From Brevundimonas naejangsanensis (GTDB taxonomy: Bacteria; Pseudomonadota; Alphaproteobacteria; Caulobacterales; Caulobacteraceae), in contig NZ_CP032707.1 in NCBI RefSeq assembly GCF_003627995.1, positions 2,780,501 through 2,844,500 on the forward strand: a stretch of 64,000 nucleotides of DNA, written 5' to 3'. Made by a program: the position numbers and the translations under genes. A model generated the notes under the pieces. It had not been told where the DNA came from, ran no database searches, and saw nothing but the letters and a program-made list of their open reading frames with translations. Below, one piece after another: positions 1-64,000 of this stretch. Position 1 is the first letter of the stretch; each line of letters starts with the position of its first letter.

Positions 1-72
1 AGCGCAGCGCACGCCCTTCTACATCATTCTGCGGCGGCCAGCCGCGCCGGCCGATCTAGGGGAAGCCCCGCT

Positions 73-801
73 TTGAGCGAAAGGGTGAGCGTCAAAACAC
101 CAAAGGTGCGGGCGTTGATCCTGGATGTGGATGGCGTTCTGCTGGCGTCGCCGCATGAGCAGGCCTGGCGTGACGCCCTGACGGGGCTGGCGGATCCCGG
201 TCGTTTCACCACCCAGCTGTACCAAGACCAGGTGGCGGGAAAACCGCGCGCCGAAGGTGCGCTCTCCGCCCTCAGGGCGCTCGGCGTCGCCGACGCGCAG
301 GACCAGGCGCCCGCCTACGCCGTTCGCAAGCAGGCGCGACTGGAGGCCTTGATTCAGGCGGGAGGCGTCCGAGCCTTTCCTGACGGCCTGCGGTTCGTCG
401 AGCGCGCCGCGGCGGCGGGCCTGCCCATGGCGGTCGTTTCGGCCTCGCGGAACGCCGACGCCATGCTGAGGGTCTGTAAACGTCTGGACGGAGGCGCCCT
501 GCTGGACCGGTTCGCGGTGAATCTGAACGGACGCGATGAAGGACCGGGCAAGCCGGATCCCTGGATCATCCTGCGCGCCTCAGATGAGTTGAAGACGCCG
601 CCGCAGGCCTGCCTGGTCGTGGAGGACGCGACGGCGGGCATTCAGGCGGCGCGGGCGGCCGGCGCCCTGGCTCTGGGCCTGGCGCGGCTGAACGACGCCG
701 CCGGCCTGCGCACCGCAGGGGCGCACCGCGTCGTCGCCAGCCTCGACGACATCGCCATCGACGATCTGACGACGGGCCATTGGACGGAGTCTGCATCATG
801 A
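73..801 (+). CDS. HAD-superfamily phosphatase / beta-phosphoglucomutase-like protein
   Basis: A 242-residue HAD hydrolase of the beta-phosphoglucomutase/CbbY type. Visible motifs are the nucleophile block LDVDGVL (Asp18 and Asp20), the Ser motif VVSASRN near residue 120, the Lys region GKPDPW near 161 and the acidic motif VVEDATAG near 183, with the helical cap between motifs I and II. Its stop overlaps the ATG of the next gene (ATGA), which encodes a GH65 phosphorylase. That pairing is common in other bacteria: the phosphorylase releases beta-glucose-1-phosphate and the HAD enzyme converts it to glucose-6-phosphate. The beta-PGM assignment therefore rests largely on context. The start is a TTG with GGGGAA about 8 nt upstream; a GTG 12 nt later is an alternative. 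A sugar-phosphate phosphatase is the main other possibility. Confidence 0.82.
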   Translation: MSERVSVKTPKVRALILDVDGVLLASPHEQAWRDALTGLADPGRFTTQLYQDQVAGKPRAEGALSALRALGVADAQDQAPAYAVRKQARLEALIQAGGVRAFPDGLRFVERAAAAGLPMAVVSASRNADAMLRVCKRLDGGALLDRFAVNLNGRDEGPGKPDPWIILRASDELKTPPQACLVVEDATAGIQAARAAGALALGLARLNDAAGLRTAGAHRVVASLDDIAIDDLTTGHWTESAS

Positions 802-3077
802 GCGACCTGTCGATCCCGGAGGGAATGTTTGCGCCCTTCCCTGATCCGACCTGGCGCTTGTCAGAGAGCGGATACGATCCCCTTCGTGAAAGCAGCCGAG
901 AGACGCGCTTCGCCATCAGCAACGGTCATCTCGGCGTCAGGGGCGAGCGCGCCTTCACCCGGGGCCGGCTATGGGTGACGCCCGCGCGCACCTATGTGGC
1001 CGGTCTTTTCGACCGGACCGGCGAGGCTGGCGGCGTGCCGGTCCTCCTGCCCGCGGCCGACTGGCTTCAGGTCCAGGTTCATGTGGCCGGAGTCCGCTTC
1101 GTCGAGGAACCGGCCGACGTGCCCTCTCACACGATGGATCTGGACATGCGGCGAGGGCTCGTCCTCAGCGACTGCATACACGGCGCGGGCGCCCTGCGCA
1201 TGCGTGTCCGAACCCTTCGCCTTGTCTCGCTCAGCGATCGCGAGGTCGGACTCCAACTGATCCGCATGGACGTTCTCGAAGGCGAGGAGGCGATCGCGCT
1301 GGAGGCCTCGCTCGAAGGGGTCAATCACGACCTGACGCCGCAATCTGCGCTGCCGGACCTCATGACCTGGCGGACGCGCAGGTCAGGGATCGCCCTGGCC
1401 ATCGCGGCGGCAGCCTCGCTGAAGATCGACGGGGAGGCCTCTCCGCCGAGCCAGGCAGGGCCGCTCCGATCGTCCTGGGCCTGGGCGACCCGACCGGGAC
1501 AGGTCGTGGAGTTCGAACGCATTGTCAGCGTGGCCCGCTCCAGGGGCGACGGCGACGCCGCCACGACGGCGCGCTCCGCCCTTCGGCGCGCCCGCGACCG
1601 CGGCGCGGCGGGCGTGGCGGCGGATCATGAAGCGTCCTGGTCGCAACGCTGGGCCTGCAGCGCCGTCGAGGTCGACGGCGACGCCGACGCGCAGCGCGCC
1701 CTGCGTTTCGCCGCCTATCATCTCAACAGCGCCGCCAACCCCGCCGACGACCGGGTTTCCATCGGCGCGCGGGCGCTCACGGGCGGCGACTACGGCGGAC
1801 ACGTCTTCTGGGACACGGAGATCTTCCTGCTTCCCTTCTATTGCCACACCTGGCCGGAGGCGGCGCGAGCCCTGCTGATGTACCGTTTCCACGGGCTGGA
1901 CGCGGCCCGGGCCAAGGCCGCGTCTCTGGGCTGGACCGGGGCGCTCTACGCCTGGGAGTCGGCCGGCGACGGCGAGGAGGCGACGCCCCCTTACGCCATA
2001 GCCCCTGACCGCCACGTCCTCGGCATCCTGACGGGCGTCCGTGAGCAGCACATCAGCGCCGACGTGGCCTACGGCGTCTGGCGCTACTGGAGCACCACGG
2101 GCGACGATGAATTCCTGCGCGAGGCCGGCGCTGAAATCCTGTTCGAGACCGCCCGCTTCTGGGCGGCGCGGGCCGTGCTGGAGCCCGACGGGCGGCGCCA
2201 CGTCCGGGGGGTGATCGGCCCCGACGAATATCATGAGACGATCGACGATAACGCCTTCACCAACGTCATGGGACAATGGAACATCCACGCCGCCCTGCAG
2301 ACGGCCGACCTGCTGCGCCGCAAATGGCCGCGACGCTGGTCCGAGTTGTCGGGCAGGCTGGGGCTGGACGAGCCCGAACTGCTGCGATGGCGCGAAACGG
2401 CCGACGCGATCGTGACCGGGTACGACCCGAAGACAGGCCTGTTCGAGCAGTTCGCGGGTTTTTTTGAACTGGAGCCGATCGATCTGTCCCGCTACGTCGG
2501 CCGCAGCGTTCCCATGGATGTCGTCCTGGGACGCGAGCGAACGCGCCGGAGTCAGGTGATCAAACAGGCCGATGTCCTCGCCCTGCTGGCCCTGCTGCCG
2601 GACACCTTCCCCGGCGACGCCGGCAAGCGGAATTTCCTCTACTACGAGCCCCGCTGCGGCCACGGCAGTTCGTTGAGCCCTCCCCTGCACGCGCTCGTCG
2701 CCGCCCGCCTCGGTGAAACGGACAAGGCGCTCGATTATTTCCGCCGAACGGCTGCGATCGACCTTTCGGACGCGGCGGCGGCCATTGGCGGCGGCGTTCA
2801 CATCGGCGCGCTGGGCGGCCTTTGGATGACGGTGATCTTCGGCTTCGCGGGCGTCGCCTTCGATGATGACGAGATCATCCTCTCCCCGCGCCTTCCCGCG
2901 GGCTGGACGCGGCTGGCCTTCAGCCTTCTGTGGCAAGGCCGTCAGATCCGTTGCGAGATTCGCCAAACCGCCCAACGACTGACGCTCGCTCTCGACAGCG
3001 GGTCCTCGACGACGGTGCGGATCGGGGTAAAGCGCTACCCGCTCCACCCGGGCCTTCCCCTTGAAGCGGCCTACTGA
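798..3077 (+). CDS. Glycoside hydrolase family 65 disaccharide phosphorylase
   Basis: A 759-residue GH65 protein of the maltose/trehalose/kojibiose phosphorylase group, which reversibly splits an alpha-glucosyl disaccharide with inorganic phosphate to give beta-glucose-1-phosphate. The layout is typical: N-terminal beta-sandwich (about 1-270), (alpha/alpha)6 barrel and small C-terminal beta domain. The catalytic acid is Glu477 in VIGPDEYHE, followed by the conserved DDNAFTN stretch. KQADVL and the phosphate-site HGSSLS motif follow. I chose ATG 798 because it overlaps the upstream stop (ATGA); an in-frame ATG 18 nt earlier is less likely. Which disaccharide is used cannot be read from sequence. 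The length is normal and no damage is visible. Being translationally coupled to a beta-PGM-like gene supports a phosphorolytic, ATP-saving sugar route. Confidence 0.88.
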   Translation: MSDLSIPEGMFAPFPDPTWRLSESGYDPLRESSRETRFAISNGHLGVRGERAFTRGRLWVTPARTYVAGLFDRTGEAGGVPVLLPAADWLQVQVHVAGVRFVEEPADVPSHTMDLDMRRGLVLSDCIHGAGALRMRVRTLRLVSLSDREVGLQLIRMDVLEGEEAIALEASLEGVNHDLTPQSALPDLMTWRTRRSGIALAIAAAASLKIDGEASPPSQAGPLRSSWAWATRPGQVVEFERIVSVARSRGDGDAATTARSALRRARDRGAAGVAADHEASWSQRWACSAVEVDGDADAQRALRFAAYHLNSAANPADDRVSIGARALTGGDYGGHVFWDTEIFLLPFYCHTWPEAARALLMYRFHGLDAARAKAASLGWTGALYAWESAGDGEEATPPYAIAPDRHVLGILTGVREQHISADVAYGVWRYWSTTGDDEFLREAGAEILFETARFWAARAVLEPDGRRHVRGVIGPDEYHETIDDNAFTNVMGQWNIHAALQTADLLRRKWPRRWSELSGRLGLDEPELLRWRETADAIVTGYDPKTGLFEQFAGFFELEPIDLSRYVGRSVPMDVVLGRERTRRSQVIKQADVLALLALLPDTFPGDAGKRNFLYYEPRCGHGSSLSPPLHALVAARLGETDKALDYFRRTAAIDLSDAAAAIGGGVHIGALGGLWMTVIFGFAGVAFDDDEIILSPRLPAGWTRLAFSLLWQGRQIRCEIRQTAQRLTLALDSGSSTTVRIGVKRYPLHPGLPLEAAY

Positions 3078-3107
3078 CTCGTCTCGGGGGGGCGGAAGGC
3101 GTCGGCA

Positions 3108-4319
3108 TCAGGATCGCCGCCTGACTCGCACGCCGTCGCGGACCTGGTCTGACGGGAAGACGATGACCGTCTCGCCAGACTGAAGGCCCTTGACGACTTC
3201 GGCCTCACGGTCCGTCAGCGCGCCGACCTGGACCGGCGTCAGGCGCGCACGCCCGGCCACCAGTTTGAAGACAGCCCACCCTCCCTTGTCACGCACCAGC
3301 GCGCCCAGCGGCGCCTTGATCGCGTCCGGCGCGCGTCGCAGGAAGACCCTGCCCGAGAGGCGGTACCCCGGCCCCAGCGATGACCAGGTCTCGGGATCAC
3401 CCTTGAACTGCAATACGACGACAACGCGTTGCTCCTCGACGCCCAGCGCCGACACCTTGGTGAAGCCCTGGGGTTCGACCCGCCGCACGACGGCCGGGAT
3501 CGCCCCCGGTCCGCCCCAGTCGAAGACCTCGGCCTCCATGCCTTCACGGACTTTCACTGCGTCCTGGGACAGGAATTCGATCGCGGCCTCCAGCCCGCTC
3601 TGGTCGCTGACCTCGATCAGGGGCGCGCCGGCCACGACGGGCCGAGCGCTTTCCTGCAGGACGCGGGTGACATAGCCGGAAGCCGGCGCCGTGACGGCGA
3701 CCAGGCCGCTTCCTGCGGCGTCGGGACCGACCAGGGCGGCGCGGGCGGCGGCGAGGTCAGACCGGCGCACGTCCACCTGCGCCGTCAGGGCGCGCACCGC
3801 CGCGCGGGCGGCTCGCGCCTCGGCTTCGGCGGCGTCGCGCGCCTGGGTCGAGGCGAAACCGCGCTCGGCCAGCGTGGTGACGCGGGCGAGATCGCCCTCG
3901 GCCTTGCGCGCCTGGGCGGCGGCCTGATCGCGCTGCGCCTGAACCGACGAAAGGGCCGCCGTAGCCGCCGAGACCGACGCCTGCGCCAGAGCCCGCGAGC
4001 GAGCGTCAAGCAGGTCCGGCGCGGCGGGACGTATGCGGGCCACCAGGGTCCTGCCGGCCACGACCCGGTCGCCGACGTGAAGATCGATCCGCTCCAGCCG
4101 TCCGGCGACAGGAGCCGCTATCAGATAGGCCTCGTGCACCCGGGCCTCGCCTTCGGCGGCGACGGCGTCGGCGATGGGGCCGCGACTGATCACGTCCACG
4201 TCCACCGCGACGGGATGCGGCGCCAGCAGAAGGCCCAACACCGCCACGACCGTCGCCGCGACCAGGGCCCCCAGCGCCCACCTCGGCCATTTTGCGGAGA
4301 ACCTGTTCAGCCAAGCCAT
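3108..4319 (-). CDS. HlyD-family periplasmic adaptor subunit
   Basis: A 403-residue membrane-fusion (adaptor) protein. It has a short cytoplasmic N-terminus, one membrane segment (about residues 14-34), a first half-lipoyl segment around APVAGRLERIDLHVG, an Ala/Arg-rich coiled coil (about 105-210) and the second half-lipoyl and beta-barrel region starting near VTAPASGYVTRV. It would link the FtsX-type permease encoded upstream to the cell exterior. The start at 4319 (MAWLNRF) lies 4 nt after the permease stop; a longer open frame reaching 4403 would overlap the permease gene heavily and is rejected. The trio adaptor-permease-ATPase resembles DevBCA/MacAB-type exporters. The substrate is unknown, and no outer-membrane channel gene is adjacent. 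Confidence 0.85.
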   Translation of the reverse strand: MAWLNRFSAKWPRWALGALVAATVVAVLGLLLAPHPVAVDVDVISRGPIADAVAAEGEARVHEAYLIAAPVAGRLERIDLHVGDRVVAGRTLVARIRPAAPDLLDARSRALAQASVSAATAALSSVQAQRDQAAAQARKAEGDLARVTTLAERGFASTQARDAAEAEARAARAAVRALTAQVDVRRSDLAAARAALVGPDAAGSGLVAVTAPASGYVTRVLQESARPVVAGAPLIEVSDQSGLEAAIEFLSQDAVKVREGMEAEVFDWGGPGAIPAVVRRVEPQGFTKVSALGVEEQRVVVVLQFKGDPETWSSLGPGYRLSGRVFLRRAPDAIKAPLGALVRDKGGWAVFKLVAGRARLTPVQVGALTDREAEVVKGLQSGETVIVFPSDQVRDGVRVRRRS

Positions 4320-4323
4320 CGGC

Positions 4324-6693
4324 CTACTCCCGCGTCTTGAGGACAGCGACCAGATCAAACGTCCATATGCGCCGCGCCGCCAGACCCCCGGCCAGGGCGA
4401 CAACGATCAGATAGGCCCCGATCGCCGCGCCGTAGCTGTCGGCGGCGATGATCGCGGGGAAGCGGACGTCCTCGCGCGAATAGGCGGCCACCAGCCCGTG
4501 AGACAGGCCGTAGCCGCCCAGCACGCCGATCGGAACAGCGAGCAGCGCCAGAACGGCCAGTTCGCCCAGCAGGATATAGGCGCAGGTCGCCGGATCGAAT
4601 CCCAGCACCCGCAGGGTGGCCAGATCGCGCACTCGCTCGGCCAAGGAAATCCGGCACATATTGTAGGCGACGCCGAAGGCGATGGCCCCGGCGAAGCCCA
4701 GGTAGAACAGGATCGCGGTGCTGAAGGACTTGGCCATGACCGCTCGCCAGGCGGCGACGGTGTCGTCGCGCGAAGACGAGCCGACGATCTGGGGCGCGGC
4801 CTCGATCGCCCGATAAAAGGCCCCGCGCGCATCGGCGGCGACCAGCAGCTCGGCCCCGCTGGCGACATCGCCCTCGCCCATCAGCCGGTTCAGCGCCCGG
4901 CGGTCCATATAGGCCGTCGCCCCGCTGTAATCGCGGGCCAGGCCCGTGATCGGCAACAGGGCCTGGCCGCCTCGCCCGTCGAGGATCTCGACCCAGACGC
5001 GGTCGCCGGGCTTCAACGACAGCCGCGCCGCCAGCGCCTCGTCGAGCACCAGCCCCCGTCCCGCCGGCGCCGCCACGCGATCGCTCGGCCCGAGCGCCCG
5101 GTGCAGCATGGCGTCCGGGTCCAGCCCCACGATCCGCGTCATCTCTTCGCGCCCGCCGGACCTGAACCGAACCGCCACGACGCGAACGGGCTCGGCGGCG
5201 AAAACGCCGGGCAGTCGCGCGAGCGCGTTCACCGCCTCGACGTTGCGCGGCTCCGCGAAGCCGACGGATTCGCTCCAGCGCTGGGAGCGGAAGTAACTTC
5301 GCTCAACCACCCGGTCGAGGCTGTCGAACAGGAACAGCGATCCGATCAGCAGGACCAGCCCCGCCGCCAGCCCCAGGGTCGTCAGGACGGCGCGGACAGG
5401 AAACCGCTCCAGATTGCGCACGATCATGCGGGTGGCCTGATCGATCCGCGCATCGCGGAACAGGTCGTCCAGAACCCCCCGTCGAAAGGATGCCGGCCGG
5501 GGCGGCTGCATGGCCACGGCCGGCGATAGGGCGGTCGCCCGCCTCGCCGCGGCCAGCGACCCGGCCATCGCAGCCGCGATCGAGACCGCCGTCGCGCCGA
5601 TGAAGGCCATCCAGCTGAACCGCACCTGCAGTTCAGGAAAGCGGAAATAGTCGCGATAGAGGTCCACGATGGCGGCGCCGAACCCGCCGCCGATCAACCC
5701 GCCGCCCAGCGCCCCCGCCGTACCGATGGCGGCGGCCATGCGGACATAGTTGGCGGCCGCCTCGCGGTCGCTGTAGCCGAAGGCCTTGAGCAGGCCGATC
5801 TGTTCACGTTCGGCGTCCACCAGCCGCGACACGACCAGATGCACCAGCGCCGCCGCGACGATCAGGAAGACCGGCGGCAGAACCGAAGCCGAGATGGAGA
5901 GCTCCTTCAGTTCGGCCGTCAGGAAGGCGTGCGACGCCTGATCCGTCCGCTCGTAGGCCGCGCGTCCGCCATAGGGCGCCAGCACCCGGTCGACCTCTTG
6001 CAGCACCCCAGGCCGCGAGACGCCGGGCGCCACGGTCAGCGCTACGGCGTTGAACGCCCCCGTCATGTCGGTCGCCCGCTCGACCGCGCGACGCGGCGCC
6101 CACAGGACGCCCTGGTGCGCGTCGTCGGGCATGAAGGACTCGGGCGCCGGCACATAGACGTATTCTGGCGACAGCACGGCCCCCACGATGACGAAGGACA
6201 CGACGCGCCCGCCGATGGTCGCCCTGAGCCGATCACCCAGCCTGACGCCCGCCGCGTCCATGAACGCCCTGAGCGCGACTGCCTCCTCCATCCGAGCTGG
6301 ATCGGGCATCCGCCCCGCGACCAGTTGCACGCAGTTCAGGCAGCGTCGCGGATCGTCCGGCAAGGAAATCAGTCGCGCGATCGCCGGACGCGACAAGCCC
6401 GGCACGTCCATCAGGCCGCTCTGGACGATGCGCGCATCGACGGCGGTCACGCCTTCAATGGCCGCGAGGTCCCGTTCGCGCGCCAGCGGCGCCCGCTTGG
6501 CGGCGGCGAAGACGTCAGCGAAGCGGGTCTCGCGATAGAAGTCCGCCTGCGCCTGCTCCAGGGCGCGCTGGGCCGAGAAGGCCATCACCGCCACGGACAC
6601 GCCGCAGGCGATCAGCAGAGCGATGGCCAGCACCTGCCAGCGCATGCGCCATAGGTCGCGCCCCAGCTTGCGGTCCAGGGCGCGCGGTTTCAC
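4324..6693 (-). CDS. ABC transporter permease with two FtsX domains
   Basis: A 789-residue inner-membrane protein with an N-terminal membrane helix (about 17-37), a large periplasmic region, a first FtsX block of three helices (about 265-385), a second periplasmic loop and a C-terminal FtsX block (about 660-780). This two-module layout is typical of MacB/LolC-like type VII ABC systems that act mechanically on periplasmic substrates rather than carrying them across the inner membrane. Its start overlaps the stop of the ATPase gene by 4 nt (ATGA), and the adaptor gene follows after 4 nt, so the three form one operon read leftward. There is no sign of truncation. Substrate unknown: lipid, lipoprotein, peptide or drug export are all possible. 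Confidence 0.86.
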
Positions 6694-7421
6694 CAGCTCA
6701 TCTCCCGAGGCGCGGTCTTGCGCGCGTTGACCACGATGTCGGTGATCGCTCCATCACGAAACCGGATCACCCGATCCGCCATCTGCGCGATTCCGGCGTT
6801 GTGCGAGACGATCATGGTGGTGGCGCCGACGTCCCTGGCCACTGCCTGGATCGCCTCCAGCACCTGGACGCCGCTTTCGCTGTCCAGCGAGCCGGTCGGT
6901 TCGTCGCAGAGCAGCAACGCGGGCCGCTTGGCGATGGCCCGGGCCACGGCCACCCTCTGCTGCTGCCCCCCCGAAAGCTGGGCGGGGAAATGGTCGAGCC
7001 GGTCGGACAGACCGACGAGGGCCAGCGCCTCCTCTGGGCTCATGGCGTCGTCGGCGATCTCGGTGATCAGAGCGACGTTCTCGCGCGCCGTCAGGCTGGG
7101 CACCAGGTTGAAGAACTGGAAGATGAAGCCGACCGATGCCCGGCGATAGGCTGTGACCTGTCCCGCGGACGCGCGCGTCAGCTCCATGTCGCGAAAGCGG
7201 ACAGAACCCGATGTGGCGACGTCCAGCCCGCCGAGGATGTTGAGGAAGGTCGACTTTCCGGACCCCGACGGGCCGAGCAACACCAGGGTTTCGCCCTTGA
7301 CGATGTCCAAATCGACGTCCCGAAGCGCGTGCACCTCGCCCGCCTCGGTCGCATAGACCTTGCACAGGCCCCGCACCGCGAACACGACGCCCGAACCTGT
7401 GGAATGCCGAGTGTCCGACAC
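6690..7421 (-). CDS. ABC transporter ATP-binding protein (MacB/LolD type)
   Basis: A 243-residue ATPase with Walker [10 protein letters not shown] (50-58), Q-loop FQFF near 102, ABC signature LSGGQQQR (149-156), Walker [10 protein letters not shown] (169-177) and the switch His in IVSHN near 208. These residues place it in the LolD/FtsE/MacB-type subfamily that pairs with FtsX permeases. It is first in the leftward operon ATPase-permease-adaptor. The ATG at 7421 gives the normal N-terminus (residues VVFAVRGL begin the first strand). All catalytic motifs are intact. Confidence 0.9.
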
Positions 7422-7486
7422 CGCATCGCCTCGCCGCAGGACAGCCGCCTAAAGACAACATCGTTACTGCAAGCTTCGATCGCCGC

Positions 7487-9987
7487 CTAGAGGCGGTCAT
7501 GCGGCGAAAGCCGGAGGGCCATGCCGCCGGCGCCCGCTCCGACCAGCAGGGCGAGGGCGAGCAAGGGCGGCGGCGGAAGCGTCAGTCCGAACAGTTCACC
7601 CCATGCCGGAACCGCCAGCACGCCGCACAGAACCGCGAGCGCCAATGCGCAGATGATCCAGAAAGGCCGCCGTGAGCGATCCAGAAGGCCGAGGCCCGGG
7701 ACGGCCGAGGCGGCGAAAGCAAAGGCCAGATTGGCCACGATAAGACCGGTGAACGCCGCGCCGCGCGCCTCGTCTGTAGAGGCGACGGCGGACGCCCCGC
7801 CGTAGAGCAGCAGCAGCGCGACCAGAATGACAGCCCCCGCCAGGGCTGCGCCGACGATCTGGCGCCTCCCGAACAGGGGCTCCGTCGGCTTGCGCGGAGG
7901 CTGTTTCATGGCGGAGGCTTCTGCCGGCGCTGCCTCAAAGGCCAGGGCGCAGACGGGATCGATCACCAGTTCCAGCAAGACGACGTGCATGGGCATTAGC
8001 AAAGGCGGCCAGCCGATGAGCAGCGGCGCCAGCGCCAGTCCGGCGATGGGGACGTGAATGGCCGTGATATAAACCATAGCCCTCCTCAGATTGGCGTAGA
8101 TGCGACGCCCCAGGACCACGCCGTCGACGATGGCGCCGAAGCTGTCGTCGAGAAGGATCAGATCCGCCGCCTCGCGCGCCACGTCGGAGCCTCGCTTCCC
8201 CATGGCGATGCCGATCTGGGCCGCCTCCAGCGCAGGGGCGTCATTGACCCCGTCGCCGGTCATGGCCACGACGTGGCCGTGGGCCTGAAAGGCTTCGACC
8301 AGGGCGAGCTTCTGTTCGGCGCGGATCCGGGCGAAGACCCGCACCTTTCGAAGCCGCTCGCGCAGCGCCTCCGGCGACAAGGCGTCAATCTCGGCTCCCG
8401 TCAGGACGCCGGCCGACAGGTCGATGCCCGCCTGGCCCGCTATGGCCCGAGCCGTTGCGGGATAGTCGCCAGTGATCATGGCGACCGAGATGCCGGCCCC
8501 CTGCGCGACGCGCAGGGCTCCAGGGACCTCCGATCGAAGGGGGTCCTCGAAGGCGACAAGGCCGAGAAAGCGAAAGCCGGCGACGTCGGGCTCTGCTGCC
8601 AAGGGGCTGGATCCGCGCCAGTCGGCGACCGCCAGCACGCGCAGCCCCTGCCCCGCCATCTGTTCCTGCGCTTCGGCCGCCCGTCGCTTTATGTCTCCCC
8701 CGAGGCCGCAGAGCGAGAAGACCGCCTCGGGCGCGCCCTTGGCGCCCGCGACAAACCCGTCGCTCTCGCGCCACAGCTGGATGTAAGCCGGCCGTTCGGG
8801 GGCCAGAGGCCAGACGCGAATGGGCTCTCCTGCGTCAATCCCCAGGCCGGCGACCTCGCACAGCGCTCTGTCCATCGGATCGTTGGACCGCTGGGCGGAG
8901 GCTCGCACGGCCGCCTCCAGCAACGCGCAGGCCGCCCTGTCCTGAAGCGCCCCCTCGACATCCCTGCGACGGCCATCCAGCCACAGCGCCGCCAGTCGCA
9001 TGCGGTTCTCCGTCAGGGTGCCGGTCTTGTCGACGCACAGAAGCGTCGTTCCCCCCAGGGCCTCCACCACGGCCGTCCGCCGCACCAGAACGCGCTTTTG
9101 CGCCAACCGCCGCGCGCCCAGAGCCATGAAGACCGTCAGCACCATCGGAAATTCCTCAGGGATCAGGGCTATCGCCAGCGTCAGCCCGGCCAGGGCGCCC
9201 TCCAGCCAGTCCTGGCGCGTCGCCCCGTAAAGGACCGCCACGACGACGCAGAAGCCCACCGCCAGAAGTCCCGCCACGCCGATCAGACGCCGCGTGGTCC
9301 GCTGAAGGTTCGTGGGCGGCTCCCCCTCCTCGCCCAGCGCCTCGCCGACACGACCCAACGCCGTGCGCGGCCCCGTGTCCACGACCTCGGCCAAGCCGTG
9401 CCCCGCCACGATCAGCGTACCGGCGAACAGCCAGGGGCCGCCGTCGCCCCCGACAGCGCGCGCGGATGGATCGCCGACGGCGGCCTTTGACCCGATGCGG
9501 GTGACCGGCACAGCCTCTCCGGTCAGAAGGGACTCGTCCACGGTGACGACGAGGGACGACACAAGACGCAGATCCGCGGGACCCGTTCGCCCTCGCCGAC
9601 CAGGACGAGGTCTCCCGGCGTCAGGTCTCGCGCCGGAAGGCGTCGCTCGTGTCCGTCACGGATGACGCGCGCGTAGGGCTCGGCCAGAGCGCGCAAAGCC
9701 TTGAGCGCCCTTTCACTCCGAGCTTCCTGGCCGACCGTCAGGCTGATCGAGATCAAGGCCCCGGCGGCCAGGAACAACCCCTCCGCGCGGTGACCAAACA
9801 GCAGGTAGAGCCCCGTCGCCACAAGCAGCAGAAGCACCATCGGTTCGCGAACAGCCCCGAGAAGGATGTCCAACAGGTTTCGGTCGCGAGCCTTTCTGAT
9901 CTCGTTGGCCCCGAACCGGACGAGACGTCTCGCGGCTTCGGCATCATCGAGGCCCAGGGCGGAGAGCGGCGCGTCAATCATGCTCAT
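7487..9987 (-). pseudogene. Cation-translocating P-type ATPase, interrupted by a one-base frameshift
   Basis: Two reading frames together encode one P2-type cation ATPase of about 833 residues. The first (start ATG 9987, MSMIDAPL) holds the N-domain and M1-M2 and runs to the actuator strand GEGERVP. The second starts inside the actuator domain and has VDESLLTGEAVPV, the M4 motif PEEFPMVL, the phosphorylation motif CVDKTGTLTENRM, MTGDYPATARA and the hinge MTGDGVNDAPAL, then M5-M10. The switch falls at about 9578-9580, where a run of three G (+ strand) would need to be four to restore VPADLRLVSS. All catalytic motifs are otherwise intact, so a sequencing error in a homopolymer or a very recent mutation is likely. 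Ca2+, Na+ or Mg2+ could be the substrate. It lies beside the ABC operon in the accessory segment. Confidence 0.82.
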
Positions 9988-10386
9988 GACATCCCCGATC
10001 CGGGCGCTGGCATCGTCGCCACGAGTTCGTCCGGACCATCGGCCGGCGCCACTCGGGGCTACCCCACAAGACCCAGGCGGAACGCATCCGCTGCTGCCCG
10101 GTTTCGCAAGCCGGGGCGCATGGGCCTGGGCCGTACGGGAAACCAGGTCCTCCAAGGCCGCATCGGCCTGCACGGACCGGCATGGCGCCAGTGCGGCGCC
10201 CGGACGCGGACCAGGGGAATGACCGCAATGAGTCAGTCAGGAGGTGGCGCGCTCGCGCCCTCCAAAACTGCGACGCCGCCGACGACGGCGCCGTCCATTT
10301 GTGACCAAGTTTGTGATCAAGCGGCCAAATTGCGAAGGGGCCGCTCGAAAGCGACCCCTTCAACCAACCGATTTTCCTATGGAAAA
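9988..10386. other. 399-bp intergenic stretch between P-type ATPase and tRNA-Pro
   Basis: No convincing gene is seen. Open frames here lack ribosome sites and recognisable protein character. The right part is rich in small palindromes (for example ggcgcgctcgcgcc and a gacgccgccgacgacggcgcc stretch around 10240-10290). The promoter of the P-type ATPase gene should lie at the left end. No integrase or clear attachment-site repeat was seen. Confidence 0.5.
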
Positions 10387-10463
<77 letters not shown>

Positions 10464-10535
10464 AAGGCGCTCCCTATAGACGGCGGTTCGGTGCTCCGCA
10501 AACCCTAAAACGCTCTATCGACAACAACTTCCGTC

Positions 10536-10952
10536 TTAGCGTCGCAGAACGGCCTCCAATCGGGCCCTGGCCGCCTCCAGTTCGCCCAGCACCGTTTCCA
10601 GGCGGTTCGAGACGCCCGGGTTCGCCCCCGTTTCCATCGTCGGTTCAGATCGCTCGCCCGAATCGATTTCCAGCATGGCGACGGGATCGGCGTAGGCCGT
10701 CAGCCGGACCAGGCCCTGCTCCTGCACCAGCCGCTGGACGCCGCGAATCGTCAGCCCCTCGTCGTGCAGCAGCCGCCGCACGGCCTTCAGCACCATGACG
10801 TCGTCCGGACGATAGAAGCGCCGCCCCCCCGCCCGCTTCACCGGCGCGATGAAGTCGAACTTCGTCTCCCAGAACCTCAGCACATGCTGGGGGGCGCCGA
10901 CTTCCTCGGCGGTTTCGGAAATGGTGCGGAAGGCGTTGGGGCTTTTGGCCAA
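10536..10952 (-). CDS. MerR-family transcriptional regulator
   Basis: A 138-residue protein whose first 75 residues form a MerR-type winged helix-turn-helix: [10 protein letters not shown], the typical HVLRFWE recognition turn, and the wing [11 protein letters not shown] followed by [15 protein letters not shown]. The C-terminal half is short and lacks the Cys residues of metal-sensing MerR proteins, so the signal is unknown. It lies 5 nt downstream of ihfA in the same direction; this ihfA-merR pair is conserved in many alphaproteobacteria. The start is a TTG at 10952 giving MAKSPNAF. Confidence 0.85.
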
Positions 10953-10957
10953 GGGTC

Positions 10958-11272
10958 TCAGGTCTCGACGACGGCGTCGTGCACCCGGCTCTTCATGATC
11001 TGGGAGGCGCGGAAGCTGATGACGCGGCGGGGGTTGATGGCGGCCGGTTCGCCGGTCTTGGGGTTGCGGCCCATGCGGGCGCGTTTTTCGCGGACCTGGA
11101 AGACGCCGAAGCCCGATAGCTTGACCGTCTCCCCCTGCTCGAGGGAATCAACGATCAGGTCCAAAGTGCGCTCGACCAGTCCGGAGCATTCCTGCCGGGA
11201 CAGCCCGACCTCCTCATGGACCGCTTCGCACAAATCCGCCCGGGTAAGGGTCTGATGTCCGGCCACTTGCAT
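10958..11272 (-). CDS. ihfA: Integration host factor subunit alpha
   Basis: About 104 residues of the HU/IHF fold: [19 protein letters not shown] at the N-terminus, [11 protein letters not shown] in the beta saddle, then [18 protein letters not shown], the DNA-intercalating arm with its conserved Pro. It pairs with IhfB to bend DNA at promoters, replication and recombination sites. ATG 11272 has GGGGAG directly before it, which is too close. A GTG six bases later (11266, giving VAGHQTLTR) has the same Shine-Dalgarno at ideal spacing and may be the true start. An ATG at 11308 lacks a ribosome site. It sits between fabH and merR in one leftward group. Confidence 0.92.
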
Positions 11273-11340
11273 CTCCCCGCAATCAATCGGCGGGTCATTG
11301 AAGGGCAAAACGGCCGGAAATCAAAGTCCTCAATACGAAT

Positions 11341-12318
11341 CTAGAATCGGAAGGCGCAGGCTCCCCACGTCAGGCCGCCGCCCATGGCCTCGACCAGGAC
11401 CAGATCGCCCTTCTTGATGCGCCCGTCCTTGATGGCCACGTCCATCGCCAGCGGGATGGAGGCGGCCGAGGTGTTGGCGTGCATGGCCACGGTCGAGATG
11501 ACCTTGTCCTCGTCCAGGCCCAGGCGGTCGCCGACGCCCTTGATGATCCGCTGATTGGCCTGGTGCGGCACGAACCAGTCGATCTCGGGGATATCGACGC
11601 CGGCAACCTCGGCCGCCGACGTGATCGCTTCGGCGATGTTGACCACGGCGTGGCGGAACACCTGATTGCCCAGCATCCGCAGATGGCCGACCGTGCCGGT
11701 CGTGGCCGGGCCGCCGTCGACGTAGAGCATGTCGGACTTGGCGCCCTCGCAGCGCAGGGCGAAGCCCAGCACGCCACGATCTGCCTTGGTCCCCTGCCCT
11801 TCGCCGGGCTCCAGCACGAAGGCGCCGGCGCCGTCGCCGAACAGGACGCAGGTCGTGCGGTCCGTCCAGTCCATCAGCTTGGTCATTTCCTCCGCGCCGA
11901 TGACCAGGGCGCACTTGGCCTGGCCCCGGGCGACGAAACCGTCGGCCACGCTCAGCGCATAGACGAAGCCCGAGCAGACCGCCTGAACGTCGAAGGCGAT
12001 GCCCACCGGCGCGCCCAGCTTACGCTGGACGATGGCCGCCGTGGCCGGGAAGGTCTGGTCCGGCGTGGTGGTGGCGACGATGATCAGATCGACGTCCGCC
12101 GCCGTCTTGCCCGCATCGGCCAGGGCGCGTTCGGCGGCCTTCACCGCCAGGTCGCTGGTCGGCTCGTCGTCGCGGGCCTTGTGGCGCTGGCGGATGCCGG
12201 TGCGCTCGATGATCCATTCGTCGGAGGTGTCGACGATCTTGGCCAGATCCTCGTTGGTCACGACCTGCTCGGGCAGGAACGACCCCACTCCGGTGACGAC
12301 GCTACGAATGACGCTCAC
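11341..12318 (-). CDS. fabH: 3-oxoacyl-ACP synthase III
   Basis: A 325-residue KAS III that condenses acetyl-CoA (or another acyl-CoA) with malonyl-ACP to begin fatty acid synthesis. The catalytic triad is visible: Cys in DVQAVCSGF (about residue 113), His in WFVPHQAN (about 250) and Asn in MHANTSAAS (about 280). Length matches the family. The ATG overlaps the plsX stop by 4 nt, so the two are translationally coupled, as in the usual plsX-fabH arrangement that links phospholipid and fatty acid synthesis. Confidence 0.96.
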
Positions 12319-13385
12319 TTTTGGGTTTCTCCCATGACGGCGGGCGCAGGCTCATCCATGGCGGCCGCCAGACGCGCGAAATTGGCGCTGACCTTGGTCA
12401 GATAGTCACTGCGGGCCAGTTCGACAGCCACGCGGATGGCGTTTCCATAACCCTCGGCCGTGGCGCCGCCGTGGCTTTTCACGACAATTCCGTTCAGGCC
12501 CAGCAAGGGTCCGCCGTTGACGCTGCTCGGATCGATCCGGCGCGCCATCTTCTTGAGGGCCGGCATGGCGATCAATGCGCCCAGCTTGGCGAGCGGGCCG
12601 GAGGTCAGCGCCTCCTTCAGCAGGCCGGAGATGAAACGGGCCGTGCCCTCGGCCGTCTTCAGGGCGATGTTGCCGGTGAAGCCGTCGGTCACCACCACGT
12701 CCACCGTCCCGGCGGCGATGTCATGCCCCTCGACGAAGCCGGTATAATTCACGGGCACGGCGTCGGTGCGCAGCACGGCGTGGGCCTCGCGCACCTCTTC
12801 ATGGCCCTTCATGTCTTCGGAGCCGACGTTCAGCAGGCCGACCGTCGGCCGCTCCACGCCATACACGGCGGATTGGAAGGCCTCGCCCATGATGGCGAAC
12901 TCGACCAGTTGGCGCGCGTCGCTGCCGATATTGGCGCCGACGTCCAGAACGGCCGTGAAGCCGCGCTTGGTGGGCCAACTGGCGACGATGGCCGGGCGCT
13001 CCAGCCCGTCGACGGCCATGCGCAGGATCAGTTTCGAGATCGCCATCAGGGCGCCGGTGTTGCCCGCCGAGACGGCGGCCTGGGCCTCGCCCGCCTTCAC
13101 CGCCTCGATCGCGTTCCACAGGCTGGAGCCCTTGCCCCGGCGCATGGCCTGGGCGGGCTTTTCGTCCATGGCGACGACCTTGTCCGTGTGACGGACCTGG
13201 CAGACATCATCCGACAGTCCGCAGCGCGCCATCTCGGCGCGGATCGCGGCCTCGTCGCCGTGCAGCAGGAAACGGACCCCGTCGCCGCCATAGCGCGAGA
13301 AATAAGCCTTCACGCCGCCGACCACGACGGAGGGACCGTGGTCCCCGCCCATGGCGTCGAGCGAGATCAGTGTGGATGATGCCAA
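12315..13385 (-). CDS. plsX: Phosphate acyltransferase PlsX
   Basis: A 356-residue PlsX, which makes acyl-phosphate from acyl-ACP for PlsY in phosphatidate synthesis; it is a peripheral inner-membrane enzyme. Hallmarks are the N-terminal [25 protein letters not shown] near residue 106 and [14 protein letters not shown] near 235. The start appears to be TTG at 13385. Unlike many bacteria, no rpmF (ribosomal protein L32) lies between the DUF177 gene and plsX; the 99-nt gap is too short for it and shows no L32-like peptide. Confidence 0.95.
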
Positions 13386-13484
13386 GTGGAAATCGACTCC
13401 GTCGCCGTCTTGTCGCGGCGCTTCATGTTAAGGCGGGCGGACGAAAATGTCGCACCCCGTGGATGCAACCGGGGCGCCCTTAGG

Positions 13485-14012
13485 TCAACTCTTGTCCGAG
13501 CCGTCCGGCTTCAGCGCCCGCAGCACGCCGAAAGGCGAGATCTCGCCGGGCTCGGGCGGCTGCTCGAACACCGCGCCTTCCTTGCGGGGATAGGGGTCCA
13601 GGCACAGGGCCAACTGCTCCACGGCGTACTGGCCCAGGTCGATCTGGCCGTTCTCCACCACGTCGGGCGAATCATCGTCCAGCTCCAGGTCGATCTCGCC
13701 CTCTTCCAACGGGGGCGTGTCCGAGGCCTCGACCAGATTGATCTCGAAGCGTTCGTCGACATGGACCGGCAAGGGCTCCAGCGTCAGAACGCAGGACTGG
13801 ACCGCATCGGCTGCGACGCGGCCGGTCAGCCGCCAGCCCGACACCGTCGCCGTGACCTCCAGGTCCGCCTCGAATCGATCCAGCGACTTCAGGTTCAGCG
13901 CCCGGGCGATGCGGACGCGCGCCTCGGCGTCCGGCTCCAGATGCCGGGAAAGGCCCGCTCCGATCTGGTGCAGGCGGACGGGGTCGCTGAAAGGCAGGGT
14001 GGGAATCGTCAT
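13485..14012 (-). CDS. YceD/DUF177 family protein
   Basis: A 175-residue protein of the YceD (DUF177) family. The features seen are the opening region SDPVRLHQIG, a central DAVQSCVLTLEPLPVHV segment with the family's single conserved Cys, and an acidic C-terminal half (EEGEIDLELDDDSPDVV). Homologues are linked to 23S rRNA accumulation and sit next to rpmF/plsX. Its start overlaps the end of the upstream chaperone gene by 4 nt (ATGA). The molecular role in alphaproteobacteria is not firmly known. Confidence 0.86.
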   Translation of the reverse strand: MTIPTLPFSDPVRLHQIGAGLSRHLEPDAEARVRIARALNLKSLDRFEADLEVTATVSGWRLTGRVAADAVQSCVLTLEPLPVHVDERFEINLVEASDTPPLEEGEIDLELDDDSPDVVENGQIDLGQYAVEQLALCLDPYPRKEGAVFEQPPEPGEISPFGVLRALKPDGSDKS

Positions 14013-14536
14013 GCGATGATCATGGCCCAGTCCGGCGCCTTTTCCACGGCGGAAGTCGCCTGGCGCGACAGCCGGTCATGCGATTCCAACGCGTAACGGG
14101 TCAGTTCGGCCCCGTCGGCGGGGTTTTCGCTCTCGAACACGTTGCGCGCGATCGAGGCCTGGAAGCCCGCGTGGTCGCCTTCGCGCAGCGCCTTCTCATA
14201 GGCGCTCATGCGGCCATAGAGCGCCTCGCCCAGCTTACGCATCTTCTTGCCGACCGAAACGTCGCCGACGCCCAGTTCACGCAGCACATTGTCCAGCGCC
14301 GAGACATAGGCGTCAAACACCTTCTGAGCCAGGTCGGCGCCGCGCTCGCCATCGGCCTTCATCCGCACGAACAGCAGCAGGACATGCAGGGTGTACAGTT
14401 CGAAGCGCGCGTCGATTCGGTCGGCCACGCCCAGGCGGGCGTAGAAATCGGGCTGGCGCGCCTGTTCGACCGCCAGGGCGTAAAGGCCCTGCGCATGCCG
14501 CTCTTGCGTCTGTCGTCTGAAGAGTGTCTTGAACAT
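14009..14536 (-). CDS. Ubiquinol-cytochrome c chaperone family protein (CBP3-like)
   Basis: A 175-residue mostly helical protein of the CBP3/UQCC1 family. Characteristic segments are RIDARFELYTLHVLLLFVRM near residue 45 and the region around FDAYVSALDNVLRELGVGDVSVGKKMRKL. In mitochondria the family aids cytochrome b / bc1 complex assembly; in alphaproteobacteria it is conserved beside the DUF177 gene, and a similar job is inferred. It is read leftward and divergent from bamE across a 90-bp gap that must hold both promoters. Confidence 0.87.
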   Translation of the reverse strand: MFKTLFRRQTQERHAQGLYALAVEQARQPDFYARLGVADRIDARFELYTLHVLLLFVRMKADGERGADLAQKVFDAYVSALDNVLRELGVGDVSVGKKMRKLGEALYGRMSAYEKALREGDHAGFQASIARNVFESENPADGAELTRYALESHDRLSRQATSAVEKAPDWAMIIA

Positions 14537-14626
14537 AGGATTTCACGGCCCCTTTTCCGCCGCGCCGTTGCACTAGGACGCAGCGACGGTTAGGTCAAAG
14601 ACCTTGTTCCTAGAGGCCCATCGCCG

Positions 14627-15106
14627 ATGCCCCGTTTTACGTCGCTCATCATCGCCGCCTCGCTCGCCGCCGCCGCGGGCGCCTGCGCCCCGGTCGTCGC
14701 CACCCAGGGGTTCCAGGCGGTGGACGCCAAGCCCCAGGATATCGAGGCCGGCGTCGACACCCGCGAGACCGTGCTGGCCAAGCTGGGCACGCCCTCGACG
14801 ACCTCGACCTTCGAGACCGACAGCGTCTGGTACTACCTGACCCAGACGACGCAGCGCTACACCTATAACAAGCCCCAAGTGTCGCAGCGCTCGGTCACCG
14901 AGATCACCTTCGGCGAAGGCGGCGACAAGGTCGCCAGCGTGCGCACCCTGGGCCTGGAAGACGGCCGTCAGATCGCCATGGAGCGGCGCGAGACGCCGAC
15001 CCGCGGCCGCCAGCTGACCATCCTCGAACAGCTGCTCGGCAACGTCGGCCGCGGCCAGCTGCCGCGCACCGAGGACGAAGTCCCCGGCCAGCGCCGCCCG
15101 GACTAA
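14627..15106 (+). CDS. bamE: Outer membrane protein assembly factor BamE (SmpA/OmlA lipoprotein)
   Basis: A 159-residue lipoprotein with signal peptide MPRFTSLIIAASLAAAAG and lipobox ending in Cys20 (AGAC). The SmpA/OmlA fold follows: GVDTRETVLAKLGTPSTTS is the typical helix-turn, then SVWYYL and the strand VTEITFGEGGDKV. It belongs to the BAM complex that inserts beta-barrel proteins in the outer membrane. The C-terminal tail (TRGRQLTILEQLLGN) is longer than in E. coli but usual for alphaproteobacteria. A bidirectional terminator follows. Confidence 0.93.
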   Translation: MPRFTSLIIAASLAAAAGACAPVVATQGFQAVDAKPQDIEAGVDTRETVLAKLGTPSTTSTFETDSVWYYLTQTTQRYTYNKPQVSQRSVTEITFGEGGDKVASVRTLGLEDGRQIAMERRETPTRGRQLTILEQLLGNVGRGQLPRTEDEVPGQRRPD

Positions 15107-15181
15107 GGGCCCCTTTCGTCAGACTGCGGCGCCCCTCAAGCCGCGAACGACCGCGTCGCGCGCACAGGGTCCCAAAAGATA

Positions 15182-15218
15182 ACGCCCCGGAGATCGCTCT
15201 CCGGGGCGTCTTTAGTTT
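15182..15218 (+). terminator. Bidirectional rho-independent terminator between bamE and hppA
   Basis: A perfect 12-bp stem (acgccccggaga / tctccggggcgt) with a tcgc loop spans 15182-15209. It is followed by ctttagttt on the plus strand and, on the minus strand, by TATCTTTTGGG. It lies between the convergent genes bamE and hppA, so it can serve both. Confidence 0.85.
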
Positions 15219-15231
15219 CAGCGAAGCGTCC

Positions 15232-17382
15232 TTAGACGATCTTGCCGCTCGCCAGCACCGCCAGCAGCAGAAGCGCCACGATGTTGGTGATCTTGATCAT
15301 GGGGTTCACCGCCGGACCCGAGGTGTCCTTGTAGGGATCGCCCACAGTGTCGCCGGTGACGGCGGCCTTGTGCGCTTCCGAGCCCTTACCGTGAACCACG
15401 CCGTTTTTGTCAGTGAAGCCTTCTTCGATCAGCTTCTTGGCGTTGTCCCAGGCGCCGCCGCCCGACGTCATGGAGATGGCGACGAACAGGCCCGTCACGA
15501 TCACCCCCATCAGCATGGCCCCCAGCGCAGCGAAGGCGTTGGCCTTGTCCGGCTGGATGAACAGGATGACGACGAACAGGACGATCGGCGAGAGCACCGG
15601 CAGCAGCGACGGCACGATCATCTCGCGAATGGCCGCGCTGGTCAGGATGTCCACGGCCCGGCCGTATTCCGGCTTGGTCTGGAACGTCATGATGCCCGGG
15701 TTCTCGCGGAACTGACGACGCACCTCGGCCACGACGGCCTCGGCCGCGCGCCCAACCGCCGTCATCGCCAGCCCGCCGAACAGGAAGGGCAGAAGCCCCC
15801 CGAACAGCAGGCCGATCACGACATAAGGGTTGGACAGGTCAAAGGCGACCACGCCCAGTCCGTGGAAGAAGCTGCCCGGCTGCGCCTCGGCCGCGAAGAA
15901 CTTGAGGTCCTCCACATAGGCCGCGAACAGCACCAGCGCCCCCAGGCCCGCCGAACCGATGGCGTAGCCCTTGGTCACGGCCTTGGTGGTGTTGCCCACC
16001 GCGTCCAGGGCGTCGGTTGAGACCCGGACTTCCGGCGGCAGACCCGCCATCTCGGCGATGCCGCCCGCGTTGTCGGTGACCGGACCGAAGGCGTCCAGCG
16101 CCACGATCATCCCCGCCACGCCCAGCATGGTCGTGGTGGCGATGGCGATGCCGAACAGGCCCGCCAGTTGGAAGGCTGCGACGATGCCCACGATGATGGT
16201 CAGCGCAGGCAGGGCCGTGGACTCCAGGGAGACAGCCAGGCCCTGGATCACATTGGTGCCGTGCCCCGAGACGGAGGCGTTGGCCACTGACTTCACCGGA
16301 CGGAAGCCCGTGCCAGTGTAGTACTCGGTGATCACCACGATGGCCGCCGTGACCAGCAGGCCGACGACGCCCGACCAGAACAGGTTCATCGGCTGGATCA
16401 GCAGGCCGCCCGAGGTTTCGACCGCGCCGGGCAGCATGGAGCGGATCACCCACCAGACCGCCACGACCGAGAGGAGTCCGGTCACGACCAGCCCCTGGTA
16501 CAGGGCGCCCATGATGTTGCCCCCCTTGCCCAGGCGGACAAAGAAGCTTCCGACGATCGAGGTCACGATGCAGACGCCGCAGATGGCCAGCGGCAGCAGC
16601 ATCATCACGTCGACATAGGGCTGGTTGCGGAAGAAGATCGCCGCCAGAACCATGGTCGCCACGGTCGTGACGGCATACGTCTCGAACAGGTCGGCGGCCA
16701 TGCCCGCACAGTCGCCGACGTTGTCGCCCACATTGTCCGCGATGGTGGCGGCGTTGCGGGGATCATCCTCTGGAATGCCGGCTTCGACCTTGCCCACCAT
16801 GTCACCGCCCACGTCGGCCCCCTTGGTGAAGATGCCGCCGCCCAGTCGCGCGAAGATGGAGATCAGCGAGGCGCCGAAGCCCAGCGCCACCAGGCCGTCG
16901 ACCACGGCGCGGCTGGTGCTTTCAAAGCCCATGCCCTGGGTCATGAAGGCGTAGTAGCCCGACACGCCCAGCAAGGCCCCACCCGCCACGAACATGCCCG
17001 TGATGGCCCCCGAGCGGAAGGCCAGGTCCAGTCCCTTGGACAGGCTCTGCGACGCCGCCTGGGCGGTGCGCACATTGGCCCGCACGGAGATCAGCATCCC
17101 CGCGAAGCCGGCCGCGCCCGACAGGACGGCGCCGATCAGGAAGCCGAGCGCCGCCCATGGCCCGATAAGAAAAAAGGCCGCGACCAAGATCACGACCCCG
17201 ACAATGCCAATCGTTGTGTACTGACGCTTCAGATAAGCGGAGGCGCCTTCCTGGATCGCCGCGGCGATCTCACGCATCCGTTCACTACCACTGTCGGCCT
17301 TCATCAAGGCAGCGGTCTGGACGGCGCCGTAAAGCACCCCCAGCGCGCCGGCCGCGATGACCAGCCAAAGATATGACGTCAT
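15232..17382 (-). CDS. hppA: Membrane-bound H+-translocating pyrophosphatase, K+-independent type
   Basis: A 716-residue, multi-helix membrane pyrophosphatase that couples PPi hydrolysis to proton pumping. The PPi/Mg-binding stretch [14 protein letters not shown] and the following [19 protein letters not shown] are intact, as is the C-terminal [17 protein letters not shown]. The motif GNTTKA carries Lys (about residue 467) where K+-dependent enzymes have Ala, which marks the K+-independent H+-pumping class. It is a single gene facing bamE. Its role would be energy conservation from biosynthetic PPi; no regulation is visible. Confidence 0.96.
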
Positions 17383-17564
17383 GGCGTTTCCAAGCCCTAT
17401 GCAACTAAGCGCGCGGTTCCATGGGCATTGCTACGGGCGATTTTCGCCTCTCGGCCGCCTTCCGGTCCCCCCGTGCGCGTACAGACGCGAATTCACGCCC
17501 CTCGGGAATTGCGGCTAAATCGTGCCAAATGCGGCGGCGTGGCGCAACAGCGCTCTTTGGACCC

Positions 17565-17996
17565 CTACGCGCCCCGGACTCCAGCCCTGCGGCGCGCCGC
17601 CTGGCTGGCGATCTCGACCCGCGTCACCGCGCCAGGACCGATCAGCCGCGCGGCCGAGCGAATCAGGCTGGCGCTCAGCGCCGCCTCATCCAGGCGGGTC
17701 CAGTCGTCCTTGAGTACGAAGGGCGTGGCGTGCCCGGCGCGCACCAGAGCGTCGCGCAGATGGGGCTCCTTGGCGCGCACCGCCTCGGGCGACTGCCCGG
17801 GTCCCAGGTGCAGCTTCAGGGCGATGAAGACGTAGTTGCGGACCCGGCCGTCGACGATCACGGGCAGGCCCACCCCCGTCAGGTCGACGACCGCCGGCCC
17901 CGGATCGGCCGCCGGCTCGCTGGCGCGCGCGACGCCCGCCGCGCCCCCAGCGGTCAAAAGGGCGAATGCGGTCTGGAGGAACCTGCGGCGTTGCAT
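17565..17996 (-). CDS. Hypothetical exported protein with Tat-like signal
   Basis: A 143-residue protein starting MQRRRFLQTAFALLTAGG, with an Arg-rich head before a hydrophobic core and an ARASE cleavage region, so Tat or Sec export is expected. The mature part has one compact domain (VVDLTGVGLPVIVDGRVRN, then YVFIALKLHL and EAVRAKEPHLRDALVRAGH) that vaguely recalls FliL-type flagellar/periplasmic domains; this is only an impression. The start at 17996 is preferred over one 30 nt upstream because it places the Arg cluster next to the hydrophobic core. It lies alone between hppA and thiL, read leftward. Function unknown. Confidence 0.72.
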   Translation of the reverse strand: MQRRRFLQTAFALLTAGGAAGVARASEPAADPGPAVVDLTGVGLPVIVDGRVRNYVFIALKLHLGPGQSPEAVRAKEPHLRDALVRAGHATPFVLKDDWTRLDEAALSASLIRSAARLIGPGAVTRVEIASQAARRRAGVRGA

Positions 17997-18069
17997 TCGA
18001 CGAACATCGCTCCTGCGCGTTAGCAATCCGTTGCGTCTAGCGCGTCTTCAACGCCCGCAACCGCTGCGC

Positions 18070-19059
18070 CTAGTCGTGCGTCCAGCCGGTGCGAGTCGGG
18101 GTGATCTCCTGGCCGTGATAGCGCACCGACAGGCCCTGCCCGGCCGTCACGCGCCCGACCCGCGTCAGGCGCAGATGGCGTCGCTCCGCCTCGCGGCGCA
18201 GGGCGTTCTCGGCGCCCGCCGGGGCGGTCAGCAGGATTTCGTAGTCGTCCCCGCCGGAGGCCAGAAGCTCCAGCGCCGCCTGGGGATCGACCCTCCCGTC
18301 GAACCAGGCCTGAGCGGCCGCCGACATGGGCAGGACCTCCAGGTCGATTTCGATGCCCACGCCGCTGGCCTCGGCGATGTGGCCCGCGTCGGCCAGAAGG
18401 CCGTCGGAGACGTCGGCGCTGGCGGTGGCCAGGCCCAGGACCACGGGGGCGAACTCCACGCGCGGCATGGGGGTGCGATAGGCGGCCTCCAGCGCATCGC
18501 GACGCTCGGGCTCCAGCGTCAGGGTCGCCTGGGCGGCCTGCAGCCCCAGCCAGCCGTCGCCGATCGTGCCGGTGACAAACAGCAGGTCGCCCGGCCGCGC
18601 CCCGGCCCGGCTGACGGCGGCGCCCGACGGCGCCCAGCCCATCATGGTGGCCGAGAAGCTGGCCGGTCCCGGCGTCTTCACCGTGTCACCGCCCAGCAGG
18701 GAAATGTCGAAGATGGCCTGGTCGCGCCTCAGGCCGGAGACGAAGGCCTCGCGCTCGGGCCAGCCGCAGCGCTCGGACCAGTGGCAGGCCAGGAGGTAGC
18801 CGAACGGTTCGGCCCCCTTTGCGGCCAGATCGGACAGGTTCACCCGCAGCAGCTTCTGAGCCACCGTGTCCAGCGGATCGTCGGGCAGGAAGTGGACGCC
18901 CTCGACGATGGCGTCCTTGGTCAGCACTAGGTCGTGCCCCGGACGCGAGGGCAGCACGGCCACGTCGTCGGCCAGCCCCCTCGCCCATTCCGGGTGGGCC
19001 AGCGGCTTCAGCAGCCGCTGGATGGTCTCGAATTCGCCGGCGACGTCAATCGCGGGCAT
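18070..19059 (-). CDS. thiL: Thiamine-monophosphate kinase
   Basis: A 329-residue ThiL, the ATP-dependent last step to thiamine pyrophosphate. Motifs are [10 protein letters not shown] (nucleotide/metal site), [36 protein letters not shown] and [13 protein letters not shown]. The ATG at 19059 ([11 protein letters not shown]) overlaps the nusB end by 14 nt; one 18 nt upstream (19077) is also possible. The nusB-thiL coupling is widespread. No TPP riboswitch is seen. Confidence 0.94.
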
Positions 19060-19585
19060 CGCGCGCCACGCCGTCAAGCGCCGCGTTCACGAACTTCGCC
19101 TCCGCGTCGTCGAAGAAGGCCTTGGCCAGTTCGACGTATTCGTCGATGACGATCTCGCGCGGGACCTCGGGCTTGTGCAGCAGCTCCCACGCGCCGCAGC
19201 GCAGCAGGGCGCGCAGGGTCGCGTCGAGACGCTCCAGACGCCAGTTGGACGCCAGACGGGCCTTGATGGCCTCATCGACGCCGCGCTGATGCTCGACCAC
19301 GCCGTGGACCGTGTCCGAGAACCAGTCCTCGTCGGCCTCGGCCAGGGGCTGGCCCTCGATGTCGGCGTCGAAACGGAAGTTGCGGAACTCGCTGACCACG
19401 GTCTCCACACCCTCCCCCGCCAGTTCCATCTGGTACAGGGCCTGGACGGCGGCCAGACGCGCGACCGTGCGGGCCCGGCGCTGGCGCGACGACAGCTGGG
19501 GCTCGGCGCGGGCCTTCTCGGCCTCGGCCAGTTGCGCCATCACCTCGGCGACGGTGGCGGGGGCGGTCTTCGGGGCTTCGCTCAC
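19046..19585 (-). CDS. nusB: Transcription antitermination factor NusB
   Basis: A 179-residue NusB with an N-terminal extension of about 35 residues rich in Ala/Glu ahead of the usual core [20 protein letters not shown]. The C-terminal helices include [21 protein letters not shown], typical of the family. It binds boxA RNA with NusE/S10 for rRNA antitermination. The start is a GTG overlapping the ribH stop (GTGA). It belongs to the rib-nusB-thiL operon. Confidence 0.93.
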
Positions 19586-20043
19586 GAGGCCAGTCCTCCG
19601 CGCAGACGCTTGCGCAATTCGATCAGGTCCAGGCAGGCGCGCGCGGCGCCGCCGCCCTTGTCGCCTTCGCTGATGCGGGCGCGGGCCCAGGCCTGATCCT
19701 CGTCCTCGGTCGTCAGGATGCCGTTGCCGATGGCCAGACCCTTGAGGCCCAGCTGGGTGATGCCGGCGGCCGACTGATCCGAGACGATCTCGAAGTGATA
19801 GGTCTCGCCGCGGATCACGCAGCCCAGGGCGACATAGCCGTCATAGCGCGGCGCGGTCGGATAGCGGCCGGCTTCCTCGGCCATGGCGATGGCCGTGGGC
19901 ACCTCCAGGGCGCCGGGCACGGTCACGACGTCGAACTGGACGCCCTGCGCGCGCAAGGTGTCCTTCGCCCCTTCCAGAAGGGCGTCGGCCAGTTCGTCAT
20001 AAAAGCGCGCCTCGACGATGAGGACGCGGGTGGGATCGTTCAG
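19582..20043 (-). CDS. ribH: 6,7-dimethyl-8-ribityllumazine synthase, probable CTG start
   Basis: Lumazine synthase of 153 residues. The N-terminus [20 protein letters not shown] holds the first strand and the aromatic active-site residue, [12 protein letters not shown] the substrate loop, and [17 protein letters not shown] the catalytic His (about residue 86) region. No ATG, GTG or TTG precedes this N-terminus in frame. The only candidate is CTG at 20041-20043, which overlaps the upstream stop as CTGA, exactly like the ATGA/GTGA couplings around it, with GGAGAAG about 8 nt upstream. A TTG at 19956 would delete the first strand and is rejected. Converts 5-amino-6-ribitylaminouracil plus dihydroxybutanone phosphate to lumazine. 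Confidence 0.9.
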
Positions 20044-21173
20044 GATTGGTCTTCTCCGTCCATGTCGCGCCAGCCCACGATACGCAGGCCGTAGCCTTCC
20101 AGCGCCGTCGGATTGGGACGAGTCGAACTCATGATGATCATGTCGCGGACGCCGAGATCCAGCAGGATCTGGGCGCCGACGCCATAGGCCTTGATCGCGC
20201 GATCAGCAGCGGCGGGCTTGTCGCCCCCGACCAGCCGCTCGGACAGCCGGTGCAGGCCGGGATCGCGCAGGAAGACGGCCACGCCGGGGCCGTCGTTGCT
20301 GCTCAGCGCCTTGAGGGCGCGAGGGATGTAGTCCTGGCGGGCCTCGACGTGGCCCAGCAGGTCGGCGGCGAAGTCGATCTGGTGCATGCGCACCACGGTC
20401 GGCTTGGCCGGGTCGATGTCGCCATGGACCAGGGCGATGTGCTCGGCGCCCTCAATGGTGTTCTTATAGACGATCATGCGGAACGGCCCGCCGTGGACGC
20501 TCTCGAACGGCGTGTCCAGCACGCGCTCGACGAAGCGCTCGGTGCGGCGGCGATAGGCGATCAGGTCGGCGATGGTGCCGATCTTCAGCCCGTGCAGCTG
20601 GGCGAAGGCGATCAGGTCGGGCATCCGCGCCATCGTCCCGTCGTCCTTGATGATCTCGCAGATCACCCCGGCCGGGGTCAGGCCGGCCATGCGGCTGATG
20701 TCCACGGCCGCCTCGGTATGGCCGGTGCGGACCAGGACGCCGCCGTCGCGCGCGACCAGGGGGAAGATGTGGCCCGGCGAGACGATGTCGTCCGGCCCCT
20801 TGGTCGGGTCGGCCGCCACCTGGACCGTGCGGGCGCGGTCGGCGGCGCTGATGCCGGTCGTCACGCCTTCCTTGGCCTCGATCGAGATGGTGAAGGCCGT
20901 GCCCATGCTCTCGCGGTTTTCGGCGGCCATCGGCGGCAGGCGCAGCTGCTTGGCCCGCTCGGCCGTCATGGCCAGGCAGACCAGGCCCCGCGCGTGCTTG
21001 ATCATGAAGTTGATCTGATCCGGCGTCGCGAACTGGGCCGGAATGATGATGTCGCCCTCGTTCTCGCGATCCTCGGCGTCGACCAGGATGTAGGGCCGCC
21101 CGTTGCGGGCGTCCTCGATGATGTCCTCGATCGGGCTGATGGGGCTGTCGTTCATATTGGCTGCCAGTTGCAT
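20040..21173 (-). CDS. ribB: 3,4-dihydroxy-2-butanone-4-phosphate synthase with degenerate GTP cyclohydrolase II-like half (RibBX type)
   Basis: A 377-residue fusion. The first half (about 13-205) is a good DHBP synthase: [29 protein letters not shown] and [16 protein letters not shown]. The second half aligns with GTP cyclohydrolase II only in its frame ([26 protein letters not shown]). It lacks the three zinc Cys ([13 protein letters not shown] stands where the Cys cluster belongs) and the RQEGRG loop ([10 protein letters not shown] instead). It probably cannot open GTP, as proposed for alphaproteobacterial RibBX proteins, so a separate RibA must exist elsewhere. Start ATG 21173 overlaps the ribE stop (TGATG). 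Same operon as ribE and ribH. Confidence 0.92.
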
Positions 21174-21763
21174 CACGCCGTCTCCTGCCACCGCGCGAGA
21201 TAACGCGCCAGCATGTCGATCTCCAGATTGACCTTCTCGCCGACCATCAGGCCGCCGAGGGTCGTCGCATCCCACGTGTGCGGAATGATGTTCACGTCGA
21301 AGCGGCGGTCTTGCACCCCATTCACCGTCAGGGAAACCCCATCGACGGTGATTGAGCCCTTCGGGGCGATGAATCTGTGCAGAGGCGCCGGCGCCTCGAT
21401 GACGATGCGGCGCGATCCGCCCTCGGGCGTGACGGAGATCACCTCGCCCAGGCCGTCGACGTGACCCGAGACGATGTGGCCGCCCAGTTCGTCGCCCAGC
21501 TTGGCCGCGCGCTCCAGATTGACGCGAGCGCCCTCGGCCCAGTCGCCCAGTTTCGTCTTCGACAGGGTCTCGCCCGAGACCTCAACCGCGAACCAGCCCT
21601 CGCCCTTCTCCGTCACGGTCAGGCAGCAGCCCGCGTGGCTGATCGAGGCGCCCAGGTCGATGCTGGCCGTGTCCCACACGGTCTCGATCTCATAGCGACG
21701 ATCGCGGTCGGTTTGGCGGACGCTGCGGACGCGGCCGATGTCGGTGACGATGCCGGTGAACAT
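21173..21763 (-). CDS. ribE: Riboflavin synthase alpha chain
   Basis: A 196-residue riboflavin synthase with two beta-barrel repeats: MFTGIVTDIGRV and SHAGCCLTVTE in the first, then GHIVSGHVDGLGEV, GSITVDGVSLTVN and HTWDATTLG in the second. It dismutates two lumazines to riboflavin. Start ATG 21763. It probably begins its own transcript (ribE-ribB-ribH-nusB-thiL), because 75 bp containing a distinct repeat element separate it from the ribD-like gene. No FMN riboswitch is recognisable there. Confidence 0.95.
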   Translation of the reverse strand: MFTGIVTDIGRVRSVRQTDRDRRYEIETVWDTASIDLGASISHAGCCLTVTEKGEGWFAVEVSGETLSKTKLGDWAEGARVNLERAAKLGDELGGHIVSGHVDGLGEVISVTPEGGSRRIVIEAPAPLHRFIAPKGSITVDGVSLTVNGVQDRRFDVNIIPHTWDATTLGGLMVGEKVNLEIDMLARYLARWQETA

Positions 21764-21787
21764 GAAAGCTCCGGTCCCTTCGGACCC

Positions 21788-21825
21788 AAAAAACAGAGTC
21801 TAATTAGTCTAATTCGTCTGAAATC
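21788..21825 (-). promoter_or_regulatory. 9-bp triple repeat 25 nt upstream of ribE
   Basis: Plus-strand units tctaattag (21799-21807), tctaattcg (21808-21816) and tctgaaatc (21817-21825), preceded by aaaaaacagag. A near copy lies at 30381-30417, also 25 nt from a start codon (gor). A phased short repeat so placed suggests a shared operator or promoter part. No known regulator is assigned. Confidence 0.45.
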
Positions 21826-21838
21826 GACCGAGAGGACG

Positions 21839-23069
<1,231 letters not shown>

Positions 23070-23081
23070 CCGGTCGGTCCC

Positions 23082-24365
23082 TTAGCGATAGATCGGGAAG
23101 CGCGCGGTCAGCTCGCGCACCTGGGCGGCGACGCCCGCGACGACGGCCGGATCGGCTTCATCGCCGCCATTCATCGAGGAGACGACGTCGGCGATCCAGT
23201 GGCCGATCTGCTTGAACTCTTCCTCGCCGAAGCCGCGCGTGGTGCCGGCCGGGGTGCCCAGGCGGACGCCCGAGGTGACGGTGAAGGGCGCGGTGTCGAA
23301 CGGCACGCCGTTCTTGTTGCAGGTCATCAGGGCCTTCTCGAGCTCATGCTCGGTGGCCTTGCCGGTCACGCCCTTGGGACGCAGGTCGACCAGCATCAGG
23401 TGGCTGTCGGTGCCGCCCGAGACGATGGCTAGGCCGCGCTCGACCAGAACGGCCGCCAGGGCCTGGGCGTTCTTGACGACCTGCTGGGCGTAGAGCTTGA
23501 ACTCGGGCTTCAGCGCCTCGCCGAAGGCCACGGCCTTGGCGGCGATGACGTGCTCCAGCGGGCCGCCCTGCAGGCCGGGGAAGACGGCCGAGTTGATCTT
23601 CTTGCCCAGGTCCAGGTCGTTGGACAGGATCATGCCGCCGCGCGGGCCGCGCAGGGTCTTGTGCGTCGTGGTGGTGACGACGTGGGCGTGCGGGATCGGG
23701 TCGGGATAGACGCCACCGGCGATCAGGCCGGCGTAGTGGGCCATGTCGACCATCAGATAGGCGCCGACCGAGTCCGCGATCTCGCGGAAGCGCTTGAAGT
23801 CGATGTGACGCGAATAGGCCGAGGCGCCGGCCAGGATCAGCTTGGGCTTCTCCTTCTGGGCCATTTCGGCGACGTGGTCATAGTCGATCAGATGGGTGTC
23901 TTCGTGGACCTTGTAGGTCACGGGGCGGAACCACTTGCCCGACTGGTTGGCGGGCGAACCGTGGGTCAGGTGGCCGCCGCAGGCCAGGTCCATGCCCAGG
24001 AAGGTGTCGCCGGGCTGCAGCAGGGAGAAGAAGACGGCCTGGTTGGCCTGGGCGCCCGAGTGAGGCTGGACGTTGGCGAAGGCGGCGCCGAACAGCTCCT
24101 TGGCGCGCTCGCGGGCCAGGTCTTCGGTGATGTCGACGAATTCGCAGCCGCCGTAGTAGCGGCGGCCCGGATAGCCCTCGGCGTATTTGTTGGTCAGGAC
24201 CGAGCCCTGCGCGTCCAGCACCGCCTGGGAGACGATGTTCTCGGAGGCGATCAGCTCGATCTGCTCCTTCTGGCGGCCAAGCTCGCCCTGGATGCCCTTG
24301 AAGATCGCCGGATCAGCGTCGGCGAGGCTCTTGGAGAAATACGAGTCGTGGGTGAAGGCGGTCAC
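23082..24365 (-). CDS. glyA: Serine hydroxymethyltransferase
   Basis: A 427-residue PLP enzyme converting serine and tetrahydrofolate to glycine and methylene-THF. Seen: the N-terminal [19 protein letters not shown], the [15 protein letters not shown] signature, and the PLP lysine in [16 protein letters not shown] (about residue 230). The GTG at 24365 ([10 protein letters not shown]) is chosen because family proteins start close to this point; a further 24 codons upstream read as Arg-rich non-conserved sequence. It heads the glyA-nrdR operon, with a REP-like inverted repeat upstream. Confidence 0.96.
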
Positions 24366-24471
24366 TGGCAGGCATCCCGAAGGCTGAAGGCGGAAACGGC
24401 GCTCCCTTCTAGGCCGCGCCGCCCGACACCACAACATCTAGGGGGTCTTCCCGTCCATGCTCCCCTACCCG

Positions 24472-24596
24472 CTCATACCGGCGAAGGCCGGGATCCAGAT
24501 GCAAGAACCAACGGCTCGTCGTTGAAACGCGGAGCGTCGCCCGAATTACTCAAGGACGAGTCATACGATCTGGATCCCGGCCTTCGCCGGGACGAG
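24472..24596. repeat. Inverted repeat of REP-like type between glyA and the hemA operon
   Basis: Two 29-bp arms (24472-24500 and 24568-24596) are inverted copies with one or two mismatches, centred on ccggcgaaggccgggatccag, with about 67 bp between them. The sequence is a dispersed-repeat type familiar from alphaproteobacterial intergenic regions. Nothing else is seen in the 250-bp gap. Confidence 0.8.
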
Positions 24597-24615
24597 CGAC
24601 AGGGAGAGGGTCAGT

Positions 24616-24813
24616 TCAGCGCTGTGACAACGCCCGCTTCAGCTTGGCGATCGCCACGCGTTCGACGGCGCGCGGCTCAGCGGCCGGGCCGATGGCGGAG
24701 ACCTCGACGCCGGTCGCCGCGTGGACGGCCGAGCATTTCACATAGGGGCCGTTGCGGACGAACTCGACGATGACTTCGCCCAATTCTGGGCCCAGGTCGG
24801 GATCAGCCGTCAC
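24616..24813 (-). CDS. Small conserved protein coupled to hemA (DUF6898-like)
   Basis: A 65-residue protein with the pattern ELGEVIVEFVRNGPYVKCSA, then VSAIGPAAEPRAVERVAIAKLKRAL: a small beta-strand pair followed by a helix. It recalls the small proteins annotated DUF6898 next to hemA in Caulobacterales; that name is from memory and tentative. The GTG at 24813 overlaps the hemA stop (GTGA), so it is translationally coupled; the longer frame from 24843 runs into hemA and is less likely. Function unknown. Confidence 0.72.
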   Translation of the reverse strand: MTADPDLGPELGEVIVEFVRNGPYVKCSAVHAATGVEVSAIGPAAEPRAVERVAIAKLKRALSQR

Positions 24814-26057
24814 GCCGCAACCGGACGCCGCGCCACGTTGCAATGCGACCAGAGCTTGTCCATCGCGTCGACCAGCTTGTCGATCATGCCGTCGTCATGA
24901 TCCGGCGACGGGGTGAAGCGCAGGCGCTCGGTCCCCTTGGGCACGGTCGGATAATTGATCGGCTGGACGTAGATGCCGAAGTCTTCCAGCAGCATGTCCG
25001 AGATCAGCTTGCAGTGCACCGGATTGCCGACGTGGACCGGGACGATGTGGCTGACGCTGGGCAGGACGGGGATGCCCGCCTCAGCCAGGCGGCGCTTCAG
25101 GGTGGCGGCGCGCTCCTGATGAGCGGCGCGCAGCTCCGGGTGAGCCTTGAGGTGGCGGACGGAGGCCAGAGCGCCGGCGGTCAGGGCCGGCGGCAGGCTG
25201 GTGGTGAAGATGAAGCCCGAGGCCCAGCTGCGCACGGCGTCCACGATCACCGCGTCGGCGGCGATGTAGCCGCCCATGACGCCGATGGCCTTGCCCAAGG
25301 TGCATTCCACGATGTCGATGCCGCCCAGGACGCCGTCACGCTCGGCCACGCCGGCGCCGGTCGCGCCGTACAGGCCCACGGCGTGGACCTCGTCCAGATA
25401 GGTCAGGGCGCCGTACTTCCTGGCCAGGGCGATGGTGCCCGCCAGGTCGGCGATGTCGCCGTCCATCGAATAGACGCTCTCGAAGGCGATCAGCTTGGGC
25501 GCGTCGGCGGGCGCGGCGGCCAGCAGTTCTTCGAGGTGTTCGAGGTCGTTGTGGCGGAAGATGTGGCGTTCGCCGCCGCCGTTGCGGATGCCCGCGATCA
25601 TGGAGGCGTGGTTCAGCGCGTCGGAGAAGATGATCAGCCCCGGCAGGATCTTCTGCAGGGTCGACAGGGTCGCCTCATTGGCCACATAGCCCGAGGTGAA
25701 CAGCAGGGCAGCTTCCTTCTGGTGCCAGCTGGCCAGTTCGGCCTCCAGGTCCACCGCCGAGCGCGTGGTGCCCGAGATGTTGCGCGTGCCGCCGGCGCCG
25801 GCGCCGGTCTCGCCGACCTCGACCTGCATGGCCTCGATCACCGCCGGATGCTGGCCCATGCCCAGGTAGTCGTTGGAGCACCAGACGACGACCTCCTGCT
25901 CGGAGCCGTCGGCGCGGCGCCGCACCGCCTTCGGAAACTGGCCGCGAACGCGCTTCAGATCGGCGAAGACACGATAACGGCCTTCACTGCGGACCTGATC
26001 CACAGAGTTCTGAAAGGCGGACTTATAGTCGAACAAGGCGGCGCTTCTTTCGCTCAT
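24810..26057 (-). CDS. hemA: 5-aminolevulinate synthase
   Basis: A 415-residue ALA synthase (glycine plus succinyl-CoA to ALA), the alphaproteobacterial route to heme. Seen: CSNDYLGMGQHPAV, GAGGTRNISGTTR, the cofactor-binding AYLDEVHAVGLYG and the PLP lysine in CTLGKAIGVMGGY (about residue 245). ATG 26057 (MSERSAALFDYK) fits the family start; an earlier start at 26102 adds non-conserved residues. It is followed by a coupled small gene. About 300 bp upstream contains a dispersed repeat but no recognisable FNR-type site. Confidence 0.96.
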   Translation of the reverse strand: MSERSAALFDYKSAFQNSVDQVRSEGRYRVFADLKRVRGQFPKAVRRRADGSEQEVVVWCSNDYLGMGQHPAVIEAMQVEVGETGAGAGGTRNISGTTRSAVDLEAELASWHQKEAALLFTSGYVANEATLSTLQKILPGLIIFSDALNHASMIAGIRNGGGERHIFRHNDLEHLEELLAAAPADAPKLIAFESVYSMDGDIADLAGTIALARKYGALTYLDEVHAVGLYGATGAGVAERDGVLGGIDIVECTLGKAIGVMGGYIAADAVIVDAVRSWASGFIFTTSLPPALTAGALASVRHLKAHPELRAAHQERAATLKRRLAEAGIPVLPSVSHIVPVHVGNPVHCKLISDMLLEDFGIYVQPINYPTVPKGTERLRFTPSPDHDDGMIDKLVDAMDKLWSHCNVARRPVAA

Positions 26058-26209
26058 GCAGCTTTTGCCGCCTAATTGCGCGCGCCGCCCCGTGATGTCC
26101 ATGTCAGGAGCCGGACAAAACGTCTCAACCCCTTAAATGATAACGGTTCTCAGCTTAGTGACCCGCGGTCGTCGGCCCTGCGGGACCTCCCGATCCGACG
26201 CGGGCTTCT

Positions 26210-26355
26210 CCTCCCCATGCAATGGGGAGGTGGATCGGACGCGACGGAGGGGCCGCTTGGTTCCGCTGACGGAAGCCCCTCCACCGCGTAGCCTGTCCTC
26301 GGGCTTGCCGAAGGCAAGACCCGGGGGCGGTCCCCCTCCCCACAAAGTGGGGAGG
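26210..26355. repeat. 146-bp paired-hairpin repeat between hemA and mmsB
   Basis: Two terminal hairpins, cctccccatgcaatggggagg (26210-26230) and cctccccacaaagtggggagg (26335-26355), flank a GC-rich middle containing a further inverted segment (gacggaggggc against gcccctcc). The overall length and design match the element inside the ribD-like gene, though the arm sequence differs. No gene is seen in 26058-26366. Confidence 0.75.
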
Positions 26356-26366
26356 AAAGCCTTGGG

Positions 26367-27263
26367 TCAGTTCAGCGTATCGATCCGCCCGCGCAGCATC
26401 TGCACCATGGCCGAGAAATCCTTGCCGCCATAGCCGAGGCCGTTGAACAGGGCGTAGAGGGCCTCGGCCTGGGCGCCCAGCGGGGTCGTGGCGCCGGCCT
26501 TGGCGGCGGCGTCCTGGGCCAGCTTGAGGTCCTTCAGCATCATGGCGGAGGCGAAGCCGCCGTCGTAGTCGCGATTCGAGGGAGCCGTCGGCACCGGGCC
26601 GGCCCAGGGATAGTAGCTGGTCACGCTCCAGCACTGGCCCGAGGACTTCGACGCGATCTCGAAGAAGCGCTCCGGCTCCAGGCCCAGCTTCTCGGCCAGG
26701 GCGATGGCCTCGCACGTGCCGATCATCGAAATGCCGAGCAGCATGTTGTTGCAGATCTTGGCCGCCTGCCCCGCGCCGTGGTCGCCCGCGCGGATGGTGA
26801 TGCGGCTCATCGGCTCCAGCGCCGGTTCGACGCGGGCGAAGTCGGCCTCGTCGCAGCCGACCATGAAGGCCAGGGTCCCGGCGTCGGCGGCCGCCGTGCC
26901 GCCCGAGACGGGGGCGTCGGCGAAGGCGTAGCCCGCCTCCTTGGCCAGACCGGCGACCTTGCGCGCCGTCTCGACGTCGATGGTCGAGCAGTCCAGCAGC
27001 AGGGCGCTGGACGGCGCGGCGCCGATGATCTGGTCCGAATAGACGCTGAGGACGTGCGGCCCGGCGGGCAGCATGGTGATGACCACCTCGGCGTCCTTGA
27101 CCGCCTCGGCGACCGAGCCGACGGTGCGGCAGCCAGCTTCGGCGGCGCGCTCCAGGGCGGCGGCCGACAGGTCGAAGGCGGCGACCTCGTGCCCGGCCTT
27201 GGCCTGGTTGGCGGCCATGCCGCCGCCCATGTTGCCCAGGCCGATGAAGGCGATGCGAGTCAT
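26367..27263 (-). CDS. mmsB: 3-hydroxyisobutyrate dehydrogenase
   Basis: A 298-residue beta-hydroxyacid dehydrogenase: N-terminal NAD site IGLGNMGGGMA, substrate motif DAPVSGGTAAADAGTLAFMVG and the catalytic Lys in AAKICNNMLLG (about residue 171). It would oxidise 3-hydroxyisobutyrate to methylmalonate semialdehyde in valine breakdown. The C-terminal sequence YGGKDFSAM is typical of true MmsB. It is not next to other valine genes here, so the symbol rests on sequence. A related reductase (tartronate semialdehyde or succinic semialdehyde type) is the alternative. Confidence 0.88.
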   Translation of the reverse strand: MTRIAFIGLGNMGGGMAANQAKAGHEVAAFDLSAAALERAAEAGCRTVGSVAEAVKDAEVVITMLPAGPHVLSVYSDQIIGAAPSSALLLDCSTIDVETARKVAGLAKEAGYAFADAPVSGGTAAADAGTLAFMVGCDEADFARVEPALEPMSRITIRAGDHGAGQAAKICNNMLLGISMIGTCEAIALAEKLGLEPERFFEIASKSSGQCWSVTSYYPWAGPVPTAPSNRDYDGGFASAMMLKDLKLAQDAAAKAGATTPLGAQAEALYALFNGLGYGGKDFSAMVQMLRGRIDTLN

Positions 27264-27348
27264 CTGAACGTTTCCCTTATGGATTTTGGCCGAGCGTTAG
27301 CGCCGCCGGCTCCGCTTCGCCAGTCACCAATTCGAGACGCGCGCCTTC

Positions 27349-28104
27349 TCAACCCGGCTTCCTGAAGCGCAGCATGAATTGGCTGGTGCGTCCGCGAATG
27401 GACGGGTCGAAGACATTGGCGGTGCGGGGATCGTCGGTCCGGGCCAGAAGGTCGCTCGAGCCGTCCAGAACGAAGCCCGCCGCCTCGACCTCGCGCCGGA
27501 CCTGATCCACGTCGATGCGGTGCAGGCTGTCGACGGCCGCCAGGCCCGATTCCGGCTCCGCGTCGTGGTCGATGATCACATAGAGGCCGCCGGGCTTCAG
27601 CGCCTCGAAGGCCGCCGCATTGACCCTGGCCGCCGTGTCCTCGGCGAAGGCCTTCAGGTGCAGGTCGTGATAATTCTGGGCGGTGAAGACCAAGTCCAGG
27701 TCTTTCGGCCATTCGGGCGCGCCCAGCGGGACGCTGACGGCCTCGACGTTGTCCAGGGCGGCGGCGGCGGCCAACGCCTCGCCGTAGCTGGCCTGGAAGC
27801 CGATGAACTCGGCGGGCTGCCAGGCGACGACTTGGCCCTCGGGCCCGACGGCGGCCGAGAACAGGCGCGTGAAATAGCCGCCGCCGATGATCATGTCGGC
27901 GATCTTCTGGCCCGGCTGCACCTGGGCGAAGGCCAGGGTGTCGGCGGCGTGGCGCGCCGTGTCGCGCTCCCGATCCTCGGTCGTGCGGATCGGGCTGGCC
28001 AGGACGGCCTCATAGGCCTCGGGCGCCGTCTGGGCCGAGGCGACGCCGAGGGGCGCGGCTACGGCCAGCGAGGCGGCGACGGCGAATACGAGGAAGGAAC
28101 GCAT
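27349..28104 (-). CDS. Exported methyltransferase-like protein (paralogue 1)
   Basis: A 251-residue protein with a clear signal peptide (MRSFLVFAVAASLAVAA ... ASAQ, cleavage near residue 25). The rest resembles a class I SAM-dependent methyltransferase: PGQKIADMIIGGGYFTRLFS as motif I, LDLVFTAQNYHDLHLK, and GGLYVIIDHDAE after the fifth strand. The glycine-rich motif has IIGGG where its neighbour has GAG. It is followed upstream by a homologous gene (28135-28878), the same overall layout giving a tandem pair. Exported methyltransferase folds are puzzling because SAM is cytoplasmic; a non-enzymatic or hydrolytic role is possible. Confidence 0.85.
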   Translation of the reverse strand: MRSFLVFAVAASLAVAAPLGVASAQTAPEAYEAVLASPIRTTEDRERDTARHAADTLAFAQVQPGQKIADMIIGGGYFTRLFSAAVGPEGQVVAWQPAEFIGFQASYGEALAAAAALDNVEAVSVPLGAPEWPKDLDLVFTAQNYHDLHLKAFAEDTAARVNAAAFEALKPGGLYVIIDHDAEPESGLAAVDSLHRIDVDQVRREVEAAGFVLDGSSDLLARTDDPRTANVFDPSIRGRTSQFMLRFRKPG

Positions 28105-28134
28105 GGGCTACTCCTCCTGTGATGGGCCCCGCTC

Positions 28135-28878
28135 TCAGCGCGGCTTGCGGAAGCGATAGACAAACTGGTCGGTCCTGCCCCGGATCGCCTCGTCGAAGAC
28201 GTTCAGGCTGTGGTCGTCGGCCGGGTTGGCGACGGCGGTGCTTTCGCCCTCGAAGACGAAGCCGGCGGCCTCGACCTCGCGACGCAGCTGGGCGCCCTCG
28301 ATCCGGTGCAGTGTCTCGACGACGCTGTTGGCGGCGCCGGGCGCGGCCTGGTGGTCGATGACGACATAGAGGCCGCCGGGCTTCAACGCCTTGAAGATGT
28401 CGGCGTTCATCCTGGCCACGTCCACGCCGAACCGGGGGATGTGGAAGTCGTGGTATTCCTGGCTCATGAAGACCAGATCCAGCGGCTGGTCGAAGCTCAT
28501 GGCGTCCAGGTCGCCGTTAACGCGGCTGACGTTGGGATAGGCGGCGACCAGGGCGTCGGCGCGCGGATTCTCGCGCTCGGCCGTGCGGTTCGGCACGAAG
28601 GCATAGACGTGGCCGCCCTCGCCCACGACGCGCGCGAACAGGCGGGTGAAATAGCCCGCGCCGGGGCGGATGTCGGCGATCTTCTGGCCCGGCTTCACCT
28701 CGGCGAAGGCCAGCATCTCAGCGGGGTGGCGCAGCGGGTCGCGCGCGACCTCGTCGGCCGGGCGCAGGCTGTCGGCGACCGCGGCCTGATAGGCGGGCGC
28801 GGCGGCGTTTTGCGCCAGGGCGGGCGCGCCGGCCAGAAGCAGGGCGGAGACGGCGGCGGCGAGCAGATACGGCTTCAT
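28135..28878 (-). CDS. Exported methyltransferase-like protein (paralogue 2)
   Basis: A 247-residue protein with signal peptide (MKPYLLAAAVSALLLAGAPALAQ) and a methyltransferase-like fold: PGQKIADIRPGAGYFTRLFA, LDLVFMSQEYHDFHIPRFG and GGLYVVIDHQAAPG. It shares a common pattern with the adjacent downstream gene, including the -DSLHRID-/-ETLHRIE- and ending FRKP segments, so the two arose by tandem duplication. ATG 28878 puts the signal peptide at the N-terminus; longer frames to 29064 overlap the gap before gor and are rejected. Function unknown. Confidence 0.86.
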   Translation of the reverse strand: MKPYLLAAAVSALLLAGAPALAQNAAAPAYQAAVADSLRPADEVARDPLRHPAEMLAFAEVKPGQKIADIRPGAGYFTRLFARVVGEGGHVYAFVPNRTAERENPRADALVAAYPNVSRVNGDLDAMSFDQPLDLVFMSQEYHDFHIPRFGVDVARMNADIFKALKPGGLYVVIDHQAAPGAANSVVETLHRIEGAQLRREVEAAGFVFEGESTAVANPADDHSLNVFDEAIRGRTDQFVYRFRKPR

Positions 28879-28970
28879 GGGACCTTCCAGGACTCTGCGC
28901 CCCTTCGCCGGGGCATGCTTCGCCATAAGGCGCGTGGATCGGACGGCTGGCAAGCCGCCCGATGCGCGGA

Positions 28971-30356
28971 TCAGCCCGCGGCCATGGAGGTCGGCGCCTG
29001 CTTCTCCTTCAGGGTGACCAGTTCCTCGGCCATGGTCGGATGGACGGCGCAGGTGGCGTCCCACTGGGCCTTGGTCAGGCCCGCCTTCACGGCGATGGCG
29101 GCCAGCTGAATCATTTCCGGGCTGTCGGGGCCGACGATGTGGCAGCCGACGACGCGCTGGCTGTCGGCGTCGACCACCAGCTTCATCAGGACGCGCTCGT
29201 CCGAGCCGGTGAAGGCGTACTTCATCGGGCGGAAGCGGGTGACATAGACGTCGACCCCGCCCGAGCAGGCCTGACGCGCCTCATGCTCGGTCAGGCCGAC
29301 GGTGCCGACCGGCGGCTGGCTGAAGACGGCGGTGGCCACGGCCTCGTAGTCGAAGCTCTGCGGATTGTCCTTGAACACCGTTTCGTGAAAGGCCACGCCC
29401 TCGCGGATGGCGACAGGGGTCAGGTTCATGCGGTCGGTGACGTCGCCGATGGCCCAGATATTGTCGGCGGTGGTCTTGGAGAACCGATTGACCTTGATGG
29501 CGCCGTCGTCGTTCAACTCCACCCCAGCGGCCTCCAGACCCAGGTCCTGGACATAGGGGACGCGGCCGGTGGCGAACATGACCACGTCGGTCTCGATCGC
29601 CATGCCGTTCTCGAGGTGGTTGATCAGGCCGGTCTCGGTCTTCTCGATCGACGTGTGCTGACAACCCAGGATGACCTTGATGCCGCGCTTCTCGATCTCG
29701 CCCGCCAGGTGAGCGCGCACGTCGTCGTCGAAGCCGCGCAGGATGTTCGGGCCGCGATAGATCAGGGTCGTCTCGACGCCCAGGCCGGCGAAAATGCCCG
29801 CGAACTCCACCGCGATATAGCCCCCGCCCGCGATCAGGATGCGCTTGGGCAGTTCCGGCAGGTGGAAGGCCTCTTCCGAAGTGATGGCGTGTTCAATGCC
29901 CGGCACGCTGTCAGGCTTCCACGGGCGGCCGCCGGTGGCGATCAGGATTTTCTCGGCGGTGATGGTCTGGTTCTTGCCGACAATCTCAACGGTGTGGGCG
30001 TCCTTCAGCACGGCGCGGCCGTGGACCAGATCAACGCCCGCCTTGCCCAGGTTGGCGGCGTAGATACCCGACAGGCGGGCGATCTCGACGTCCTTGGCCT
30101 GGAGGAAGGTCGGCCAGGCGAACTTGGCGCCTTCAAAGGACCAGCCGTAGCCCTCGGCGATCTCCAGGGCGTGGCTGACCTCGGAGGCCATGACCATGAA
30201 CTTCTTGGGCACGCAGCCGCGGATCACACAGGTGCCGCCGACCCGATACTCTTCGGCGATGGCGACCTTCTTGCCGCCGAGCGCGGTCAGCCGCGCCGCC
30301 CGCACCCCGCCCGAACCGGCGCCGATGACGAAGAGGTCGTAGTCGTATTGAGTCAT
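28971..30356 (-). CDS. gor: Glutathione-disulfide reductase
   Basis: A 461-residue FAD/NADPH oxidoreductase: FAD site VIGAGSGGVRAAR, redox-active GGTCVIRGCVPKK (Cys pair about residues 43 and 48), NAD(P) site IAGGGYIAVEFAG, and the C-terminal catalytic His-Pro in CAVHPTMAEEL. The pattern (GGVRA, PKKFMVMAS) fits glutathione reductase rather than lipoamide dehydrogenase or mercuric reductase. ATG 30356 (MTQYDYDLF). A 9-bp triple repeat sits 25 nt upstream, the same position as before ribE. Confidence 0.93.
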   Translation of the reverse strand: MTQYDYDLFVIGAGSGGVRAARLTALGGKKVAIAEEYRVGGTCVIRGCVPKKFMVMASEVSHALEIAEGYGWSFEGAKFAWPTFLQAKDVEIARLSGIYAANLGKAGVDLVHGRAVLKDAHTVEIVGKNQTITAEKILIATGGRPWKPDSVPGIEHAITSEEAFHLPELPKRILIAGGGYIAVEFAGIFAGLGVETTLIYRGPNILRGFDDDVRAHLAGEIEKRGIKVILGCQHTSIEKTETGLINHLENGMAIETDVVMFATGRVPYVQDLGLEAAGVELNDDGAIKVNRFSKTTADNIWAIGDVTDRMNLTPVAIREGVAFHETVFKDNPQSFDYEAVATAVFSQPPVGTVGLTEHEARQACSGGVDVYVTRFRPMKYAFTGSDERVLMKLVVDADSQRVVGCHIVGPDSPEMIQLAAIAVKAGLTKAQWDATCAVHPTMAEELVTLKEKQAPTSMAAG

Positions 30357-30380
30357 CGGGGTCTCCGGCAATCAGACTCG

Positions 30381-30417
30381 AAAAACAGAGTCCAATTCGT
30401 CTGAATCGTCTGAAATC
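30381..30417 (-). promoter_or_regulatory. 9-bp triple repeat 25 nt upstream of gor
   Basis: Plus-strand units tccaattcg (30391-30399), tctgaatcg (30400-30408) and tctgaaatc (30409-30417) follow aaaaacagag. The layout and distance to the start codon equal those of the ribE copy at 21788-21825. Likely a shared regulatory site; the factor is unknown. Confidence 0.45.
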
Positions 30418-30571
30418 CGCCCGGCTATGCCGTGGCGCTGCCCCGACTTAGGCGCCGGGGCGCGAGGGGGCAAGGCGGGGCTGTCCGCTTACGGCTGGCG
30501 TGGCGAAGGCTTTTGACAATATCGGGCGCTAGCTTAACGTCGCCGAACATCGTTTCACGGGAGCAACCATC

Positions 30572-31531
30572 ATGATCGCCGAACTTCTCGCGTCCGCATT
30601 GCTCGGCATGACGGCCCCGGCAGACGACAGGGGCGGCGTTCCGGACGTTCAGGACCCGGCCTCCAATCAGGCTGTCCGCCTGGAGGACATTCAGGTCACC
30701 GGGCGCCGTCTGGATTCCCTCATCCAGGATTTCGTGCGCGAGGTCGCGGCGCCCAACCGCGGCCGCGGCATCGCCCGATGGGATCGCAGCGTGTGCGTCG
30801 GAGCGGTCAATCTGCGGCAGGACGCCGCGCAATATGTTGTCGATCGCGTCTCAACCATCGCCGAAGATCTCGGCCTCTCCGCCGGGGCGCCGGGATGCAC
30901 GCCCAACATCCTGATCGTCGCCACCTCGAATGGACAGGAGTTGGCTCAAGAATTGGTCGAGAGGCGCCGCCGAGCCCTGCGCATGGGCGGGTCGGGCATG
31001 GACCGAGGCGGCGCGGCCCTGCGCGATTTCCAAGACGCCGATAGGCCGGTGCGGTGGTGGCAGGTCAGCATGCCTGTGGATTCCGAGACAGGCGCTCGCG
31101 CAACGCGCATTCCAGGCGATTGCCAGGACAGTTGCAGCAGCGTCTTCGACGTGGCTCCCATGATCAACGTCTCTTCAGCATCGCGCCTTTCCACGCAAAT
31201 CGTCGACAACATCATCCGCACGATCGTCATCGTGGACGTCGATGACGTAAGCCATGTGGACGCGACACAACTCTCGGACTACGTCGCGATGGTGTCCTTG
31301 GCGCAGATCGACCCCGAGGCCGACACCAGCGCCTACGCCTCGATCCTGAACGTCTTAGCCGATCCGGCGAGCGCTTCGTCCCTGACGGAGTGGGACAAGG
31401 CCTATCTCTCGGGCCTGTATGACGCTCAGCGGACACGGCAGAACGTCCGCGCGGGAACGTCCGAGATCAGAACCTCCATTCGGCGCGCCCACGCTCGGCT
31501 CTCCGAAGCGGGCGCCTCGCCTACGGATTGA
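30572..31531 (+). CDS. Conserved secreted hypothetical protein
   Basis: A 319-residue protein with a short hydrophobic N-terminus (MIAELLASALLGMTAPA) that may be a signal peptide. Recurring-looking blocks are VTGRRLDSLIQDFVREVAAP, RGIARWDRSVCVGAVNL, DRVSTIAEDLGL, GAPGCTPNILIVAT and RPVRWWQVSMPVD. Several Cys (in SVCVG, APGCTP, GDCQDSCSS) suggest disulfides in the periplasm. Proteins of this look occur in Caulobacterales and sphingomonads without known function, from memory. ATG 30572 has ggagca at good spacing (cacgggagcaaccatcatg). Its 3' end overlaps rpiA by 11 nt, convergent. Confidence 0.8.
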   Translation: MIAELLASALLGMTAPADDRGGVPDVQDPASNQAVRLEDIQVTGRRLDSLIQDFVREVAAPNRGRGIARWDRSVCVGAVNLRQDAAQYVVDRVSTIAEDLGLSAGAPGCTPNILIVATSNGQELAQELVERRRRALRMGGSGMDRGGAALRDFQDADRPVRWWQVSMPVDSETGARATRIPGDCQDSCSSVFDVAPMINVSSASRLSTQIVDNIIRTIVIVDVDDVSHVDATQLSDYVAMVSLAQIDPEADTSAYASILNVLADPASASSLTEWDKAYLSGLYDAQRTRQNVRAGTSEIRTSIRRAHARLSEAGASPTD

Positions 31532-32204
31532 ATGTCTCGACGCCGTCGTCCATGCCGATGATGGCCAGGTCGGTGAGGTCGAGGAACAGGCCGTGCTCGA
31601 CCACGCCGGTCAGGCTCTTGAGGTCGGCGGCGAGGCGGGCCGGGTCGGCGATGACCTTGCAGGCGGCGTCATAGATCAGGTTGCCGCCGTCGGTGCGGAC
31701 CAGGCCGCGCTCGGCCTGACGCACGCGGGCGGGCGAGGCGATGTCGTGGTCGGCCAGGACGTCGGCGATGCGGTTGGCGGTCGTCTTGTGGCCGAAGGCG
31801 ACGACCTCGATCGGCAGGGGGAAGGTCCCTAAGGCCGGGACCACCTTGGCCGCGTCGGCGATGCAGATGCAGCGCTCCGAGGCCTCCCACACTAGCTTCT
31901 CGCGCAGCAGGGCGGCGCCGCCGCCCTTTATGAGCGCCAGGCCCGGGCCGATCTCGTCGGCGCCGTCGACGGTCAGGTCGATGCGCGGGGTGTCCTCCAG
32001 CGTCGACAGGGTCAGGCCCAGTTCGCGCGCCAGATCGGCGGTGCGTTCCGACGTCGGGACGCAGCGCAGATCGGGCAGGTTGCGCGCGGCTAGCGCCTTG
32101 ACGAACCAGGCGGCGGTGGAGCCGGTCCCTAGACCGACGACCATGCCGGCCTCGACGTATTGAGAGGCGGCTTCGCCGGCGTTCTTCTTCTGCAGGTCGC
32201 TCAT
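31521..32204 (-). CDS. rpiA: Ribose-5-phosphate isomerase A
   Basis: A 227-residue RpiA interconverting ribose-5-phosphate and ribulose-5-phosphate. Motifs: [15 protein letters not shown] (phosphate loop), [25 protein letters not shown] (catalytic Asp/Lys/Glu) and [11 protein letters not shown]. Start ATG 32204 overlaps the glmU stop by 4 nt, so it is coupled to glmU. Length is normal. Confidence 0.95.
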
Positions 32205-33580
32205 TTGGATTTCGCCGCCTTCTTCGCGCGCATGGTTTCCATGAAGCGGGCGGCCCAGCCCGGCTTCGTCGTCTGTGCAGCGCGGCCGAGCGCCAGATCG
32301 CCGGGGGCGACGTCCTTCGTCACCACCGAACCGGAGCCGATCATGGCGCCCGCGCCGATGGTCACGGGGGCGACCAGTGAACTGTTCGAGCCGACGAAGG
32401 CCCCCTCGCCCACCGTGGTGCGGTGTTTGAAGAAGCCGTCGTAGTTACAGAAAATCGTGCCCGCGCCGATGTTGGCCTTCGCGCCCACATGGCCGTCGCC
32501 GAGATAGGCCAGGTGGTTGGCCTTGGCGCCCGGATCCATGCGGACGTTCTTGACCTCGACGAAGTTGCCGATCTTGACGCCCTCGCCCAGGTCCGCGCCG
32601 GGGCGCAGGCGGGCGTAGGGGCCGACCTCGGCCTTGGTCGCGACCTTGGCGCCCTCGATGTGGCTGAAGCTGCGGATGCGCGCGCCCTCGGCCACGACCG
32701 CGCCGGGGCCGAAGACGACGAAAGGTTCGATGGTCGTCCCTGCCCCCACTTGGGTGTCCCAGGCGAAGTGGACGGTGTCGGGTGCCGACATGGTGACGCC
32801 CGCGGCCAGGAAATGCTCGCGCTGGGTGGCCTGGAACAGGGCCTCGGCCTGGGCCAGCTCGGACTGGGCGTTGACGCCCATGACCGAGTCCTCGGATGCG
32901 AAGACGGCGCGGGTCGGGGCGCCGCGCTTGCGGGCCAGCTCGACCACATCGGTCAGATAGTATTCGCCCTTGGCGTTGTCATTCTTCACCTCGGCCAGGA
33001 GGTCGAACAGCAGGCCGACCGGGGCGGCCATGACGCCCGAGTTGCAGGCGGTGACGGCCAGGACCTCGGGCGAAGCCTCCTTGGCCTCGGTGATGGCCAG
33101 AAGGTCGTTGCCGTCGAGGATAAGACGACCGTAGGCGCCGGGGTCGCGGGCCTCGAAGCCGATGACGGTGACGCCTTCATGCGGGTTGTCGGAATCCGGG
33201 GCGAAGACGGGCTCGATGTCGGCGGCCTTCAGCAAAGGCACGTCGCCGTAGGTCACGACCACATGGCCGATGAAGTCGCCCAGCACGGCCTCGGCGGCGC
33301 GCACCGCGTGGCCGGTGCCCAGCGGCGGGTCCTGAACGGCGATGCTGTCGGCGCCGAGGCGCTTTTCGACGTGGGCGCGGACCTCGGGCGAATGGGAGCC
33401 CACGACGACGACGATGCGTTCGCAGCCCAGGGCCTCGGCGGCGTCGATGGCGTGGTCCAGCATGGCGCGCCCGCCAACCGGGTGCAGCACCTTGGGCAGC
33501 GGCGACTTCATCCGCGTCCCCTGCCCGGCGGCGAGGATGATGGCGGCCCTGGGATGACTCTGGGGATGGAGTGCGGTCAT
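32201..33580 (-). CDS. glmU: Bifunctional GlcNAc-1-phosphate uridyltransferase / glucosamine-1-phosphate acetyltransferase
   Basis: A 459-residue GlmU. The N-terminal pyrophosphorylase has [29 protein letters not shown] and YGDVPLL; the C-terminal left-handed beta-helix has [20 protein letters not shown] (catalytic His) and [12 protein letters not shown]. It makes UDP-GlcNAc for peptidoglycan and LPS. ATG 33580; it is first in glmU-rpiA and divergent from gph over a 72-bp gap. Confidence 0.95.
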
Positions 33581-33652
33581 GAATCGATCCGGCAGCTTGT
33601 CGTCCTGCGCGATCTAGCCCATTGCCCGTTTCAGCGCGAGCCGGGAGACGAC

Positions 33653-34339
33653 ATGAGCACTGAACGCGATCTGGAAGGCTGGACCATCGCCTTCGACCTG
33701 GACGGGACCCTGGTGGACTCGGCGCCCGACCTGATCGGCACGCTGAACCGGATGCTGGCCCAGTATGAGTTGCCGCCCGTGCCCATGTCCTCGGCCCGGC
33801 ATCTGGTCGGGCATGGGGCCATGGCCCTGCTGCGCCACGGCTTCATGGAGGCGGGCGCCGCCTGGGACGAGGCCCATGCGCCCGGTCTGTTCGAGCGTTT
33901 CATCGAGGACTACCTGGCCCACATCGCCGACGAGAGCCGCCCGTTCGACGGCTGCGTCGCCGCGCTGGAGCGGCTCAGCGCGCGCGGCGCCGTCCTGTGC
34001 GTCGCCACCAACAAGCGCACCGACCTGTCCGTCGCCCTGATCGAGGCGCTGGACCTGACGAAGCACTTCGCCTTCATCGCCGGGCCGGACGCGGTCTCGG
34101 CCCGCAAGCCCAGCGGCGTCCACATCATCGAGGCGGTGCAGAGGGCGGGCGGCGATCCGGCGCGCTGCGTCATGGTCGGCGACAGCACCACCGACACCAA
34201 GGCCGCCAAGGACGCGGGCGTGGCCTGCATCACGGTCAGCTTCGGCTATAACGACGTGCCGCATGAGGAACTGGGCGGCGATGTGATGATCGACCACTAC
34301 GACGGGTTCGAGGCCGCGCTGGCCGAGGTGATGCCCTGA
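33653..34339 (+). CDS. gph: HAD hydrolase, probable phosphoglycolate phosphatase
   Basis: A 228-residue HAD phosphatase: nucleophile motif IAFDLDGTLVDSAPDL (about residues 12-27), Thr/Ser motif CVATNKRTDL, Lys in SARKPSGVHI, and VMVGDSTTDTKAAKDAG. The cap and pattern (FDLDGTLVDSAPDL) match Gph, which removes 2-phosphoglycolate from DNA repair. ATG 33653 has GGGAGACGAC upstream; a much longer frame runs back over the glmU complement and is spurious. Other phosphatase substrates remain possible. Confidence 0.86.
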   Translation: MSTERDLEGWTIAFDLDGTLVDSAPDLIGTLNRMLAQYELPPVPMSSARHLVGHGAMALLRHGFMEAGAAWDEAHAPGLFERFIEDYLAHIADESRPFDGCVAALERLSARGAVLCVATNKRTDLSVALIEALDLTKHFAFIAGPDAVSARKPSGVHIIEAVQRAGGDPARCVMVGDSTTDTKAAKDAGVACITVSFGYNDVPHEELGGDVMIDHYDGFEAALAEVMP

Positions 34340-34340
34340 A

Positions 34341-34365
34341 TCCTTCTCCCCTTGAGGGAGAAGGA
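34341..34365. repeat. Single-arm hairpin related to the ribD-inserted repeat
   Basis: tccttctccc and gggagaagga pair around a five-base loop (cttga). It matches the arms of the element at 22256-22404. It lies right after gph, but an A-run rather than a T-run follows on the plus strand, so a terminator function is uncertain. Confidence 0.6.
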
Positions 34366-34473
34366 AAAACTATCGAACGCTTTAGAACTTCTAACCCTCA
34401 ATCGCTCCCGCCGCTGTTGCCGTCTTCGCGCCTGCGAAACACATAGGACGACCGCTCCTCCCCAAAGGTCGTC

Positions 34474-35763
34474 ATGTTTCGTCGCTTCTTCGCCATCCCC
34501 CTGTGGCAGCGCACCGCCGCCGGTTTCGCCCTGGGCATCATCGCCGGCCTGATCCTGCGCGAGCAGGCGACCGTCTGGCTCAAGCCGATCGGGGACGTCT
34601 ATCTGAACCTGATCCGCATGGTTGTGGCGCCCCTGGTGCTGTTCACCATCGCCAGTTCCATCGCCAAGCTGGGCGAAGGGGTGGGCGCGGTGCGGCTGGG
34701 GGTGCGGACGCTCGCCTGGTTCGCCGTCACCTCCCTGCTGGCCGTCCTGGTGGGCTTCGCCTTCGGCCACATCATCAATCCGGGCGTCGGCCTGTCCGAC
34801 CTGCCGCTGGGCGAGGTGAAGGAACGGGTGATCCCAACGCCGCTGCAGGTGCTGCTGGGCGTGGTGCCAACCAATCCCTTCGCCGCCCTGGCCGAGGGCA
34901 AGGTGCTTCAGATCATCTTCTTCTCGGCTCTGCTGGGCGGGGCGCTGGTGGCGCTGGGCGACCGGGCGCAGAACGCGCGACGGCTGGTGGACGAAGGCGC
35001 GGCCCTGATCTTCCGCATCACCCGCTGGGTTATCCAGCTGACGCCCTTCGGCGTGTTCGGCCTGATCGGTTCGGTCGTCGGCGGCTACGGCTGGGAGGCG
35101 CTGCTGCCGCTGGGCAAGTTCATCTTCGCCATCTATGCGGCCTGCCTGTTCCACATCTTCGTCGTCTATTCGGGCCTGCTGAAGCTGCACGGGCTGAAGG
35201 TGGTCAGCTTCTTCCGCGGCGCGGGCGCGGCCATGCAGACGGCCTTCGCCACCTCTTCGTCGCTGGGGACCCTGCCCGTCACCCTGCGTCAGACGGTCGA
35301 GCGGCTGGGCGTGCCGCAGGCCTATGCCTCCTTCGCCGTGCCTCTGGGCGCCAATGTGAAGATGGACGGGTGCGGCGCCATCTATCCCGCCATCGCCTCC
35401 ATTTTCATCGCCCAGTATTTCCAGATCGACCTGACGGCGACGCAATATGTCCTGATCGGCCTGACGGCGGTGCTGGGCTCGCTGGGCACGGCGGGCGTGC
35501 CGGGGACCAGTATCGTCATGCTGACCCTGACGCTGTCGACAGCGGGCCTGCCGCTGGAAGGCGTGGGCTACATCATCGCCATCGACCGCATCATCGACAT
35601 GATGCGCACCGCCACCAACGTCACCGGCCAGATGGTCGTGCCCGTCCTGGTCGCCAAGGAGGAAGGTCTCCTAAACCAGGACATCTATGACGGTCACGTC
35701 GCCTGGCTGCCGGGCGACCCGGAGGACGAAACCCCGGAAGGCGCGCGTGCGGCGGGAATCTGA
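34474..35763 (+). CDS. Dicarboxylate/amino acid:cation symporter (DAACS family)
   Basis: A 429-residue secondary transporter of the GltP/DctA family. Eight membrane segments begin near residue 8. The two re-entrant substrate/ion motifs are present: ATSSSLGTLPVTL (about 268) and PLGANVKMDGCGAIYP (about 290), with GTAGVPGTSIVML near 340 and ATNVTGQM near 380. These residues carry glutamate, aspartate or C4-dicarboxylates with H+ or Na+; the exact substrate is not readable. ATG 34474. No neighbour suggests an operon. Confidence 0.9.
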   Translation: MFRRFFAIPLWQRTAAGFALGIIAGLILREQATVWLKPIGDVYLNLIRMVVAPLVLFTIASSIAKLGEGVGAVRLGVRTLAWFAVTSLLAVLVGFAFGHIINPGVGLSDLPLGEVKERVIPTPLQVLLGVVPTNPFAALAEGKVLQIIFFSALLGGALVALGDRAQNARRLVDEGAALIFRITRWVIQLTPFGVFGLIGSVVGGYGWEALLPLGKFIFAIYAACLFHIFVVYSGLLKLHGLKVVSFFRGAGAAMQTAFATSSSLGTLPVTLRQTVERLGVPQAYASFAVPLGANVKMDGCGAIYPAIASIFIAQYFQIDLTATQYVLIGLTAVLGSLGTAGVPGTSIVMLTLTLSTAGLPLEGVGYIIAIDRIIDMMRTATNVTGQMVVPVLVAKEEGLLNQDIYDGHVAWLPGDPEDETPEGARAAGI

Positions 35764-35795
35764 GCAAGCGACGCAGCTATTTGATGAATTGAGGC

Positions 35796-35824
35796 TTGCC
35801 GTCGCCGGAATCGCGGGCTATGTC
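35796..35824 (+). promoter_or_regulatory. Housekeeping-type promoter for tRNA-Val
   Basis: TTGCCGT (35796-35802), a 14-nt spacer and GCTATGTC (35817-35824) agree with the Caulobacter housekeeping consensus TTGaCgS - 10 to 14 nt - GCTAnAwC. The tRNA begins 45 nt downstream. Confidence 0.6.
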
Positions 35825-35868
35825 CCCGCCTCCCGACGGCGCAGTCACTGACCGCCCCGTTCCTAGGC

Positions 35869-35943
35869 GGACGCGTAGCTCAGCGGGAGAGCACCTCGTT
35901 CACACCGAGGGGGTCACAGGTTCAATCCCTGTCGCGTCCACCA
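35869..35943 (+). tRNA. tRNA-Val (CAC anticodon)
   Basis: Cloverleaf: acceptor GGACGCG/CGCGTCC, D-arm GCTCAGCGGGAGAGC, anticodon stem CCTCG/CGAGG holding TTCACAC (anticodon CAC), and T-arm containing GGTTCAATCC. Discriminator A and encoded CCA are present. Confidence 0.96.
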
Positions 35944-36289
35944 TCTTTTCCTAAATAATACAACGCCCCCACTATCGGACGCAGATAGTGCGCGCCTTGG
36001 CTCAATTGAACCGCCACGCCTCCGTGCCAGGCGTAAGCCGCCGTCATGGCGGCCCGTGAAACCGTCAGCCGAATGACCGAGCGCGGCCGCCTGAAAAAGC
36101 CTCGCCTGCCGGCCTCCGGACAAGGCTTTCAGCGCTGATCTTGGCCGGCGCCGTGGAACCCAATTGTTAACAATCGGTTAACGCAATTGTCGGCGACGTC
36201 GGGGTCCCCATGATCTCCCCTGTCGCGCGAATACAGTAAGCGTCTGGCGTTGATCCGGCTTTTTTAAACAACAAACAAGGCTGAAAGCG
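35944..36289. other. 346-bp intergenic region before the polysaccharide locus
   Basis: No gene is supported. A hairpin cactatc/gatagtg (35970-35990) lies after tRNA-Val. Around 36161-36189 is an AT-rich palindromic cluster, listed separately, and the promoter and leader of the downstream epimerase gene should be here. The sequence just before its ATG (aaggctgaaagcg) is a weak ribosome site. Confidence 0.5.
36161..36189. promoter_or_regulatory. GTTAAC double palindrome, candidate operator
   Basis: caattg, a perfect 12-bp palindrome attgttaacaat (36163-36174), a second gttaac exactly 11 bp after the first (36166 and 36177), and a closing caattg (36184-36189). Spacing of one helical turn and position about 100 bp before the polysaccharide genes suggest a regulator-binding site. 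Confidence 0.4.
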
Positions 36290-37318
36290 ATGAATGACGA
36301 TCGCTTTTCTTATGCTCCGACCCCCGTCGTGACACGGCCCAAGAGGGTCGCCGTATCCGGCGGAGCGGGATTTCTCGGATCGCATCTGTGCGGCCGCCTG
36401 ATAAAGGCGGGCCATGACGTGACCTGCATCGACAACTTCCATACCGGGCGCCACGCCAATGTCGCTCATCTGATGGGCTCGGACCGCTTCCATCTGGTGG
36501 CGCAGGACATCAACGAGCCCCTGGGCGACGAACTGGGCCGGTTCGACCAGATCTACAACCTGGCCTGCCCCGCCTCTCCTGTTCACTATCAGTACGACCG
36601 CGTGAAGACGGCCCTGACCTGCGCAATGGGCACCTGGAACCTGCTGAAGCGCGCGGCGACGGACGGGGCGCGGTTCTTCCAGGCCTCGACCTCGGAAATC
36701 TACGGCGACCCGGAAATCCACCCGCAGGCGGAGACCTATCGCGGCAACGTCAACACGGTCGGACCGCGCTCCTGCTACGACGAGGGCAAGCGGTTCGCCG
36801 AGACCCTGGTGACGGACTTCGGCCACCAGCACGGGCTGACCACGCGGATCGTGCGCATCTTCAACACCTATGGGCCGCGCATGCACCCGGACGACGGGCG
36901 GGTGGTCTCCAACTTCATCGTCCAGGCCCTGGCCGGGCGAGACATCACCATCTACGGCAGCGGGGAGCAGACGCGTTCCTTCTGCTTCGTCGACGACCTG
37001 ATCGAAGGCTTCATCCGACTGATGGAGACGGATGAGGAGATCGACGGGCCGGTCAACATCGGCAACCCGAACGAGATCACGGTCAACGAACTGGCCCAGC
37101 AGGTCATCGCCCTGTCCGGGTCGCGTTCGCGACTGGTCTATCACCCGCTGCCGATCGACGACCCGCGCCGCCGGAAGCCCGACATCTCCAGGGCCCTGAC
37201 CCACCTGCGCTGGTCCCCCCGCGTGCAGCTTCAGGAAGGGCTGGAGCGGACCATCGCCTATTTCAACGCCGAGCTTCACGGGAACAGCGTAGCCCAGAGA
37301 GGCGCGGCCGCGTCCTAA
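36290..37318 (+). CDS. UDP-glucuronate decarboxylase (UDP-xylose synthase)
   Basis: A 342-residue short-chain dehydrogenase of the UXS type: NAD site [11 protein letters not shown] (23-33), the diagnostic [12 protein letters not shown] (90-101), the catalytic Tyr163/Lys167 in SCYDEGKR, and [19 protein letters not shown] enzymes oxidise and decarboxylate UDP-glucuronate to UDP-xylose. The N-terminal 20 residues are non-conserved. It is first in a rightward group with a GT2 synthase, a second epimerase, a BcsS-like protein and a GH10 xylanase, which suggests that the xylose goes into an extracellular polysaccharide. dTDP-glucose dehydratase is excluded by the ACPASP motif. Confidence 0.88.
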
Positions 37319-37379
37319 CCCCCACAGGACCGAACAACCACCACCGACTTATTGGGCAACTAACTGGGCGAACCGCGTG

Positions 37380-38822
37380 ATGAACCTTCAAGATCCCAAC
37401 TGGGCGACCGTGCTGGTCTGGTTGTTCGCCATCTCCCAGATCCTGTATCTCGGCAGCTTCCTGCTAGAGATGTATTTCCGCTCGCTGCGCGTCGAGCGCG
37501 TGGACATGTCCGAGCCCCTGCCCGCCAGCGAGGCGGACTATCCCTTCATCGTCCTGCTCTACCCCGTGCTGCGGGAGCTGGAGAGCACGATGGAGACGAC
37601 ATTCACCTCCCTGGCCAAGCTGGACTATCCGACCGACCGCTATCGCGTCCTGGCCATTCCCAACAGCAGCGACGCCGAGACCGTGGCCAGTCTGAGACGG
37701 TTGAGCCGGACCTTTCCGTTCGTCGAGATTCTGGAGGTGCCGCCGACCACCGACGCCAGCTGGGACATGGTGTGGAACGCCTGGGACCAGAACCCCAAGG
37801 CCTACTGGTGGCACCGCGGCAAGCGGGCGGGCGTCAAGGACCTGCCGCCCAAGAAGACGCGCCAGCTGATCTACGCGACCTATCACGTGGCCGAGACCTA
37901 TAAGGGCGAGAGCGGGCTGACCATCGACTACATCGACGCCGACAGCTGCCCGCCGGCGGATCATTTCAAGGCGGCGGCCATCGGCCTGCGCCGGTTCGAC
38001 GTCCTGCAGGCGCGCAATGTGGCGGGCAATCTGACGGCCAGCCTGGCCGCCGCCTTCCACGCCTTCGACCACATGACCTGGGACGGCGCCAAATACGGCC
38101 ACCTGTCCGATCCGAAGCAGCCCTACTGGGTGCTGGGCAAGGGGCTGTTCTTCAAGGTCGACGACCTGATCGAACTGGGCAGCTTCCATCCCTGGATCGC
38201 GATCGAAGATCCCGAGGTCGGCGAGCGCTTCTGGAAGAACGGCAAGACGCTGGGCATCATCGAGGGCTCCCTGATCGAGGAGGTGCCCGAGACCTTCGGC
38301 GAGGGCATCACCCAGAGGAAGCGCTGGGTCGCCGGCTTCTTCCAGAGCCTGGCCACCCCGCTCAAGGAAATGGACTTCAGCTTCGGCGAACGGGTCCGCG
38401 TCTGGATGAACTTCCTGCCCTGCATGTCGATGTGGGTGAACACCGTGGGCATCCCTCTGGGCGTCTGGGCGGCCTGGCGCTTCTTCCAGGGCGCGGACTT
38501 CCTGCCGCTGTGGCTGGTGATCCTGTCGATCTTCAACATCGTCGCCTTCTCGGTCCTGATAATCGGCCTCTATATCAAGACGTGGCGGCGGACCGACCTG
38601 GTGCTGGACGGCGTAGGCGAGCGCATCCGCTACATGCTGATGGTCAATCCCGTCTTCATCATGGTCTGGTGGTGCATGTGGATCATCCCGCTGACGCTGG
38701 GCTTCGTCATGTACGTGCGGGACAGCGGCCTGGCCTGGCAGAGAACCGAGAAGATCGACGCCAACAACACCCTCGTCCGCACCAAGCTGGATGAGTTCGG
38801 CGCCCTCCGCCACCACCACTAG
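37380..38822 (+). CDS. Membrane glycosyltransferase family 2 (processive synthase-like)
   Basis: A 480-residue inner-membrane GT2. It has one N-terminal helix (about 8-28), a cytoplasmic GT-A domain (about 50-325) with YPFIVLLYPVLRELESTMET, VLAIPNSSDAETV, DxD in DYIDADSCPP (about residue 180), ED in WIAIEDPEVGERF and the processivity motif QRKRW (about 310), and about four helices at the C-terminus (335-450). This is the BcsA/chitin-synthase-like layout that couples polymerisation and export across the inner membrane. No PilZ domain is seen. ATG 37380 (an adjacent GTG at 37377 is in frame). The genes around it suggest a xylose-containing product. A single-transfer enzyme cannot be ruled out. 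Confidence 0.87.
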   Translation: MNLQDPNWATVLVWLFAISQILYLGSFLLEMYFRSLRVERVDMSEPLPASEADYPFIVLLYPVLRELESTMETTFTSLAKLDYPTDRYRVLAIPNSSDAETVASLRRLSRTFPFVEILEVPPTTDASWDMVWNAWDQNPKAYWWHRGKRAGVKDLPPKKTRQLIYATYHVAETYKGESGLTIDYIDADSCPPADHFKAAAIGLRRFDVLQARNVAGNLTASLAAAFHAFDHMTWDGAKYGHLSDPKQPYWVLGKGLFFKVDDLIELGSFHPWIAIEDPEVGERFWKNGKTLGIIEGSLIEEVPETFGEGITQRKRWVAGFFQSLATPLKEMDFSFGERVRVWMNFLPCMSMWVNTVGIPLGVWAAWRFFQGADFLPLWLVILSIFNIVAFSVLIIGLYIKTWRRTDLVLDGVGERIRYMLMVNPVFIMVWWCMWIIPLTLGFVMYVRDSGLAWQRTEKIDANNTLVRTKLDEFGALRHHH

Positions 38823-38832
38823 GCAGGCAGCC

Positions 38833-39969
38833 ATGGACAAGCACATTCTCATCACGGGGGGGGCCGGCTTCATCGGCTCCCACCTGGTCGACGCCATGCT
38901 GGCGCGCGGCTATCGCGTAACCGTCCTGGACAGCCTGTCGCCCCAGGTGCACGGCGACGCGGAACTGGACGCCGAAGGATGGCCCACCTACCTCGACCCC
39001 CACGCGCGCCGCATCAGGGGCGACCTGCTGGAGGACGGGGTGTTCGAGGCCGCCCTAGACGGGGTGACCCACCTGGCCCACCTCGCCGCCTCGGTCGGCG
39101 TGGGTCAGAGCATGACCAACATCGTCGACTACACCCGCAACAATGTGATGTCGGCCGCGATCATGCTGGAGACGCTGTCTCGGCGGCCCCACACGGTGCA
39201 GCGGATGGCCGTGGCCTCGTCCATGTCGATCTATGGCGAGGGCGACTATGTGCGCCCCTCGACCGGCGCTCACGTCACCGCCGACATCCGCCCGCACGCC
39301 CAGCTGGAGGCCCGACAGTGGGACCTGATGGTCGACGGGGAGGCGCTGGAGCCCTGCCCCACGCCGGAAGAGAAGCGGCTGCAACCCAACTCCATCTACG
39401 CCGTGAACAAGCGCGACCATGAGGAGATGTTCCTGTCGGTCGGGCGGGCGCTGCGCATTCCCACGGTGGCGCTGCGGCTGTTCAACGCCTACGGCTCGCG
39501 CCAGGCCCTGAGCAATCCCTATACGGGCGTGGCGGCCATCTTCATCTCGCGGCTGATGAACGACCAGCCGCCGCTCGTCTTCGAGGACGGACGGCAGATG
39601 CGGGATTTCGTTCACGTCCAGGACGTGGCCGAAGCCTTCGCCACCGTGCTGGATGACGACCGAGAGATCTGGGACGTGTTCAACGTCGGCAGCGGCGCCC
39701 CCGTGTCGATCAATGAGATCGCGGCCATCCTGGCCCGGCTGCTGGGCAAGAACATCGCGCCGGAAATTCTCAACCGCTATCGGGTCGGCGACATCCGCCA
39801 CTGCTTCGGCGACATCTCCAAGATCCAGCGCACCTTCGGCTTCGCGCCGCGGCGGTCGATGGACCAGGGCATGGAGGAGTTGATCGCCTGGGTGTCCCAT
39901 GCACGCCCCCCCGTTGACCGCAGCGCTGAAAGTCTGGAACAACTGGCAAGGGGAAGGCTGGTCGTCTGA
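38833..39969 (+). CDS. NAD-dependent sugar-nucleotide epimerase/dehydratase
   Basis: A 378-residue SDR protein: NAD site TGGAGFIGSHLVDA (8-21), HLAHLAASVGVGQSM, ASSMSIYGEG with Ser130, catalytic YAVNK (Tyr189, Lys193), RLFNAYGSRQALSNPYTGV and GRQMRDFVHVQDVAEAF. The pattern resembles the sugar-nucleotide 4-epimerases annotated as dTDP-L-rhamnose 4-epimerase or UDP-glucose 4-epimerase; the substrate cannot be fixed. In this setting a UDP-xylose/UDP-arabinose or UDP-glucose/galactose epimerase is plausible. It starts 10 nt after the GT2 gene and is clearly in the same transcript. Confidence 0.85.
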   Translation: MDKHILITGGAGFIGSHLVDAMLARGYRVTVLDSLSPQVHGDAELDAEGWPTYLDPHARRIRGDLLEDGVFEAALDGVTHLAHLAASVGVGQSMTNIVDYTRNNVMSAAIMLETLSRRPHTVQRMAVASSMSIYGEGDYVRPSTGAHVTADIRPHAQLEARQWDLMVDGEALEPCPTPEEKRLQPNSIYAVNKRDHEEMFLSVGRALRIPTVALRLFNAYGSRQALSNPYTGVAAIFISRLMNDQPPLVFEDGRQMRDFVHVQDVAEAFATVLDDDREIWDVFNVGSGAPVSINEIAAILARLLGKNIAPEILNRYRVGDIRHCFGDISKIQRTFGFAPRRSMDQGMEELIAWVSHARPPVDRSAESLEQLARGRLVV

Positions 39970-40061
39970 CAGCATTCGCCCTTGTTCGCTCTGCGTCTGA
40001 ACTGCCTGTCGCCGGCGTCGCCAGCATTTGGCGCGTTCGATACTTCGCAAGGAACTGTCCC

Positions 40062-40787
40062 ATGCCCCACCATCGTCGCCCGATGACCGGATTGTCGGCC
40101 CTAGCCGCGACCGCCCTCGCCTGCGCCGGCGTCGCCTGGGCCGGGACGGCTTCGGCGCAGAGCGACGTCACGGTGTTCGCAGGCGGCAAGCTGGATGTCG
40201 CCGACAGCGCCTATGCCGGGGCGACGATCGGCCTGCCCGGCTCGGTGGATTCCAAGGGCCTGGCGCTGCGGGGCGCTGTCTTCACCGGCACCTACGACTA
40301 TCGCTCCGGCCCGGCCGAGATCGACGCCGACTTCACCGGCGCCCAGGCGGAACTGGTCTATCGCTTCGGCAACGGCCCGACCTGGGGCAGCGTGGGCGTG
40401 GGCTATCGCTACGTCGACACGGACCTCAGCCCCGCCGATCCCGGCAACCGGCGCGACGGCGGCCAGGGCGAGATGATCGTCTCGACCGACGGCGGCCATG
40501 TCTCCGGCCCCTGGCGGTTCGACTGGTACGGCTCCTACGGCTTCCGACTGGACGACTATGACGCCCTGGTCAGCCTGACCCATCAGGCCGGGTCGTCGGG
40601 CCGCCTGCGCGTAGGCATGGAGGTCGCCGCCGAGGGCGACACCAACTACAACGCCTATCACGTCGGCCCGATGGCGGGGTTCAAGCTGGACGACCGCTCG
40701 GAAGCCCAGGTCTCAGCCGGCTTCAGCGACGGCGACAATCGCGACTCCCAGGCCTATCTGCGCCTCGGCTTCTACCGCAGCTTCTAG
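40062..40787 (+). CDS. BcsS-like outer-membrane protein
   Basis: A 241-residue protein with a signal peptide (hydrophobic stretch LSALAATALACAGVAWAG, cleavage after ASAQ near residue 33). The mature part alternates strands ending in aromatic residues (VTVFAGGKLDV, YAGATIGLPG, LALRGAVFTGTYDY, GSVGVGYRYVDTD, WRFDWYGSYGF, LRLGFYRSF) and ends in Phe, as beta-barrels do. The opening GGKLDV / YAGATIGLPG pattern matches proteins annotated as cellulose biosynthesis protein BcsS; this is recognised from memory. It may form or support an export pore for the polymer made by the neighbouring synthase. ATG 40062; an ATG at 40083 is also possible. Confidence 0.75.
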   Translation: MPHHRRPMTGLSALAATALACAGVAWAGTASAQSDVTVFAGGKLDVADSAYAGATIGLPGSVDSKGLALRGAVFTGTYDYRSGPAEIDADFTGAQAELVYRFGNGPTWGSVGVGYRYVDTDLSPADPGNRRDGGQGEMIVSTDGGHVSGPWRFDWYGSYGFRLDDYDALVSLTHQAGSSGRLRVGMEVAAEGDTNYNAYHVGPMAGFKLDDRSEAQVSAGFSDGDNRDSQAYLRLGFYRSF

Positions 40788-40858
40788 GCTCGCGACGCGC
40801 CGCGCGGCCAAGCTCACAGAAACATCATTTTCTCGCCCTGGCGCCATCATCCGGACCT

Positions 40859-40877
40859 GTTAAGCCCGCGCCTTAAC
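40859..40877. promoter_or_regulatory. GTTAAG inverted repeat before the GH10 gene
   Basis: gttaag (40859-40864) and cttaac (40872-40877) form a perfect 6-7-6 inverted repeat in the 145-bp gap before the xylanase gene. It shares GTTAA half-sites with the cluster at 36161-36189, so it may bind the same regulator. No T-run follows, which argues against a terminator. Confidence 0.35.
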
Positions 40878-40932
40878 GAGAAGTTCAGCGTACCGGACCA
40901 CCCTTCTCGCATTCTCGAGGAGGCGCTGCCGG

Positions 40933-42060
40933 ATGTCGCCGCGGCCCAGCAGACGAGCCCTGATCGGCGCCGCCGCCCTGACGCCGGCGCTAGGCCTCGC
41001 CGCCTGGCGTCGCCCCGAAGGCGCGCCGCTTGATCCCCCGACCATGACCACCGTCGCCACCCTGGCCGACGCCGCCCGCGCCCAGGGCCGCTACTACGGC
41101 GCCGCCGTCCGCGCCGAGCAGTTGCGCGAGAACGCCGGGTTGCGCGCCGCCGTCCTGCGCGACTGCCAGGTGCTGACGCCCGAGATCCACCTGAAGTGGA
41201 ACTCCCTGGAATGGCGCAAGGGCGAGTTCAACTTCGCCCCGGTCGACGACCTGCTCGCCTTCTCGCAGCGGCACGGGATGGAGGTTCGCGGCCATACCCT
41301 GCTGTGGGACCAGGGCACGCCGGGCTGGGCCAGGCAGGACATGCTGCAGCGGCGCGACTGGTCGCTGATGTCCGGCCATCTGGAGCGCGTCCTGAAGCGA
41401 TACGCCCCGCGCATCACCGACTGGGACGTGATCAACGAGCCGATCGACACCGAAGCCGGCGCGGCCGGCCTGAGACGCAACGTCTTCCACCAGGCCTTCG
41501 GCCCGACCTACATCGAGCGCGTCCTGGAGGAGGCCCGCGCCCACGCGCCCCAGGCCCACCTGGTGATCAACGACTACGGCTTCGAATACGATAACCCGGT
41601 GGATCAGGCGCGGCGCAAGGCCATCGTCGCCCTGGCCCGGCGTCTGCGCGCCTCGGGCGCGCCGCTGGACGGGATCGGCGTCCAGGCCCACCTGGACCTG
41701 TCCAAGGGGCCGCTGGCCGTCGAGGGCCTGCGCGACATGACCCGGCGCCTGATCGACGAGGGCCTGGAAGTCACCATCACCGAACTGGACGTCAAGGAAT
41801 CCAGTTTCCACGGATCCGCCGCCGCCCGCGACCAGAAGGTCGCCGACGAGACGCGCCGTTACCTCGAGACCATGCTAGCCTTCCCACAGGTTCGCGGCGT
41901 CGTCACCTGGGGCCTGAGCGATCGCTTCTCCTGGCTTTCGGAGCCGCCCCAGCGCCTCCATGCCGACGCCCCGCTCAACCGCGGCCTGCCTTATGACGCC
42001 GATTATCGTCCGAAAGCGATGCACCACGCCCTATCCGAGGCGCTGCGCCTGACGGCCTGA
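40933..42060 (+). CDS. Endo-1,4-beta-xylanase, GH10 family, exported
   Basis: A 375-residue GH10 enzyme. The N-terminus MSPRPSRRALIGAAALTPAL with RPSRRAL resembles a Tat signal. The (beta/alpha)8 barrel is complete: LTPEIHLKWNSLEW, VRGHTLLWDQGTPGW, acid/base Glu169 in DWDVINEP, VINDYGFEYDN, VQAHLDL and nucleophile Glu284 in VTITELDV, then GVVTWGLSDRFSWL. The family hydrolyses beta-1,4-xylan. No carbohydrate-binding module is present, and no TonB receptor or xylose catabolism gene is near, so a processing or release function for a polymer made by this locus is as likely as plant-xylan use. Confidence 0.91.
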   Translation: MSPRPSRRALIGAAALTPALGLAAWRRPEGAPLDPPTMTTVATLADAARAQGRYYGAAVRAEQLRENAGLRAAVLRDCQVLTPEIHLKWNSLEWRKGEFNFAPVDDLLAFSQRHGMEVRGHTLLWDQGTPGWARQDMLQRRDWSLMSGHLERVLKRYAPRITDWDVINEPIDTEAGAAGLRRNVFHQAFGPTYIERVLEEARAHAPQAHLVINDYGFEYDNPVDQARRKAIVALARRLRASGAPLDGIGVQAHLDLSKGPLAVEGLRDMTRRLIDEGLEVTITELDVKESSFHGSAAARDQKVADETRRYLETMLAFPQVRGVVTWGLSDRFSWLSEPPQRLHADAPLNRGLPYDADYRPKAMHHALSEALRLTA

Positions 42061-42154
42061 CCCCCCAAGCTTTACAATTGTTGCTTTTTCGGTCCAGGAA
42101 ACTGGCACCCTTTCTGCTCATGCTGCGTTAGGGACGCAATGAGAGGGGCTTGGA

Positions 42155-43660
42155 TTGCGGAATCTCGCCAAAACAATCGATCTGGTGGCGGCGTTCGACT
42201 CCTCTCCCAACCCTTACGCGCTGCTGGATCGCGACTTGCGGTTCGTGAGCATGAACCAGGCCTATCTCGACATCTCCCATCGTCGCCGCGAAGACCTGAT
42301 CGGCCACGACATCATGGAGGTCTTCGCACCAGGCGACGACGAGATCAGCCGTAAGGCCAGCCGCCGGCTGCGCGCCTCTTTCGACAAGGTGATGGCGACC
42401 GGCGAGCCGGATCACCTCGCGGTCCTACATCATCCGATCATGCGGTCGCAGCCCGACGGCTCGCGGATGACGGACGATCACTACTGGAGCTGCACCCACA
42501 CGCCGATCAAGGACAAGGACGGCCGGGTCACCCACATCCTCCAGGACTCCACCGATGTGACGGACCTGGTGCGCTTTCGCGCGGATCGCGAGGGAAACCT
42601 GGACACCAGCACCGCCCTGGACGCCGTCGCCCGCAGCGGGGTGTTCCAGCGCGCCATGCAGATCGAGGCCAACAACCAGCGCCTCGAGGCCGAGCGCAAG
42701 CAGCTCACCGACATGCTGATGAACGCGCCGGGCTTCGTCGCCGTGCTGAACGGTCCGGACCACATCATCCAGTTCTGCAACGACGCCTGCTACCGCCTGG
42801 TCGGGCATCGCGAGGTCCTGGGGCGCTCGGTCCGCGACGCCCTGCCCGAACTCAGCGACCAGGGCCACCTGGAGTTCCTGCACGACGTCTTCGAAACCGG
42901 CGAGCCGGTCTATGGCCGCCAGCAAGCCTTCGCCCTGCGCCATGCGCCCGACGGCCCGCTGGAGAACCGCTACATCGACTTCGCCTACCAGCCCATTCGC
43001 AGCGAAGAGGGCAAGACCATCGGCATCTTCGTCCAGGGCCACGACGTCACCGACGTGGTGATGGCCGCCGAACGGCAGAAGCTGATGATCGACGAGCTCA
43101 ATCACCGGGTGAAGAACACCCTGGCCACCGTCCAGTCCATCGCCATGCAGACGGCCCGCACCCACGAGGACCCCCGCTCCTTCGCCGAGGCGTTCCAGTC
43201 GCGCATCCTGGCCCTGTCGCACACCCACGACCTGCTGACCCGCAGCCACTGGGAGGGCGCCGACCTGCGCGCCGTGCTGGAGCACGAGACTATGGCGCAC
43301 GGCTCGGGCAGGCTGAGCATGAACGGCCCCCATGTCGCCCTATCGCCGGCGCGAGCGCTGTCCCTGGGCATGATCTTTCACGAACTGGCCACTAACGCCG
43401 CCAAATACGGGGCCCTGGCCAGCGGCGACGGCCGGGTCATGGTCGACTGGCGCCTGACGAACCAGAAGTCGCCGCGCCTCGACATCACCTGGCGCGAGAT
43501 CGGCGGCCCCCCGGTCCCGGCGCCGGAGCGGCGCGGCTTTGGCACCCGCCTGATCGAGCGCAACGTGCGCCATGACCTGCACGGCTCGGTGAACCTTACC
43601 TATCCGGCCGGGGGTTTCCTCGCCGAGATCAGCCTCCCCCTGGATTCAGAGATTTTATGA
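42155..43660 (+). CDS. HWE-family sensor histidine kinase with two PAS domains
   Basis: A 501-residue soluble kinase. Two PAS domains (about 15-145 and 185-305) are followed by the HWE dimerisation region with phospho-acceptor His317 in DELNHRVKNTLATVQSIAMQ. The kinase domain has MIFHELATNAAKYGAL (N box), WRE and GFGTRLIERNVRHDLHG (G box). No membrane segment is seen, so it senses an internal or diffusing signal; the usual LOV Cys motif (NCRFLQ) is absent. The start is a TTG at 42155 with GAGAGGGG upstream. The response regulator overlaps it by 4 nt (ATGA). It may control the adjacent polysaccharide genes or general stress; that is unproven. Confidence 0.88.
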   Translation: MRNLAKTIDLVAAFDSSPNPYALLDRDLRFVSMNQAYLDISHRRREDLIGHDIMEVFAPGDDEISRKASRRLRASFDKVMATGEPDHLAVLHHPIMRSQPDGSRMTDDHYWSCTHTPIKDKDGRVTHILQDSTDVTDLVRFRADREGNLDTSTALDAVARSGVFQRAMQIEANNQRLEAERKQLTDMLMNAPGFVAVLNGPDHIIQFCNDACYRLVGHREVLGRSVRDALPELSDQGHLEFLHDVFETGEPVYGRQQAFALRHAPDGPLENRYIDFAYQPIRSEEGKTIGIFVQGHDVTDVVMAAERQKLMIDELNHRVKNTLATVQSIAMQTARTHEDPRSFAEAFQSRILALSHTHDLLTRSHWEGADLRAVLEHETMAHGSGRLSMNGPHVALSPARALSLGMIFHELATNAAKYGALASGDGRVMVDWRLTNQKSPRLDITWREIGGPPVPAPERRGFGTRLIERNVRHDLHGSVNLTYPAGGFLAEISLPLDSEIL

Positions 43661-44034
43661 CTGACGTGCTTTCAGGCCGCCGCATATTGGTTGTCGAGGA
43701 CGAGTCCCTGGTCGCCATGCTGCTGGAGACGGTTCTCGGCGACATGGGCTGCGACGTGGTGGGGCCGGTGTCGAACATCGGCGACGGCTTAAGCGCCGTG
43801 GCAGGGGAAGCGGCGCTGGACGCCGCCCTGCTGGACGTCAATGTCGCGGGCCAGGAGGTCTTTCCGATCGCAGAGGCGTTGCAGGCGCGCGGCGTCCCCT
43901 TCGTCTTCTCGACCGGCTACGGCGAAAGCGGCCTGCCCGAACACTGGCGCGGCCATCCCACGGTGCAGAAGCCCTTCACCGACACCGCGATCCGCGACGC
44001 GCTGATGGTTGCCATGGACATCCGCACGGCCTGA
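43657..44034 (+). CDS. Single-domain response regulator
   Basis: A 125-residue receiver without output domain: acidic pair Glu14/Asp15 in VVEDES, phospho-acceptor Asp60 in ALLDVNV, Thr/Ser in VFSTGYGE and Lys105 in TVQKPF. Such HWE-kinase partners usually act through protein-protein contact or phosphate relay. It is coupled to the kinase gene by an ATGA overlap. Confidence 0.9.
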   Translation: MTDVLSGRRILVVEDESLVAMLLETVLGDMGCDVVGPVSNIGDGLSAVAGEAALDAALLDVNVAGQEVFPIAEALQARGVPFVFSTGYGESGLPEHWRGHPTVQKPFTDTAIRDALMVAMDIRTA

Positions 44035-44058
44035 AGCCGCCCTCACGACCGAGGGCGT

Positions 44059-45162
44059 TCAGGCCGGGTTGCGACCGACCTCCCAGGCCTTGAGGCGGCC
44101 CAGCACATCGGCCTCAATGTCGGCATAGAAGAGGTTATAGGGCGGAATCTTGCGCTGATCGGCCCAGGAGCCGCGCGTGCGGAAGGACTCCGAACTGAGG
44201 CGCGAGCGCCACAGGATGCCGTCGCGGCATTCGGCCGCGACCAACCGGCCCTGGAAGGCGGGGCGAATGCCCCACTCCAGATTGGTGGCGTTCGTGGCCC
44301 CCCTGCTTTCGCGCGCCTGGGATACGGGCTCGGAAACGGAGCCCGTCACCGGGTTGACGCAGGCGATCGGGCCGCCGGCCACTCCCACAAGGGCGCCGCG
44401 GTCGTTCCAGGTCAAGGCGCGGCGCATCACCCGCCTGGCCTCGCCCTCGCCGTTCTCTTCGACCGAGCGCCAGGCCAGGGCGCAGCCCGTCTCGTCCGCC
44501 GAATGGCACAGGGGGGTGCTGGTGAAGCGAGAAACGGGCGTCACCCCTTCGATCAGATAGGCTGCGACCAGGCGACGCTTCAGGGACGGATCCTTGGCCA
44601 CCCGGTCATGCAGCAGGCGATCAACGATATCGGCGCCCTGCTCCACCCCCACGAGGACGATCGACCCCTCGGGCCGGGCCGCCAGCCAGACGTCGAAGGC
44701 GGCCTCGACGTCGCCGTAGGCGAAAGCCCGCGCCTCGCGCGCGTCTTCCCTGAGCGTGAGGCGGCTGTAGAGGCTGGCCTGGCGATACAGGGGGGCGCTG
44801 ATGTCGCCCGCATGGGCGAACGGTCCCGCATAGTTGGGCAGGACCACGCTGCGCAGCAGGGCCAGGGCGCGACGGTCGTCGATGGCCCCGTTCCAGTCGC
44901 TGCCGCCGTCATAGGTGGTGGAATGAACGAAGAAGACGTGCGCCTGGCCCGCCCCCGGCGCCCGCGCGTTGATCAGGGCCCAGGCCTTGTCGCTGCGATA
45001 ATCGGGCGCCGCCGGCGGTTGGTAGGTCTGGAAGGGGATCTGCGGATCAAGCCCGGCCTTCAGGATGTCCCCGCGCCAGACGGCGACCGCCGCCGTCAGC
45101 AACAGGACGAGCGCGAAGCCCGCGTAGCCGACCCACTGGCGAAAGGTCAGCTTCGGCCACAT
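44059..45162 (-). CDS. DUF3089 domain protein, membrane anchored
   Basis: A 367-residue protein with one N-terminal membrane helix (about 10-30) and a periplasmic DUF3089 domain, an alpha/beta-hydrolase-like fold: VFFVHSTTYDGGSDWNGA, NYAGPFAHAGDISAPLYRQA, SIVLVGVEQGADIVDRLL in place of the usual GHSQG nucleophile elbow, and AYLIEGVTPV. The elbow here reads GVEQG, so the usual Ser is replaced by Glu and catalysis may be lost or different. ATG 45162 overlaps the hldD stop (TGATG), tying it to the LPS-core genes. Function unknown. Confidence 0.84.
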   Translation of the reverse strand: MWPKLTFRQWVGYAGFALVLLLTAAVAVWRGDILKAGLDPQIPFQTYQPPAAPDYRSDKAWALINARAPGAGQAHVFFVHSTTYDGGSDWNGAIDDRRALALLRSVVLPNYAGPFAHAGDISAPLYRQASLYSRLTLREDAREARAFAYGDVEAAFDVWLAARPEGSIVLVGVEQGADIVDRLLHDRVAKDPSLKRRLVAAYLIEGVTPVSRFTSTPLCHSADETGCALAWRSVEENGEGEARRVMRRALTWNDRGALVGVAGGPIACVNPVTGSVSEPVSQARESRGATNATNLEWGIRPAFQGRLVAAECRDGILWRSRLSSESFRTRGSWADQRKIPPYNLFYADIEADVLGRLKAWEVGRNPA

Positions 45163-46163
45163 CAGCGGTACGGGTCCGGCTGGGCCAGGAAGTCCTGGAC
45201 GTAACGGCGCACGCCTTCCTCCAGCGGCGTCGACTGGCCGCCGTAGCCGAGGGCGCGGATGCGATCCATGCTGGCCTCGGTGAAGTACTGATAGCGGTCG
45301 CGGATCGCCTCGGGCATGTCGATGTAGGCGATGGACGGCTCCTTGCCAGCCGCGGCGAAGGTGGCCCGCGCCAGGTCGGCGAAGGAGCGCGCCTGGCCCG
45401 AACCCGCGTTGAACACGCCCGAGACGTCCTGGCGCTCCAGCAGCCACAGGATGATGTTGACCACGTCGTCGACGAAGACGAAGTCGCGCAGCTGGCCGCC
45501 GTCGGGGTAGTTCGGGTTATGCGAGCGGAACAGACTGACCGTCTCGCCAGCCTGCACCTTGGGCCAGATCTGAGCCACGACCGACTTCATGCCGCCCTTG
45601 TGGCCCTCGTTCGGACCATAGACGTTGAAGAACTTCAGCCCGGCCCACTGCGGCGGCGCCTGGTCGCGATCCGCCTGGCGCACGGCGTACTGATCGAACA
45701 GGTATTTCGAGTACCCATAGGCGTTTAGCGGGCGAAGCGCATTCAGGCTCTCAGGATCGTCGCGATCCTCGAACCCCGTCTCGCCGTCGCCGTAGGTGGC
45801 GGCCGAGGAGGCGTAGATCATCCGCACGTCGCGCACCGCGCACCAGTCCCAGATGTCGCGCGAGAGGCTGAAGTTGGTGCGCAGGATCAGGTCGGCGTCC
45901 GGCTCGGTGGTCGAGGAGATGGCGCCCATGTGGATCACCGCCTCGATGCGGTCGGCGTGGCGCTCCAGCTGTTCGAACAGCTCTTCGGGCGCCCACAGAT
46001 CGGCGATCGGGTGTTTGGCGATGTTCTTCCACTTGGCGAGATCGGCCGTCTCCAGCCGATCGCAGACGACCACGTCCCAGGCGCCGCTCTCACACAGGCG
46101 GGCGACGATGTTGGAGCCGATGAAGCCCGCGCCGCCCGTGACGACGATCATTCGCGGGATCAT
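45162..46163 (-). CDS. hldD: ADP-L-glycero-D-manno-heptose 6-epimerase
   Basis: A 333-residue SDR epimerase: VTGGAGFIGSNIVARL, catalytic YGYSKYLFDQY, LKFFNVYGPNEGHKGGM, VSLFRSHNPNYPDGGQLRDFVFVDD. The HldD-specific NEGHK and DGGQ/RDFV signatures are present. It makes ADP-L,D-heptose for LPS inner core. Its start overlaps hldE by 4 nt. It forms the operon kdsA-hldE-hldD-DUF3089. Confidence 0.95.
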   Translation of the reverse strand: MIPRMIVVTGGAGFIGSNIVARLCESGAWDVVVCDRLETADLAKWKNIAKHPIADLWAPEELFEQLERHADRIEAVIHMGAISSTTEPDADLILRTNFSLSRDIWDWCAVRDVRMIYASSAATYGDGETGFEDRDDPESLNALRPLNAYGYSKYLFDQYAVRQADRDQAPPQWAGLKFFNVYGPNEGHKGGMKSVVAQIWPKVQAGETVSLFRSHNPNYPDGGQLRDFVFVDDVVNIILWLLERQDVSGVFNAGSGQARSFADLARATFAAAGKEPSIAYIDMPEAIRDRYQYFTEASMDRIRALGYGGQSTPLEEGVRRYVQDFLAQPDPYR

Positions 46164-47620
46164 GCTTGCTCTCCAGTCATCTTCTCAATGGTCTTCGTCG
46201 TGGAATAGCCGTCGGCGAAGTCGGCCAGACGAACTTCTCCGCCCCAGCTCTCGACCTCGGCGGCGCCGACCACCTTGTCCTTGGTGTAGTCCGCGCCCTT
46301 GATCAGAACGTCGGGCTTCAGTCGCTGGATCAGGGCGATGGGGGTCGGGTCGTCGAAGGCGGTGACGCGGTCGACGCTGGCCAGACCGCCGATGACGGCG
46401 GCGCGGCTGTCCAGGTCGTTGACAGGACGGCCCTCGCCCTTCAGGCGGCGCACCGAGGCGTCGGTGTTCAGCGCCACCACCAGCCGGTCGCACCAACTGC
46501 GCGCCTGCGCCAGATAGGCGACGTGGCCGCGGTGCAGGATGTCGAAGCAGCCGTTGGTGAAGCCGACCTTCAGGCCCTGACGCTTCCACGCCTCGACCTG
46601 ATCAGCCAGTTCGTCCAGCGGCGTGACCTTGGACTGGGCCAGGGCCGCGTGCTGGCTCATCTCGGCCTCGATCAGTTCGGCGGGCGTGACCACGGCGGTG
46701 CCGCTCTTGCCCACGACGACGCCCGAGGCGAGGATGGCGAACTGCACCGCCTGCTCCAGCGTCGCGCCGGCGCCGAGCGCCAGCCCGAGAGCGGCGAGGC
46801 AGGTGTCGCCCGCGCCCGAGACGTCGAACACCTCGCGCGCCCGGCCGGGGAAGTGGACGACCCCGCCGCCGCGTTTCGCCAGCGTCATGCCCTTGCCTGC
46901 GCGGGTGACGATGACGGCCTTGGCCGTGGTGGCGTCCAGCAGAGCCGCCAGGGCGGCTTCGACCTGTTCGTCGGTTTCGGTCGGCAGGCCGGTGGCGCCC
47001 GCCAGTTCGCTGGCGTTCGGCTTGATGACATCGACCGCGCCATAGCGGGCGAAGTCGCGGCCCTTGGGATCGACGATCACTGGCGCGCCATACTCGGTCC
47101 CGGCCCATAGCGCCGCTTCAATGGTATCGTCGTCCACTACGCCCTTGGCGTAGTCGGACAGCAGGATAGCCCCTGCGCCTTGGAACACGTCTTTGTCGCC
47201 ATAGCCGGAATGAGGCGCGACCTCGTCGTCCAGCCGCAACAGCTGCTGGCCGGCGGCGACGAAGCGCGTCTTGACGATGGTGGCGGCCGCTTCGGGACGG
47301 ATCAGGGCGTCCTCGATCCGCGCCTCGGCGGCGATCAGCTCGGTCAGTTCGGCGCCCGCCGCGTCATTGCCCGCGACCGCGCCCAGACGGGCCAGGCCGC
47401 CCAGGGCCGCGACGTTGCGGGCGACGTTGCCCACGCCGCCGGGCATGGCCACGGTGCGGCGCGCGCGCAGGACGGGGATCGGCGCCTCGGGCGAGATGCG
47501 GCTGACCTCGCCATAGACATAGCGATCCAGCATCAGATCGCCGACGCAGGCGACCTTCAGGTCGCGCACGCGCTCCAGCAGGGACTGCAGGGCGCCGAGA
47601 TCGAGAGAACGTTCAGCCAT
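46160..47620 (-). CDS. hldE: Bifunctional heptose-7-phosphate kinase / heptose-1-phosphate adenylyltransferase
   Basis: A 486-residue HldE. The N-terminal ribokinase-like kinase has LMLDRYVYGEVSRISPEAP, PGGVGNVARNVAALGG and SGAGDTCLAALGLALG; the C-terminal nucleotidyltransferase has VGFTNGCFDILHRGHVAYL and IKGADYTKDKVVGA. Both halves are intact. It supplies ADP-D,D-heptose for HldD, next in the operon. Confidence 0.96.
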   Translation of the reverse strand: MAERSLDLGALQSLLERVRDLKVACVGDLMLDRYVYGEVSRISPEAPIPVLRARRTVAMPGGVGNVARNVAALGGLARLGAVAGNDAAGAELTELIAAEARIEDALIRPEAAATIVKTRFVAAGQQLLRLDDEVAPHSGYGDKDVFQGAGAILLSDYAKGVVDDDTIEAALWAGTEYGAPVIVDPKGRDFARYGAVDVIKPNASELAGATGLPTETDEQVEAALAALLDATTAKAVIVTRAGKGMTLAKRGGGVVHFPGRAREVFDVSGAGDTCLAALGLALGAGATLEQAVQFAILASGVVVGKSGTAVVTPAELIEAEMSQHAALAQSKVTPLDELADQVEAWKRQGLKVGFTNGCFDILHRGHVAYLAQARSWCDRLVVALNTDASVRRLKGEGRPVNDLDSRAAVIGGLASVDRVTAFDDPTPIALIQRLKPDVLIKGADYTKDKVVGAAEVESWGGEVRLADFADGYSTTKTIEKMTGEQA

Positions 47621-47638
47621 GACGCCGAACTAGCGGAT

Positions 47639-48541
47639 TCACGCCGCCTTCGCCATCGGCCCCTTGAAACCGAGCTTGATGGCCAGGTCGTCGAAGGCGA
47701 TCAGTTCGGCCGCCAGGGCCTCGAACTGGCTCAGCGGCACCATGTTCGGGCCGTCCGACGGGGCGTTGTCCGGGTCCTGGTGCGTCTCCATGAAGACGGC
47801 GTCGACGCCGACCGAGACGGCCGCGCGGGCCAGCACCGGCACGAACTCGCGCTGGCCGCCCGAGGAGGTGCCCTGCCCGCCCGGCTGCTGCACGCTGTGG
47901 GTCGCGTCGAACACCACCGGGCAGCCGATCTCGCGCAGGATCGGCAGGGCGCGCATGTCGCTGACAAGCGTGTTGTAGCCGAAGCTGGCGCCGCGCTCGC
48001 AGGCCATGACGTTCGGATTGCCCGCGCCCGTGACCTTGGCGATGACGTTCTTCATGTCCCAGGGGGCCAGGAACTGGCCCTTCTTGATGTTGATCGCCTT
48101 GTTCGTGGCGGCGGCGGCCAGCAGCAGGTCGGTCTGGCGCGAGAGGAAGGCCGGAATCTGCAGCACGTCCACGACCTCGCCCACCGGCGCGCACTGGGCT
48201 TCGGAGTGGACGTCGGTCAGGGTCGGCAGGCCGGTGACTTCGCGGATTTCGACGAAGATCGGCAGGGCGTCCTTCAGGCCGATGCCGCGAGCGGCGCTGG
48301 CGCTGGTGCGGTTCGCCTTGTCGAAGCTGGTCTTGTAGATGATGCCGACGTTCAGCCGCTCGCCGATCTCCTTCAGCTGATGAGCCGTCTCCAGCGCGTG
48401 CTGGCGGCTTTCCATCTGGCAGGGGCCGGCGATGAAGGCGATGCGGGCGCCGCCGCCGATGACGACGGGTTTCTTGAGGCCTTCGGACAGGGTGATGACG
48501 GCGTTCGGAGAGGTCACGGCGGCGCTTTCGACTGGTTTCAA
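47639..48541 (-). CDS. kdsA: 3-deoxy-8-phosphooctulonate synthase (KDO-8-P synthase)
   Basis: An about 300-residue class I aldolase-like enzyme joining arabinose-5-phosphate and PEP. Motifs: [69 protein letters not shown] and [13 protein letters not shown]. An N-terminal extension of about 30 residues precedes the core. The frame starts at TTG 48541; an in-frame GTG 24 nt downstream is an alternative, as no ribosome site decides. It heads the LPS-core operon with hldE and hldD. Confidence 0.94.
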
Positions 48542-48664
48542 CGGCGGTTCGCGGGCCTATGCCGCGACTTTAAGTCGGACAGGTGGCGTCGCGGATGCGT
48601 TTTCGCAACTTACCGGGCGACTCAGCCCCTGACCACCGGCCGCGCGATCATGGTAATCTGAAGC

Positions 48665-49513
48665 ATGACCCAGACCGATCCGACCGCCAGCCCCCTGATC
48701 TCGACCGAAGCCCTGGCGTCGCGGCTGGGCGCCCCGGACCTGCGCCTGATCGACGCCAGTTGGTGGCTGGACGGACGCGACGCCCGGGCGGACTTCGAGC
48801 GCGAGCGGCTGCCGGGCGCCGTCTTCTTCGATCTGGACGCCGTGTCGGATCGCGGCAGCCCCTATCCCCACATGCTGCCCTCGCCCGAGGCCTTCGCCGA
48901 GGCGATGGGCGCCCTGGGAGTGAGCGAGGGCGACGACATCGTCGTCTATGACGCCCAGGGCCTGTTCTCGGCGGCGCGGGCCTGGTGGATGCTGCGCGTC
49001 ATGGGCGCCGAGCGGGTTCGCGTGCTGGACGGCGGCCTGCCCAAGTGGAAGGCCGAAGGGCGGGCGCTGGAGATGGGGACGTCGCATCCGCCGCGGGCGA
49101 CCCGCTTTCAACCGCGCTTCGACGCCTCGACCGTGGTCGACTTCGATGAGGTCTGCTCCGCCCTGGCCGATGGCCGTCAGGTGGTGGACGCGCGCGGCGC
49201 CCCGCGCTTCCGGGGTGAAGCCGCCGAGCCCCGGCCCGGCGTGCGTGCGGGCCATATGCCGGGGGCGCTGAACCTGCCCTTCTCGGGCCTGCTGAACGCC
49301 GACGGGACGCTGAAGCGCGGCCCGGCGCTGGAAGAGGCCTTCCGCGCGGCGGGGGTGAACCTGGACGAGCCGGTCATCACCAGTTGCGGCTCGGGCGTGA
49401 CGGCGGCGATCCTGACGCTGGGCCTGGCCGTGCTGGGTCGGCCGTCGCTTCTCTACGACGGGTCGTGGGCCGAATGGGGCGCCCGCCCGGACGCGCCCCT
49501 GGCCGTCGGCTAG
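48665..49513 (+). CDS. sseA: 3-mercaptopyruvate sulfurtransferase
   Basis: A 282-residue two-domain rhodanese. The first domain has [25 protein letters not shown] and [19 protein letters not shown]. The second has [28 protein letters not shown] and the active-site loop [11 protein letters not shown] with catalytic Cys (about residue 238). CGSGVT is the mercaptopyruvate-type loop rather than thiosulfate CRKGVT. ATG 48665. Not in an operon; the next gene is convergent. Confidence 0.92.
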
Positions 49514-49522
49514 GCCTTTCGG

Positions 49523-50638
49523 TCAGCGGACGGGAAGGCCATAGATCAGCCCCCGGGGCTGGGCCGTCCATTGCGCGTTCAGCCCTCTCTCCAGATCGAG
49601 GGAGGACTGTTTGCCCAGGTTGCGGTTGAAGATCTCGCCGTAATTGCCTCCCGCGGCGACGGCGTCCCTGGCCCAGGTCCTGGACAGGTTGATGCTGGGG
49701 CCGAAATCCCCCTCGACGCCCAGCAGCCGCCGCACCCTGGGGTCCGGCGAGGTCTTGGCCAGGTCCGAGACGTTCGAGCGCGTCACGCCCAGCTCCTCGC
49801 CCAGGATGAGGGCGTTCAGCGTCCAGCGGATCACCGCCGCCCACCGATCATCGCCGCTGCGCACGACCGGGCCCAGCGGTTCCTTGGAGATGACGTCCGG
49901 CAAGATGACGTGCTGCTGCGGGTTCGGCAGGGTGGTGCGCGCGGCCGCCAGCGCCGAGATGTCGGCGGTGAAGGCGTCGCATTCCTCGCGAGCGTAGGCC
50001 TGGCGCGCCTCGCCCTCGGTGGCGACCACGATGGGGCGGTATTCGATGCCGCGACGACGGAAATAGTCCTCGGCGTTCAGTTCGGTGGTCGAGCCCGCCT
50101 GGACGCAGACGCGGGCTCCGCTCAGTTCCGCCGCGCTGCTCAGATTCAGCGAGCGCCGCACCATGAAGCCCTGGCCGTCGTAATAGTTGATGCCCGCGAA
50201 GCTCAGTTCGCCGCCCGTGTCGCGGGCCATGGTCCAGGAGGTGTTGCGCCACAGCACGTCCACCCGTCCCGCCTGCAACGCCTCGAAGCGCTGCTCCGTC
50301 GTCAGTGGCACGAAGCGCACGGCGTCGGGGTCGCCGAAGATGGCGGCGGCGGTGGCGCGGCAGAAGTCGACGTCGAACCCCCGCCAGGCGCCGCGATTGT
50401 CGGTGTAGGCGAAGCCGACCAGCCCCTCATGCACGCCGCAGTTCAGGCGGCCGCGCTGGCGGATCGCCGCCAGGGTCGGGCTTTCCCTGATCTCAGGCAG
50501 GGCGGCGGGCGCGCGGGCGGACGGCTCGCGGGTTTCCGGCGCTTCCGGTTCGGCCGGCCTGTGACAGGCGCCCGTCGCTGCCGCCAAGGCCGCCGCCAGA
50601 ACCGCCGCCCGCCCCGCTCCGCCCCGCCATCTCCGCAT
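49523..50638 (-). CDS. Amino-acid ABC transporter substrate-binding lipoprotein (AapJ/BztA-like)
   Basis: A 371-residue periplasmic binding protein with lipobox near residue 25 (AAATGAC). The mature part matches the general L-amino-acid binding group: IRQRGRLNCGVHEGLVGFAY, GFDVDFCRATAAAIFGD, VDVLWRNTSWTMARDTG, GARVCVQAGSTTELN, ECDAFTADISALAAAR and WTLNALILGEELGV. A Pro/Glu-rich linker (PAEPEAPETREPSARAP) follows the lipid anchor. No permease or ATPase gene is adjacent, so it is an orphan here and may work with a distant transporter. Confidence 0.88.
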   Translation of the reverse strand: MRRWRGGAGRAAVLAAALAAATGACHRPAEPEAPETREPSARAPAALPEIRESPTLAAIRQRGRLNCGVHEGLVGFAYTDNRGAWRGFDVDFCRATAAAIFGDPDAVRFVPLTTEQRFEALQAGRVDVLWRNTSWTMARDTGGELSFAGINYYDGQGFMVRRSLNLSSAAELSGARVCVQAGSTTELNAEDYFRRRGIEYRPIVVATEGEARQAYAREECDAFTADISALAAARTTLPNPQQHVILPDVISKEPLGPVVRSGDDRWAAVIRWTLNALILGEELGVTRSNVSDLAKTSPDPRVRRLLGVEGDFGPSINLSRTWARDAVAAGGNYGEIFNRNLGKQSSLDLERGLNAQWTAQPRGLIYGLPVR

Positions 50639-50715
50639 TCGTCCGCCGCTCCGTCTTGCACCCTGCGACAGTTTAGAGCCCTCTAGGCCCGGAACCGCAA
50701 CCCGCCGGAGCGCTC

Positions 50716-51891
50716 ATGCCGCCCATTTCCGACCGAACCCGCCTGATCTCCAGCGCCACCCGGCGCGGCAGGGGGCGCCGTCCGGTCAATCCGCCGGTGG
50801 AGCGCGCCTCGACCATGCTCAGCGACGATCCCGCCCGGATGCAGGAGGGTTCGGACGGCCCCGTCTATGGGCTGGACGGCACGAGCGCGGCGCGCGAACT
50901 GCGCACCCTGCTGGCGGACATGGAGGGCGCGGCCGACGCCTTCCTGGTCCCCTCGGGCCTGGCGGCCGTGACCGTGCCGTTGCTGGCCCTGCTGCGCCCC
51001 GGCGACGAGGTGGTCACGACCGACGCCGTCTATGGCCCGACGCGCCGCTTCCTGACGCGCCATCTGGCCGCGCGCGGGGTCGGCGCCCGGTTCCACCCCG
51101 CCGACGCCTCGACCGACGCCATCCTGGCCGGCATCGGGCCGCAGACGCGGATTCTGCTGATCGAGGCGCCCGCCTCCCTGTCCTTCGACATGGTCGACGT
51201 CCCCGCCCTGGCCGCCGCCTGCCGCGCGCGTGGCGTCCTGACCGTCATGGACAACACCTGGGCGGCGGGGCTGGCCTTCCGTCCGCTGGCGCATGGAATC
51301 GACGTCAGCGTCCAGGCCCTGACGAAATACGTGGGCGGCCATTCCGACATCCTGATGGGCGGGATCGCCGCCGGCGCGCCCGAAGTCCTTCGCGCCCTAA
51401 CGCACGCCATCGAGGACATGGGCTGGCATGTCTCGCCCGACGACGCATGGCTGGCGTTGAGGGGCATTCGCACCCTGCCCCTGCGGTATCAGGCCCAGGC
51501 GCGCTCGGCCCTGCAGGTCGCCCAATGGCTGCAGACGCGGCCCGAGGTGGCGCAGGTCCTCTATCCGCCCCTGCCGGGCTCCGTCGGGCATGAGCTGTGG
51601 CGGCGCGACTTCGACGGCGCGGCCTCGATCATGGGGCTGGTGATGAAGGGCGGCGACACGGCGGCGGCCCACGCCTTCATGCGGGCGCTGAGCCTGTTCG
51701 GCATGGGATATTCCTGGGGCGGCTATGAAAGCCTGGTCACCCATGAAACGCCGCAGTTGACCCATCGCCTGCACGCCCCCGCCCTGCCCGGCCAGCTTCT
51801 GCGCCTGCATATCGGGCTTGAGGACCCAGTCGACCTGATGAACGACCTGGAAGGCGGGCTCGCTGGATGGCAAGCGCAGTTGAACGCCTGA
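50716..51891 (+). CDS. metC: Cystathionine beta-lyase / Cys-Met metabolism PLP enzyme
   Basis: A 391-residue fold-type I PLP enzyme. Seen: PVYGLDGTSAARELRTLLADMEGA near the N-terminus, LVPSGLAAVTVPLLALLRPGD, DNTWAAGLAFRPL, and the PLP lysine in ALTKYVGGHSDILMGG (about residue 204). MGYSWGGYESLV near the C-terminus is typical of MetC. It would split cystathionine to homocysteine, pyruvate and ammonia. A gamma-synthase or gamma-lyase is the main alternative, as the subgroup is hard to separate by eye. ATG 50716. Confidence 0.85.
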   Translation: MPPISDRTRLISSATRRGRGRRPVNPPVERASTMLSDDPARMQEGSDGPVYGLDGTSAARELRTLLADMEGAADAFLVPSGLAAVTVPLLALLRPGDEVVTTDAVYGPTRRFLTRHLAARGVGARFHPADASTDAILAGIGPQTRILLIEAPASLSFDMVDVPALAAACRARGVLTVMDNTWAAGLAFRPLAHGIDVSVQALTKYVGGHSDILMGGIAAGAPEVLRALTHAIEDMGWHVSPDDAWLALRGIRTLPLRYQAQARSALQVAQWLQTRPEVAQVLYPPLPGSVGHELWRRDFDGAASIMGLVMKGGDTAAAHAFMRALSLFGMGYSWGGYESLVTHETPQLTHRLHAPALPGQLLRLHIGLEDPVDLMNDLEGGLAGWQAQLNA

Positions 51892-51906
51892 TCGCGCCTT
51901 CGCCGT

Positions 51907-52035
51907 TCAGAAACCGAAGGCCAGGCGCAAGAGCCCGCGCGCGACCAGCGCCAGCCCCATGACGCTGAGCGTCGCGCCGATCACGAACACCACGCGGAAA
52001 TGCCGGTGCAGAAAGTAAAGGATGTCGCCTGCCAT
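51907..52035 (-). CDS. Possible small membrane protein (42 residues)
   Basis: ATG 52035 to TGA 51907 encodes a 42-residue peptide: MAGDILYFLHRHFRV, one hydrophobic helix (VFVIGATLSVMGLALVA), then a basic end LLRLAFGF. The single clean helix with flanking charges, codon use like its neighbours and position in an otherwise empty 213-bp gap support a real small protein. The ribosome site is weak, so it could be chance. Confidence 0.45.
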   Translation of the reverse strand: MAGDILYFLHRHFRVVFVIGATLSVMGLALVARGLLRLAFGF

Positions 52036-52104
52036 GTGCGCTGACCCAAAAGGTTAACACAACTATAACATTTGACGGACGAACGTCGCAACAAGCGTGC
52101 GTGA

Positions 52105-53877
<1,773 letters not shown>

Positions 53878-54291
53878 TTACTGGGCGGGCGCGCCCTGGC
53901 CGGCCGGAAGGCTGGCTTCCAGGTCATCCAGCGACGGAGCCGCCGGCTGGGCCGGAGCGGCCGGGGCGGCTTCCGGGGCCGGAGCCGTTTGCTGCGGCTG
54001 GTCGACGGCGATGGAGCCGACGGCCTCGGCGTCGATCACCGAGCGCGAGCCCCGCGCGAAGTTGCCCGCGATCGTCAGGCCGATGGCGCAGACGAAGAAG
54101 GCCACCGCCAGGATGGACGTCGTGCGGGTCAGCAGATTGCCCGCTCCCCGCGCCGTCATGAAGCCCGAAGGACCGCCGCCCATGCCCAGGGCGCCGCCCT
54201 CGGAACGCTGCAGCAGGATCACGGCCGACAGGGCGACCGAGATGAGGATCATGGCGACGAGCAGAATGGTCTGGAGCATGGCGTCATTCAT
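53878..54291 (-). CDS. secG: Preprotein translocase subunit SecG
   Basis: A 137-residue SecG with two membrane helices (about 7-25 and 58-78) and the hallmark loop LLQRSEGGALGMGGGPSGFMT between them. The C-terminal tail (about 90-137) is Ala/Pro/Gln-rich and probably unstructured, common in alphaproteobacteria. Part of SecYEG. ATG 54291; an internal ATG 12 nt on is possible. Lies next to tpiA, as often seen. Confidence 0.93.
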   Translation of the reverse strand: MNDAMLQTILLVAMILISVALSAVILLQRSEGGALGMGGGPSGFMTARGAGNLLTRTTSILAVAFFVCAIGLTIAGNFARGSRSVIDAEAVGSIAVDQPQQTAPAPEAAPAAPAQPAAPSLDDLEASLPAGQGAPAQ

Positions 54292-54364
54292 GTGGGCGCA
54301 GAGGCGCGCCGATCAAGCGGCGGCCTCTAACACTGTTGGCGGTTTCGGGCAAACGGCTCGGCGC

Positions 54365-55114
54365 TCAGGCCGCGCGAATGATGCCCAGGAAGTCGTCGGC
54401 CTTCAGCGAGGCGCCGCCGACCAGGGCGCCGCCGACTTCCGGCACCGCCAGGATTTCGGCCGCGTTCGACGGCTTGACCGAGCCGCCGTAGAGGATCGGC
54501 GCAGTCCGGCCGCCCTCGCCCAGCTTGGCGACCATGGCGGCGCGCACGGCGGCGTGGACCTCCTCGATCTGCTCCAGCGTGGGCGTCAAGCCCGTGCCGA
54601 TGGCCCAGACCGGCTCATAGGCGACGGCGAAGGCCTTGCCCGCCAGCGAGGCCGGCAGCGACCCCGCGACCTGACGGCTGACGACCTCGACGGCCTGGCC
54701 GGCTTCGCGCTCCTGCAGGGTCTCGCCGATGCAGACGATGGGCTCCAGGCCGGCAGCCAGGGCCGCCTCGACCTTGGCGGCGACGTCGGCGTCGGTCTCG
54801 CCGAATCCGGCGCGGCGCTCCGAGTGGCCGAGAATCACCAGGGTCGCGCCCGCATCGCGGACCATCTCGGCCGAGACCGAGCCGGTATAGGCGCCCGAGG
54901 ACGCAGCGTGGCAGTCCTGCCCGCCGATCTCGACCGCGCCGCCCGCCAGGGCGCGCGCCATGCGCTCGATCAAGGTGGCGGGCGGACACAGGGCCACGCG
55001 ACAGGCCGCAGCCTGCGTCTTCAGCGCCCTTTCAAGGGTTTCAGCCTCGGCCAGGCTCGCGCCCAGGCCGTTCATTTTCCAGTTGCCGGCGACCAGCTTC
55101 ACAGATTGTTTCAT
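54365..55114 (-). CDS. tpiA: Triose-phosphate isomerase
   Basis: A 249-residue TIM barrel: N-terminal VAGNWKMNG (Asn/Lys catalytic), ILGHSERR (catalytic His about 94), the catalytic Glu in AYEPVWAIGTG (about 165) and ILYGGSVKPSNA. Glycolysis/gluconeogenesis. ATG 55114. Divergent from ppiD across a 131-bp gap. Confidence 0.96.
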   Translation of the reverse strand: MKQSVKLVAGNWKMNGLGASLAEAETLERALKTQAAACRVALCPPATLIERMARALAGGAVEIGGQDCHAASSGAYTGSVSAEMVRDAGATLVILGHSERRAGFGETDADVAAKVEAALAAGLEPIVCIGETLQEREAGQAVEVVSRQVAGSLPASLAGKAFAVAYEPVWAIGTGLTPTLEQIEEVHAAVRAAMVAKLGEGGRTAPILYGGSVKPSNAAEILAVPEVGGALVGGASLKADDFLGIIRAA

Positions 55115-55245
55115 GCGGCCTGTCTAGTGGCGGCCGCGGCGGAAGCCAAGATGTCGTCAAGCCTCACTTGCGGCGGCGGCCCTGCTCCCCCTATACGCGA
55201 CCCTTGGCGCCCTTTCGACGCCGGCCCTCGTCAGGTTCTTCTTCG

Positions 55246-57162
55246 ATGATCACGCTCTTCCGCAACTTCGCCAAGTCGAAATGGGCCGCGGGCCTGTTCG
55301 CCCTGATCATCCTCAGCTTCCTGGTGGTCGGCGCCCAGTCCGACATCTTCGCCAACCTGGGGCCGCGCCACATCATCAGCGCCGGCGACCGCAGCGTGGA
55401 TTCGGGGCAGTTCCGCGCCGACTTCGAGCGCGTGCGCACCAATCTGCAGGAACAGGCCGGCCGTCCCGTCAGCTATGACGACATGGTCAAGGAGAACCTG
55501 CACCAGCAGTATCTCGACAGCCAGACCCAGCGCCTGGGCTTCCTGGACTGGGCCTATAAGGCCGGCATCCGCCCCGGCAAGGAGCTGGTTCTGGCGCAGA
55601 TCCGCAAGATCCCCGCCTTCTTCAACCAGATCACAGGCCAGTTCGACAAAGACCTCTACACCCAGGCCCTGGCCCAGCAGAACCTGACCTCGGAAATGCT
55701 CGAGCAGGACCTACGCGACCAGTATGTGACCGCCCACGTCGGCTCGGCCGTGTTCGCCGGCCTGCAGGCGCCGCGCGTCTATGCCGCCCTGCTGGCGGGC
55801 CAGGCGCTGGAGACCCGCGACGGCCGCTGGTTCACCGTCACCCAGGACATGGCCGGCCGCGCCGCCGCCCCGACCGACGCCCAGCTGACCGCCTTCATGA
55901 AGGAGAACGAAGAGCGCCTGCGCAGCCCCGAGTTCCGCATGATCTCCCTGGTCCTGTTCACCCCGGGTCCGAACGATCCGCGCCCGACCGTCACCGAGGA
56001 GCAGATCAAGGAGCGCTATGAGTTCCGCAAGGCCGCCCTGGCCGAGCCGGAGAAGCGCACCTTCATGACCCTGACGGTCCCGACCAAGGCCGCCGCCGAC
56101 AAGATCGCCGCCGACCTGCGCGCCGGCCAGAACCCGGCCGACGTGGCCAAGGCCAACAACATCCAGCTGGGCGATTACAAGGCCACGCCGCAGGCCGCCG
56201 TGGGCGACCCCGCCGTCGGCGCCGCCGTTTTCGGCCTGGCCGTCGACCAGGTCTCGGCCCCGATCCAGGGCCGCCTGGGCTTCACCGTGGCCAAGGTGGC
56301 CGCCATCCAGCCCGGTCAGGCCGTGACGCTGGAGGGCGCCCGTCCCGCCCTGACTCAGGAACTGCAGGCCGAAGCCGTCAAGGCCGCGACCTACGCCAAG
56401 GTCGAGCAGTTCGAGAAGGCCCGCCAGGAAGGCAAGAACCTGGCCGCCGCCGCCGAAGCGGCCAAGGCTCGCGTGATCCAGCTGCCGCCCTTCACCCAGC
56501 AGGGCCAGCTTCCCGACGGCCGGCCGATGAACGCCCCGCGCCAGGTCCTGGAAAGCGCCTACGCCCTGTCCAAGGGCGGCGAAAGCGACGTGATCGACGC
56601 CGGCGACGGCCAGTATTTCGCCGTGCGCCTGGACGACATCCGCGCGGCCGCCCTGCCGACCCTGGACGAAGTCCGCGCCCCGCTGGCCCAGCAATGGACC
56701 CTGCGTGAGAACGCCCGCCGCCTGTCGGCCAAGACCGAAGAACTGGCCGGGCGCGTCCGCGCCGGCGAGGACATCGCCAAGGTGGCCGCCGAATCCGGCG
56801 CCCAGCTGACCGTCCGCACCGGCGTGCAGCAGAGCCGCGCGGCCCAGGCCGAAGTCGGCGACGGCGTCCTGCGCGGCCTGTTCGGCCAGGGCAAGGGTCA
56901 GGTCTTCTCCGGCCAGCAGACGCAGGACAGCTTCATCGTCGGCCGCGTCGACGCCGTTCACGCCGCCGTCCCGGCCCTGGCCGCGCCGCTGGCCGAGCAG
57001 GCCCGTCCGCGCCTGACCGAAGAGCTGGCCAACGCCATGGCCGACCGCACCATCGCCGCGGCCGCCGCTCGCACCAAGTCGCGCAACGACCCGGCCCTCG
57101 CCCTGCAGGCCCTGGGCGTCGAGGCGCCGACCGCCGCGCCCGCGACGCCCGCCAAGAAGTGA
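55246..57162 (+). CDS. ppiD: PpiD-like periplasmic peptidyl-prolyl isomerase/chaperone
   Basis: A 638-residue membrane-anchored folding factor: cytoplasmic MITLFRNFAKSKWA, one helix (about 15-32), a SurA_N-like region (about 50-165, VTSYDDMV/ENLHQQYLDSQ pattern), a region like a parvulin domain (about 250-380, AADKIAADLRAGQNPADVAK) and a long Ala/Gln-rich C-terminus. Parvulin active-site residues look weak, so it may work mainly as a chaperone for secreted proteins. ATG 55246 is chosen because it precedes the signal anchor; a longer frame adds an Arg/Pro-rich unlikely head. Its stop overlaps trpE (TGATG). Confidence 0.88.
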   Translation: MITLFRNFAKSKWAAGLFALIILSFLVVGAQSDIFANLGPRHIISAGDRSVDSGQFRADFERVRTNLQEQAGRPVSYDDMVKENLHQQYLDSQTQRLGFLDWAYKAGIRPGKELVLAQIRKIPAFFNQITGQFDKDLYTQALAQQNLTSEMLEQDLRDQYVTAHVGSAVFAGLQAPRVYAALLAGQALETRDGRWFTVTQDMAGRAAAPTDAQLTAFMKENEERLRSPEFRMISLVLFTPGPNDPRPTVTEEQIKERYEFRKAALAEPEKRTFMTLTVPTKAAADKIAADLRAGQNPADVAKANNIQLGDYKATPQAAVGDPAVGAAVFGLAVDQVSAPIQGRLGFTVAKVAAIQPGQAVTLEGARPALTQELQAEAVKAATYAKVEQFEKARQEGKNLAAAAEAAKARVIQLPPFTQQGQLPDGRPMNAPRQVLESAYALSKGGESDVIDAGDGQYFAVRLDDIRAAALPTLDEVRAPLAQQWTLRENARRLSAKTEELAGRVRAGEDIAKVAAESGAQLTVRTGVQQSRAAQAEVGDGVLRGLFGQGKGQVFSGQQTQDSFIVGRVDAVHAAVPALAAPLAEQARPRLTEELANAMADRTIAAAAARTKSRNDPALALQALGVEAPTAAPATPAKK

Positions 57163-58699
57163 TGGCTCAGGAACAGACCGCAGCGCAGCGCGACCCCTTC
57201 ATCGCCGGTCTGACGGCGGGCCGGCCCCAGGTGCTGGTCCGCCGCTTGGTCGACGATCTGGAGACCCCCGTCTCGGCCTTCCTGAAGGTCGGGCACGGGC
57301 GGCGCTACGCCAGCCTGTTCGAGTCGGTCGAGGGCGGCGCCGTCAACGGTCGCTACTCCTTCGTCACCCTGTCGCCGGACGTGGTCTGGCGCTGCCGCGA
57401 CGGCAAGGCCGAGATCGCGCGCGGCGCCGATGTCCTGGCCGATATCTTCACGCCCGAAGACAGGCCCGCGCTGGGGTCCCTGCGCGCCCTGATCGCGGCG
57501 ACGAAGTTCGACCTGCCCGCCGACCTGCCGCCGATGGCCGCCGGACTGTTCGGCGTCTTCGGCTATGACATGGTGCGGCTGCTGGAGCCGCTGGGCCCGG
57601 CCAATCCCGACCCGTTGGACCTGTCCGACGCCGTCATGGCGCGCCCGGCCCTGGTCGCCATCTTCGATTCGGTGAAGCACGAGATCGTGCTGATCTCCGC
57701 GGCCTATCCCGACACGGCGGCCGATCCGGCCCAGGCCTACACCGCCGCCGAGGCCCGGCTGGAGGATTTCGAGGACCGCCTGCGCGGCCCCTGCCCATCC
57801 AGCGCGAGGTCGAGCCGGTTCCCGCGCCCGCCTTCCATTCCGACGTGGACGAGGCCGCCTTCGGCCGCATGGTCGCGCGGGCCAAGGACTACATCGCCGC
57901 CGGCGACATCTTCCAGGTGGTGCTGGCGCACCGCTTCTCGGCGCCGTGGGACCAGGACCCGTTCGCCTTCTACCGGGCGCTGCGTCGCGGCAACCCGTCG
58001 CCCTATCTGTTCTTCCTCGACTACGTTGACTTCCAACTGGCCGGGTCCAGCCCGGAAATCCTGGTCCGGTTGAAAGACGGCCGCGTCACCATCCGCCCCC
58101 TGGCCGGCACCCGCCCGCGCGGCGCCACGCCCGAGCAGGACAAGGCGCTGGAGGCCGAACTGCTGGCTGATCCCAAGGAGCGGGCCGAGCACCTGATGCT
58201 GCTGGACCTGGGCCGCAACGACGTGGGCCGCGTCTCATCGCCCGGCTCGGTCGAGGTCACGGAAAGCTTCGTGGTCGAGCGCTACAGCCAAGTCATGCAC
58301 ATCGTCTCCAACGTCAACGGCGCGGCCGATCCCAAGCTGGACGCAGTGGACACGCTTCTGGCCGCCCTGCCCGCCGGCACCCTGTCGGGCGCGCCTAAGG
58401 TGCGGGCCATGGAGGTTATCGACGAGCTTGAGACCGAGAAGCGCGGCGTCGGCTATGGCGGCGGCGTGGGCTACATCTCGGCCAACGGCGAGGCGGACAT
58501 CTGCATCGTCCTGCGCACCGCCATGTTCGCGCGCGGCAAGATCTTCGTCCAGGCCGGCGCCGGCGTCGTCGCCGACAGCGATCCGGCCGCCGAATACGCC
58601 GAGACCCTGGCCAAGGCCCGTGCTCCGATGAAGGCGGCCGAGGACGCGTGGCGCTTCACCGCGACCACTCGCGGCCAGGGCGCCGGCGGATCAGTCTAA
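57162..58699 (+). pseudogene. trpE: Anthranilate synthase component I, one-base frameshift
   Basis: TrpE of about 513 residues when two frames are joined. The first holds ETPVSAFLKVGHGRRYASLF (N-terminal substrate/Trp region) up to LEDFEDRLRGP. The second has AKDYIAAGDIFQVVLAHRF, PLAGTRPRGAT, LGRNDVGRVSSPGSV and GTLSGAPKVRAMEVID. The break is at the C-run 57788-57791 (four C where five would restore GPLPIQREVEPVPAPAF). Everything else is intact, and trpG, trpD and trpC follow, so a sequencing error or very recent mutation is likely. TrpE with TrpG makes anthranilate from chorismate. Start ATG 57162 overlaps the ppiD stop. No leader peptide is visible. Confidence 0.88.
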
Positions 58700-58884
58700 G
58701 GATTGGAAACCGTGGAACCCTGGTCAAACGACACGCCGGGGCCCGCGACCATGGTCCCGGCCAGAAGGACCGCCGCTGTGGCGGCGAAGGCGGCTGCGGC
58801 CAGCAGGCGCAGGGGTTTCGGCTGCTCGGCCGGCGCCTCGTTCAACAGGGCGCGGGCGTTACGAATGGCTTCAAGAGGGGTCAA
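58696..58884 (-). CDS. Small membrane protein convergent with trpE
   Basis: A 62-residue frame: soluble N-terminal helix (LEAIRNARALLNEAPAEQPK), then one membrane helix (LRLLAAAAFAATAAVLLAGTM) and a short polar tail. It starts at TTG 58884 with GGAAGAA upstream and ends across the trpE stop (3-nt overlap). It interrupts the rightward trp genes on the opposite strand. The amphipathic-helix plus membrane pattern and its position in a 310-bp gap suggest a real small protein. Function unknown. Confidence 0.55.
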   Translation of the reverse strand: MTPLEAIRNARALLNEAPAEQPKPLRLLAAAAFAATAAVLLAGTMVAGPGVSFDQGSTVSNP

Positions 58885-59009
58885 GACGGAATTCTTCCGA
58901 TGGCGATGCCCCTGTATCGCCTGGACAGCTTAACGTCCGCTTTCATTCGGCCCGCTTGGTCCCCCTACGCTTGGCCCCCCGCCTCCCCCCGTCCTAAGAA
59001 GCCTTCGCC

Positions 59010-59600
59010 ATGATCCTCGTCGTCGATAACTACGACAGCTTCACCTACAACCTCGTCCACTACCTCGCGGAGCTGGGCGCCCAGACGCACGTTGTCCGCA
59101 ACGACGACCTGACCGTCGAAGAAGCCTGGGCGCTGAAGCCCGAGGCGGTCCTGCTGTCCCCCGGCCCCTGCGCCCCCGACCAGGCGGGCATCTGCCTGCC
59201 GCTGCTGCAGACGGCGGCGCAGACCATGCCCATCCTGGGCGTCTGCCTGGGCCACCAGTCGATCGGCCAGGCCTTCGGCGGCGAGGTGGTGCGCGCCAAG
59301 ACCCTGATGCACGGCAAGACCTCGCCCATCCTGCACGAAGGGCGCGGTGTGTTCGGCGGCCTGCCCTCGCCCTTCACGGCGACGCGCTACCACTCCTTGG
59401 CCGTGCGCCGCGAAACCCTGCCCGACGCGCTGGAGGTCACCGCCTGGACCGAGGATGGCGAGATCATGGGCCTGTCGCACCGCACACGGCCGATCCACGG
59501 CGTCCAATTCCACCCGGAATCCATCGCCACCGAACACGGCCATGAGATGATCGCCAACTTCCTCGACCTGGCGGGCGTCCGGCGCCTGGCGACGGTCTGA
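59010..59600 (+). CDS. trpG: Anthranilate synthase component II (glutamine amidotransferase)
   Basis: A 196-residue class I amidotransferase: [13 protein letters not shown] at the N-terminus, [12 protein letters not shown], nucleophile Cys in [10 protein letters not shown] (about 80) and the His/Glu pair in [12 protein letters not shown]. It hands ammonia to TrpE; it may also serve PabB. ATG 59010, 4 nt ahead of trpD. Confidence 0.94.
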
Positions 59601-59604
59601 CGCC

Positions 59605-60639
59605 ATGGACACCATAAAGCCCCTGCTGGCCAAGCTGGTCGACGGCCAGGTGCTGACCCTGGACGAGGCCAAGGCCTTCTTCGCCGCCTGCCTGCGCGGC
59701 GAACCGACCCCGTCCCAGGTCGCCGCCGCCGTCACCGCCCTGCGCATTCGCGGCGAGACGGTGGACGAGATCGTCGCCTTCGCCAGCGCCATGCGCGACG
59801 CCGCCCTGTCGCTGAACCACCCGTTCGACGAGGTGATCGACACCTGCGGCACCGGCGGCGACGGCCAGCACACCTACAATGTCTCGACGGCCGCCGCCTT
59901 CGTGCTGGCGGGCGCGGGCCTGAAGGTCGCCAAGCACGGCAACCGAGCCGTCAGCTCCAAGTCCGGTTCGTCCGACGTTCTGGCCGCCCTGGGCGTCAAT
60001 CTGGACGCCACGCCCGCCCAGCAAGCGCGGGCGCTGGACCGGGCGGGCGTCGCCTTCCTGTTCGCCCCGACCTATCACGGGGCCATGCGCCACGTCGGGC
60101 CGGTGCGTGGCGAGATCGGCTTCCGCACCGTGTTCAACCTGCTGGGGCCGCTGTGCAATCCGGCTGGCGCGACGCATCAGGTCATGGGCGTCTATGATCC
60201 CGCCCTGCTGGAGCCGCTGGCCGAGGTGCTGGGCCGACTGGGCGCCAGGCGAGCCTGGACCGTCAACGGCCAGGGCCTGGACGAGTTGACCACCACGGGG
60301 CCGACCGAGGTGGCGGAATGGAAGGACGGCGCCGTGCGCCGCTTCACCGTCACCCCCGCCGACGCCGGACTGCCGCTGGCGACCATGGACGACCTGCGCG
60401 GCGGCGACGCCGAGCACAATGCGGCGGCCCTGACGGCCCTGCTGGCGGGCGAGCGCGGGCCTTACCGCGACATCGTCCTGCTGAACGCCGCCGCCGCTTT
60501 GGTTGTGGCCGGGCGGGCCGACGACCTGAAATCGGGCGCCGAGCTCGCCGCCGCCGTCATCGACGACGGCCGCGCCGCCGCCGCCCTGGCTGAACTGGTG
60601 CGCGTCTCCCACGCGCCGATCGAAGACGAGGACGCCTGA
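59605..60639 (+). CDS. trpD: Anthranilate phosphoribosyltransferase
   Basis: A 344-residue TrpD: PRPP loop [17 protein letters not shown] (about 80-96), [17 protein letters not shown], and [18 protein letters not shown]. Joins anthranilate and PRPP. ATG 59605; its stop overlaps the trpC ATG (TGATG). Confidence 0.96.
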
Positions 60640-61442
60640 TGAGCGACGTTCTGGACCGCATCGCCGCCTACAAGCGCGAGGACGTCGCCGCCCGCAAGGC
60701 CGCCGTATCGCAGGACGCCATCGAGGCGCGCGCGAAAAAGGCTTCGGCCCCGCGCGGCTTCCGCGCCGCCCTGGCCAGCCGCTTCGCCGAAACTGGCCGC
60801 CCGGCCCTGATCGCCGAGATCAAGAAGGCCAGCCCGTCCAAGGGCCTGATCCGCGCCGACTTCGACCCGCCCGTTCTGGCCCAGGCCTATGAACGCGGCG
60901 GCGCGTCCTGCCTGTCCGTGCTGACCGACGGCCCCAGCTTTCAGGGCGACGACGCCCATCTGACCGCCGCGCGGGCCGCCGTGGCCCTGCCCTGCCTACG
61001 CAAGGACTTCCTGGTCGATCCGTGGCAGGTGGCCGAGAGCCGGGCGCTGGGCGCCGACTGCATCCTGATCATCATGGACATGATCGACGACGCCCTGGCC
61101 GCTGAACTGCTCGCCGAGGCGACCCGCTGGGGCATGGACGCCCTGATCGAGACGCACGACGCGGACGAGATGGCGCGCGCCGCCAAGCTGGTCGAGGGCC
61201 GCGACGACGCCCTGATCGGCGTCAACAACCGCTCGCTGCGGACCTTCGAGGTCGATCTGGCGACGACGGAGCAACTGGCGGCGATGAGCCCGGAAGGCGC
61301 GTTGCTGGTCGCCGAAAGCGGCCTGTTCACGCCGCAGGACGTGGCGCGCGTGGCGAAGGCTGGCGCGCGCGCCCTGCTGGTCGGCGAAAGCCTGATGCGA
61401 CAGGCGGACGTGGAAGCCGCGACGCGAGCTTTGCTGGCTTAA
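60639..61442 (+). CDS. trpC: Indole-3-glycerol phosphate synthase
   Basis: A 267-residue TIM-barrel enzyme: [16 protein letters not shown] (catalytic Lys/Glu), [38 protein letters not shown] and [10 protein letters not shown]. Last of the local trp genes; trpF, trpB and trpA are not in the window. A REP-like element lies after it. Confidence 0.96.
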
Positions 61443-61468
61443 GCTCCCACCCGCAAAGCACCTTCAAT

Positions 61469-61580
61469 CGTCATTCTCGGGCTTGTCCCGAGAATCCGGA
61501 AACGCAACGGGCTGCAAGGCTTAAGCGACGCCATCAATGTCGGAGTCTCTGGACCCCCGGCACGAGGCCGGGGATGACGG
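61469..61580. repeat. REP-like paired-hairpin element between trpC and lpxB
   Basis: A hairpin attctcggg/cccgagaat (61473-61495) and a second cccccgg/ccgggg (61554-61573), with outer cgtcat/atgacg arms pairing across the whole element. It is a dispersed-repeat type seen widely in alphaproteobacteria, and it may terminate the two convergent operons. Nothing else is seen in the 172-bp gap. Confidence 0.75.
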
Positions 61581-61614
61581 AGCAAAGAAGGCCAACAAGC
61601 GTCGAAGGTCAGCC

Positions 61615-62781
61615 TCAGCCCGCCTTCGCCGCAATCACCCGCAGCACCGCATCCGCCGCCAGTTCCGACGGGTCCGGCCCGCCGCGCCCCATCAGGTCCA
61701 GCGCCTGGGTCTGACGACGCGCCTGATCGGCCGCCGCCTCGGGATCGGTCAGCAGCCGCCCTACCGCCTTCGCCAGGGCCTGCGGCGTCGCCTCATGCTG
61801 GATGAACTCAGGCGCGATGCGCTCGTCGGCGGCGATGTTGAACAGGGTGATGTGCTTGGCCGTCACCAGCCGCTTCATCAGGACATAGCTCAAGCCGTCG
61901 ATCTTGTAGGCGATGACCATGGGCGCGCCGGCCAGGGCCAGTTCGGTCGAGACCGTGCCGCTGGTGGCCAGGGCGGCGTTCGCGGCCTTCATGGCGTCGT
62001 ACTTGTCGGCCTCCTGCACGACATGGGTGCGGAATGGCCAGGCGGCGACGCGGCCCGCCACGTCGGCGGCGACGGTGCCCGCCGCGACGACGGCGACCTC
62101 CAACCCCGGAATCTCGCCCTTCAGACGCTTCGCCGCGTCTTCATAGACGGGCGTCATGCGCGTGATCTCGCTGGGCCGGCTGCCCGGCAGGACCAGCAGC
62201 AGGGGCGCATCCGCCGCAATGCCCCGCGCCGCGCGGAAACGGGCGCCGTCGGCCCCCGCCATGTCGACATGCAGCGCCTGCGAGCCGACGACCGTCGTCG
62301 GCAGGCCCGCCTTCTCGAACCAGGGCGCGTCCAGCGCATAGAGGGCCAGCAGGTGATCCACCGCCCCCGCCAGCGTCGTCGCCCGGCCCGGTCGCGAGGC
62401 CCACACCTGCGGCCCGACGTATTTGATCAGCGGCGTCTTCGGCGAAGCGGCGCGGATCGCCTGGGCCACGCGGATGGTGAAGCCCCAGCTGTCGATCAGC
62501 ACCACGGCGTCCGGCTTCTCCGCCGCCGCCAGAGCCGCCGTCTCGGCCACGCGCTTCTTGACCCGACCATAGGCCTTCAGCCCCTCGATCCAGCCCAGGA
62601 TCGACAGTTCGGCGATGTCGAAGGGGCTGACGACGCCCTCGGCCGCCATCTTGGGACCGCCCACGCCGACGAAGACCACGTCATCGCCCAACCGCGCCTT
62701 CAGCGTGCGCGCCAGACCGGCCCCCAGGGCGTCGCCCGAAGCCTCGGCCGCCACCAGCATGACCTTCAGGGGTCGACTCAT
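61615..62781 (-). CDS. lpxB: Lipid-A-disaccharide synthase
   Basis: A 388-residue GT19 enzyme: VMLVAAEASGDALGAGLARTL at the N-terminus, VVLIDSWGFTIRVA, YVGPQVWASRPGR and LLVLPGSRPSEITRM, with SGTVSTELALAGAPMVIAYK near 285. Joins lipid X and UDP-diacylglucosamine. Its start overlaps lpxI by 4 nt. Confidence 0.95.
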   Translation of the reverse strand: MSRPLKVMLVAAEASGDALGAGLARTLKARLGDDVVFVGVGGPKMAAEGVVSPFDIAELSILGWIEGLKAYGRVKKRVAETAALAAAEKPDAVVLIDSWGFTIRVAQAIRAASPKTPLIKYVGPQVWASRPGRATTLAGAVDHLLALYALDAPWFEKAGLPTTVVGSQALHVDMAGADGARFRAARGIAADAPLLLVLPGSRPSEITRMTPVYEDAAKRLKGEIPGLEVAVVAAGTVAADVAGRVAAWPFRTHVVQEADKYDAMKAANAALATSGTVSTELALAGAPMVIAYKIDGLSYVLMKRLVTAKHITLFNIAADERIAPEFIQHEATPQALAKAVGRLLTDPEAAADQARRQTQALDLMGRGGPDPSELAADAVLRVIAAKAG

Positions 62782-63617
62782 CGTTCCACTCCCCAGACGA
62801 ACAAGCCCAGACGGTCGGCCGCCTCGACCAGACCTTCGTGGTCGATGACGATCAACCGACCCTCAAACCCGCCGATTCCCGCCAGACCGGCGGCGGCGGC
62901 GAGCTCGACCGTCGTCGGTCCAATAACGGGCATGTCGACGCGCAGATCCTGGATCGGCTTCGGCGCCTTGCCCAACGCGCCGCGCGCGAAACCCGGCGAG
63001 CCGCGCAGGTCGGCGGGCAGATGCGCCACGCGGCGCAGCATCTCGTCCGTGCCTTCCTGCGCCTCGACCGCCAGCACCAGGCCGTCGCAGACGACGGCGC
63101 CCTGACCGATGTCAAGTTCGCCTGATTTTTCAGCGACATGCAGCGCCTTCTTTAGATCCGAAAGCTGCTCTTCGGTCGGCGTCACTCGGCCTAGAGCCCC
63201 CGCCGTCAGCATCTCGCCGCCCAGAAGATCGTCCGCGCCCTCGACGGCGAAGCCTTCGTCCTCGAACACCGACAGGATCTTGCGCAGCAGGGCGTCGTCG
63301 CCCTTCGACGCCGCCGCGATGATGCCGGGCAGCAGGGATGCGCCCTTCAGATCGGGCTTCAAGGTCTTGAAATCTGGGCGATTGACGTAGCCCGCCAGAC
63401 ACACCGCACGGCAACCCTCGGCGCGCATGGCCTTCAGGATCTTGCCGATCTCGGCCATGCCGAAGTCCTGCCCCGGCCAGCGGTGCAGGTGGGCGTCGGC
63501 GAAACCCTTCAGGCGGATGATGAAGACCTCGCGCCCCTCGGCCTCGCAGCGCTGGGCGACGCGGATGGGCAGATCGCCAGAACCCGCGATCAGGGCCAGC
63601 TTGGGCGCGGTCGTCAT
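62778..63617 (-). CDS. lpxI: UDP-2,3-diacylglucosamine diphosphatase LpxI
   Basis: A 279-residue DUF1009 protein: LALIAGSGDLPIRVAQRCEA, FGMAEIGKILKAMRAEGC and GAVVCDGLVLAVEAQEGTDEML, then DMPVIGPTTVELAAAAG at the C-terminus. It makes lipid X in bacteria lacking LpxH. ATG 63617 overlaps the lpxA stop (ATGA). The order lpxA-lpxI-lpxB is standard for the class. Confidence 0.94.
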   Translation of the reverse strand: MTTAPKLALIAGSGDLPIRVAQRCEAEGREVFIIRLKGFADAHLHRWPGQDFGMAEIGKILKAMRAEGCRAVCLAGYVNRPDFKTLKPDLKGASLLPGIIAAASKGDDALLRKILSVFEDEGFAVEGADDLLGGEMLTAGALGRVTPTEEQLSDLKKALHVAEKSGELDIGQGAVVCDGLVLAVEAQEGTDEMLRRVAHLPADLRGSPGFARGALGKAPKPIQDLRVDMPVIGPTTVELAAAAGLAGIGGFEGRLIVIDHEGLVEAADRLGLFVWGVER

Positions 63618-64000
63618 TCCGCGCCCGGCAGGCACAGCGGGCGCTTGCCGCCGTCACGGATGAAGGCGACGATCTCCATGATCTCGGGCAGGTCGGCATA
63701 GGCCTGCTCGACCCGATCCAACCGCTCGGCGAAGACGCCGTCGCCCTCGAACAGATCACGATAGGCGGCCAGCAGGCGACGCACCGCGTCCTTGCCGTAG
63801 CCCTTGCGTTTCAGCCCGATCAGGTTGAGGCCGTGCAGGCTGGCGTGGTTGCCCCAGGCCGAGCCGTAGGGAATGACGTCGCGCGTCACTGCGGCCAAGC
63901 CGCCGACGATGGCGCCCTGCCCCACCCGGCCGTTCTGGTGCACGGCGCACAGGCCGCCCAGGAAGACCTTGTCGCCGATCCGGGCGTGGCCGCCCAGCGT
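63614..64000 (-). CDS. lpxA: UDP-N-acetylglucosamine acyltransferase, C-terminal part (window edge)
   Basis: The last 128 residues of LpxA; the N-terminus lies beyond base 64000. Left-handed beta-helix repeats end with LGGHARIGDKVFLGGLCAVHQ and IVGGLAAVTRDVIPYG, followed by the family-specific GNHASLHGLNLIGLKRKGY and a helical C-terminal domain. Catalyses the first step of lipid A. Coupled to lpxI. Confidence 0.94.
   Translation of the reverse strand, partial: TLGGHARIGDKVFLGGLCAVHQNGRVGQGAIVGGLAAVTRDVIPYGSAWGNHASLHGLNLIGLKRKGYGKDAVRRLLAAYRDLFEGDGVFAERLDRVEQAYADLPEIMEIVAFIRDGGKRPLCLPGAE

Follow-up and report, generated by a model that had tools for sequence, protein, structure and literature searches.

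A five-gene locus of Brevundimonas naejangsanensis predicted to encode a synthase-dependent exopolysaccharide system supplied with UDP-xylose

Gene content of the locus

The window, a 64-kb stretch of DNA from a genome of 3.0 Mb, contains an uninterrupted run of five rightward (+) genes at positions 36290-42060, which encode a UXS, a membrane GT2, an SDR epimerase, BcsS and a putatively exported GH10. The intergenic gaps along this run are 58, 10, 92 and 145 nt. The features of the region are listed below, with the basis of each assignment in parentheses.

36167..36181, +, CtrA-type site TTAA-N7-TTAA, 123 bp ahead of the start of UXS; sequence TTAACAATCGGTTAA
36290..37318, +, UXS-type UDP-glucuronate decarboxylase (PDB matches, motifs, 64% identity to an S. 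meliloti pSymB gene)
37377..38822, +, membrane GT2 of 481 aa (PF13632; motifs; HAS/BcsA-like fold predicted by model)
38833..39969, +, SDR sugar-nucleotide epimerase (family scan; PDB matches including UDP-glucose 4-epimerases)
40062..40787, +, BcsS, predicted barrel of 12 strands; hydrophobic stretch at the N terminus (PF17036; model)
40933..42060, +, GH10 glycanase with the twin-arginine-type motif SRRALI (PF00331; catalytic Glu; tree)
42155..43660, +, PAS/HWE histidine kinase (family scan; directly alongside the five genes at 8 of the 9 near loci)
43657..44034, +, single-domain response regulator, partner of the HWE kinase (29.7 bits in Pfam, slightly below the cut-off of 30.2)

ORF and Pfam scans bore out the five genes and their families as given in a preliminary description of this DNA, and all five assignments were above the curated Pfam cut-offs (SDR/UXS, PF13632, SDR, PF17036 and PF00331 in the family scan). 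The CtrA-type site, which lies just inside the start coordinate of that description, and the two-component pair directly downstream of the five genes were added here. The start of the epimerase gene was set at the ATG at 38833; a longer ORF from 38791 would overlap the GT2 gene. A tRNA-Val gene at 35869-35943 is a candidate island boundary.

Conservation and linkage of the genes

Full-length GT2 relatives were found at 19 distinct loci in Caulobacteraceae, sphingomonads, a Rhizobium plasmid and other alphaproteobacteria, after G267 and G102 had been merged with L033 and L035; G680, G684 and G690 were taken as L036, L041 and L040 on the basis of equal identities in short flanks. The gene set is rarely carried. 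With the window genome counted each time, a full-length relative was present in 8 of 299 Caulobacteraceae genomes, the remaining listed matches scoring below 41 bits, and, at an E limit of 1e-60, in 3 of a class-wide sample of 385 genomes, the two besides the window genome belonging to families f30 and f67. A scan of named genomes for GT2 gave 10 loci, and the plasmid collection gave three records, of which one, Rhizobium sp. BG4 (57%), was a near relative. The window GT2 and its counterpart in Brevundimonas diminuta ATCC 11568 share 94% identity. Nine loci whose GT2 is at least 78% identical are called near loci here.

The gene content of the 19 loci was assessed by tblastn with the window proteins. 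A GH10 gene was found near the GT2 gene in 18 loci, and its order and strand varied: it was downstream and co-directional in the nine near loci and L039 (the sequence of which ends early at a contig edge), convergent in L037, L045, L046 and L047, and upstream and divergent in L038 and L042. Two GH10 copies each were present in L038, L042, L044 and L045, and the GH10 of L060 was a weak, two-domain match (Pfam 3e-9). UXS was near GT2 in 17 of the 19 loci, the exceptions being L046 and L059. The epimerase was detected in 18, being absent from the stretch read at L046; it followed the GT2 gene immediately in 16 loci and lay 3-5 kb from it in L047 and L060. At L059 GT2 and the epimerase were found, with neither GH10 nor UXS within about 9 kb. 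BcsS was detected in 13 loci and remained undetected in six. L037, L038 and L060 share a mutually homologous small exported protein that had no Pfam match; our guess is that it may be a barrel replacing BcsS.

At the level of whole genomes, UXS (E limit 1e-40) was present in all 10 GT2-bearing genomes compared with 2 of 19 same-genus genomes lacking GT2 (Fisher p 3e-6 for the 29 genomes); within the genus the figures were 6 of 6 and 2 of 19 (p 1.6e-4). Since the genomes are related and the 19 controls were picked by hand, these p values are too small. In G252 and G363 UXS was located away from GT2, elsewhere in the genome, and a search of the window genome at the same E limit gave no second UXS. 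BcsS was found in 8 of the 10 GT2-bearing genomes (8 of 8 in the family) compared with none of the 19 others; the remaining two GT2-bearing genomes had no BcsS anywhere. The test put forward in the preliminary description, namely whether the genes are kept together, was carried out and did not refute the proposal. These observations support the view that the five genes belong together and that UXS tracks GT2 even when the two are unlinked.

Predicted functions of the sugar-nucleotide enzymes, the synthase and the barrel

The best PDB matches of the window UXS were the human-type UXS1 structures 2b69 and 4gll, which are UDP-glucuronate decarboxylases (E 4e-106), and the best non-UXS SDR followed at 1.6e-38. 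The sequence contains NLACPASP at residue 90, STSE at 133, the previously proposed pair Tyr163/Lys167 exactly as claimed, and RRRKPD at 293. The Thr-Ser-Glu, YxxxK and Arg residues are presumably those with active-site roles in UXS. By these features the protein is nearer to UXS than to other SDRs and is predicted to be a UDP-xylose-forming decarboxylase. Over residues 18-326 it shares 64% identity with the pSymB gene of S. meliloti that we equate with uxs1. The PDB matches of the epimerase were several SDRs, UDP-glucose 4-epimerases among them, and none was decisive; the enzyme may act at C4. A gene belonging to the UDP-glucose/GDP-mannose dehydrogenase family lies between UXS and GT2 in Rhizobium BG4. 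Its placement suggests a UDP-glucose dehydrogenase, and if it is one, the route from UDP-Glc over UDP-GlcA to UDP-Xyl would be encoded within one operon. The window genome encodes one protein of this family that scores above the cut-off and lies outside the window; two further matches, weak and partial, fell below it.

The GT2 protein has PF13632 (70 bits) as its only Pfam domain. The DxD, ED and QRKRW motifs reported before were confirmed as D187-A-D189, E277-D278 and Q313-RKR-W317 and were invariant in 12 of 12 alignment rows. An AlphaFold2 model (11 rows; pLDDT 71.7, pTM 0.75) predicted membrane-length helices, one at the N terminus and several at the C terminus, and Foldseek placed the hyaluronan synthase of a Chlorella virus and cellulose synthases from bacteria on top (E 2e-10 to 1e-9), at 12-16% identity and TM-scores of mostly 0.4-0.5. 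The DxD, ED and QxxRW motifs together with the C-terminal helices are those of the HAS/BcsA class. As the stretches 224-239, 271-276 and 304-323, around ED and QxxRW, had pLDDT values below 50, the model does not allow a claim on the choice of sugar.

The fold matches point to a processive enzyme. A non-processive GT2 attaching sugars to a lipid, to a protein or to a linked amyloid-like system appears improbable, although the confidence of the model is moderate and in L044 the GT2 gene is preceded by a C39-peptidase gene that has leader-type neighbours, with genes resembling this set, as read by eye, in L045, L046 and L047. Against it stand the QxxRW motif, the membrane helices at the C terminus and the processive synthases that head the fold matches, and a dedicated endo-hydrolase would be hard to account for.

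BcsS was assigned by PF17036 at 83.2 bits (cut-off 24), and its model (9 rows, pLDDT 77.7) formed a barrel of 12 strands, in agreement with the outer-membrane barrel described previously. The oligogalacturonate porin KdgM was its best PDB match (E 3e-6), but FapF, OmpG and autotransporter barrels matched as well, so that only the barrel class can be assigned safely. The predicted protein shares the fold of KdgM-type 12-strand porins; it differs from them in a TM-score of about 0.5 by query, in identities of 11-13%, and in being encoded within a biosynthetic gene group. Known polymer exporters have 16-18 strands. The narrower barrel would be compatible with either a single thin chain or fragments released by GH10. 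No periplasmic bridge linking GT2 and the barrel is encoded at the locus.

With the BcsA-BcsB-BcsZ cellulose synthase the locus shares the predicted GT2 fold and its motifs, the BcsS family and a co-located endoglycanase in the place of BcsZ. It differs in its UDP-xylose donor genes and in its hydrolase, which is GH10 and not GH8, the family of BcsZ. BcsB (PF03170) had no match in the window genome at E 0.001, in line with what had been stated for the locus, and was found in 2 of 14 control genomes including E. coli; PilZ, also described as missing, gave no domain match on the synthase. The absence of both indicates that this is not a cellulose system. Hyaluronan synthases are likewise single-polypeptide membrane GT2s and gave the top Foldseek match, but identity to them was 12-13%, their donors are different, and the locus has dedicated outer-membrane and hydrolase partners.

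The nearest characterised system is the S. meliloti APS operon, which the preliminary description had overlooked in naming no characterised bacterial xylan synthase with this gene set. Its record (CP140955) contains UXS, GalE, GT2, DUF995, GH26 and DUF995. The APS gene names were taken from PMC7902896; as they do not appear in the pSymB records, we assigned them there from the order and content of the genes. Both systems unite a UXS, a 4-epimerase (for the window enzyme a predicted activity), a GT2 and a glycoside hydrolase within a single unit. However, the window has GH10 and BcsS in place of GH26 and two DUF995 proteins, its epimerase is a different SDR from the GalE-type Uxe (27% identical to the presumed uxe), and a CtrA-type site stands against the CuxR/c-di-GMP control of APS described in PMC7902896 and PMC9495663. 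The window GT2 gave no tblastn match to the gene taken as apsS at 1e-5, and its profile (11 rows) aligned to this gene, a single sequence, with an hhalign probability of only 0.8% (E 0.07). The window system resembles APS in outline, but its membership is not supported, as the synthases do not align; orthology of the synthase was rejected on this profile alignment, which had a single sequence on one side. No description of the present gene set was found in those parts of the searched literature that were accessible.

The same comparison bears on an arabinose-rich polymer like APS, for which the epimerase would convert UDP-xylose into UDP-L-arabinose for use by the GT2. The shared gene logic and the position of the epimerase directly after GT2 at most loci are in favour of such a product; the low identity of the epimerase, the failure of the synthases to align and the different hydrolase and accessory genes argue against it. 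It can be entertained as a tentative alternative.

The hydrolase, CtrA-type sites and the putative polymer

The GH10 (PF00331, 250 bits) shares with GH10 xylanases the fold, the GHxxxW segment and, as previously noted, both catalytic Glu residues; Glu169 and Glu284 were invariant in 16 aligned GH10s. Its proposed export is consistent with a twin-arginine-type RR motif, which 18 of the 20 linked GH10s have close to the N terminus; the remaining two, both L045 frames, were over-extended and unreadable. The linked enzymes differ from xylanase 3wuf at two positions. At the Asn of the 3wuf TPEN segment, 14 of the 15 linked rows carry Ile, Leu, Val, Phe or Tyr instead, and the Gln of WHNQLP is missing from all 15; the window GH10 has Ile and Gly at these positions. 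We take them to lie in the -2 subsite, after the work on Cex (N44 and Q87 in Cex numbering). Core GH10 copies likewise lack the Asn (mostly Trp), so that its loss by itself is not peculiar to the linked copies. The overall residue pattern is taken as a sign of an altered substrate.

A tree was calculated from 41 GH10 sequences, comprising 20 linked copies, for which 16 of the 18 loci were used (without L033, a near copy, and L060), and 21 of 26 other copies, which had no cluster gene in their short flanks. All but one of the linked copies formed a single clade (99/98, with a warning of long branches from the tree program); the exception was the second copy of L044, which clustered with unlinked copies. 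As the linked enzymes form a clade of their own and are changed at presumed sugar-binding positions, plain xylan as their substrate is not assured. GH10 genes were carried by 221 of the 299 family genomes, and GH10 presence alone was therefore rejected as a marker. The window genome itself has a second copy between a ctrA-like and a fliI-like gene, both names being read from the sequence.

GH10 enzymes usually act on plant cell walls. Together with the resemblance of the BcsS model to KdgM and an extra GH43 with a beta-xylosidase C-terminal domain in L044, this would fit a catabolic role of GH10 and BcsS in the uptake of plant xylan, with an incidental neighbourhood of sugar-nucleotide genes. 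We consider this very improbable. The linkage to GT2 survives large divergence and rearrangement, the GT2-linked GH10s have a clade of their own, and the window genome gave no match to GH43, which argues against a xylan-feeding role. A catabolic locus was therefore rejected as the leading view.

The site TTAA-N7-TTAA, the published CtrA consensus (PMC9437464), occurred once in the 64-kb window, at the position listed above, and in none of 100 shuffles. Full sites were present in 7 of the 9 near loci and in the Rhizobium BG4 locus, and the other two near loci (L036 and L048) had sites with one mismatch. Relative to UXS the site was at -123 or -124 in each of the five diminuta-type loci, and in L035 and L040 it was at -178 from the first aligned UXS codon (residue 20). 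Altogether, 8 of 16 UXS upstream regions contained a full site within 500 bp, compared with 22 sites in the 670 kb of all DNA retrieved for the comparison, copies included. In L047, which is outside the 16, the only full site was about 210 bp upstream of the epimerase-UXS pair. No full site was found within 500 bp in L037, L038, L039, L044, L045 and L060, so that the site is not general; it was absent from the sphingomonad and most distant loci. The predicted site near the start of the window locus suggests that the latter is probably controlled by the cell-cycle regulator CtrA.

A dedicated synthase-dependent polymer system that uses UDP-xylose is likely from these results. UDP-glucuronate would come from elsewhere in the cell, where the single dehydrogenase-family protein above the cut-off probably makes it, and UXS would decarboxylate it to UDP-xylose. 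The epimerase would probably form the C4 epimer of part of the UDP-xylose or of another sugar nucleotide. From one or both donors, the GT2 in the inner membrane would then polymerise and extrude a chain, the KdgM-like 12-strand BcsS barrel may offer the chain or its fragments a route through the outer membrane, and the GH10, presumably exported by Tat, would trim or release chains as BcsZ does for cellulose. Transcription is probably CtrA-responsive, which would tie production to the cell cycle. As a complete account, with UDP-xylose supply, GT2 extrusion, BcsS exit, GH10 trimming and CtrA timing combined in one compact exopolysaccharide system, this is probable on balance. It retains the self-contained synthase-dependent system of the preliminary description, for which the linkage, the tracking of UXS, the GT2 and BcsS models and the twin-arginine-type motif of the linked GH10s speak. 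The dehydrogenase-family gene of Rhizobium BG4 and the GH43 of L044 likewise count in favour of the account; the loci lacking GH10, UXS, the epimerase or BcsS, the two UXS-bearing genomes without GT2, the moderate GT2 model, the missing periplasmic bridge and the limited spread of the CtrA-type site count against it. The attribute "xylan-like" in that description rests on family names and is weakened, as the linked GH10s lack the two 3wuf residues and GH10 is common, with a second copy in this genome.

Xylose might instead be a minor or side-chain sugar of a mixed polymer, with the GT2 polymerising another sugar such as glucose or a uronic acid. The altered residues of the linked GH10s and the relationship of the GT2 fold to cellulose and hyaluronan synthases would agree with this, but the locus encodes a single GT, so that side chains would require another enzyme, and UXS tracks GT2. 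A mixed polymer of this kind is rather unlikely. That a single GT2 forms a beta-1,4 xylose-based chain, with exit through BcsS, trimming by a co-evolved GH10 and CtrA timing, is possible but doubtful, and xylan proper as the product is unproven.

If such a xylan(-like) synthase were present, BcsS would be an exporter for synthases of this kind and not specific for cellulose, and a bacterial module of five genes would make a hemicellulose-type polymer without plant-type machinery. It would provide a compact source of xylan-like material that is amenable to genetics and, in Caulobacterales, a surface polymer timed by the cell cycle. BcsS would gain a partner and a testable role, and a GH10 subfamily probably acting on a bacterium's own polymer would be indicated. 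The HWE kinase was not found at near locus L034; from its position next to the other near loci it may have a role in the polymer system.

Second GH10 of the window genome

A second GH10 gene lies outside the window in the same genome (contig C1 of G000, about 1766714-1767862; L055:9715-10863), and its leader contains RR and is lipobox-like. As GH10 was present in every same-genus genome among those listed in one genome survey, the second copy, which is flanked by ctrA-like and fliI-like genes, may be a core envelope enzyme. In a separate survey GH10 was missing from two same-genus genomes of low or middling completeness.

CtrA-type sites and c-di-GMP

One relative, L041, contained a second full CtrA-type site (13514-13528), 60 bp upstream of GH10. 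The corresponding position upstream of the window GH10 was occupied by a degenerate CtrA-type site. The Rhizobium sp. BG4 version of the locus is adjoined by a gene for a PAS-GGDEF-EAL protein (L042:4384-6120), a hint that this version could be under c-di-GMP control.

Surroundings of the locus and its relatives

A tRNA-Val gene (35869-35943) is located immediately 5' of the window locus and is a possible boundary of an acquired segment. In L044, a locus with a related GT2, the GT2 gene is preceded by a cluster (11175-13672) with genes for a C39 peptidase, for leaders of the double-glycine type and for a secreted protein of low complexity; the peptidase was tested against Pfam in L044 only. 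Genes resembling this cluster by appearance were found upstream of the GT2 in L045:2101-4766, L046:3445-6684 and L047:4103-6648. We take the cluster to be reminiscent of the Fap functional-amyloid system. The Novosphingobium MAG locus (L038:1339-4695 and 12100-14160) encodes extra GH113-like and GH26-like/RTX proteins next to two GH10s. L034, a Brevundimonas-type locus with a GT2 identity of 92%, was on a contig assigned to a Bordetella MAG, which is probably a binning error.
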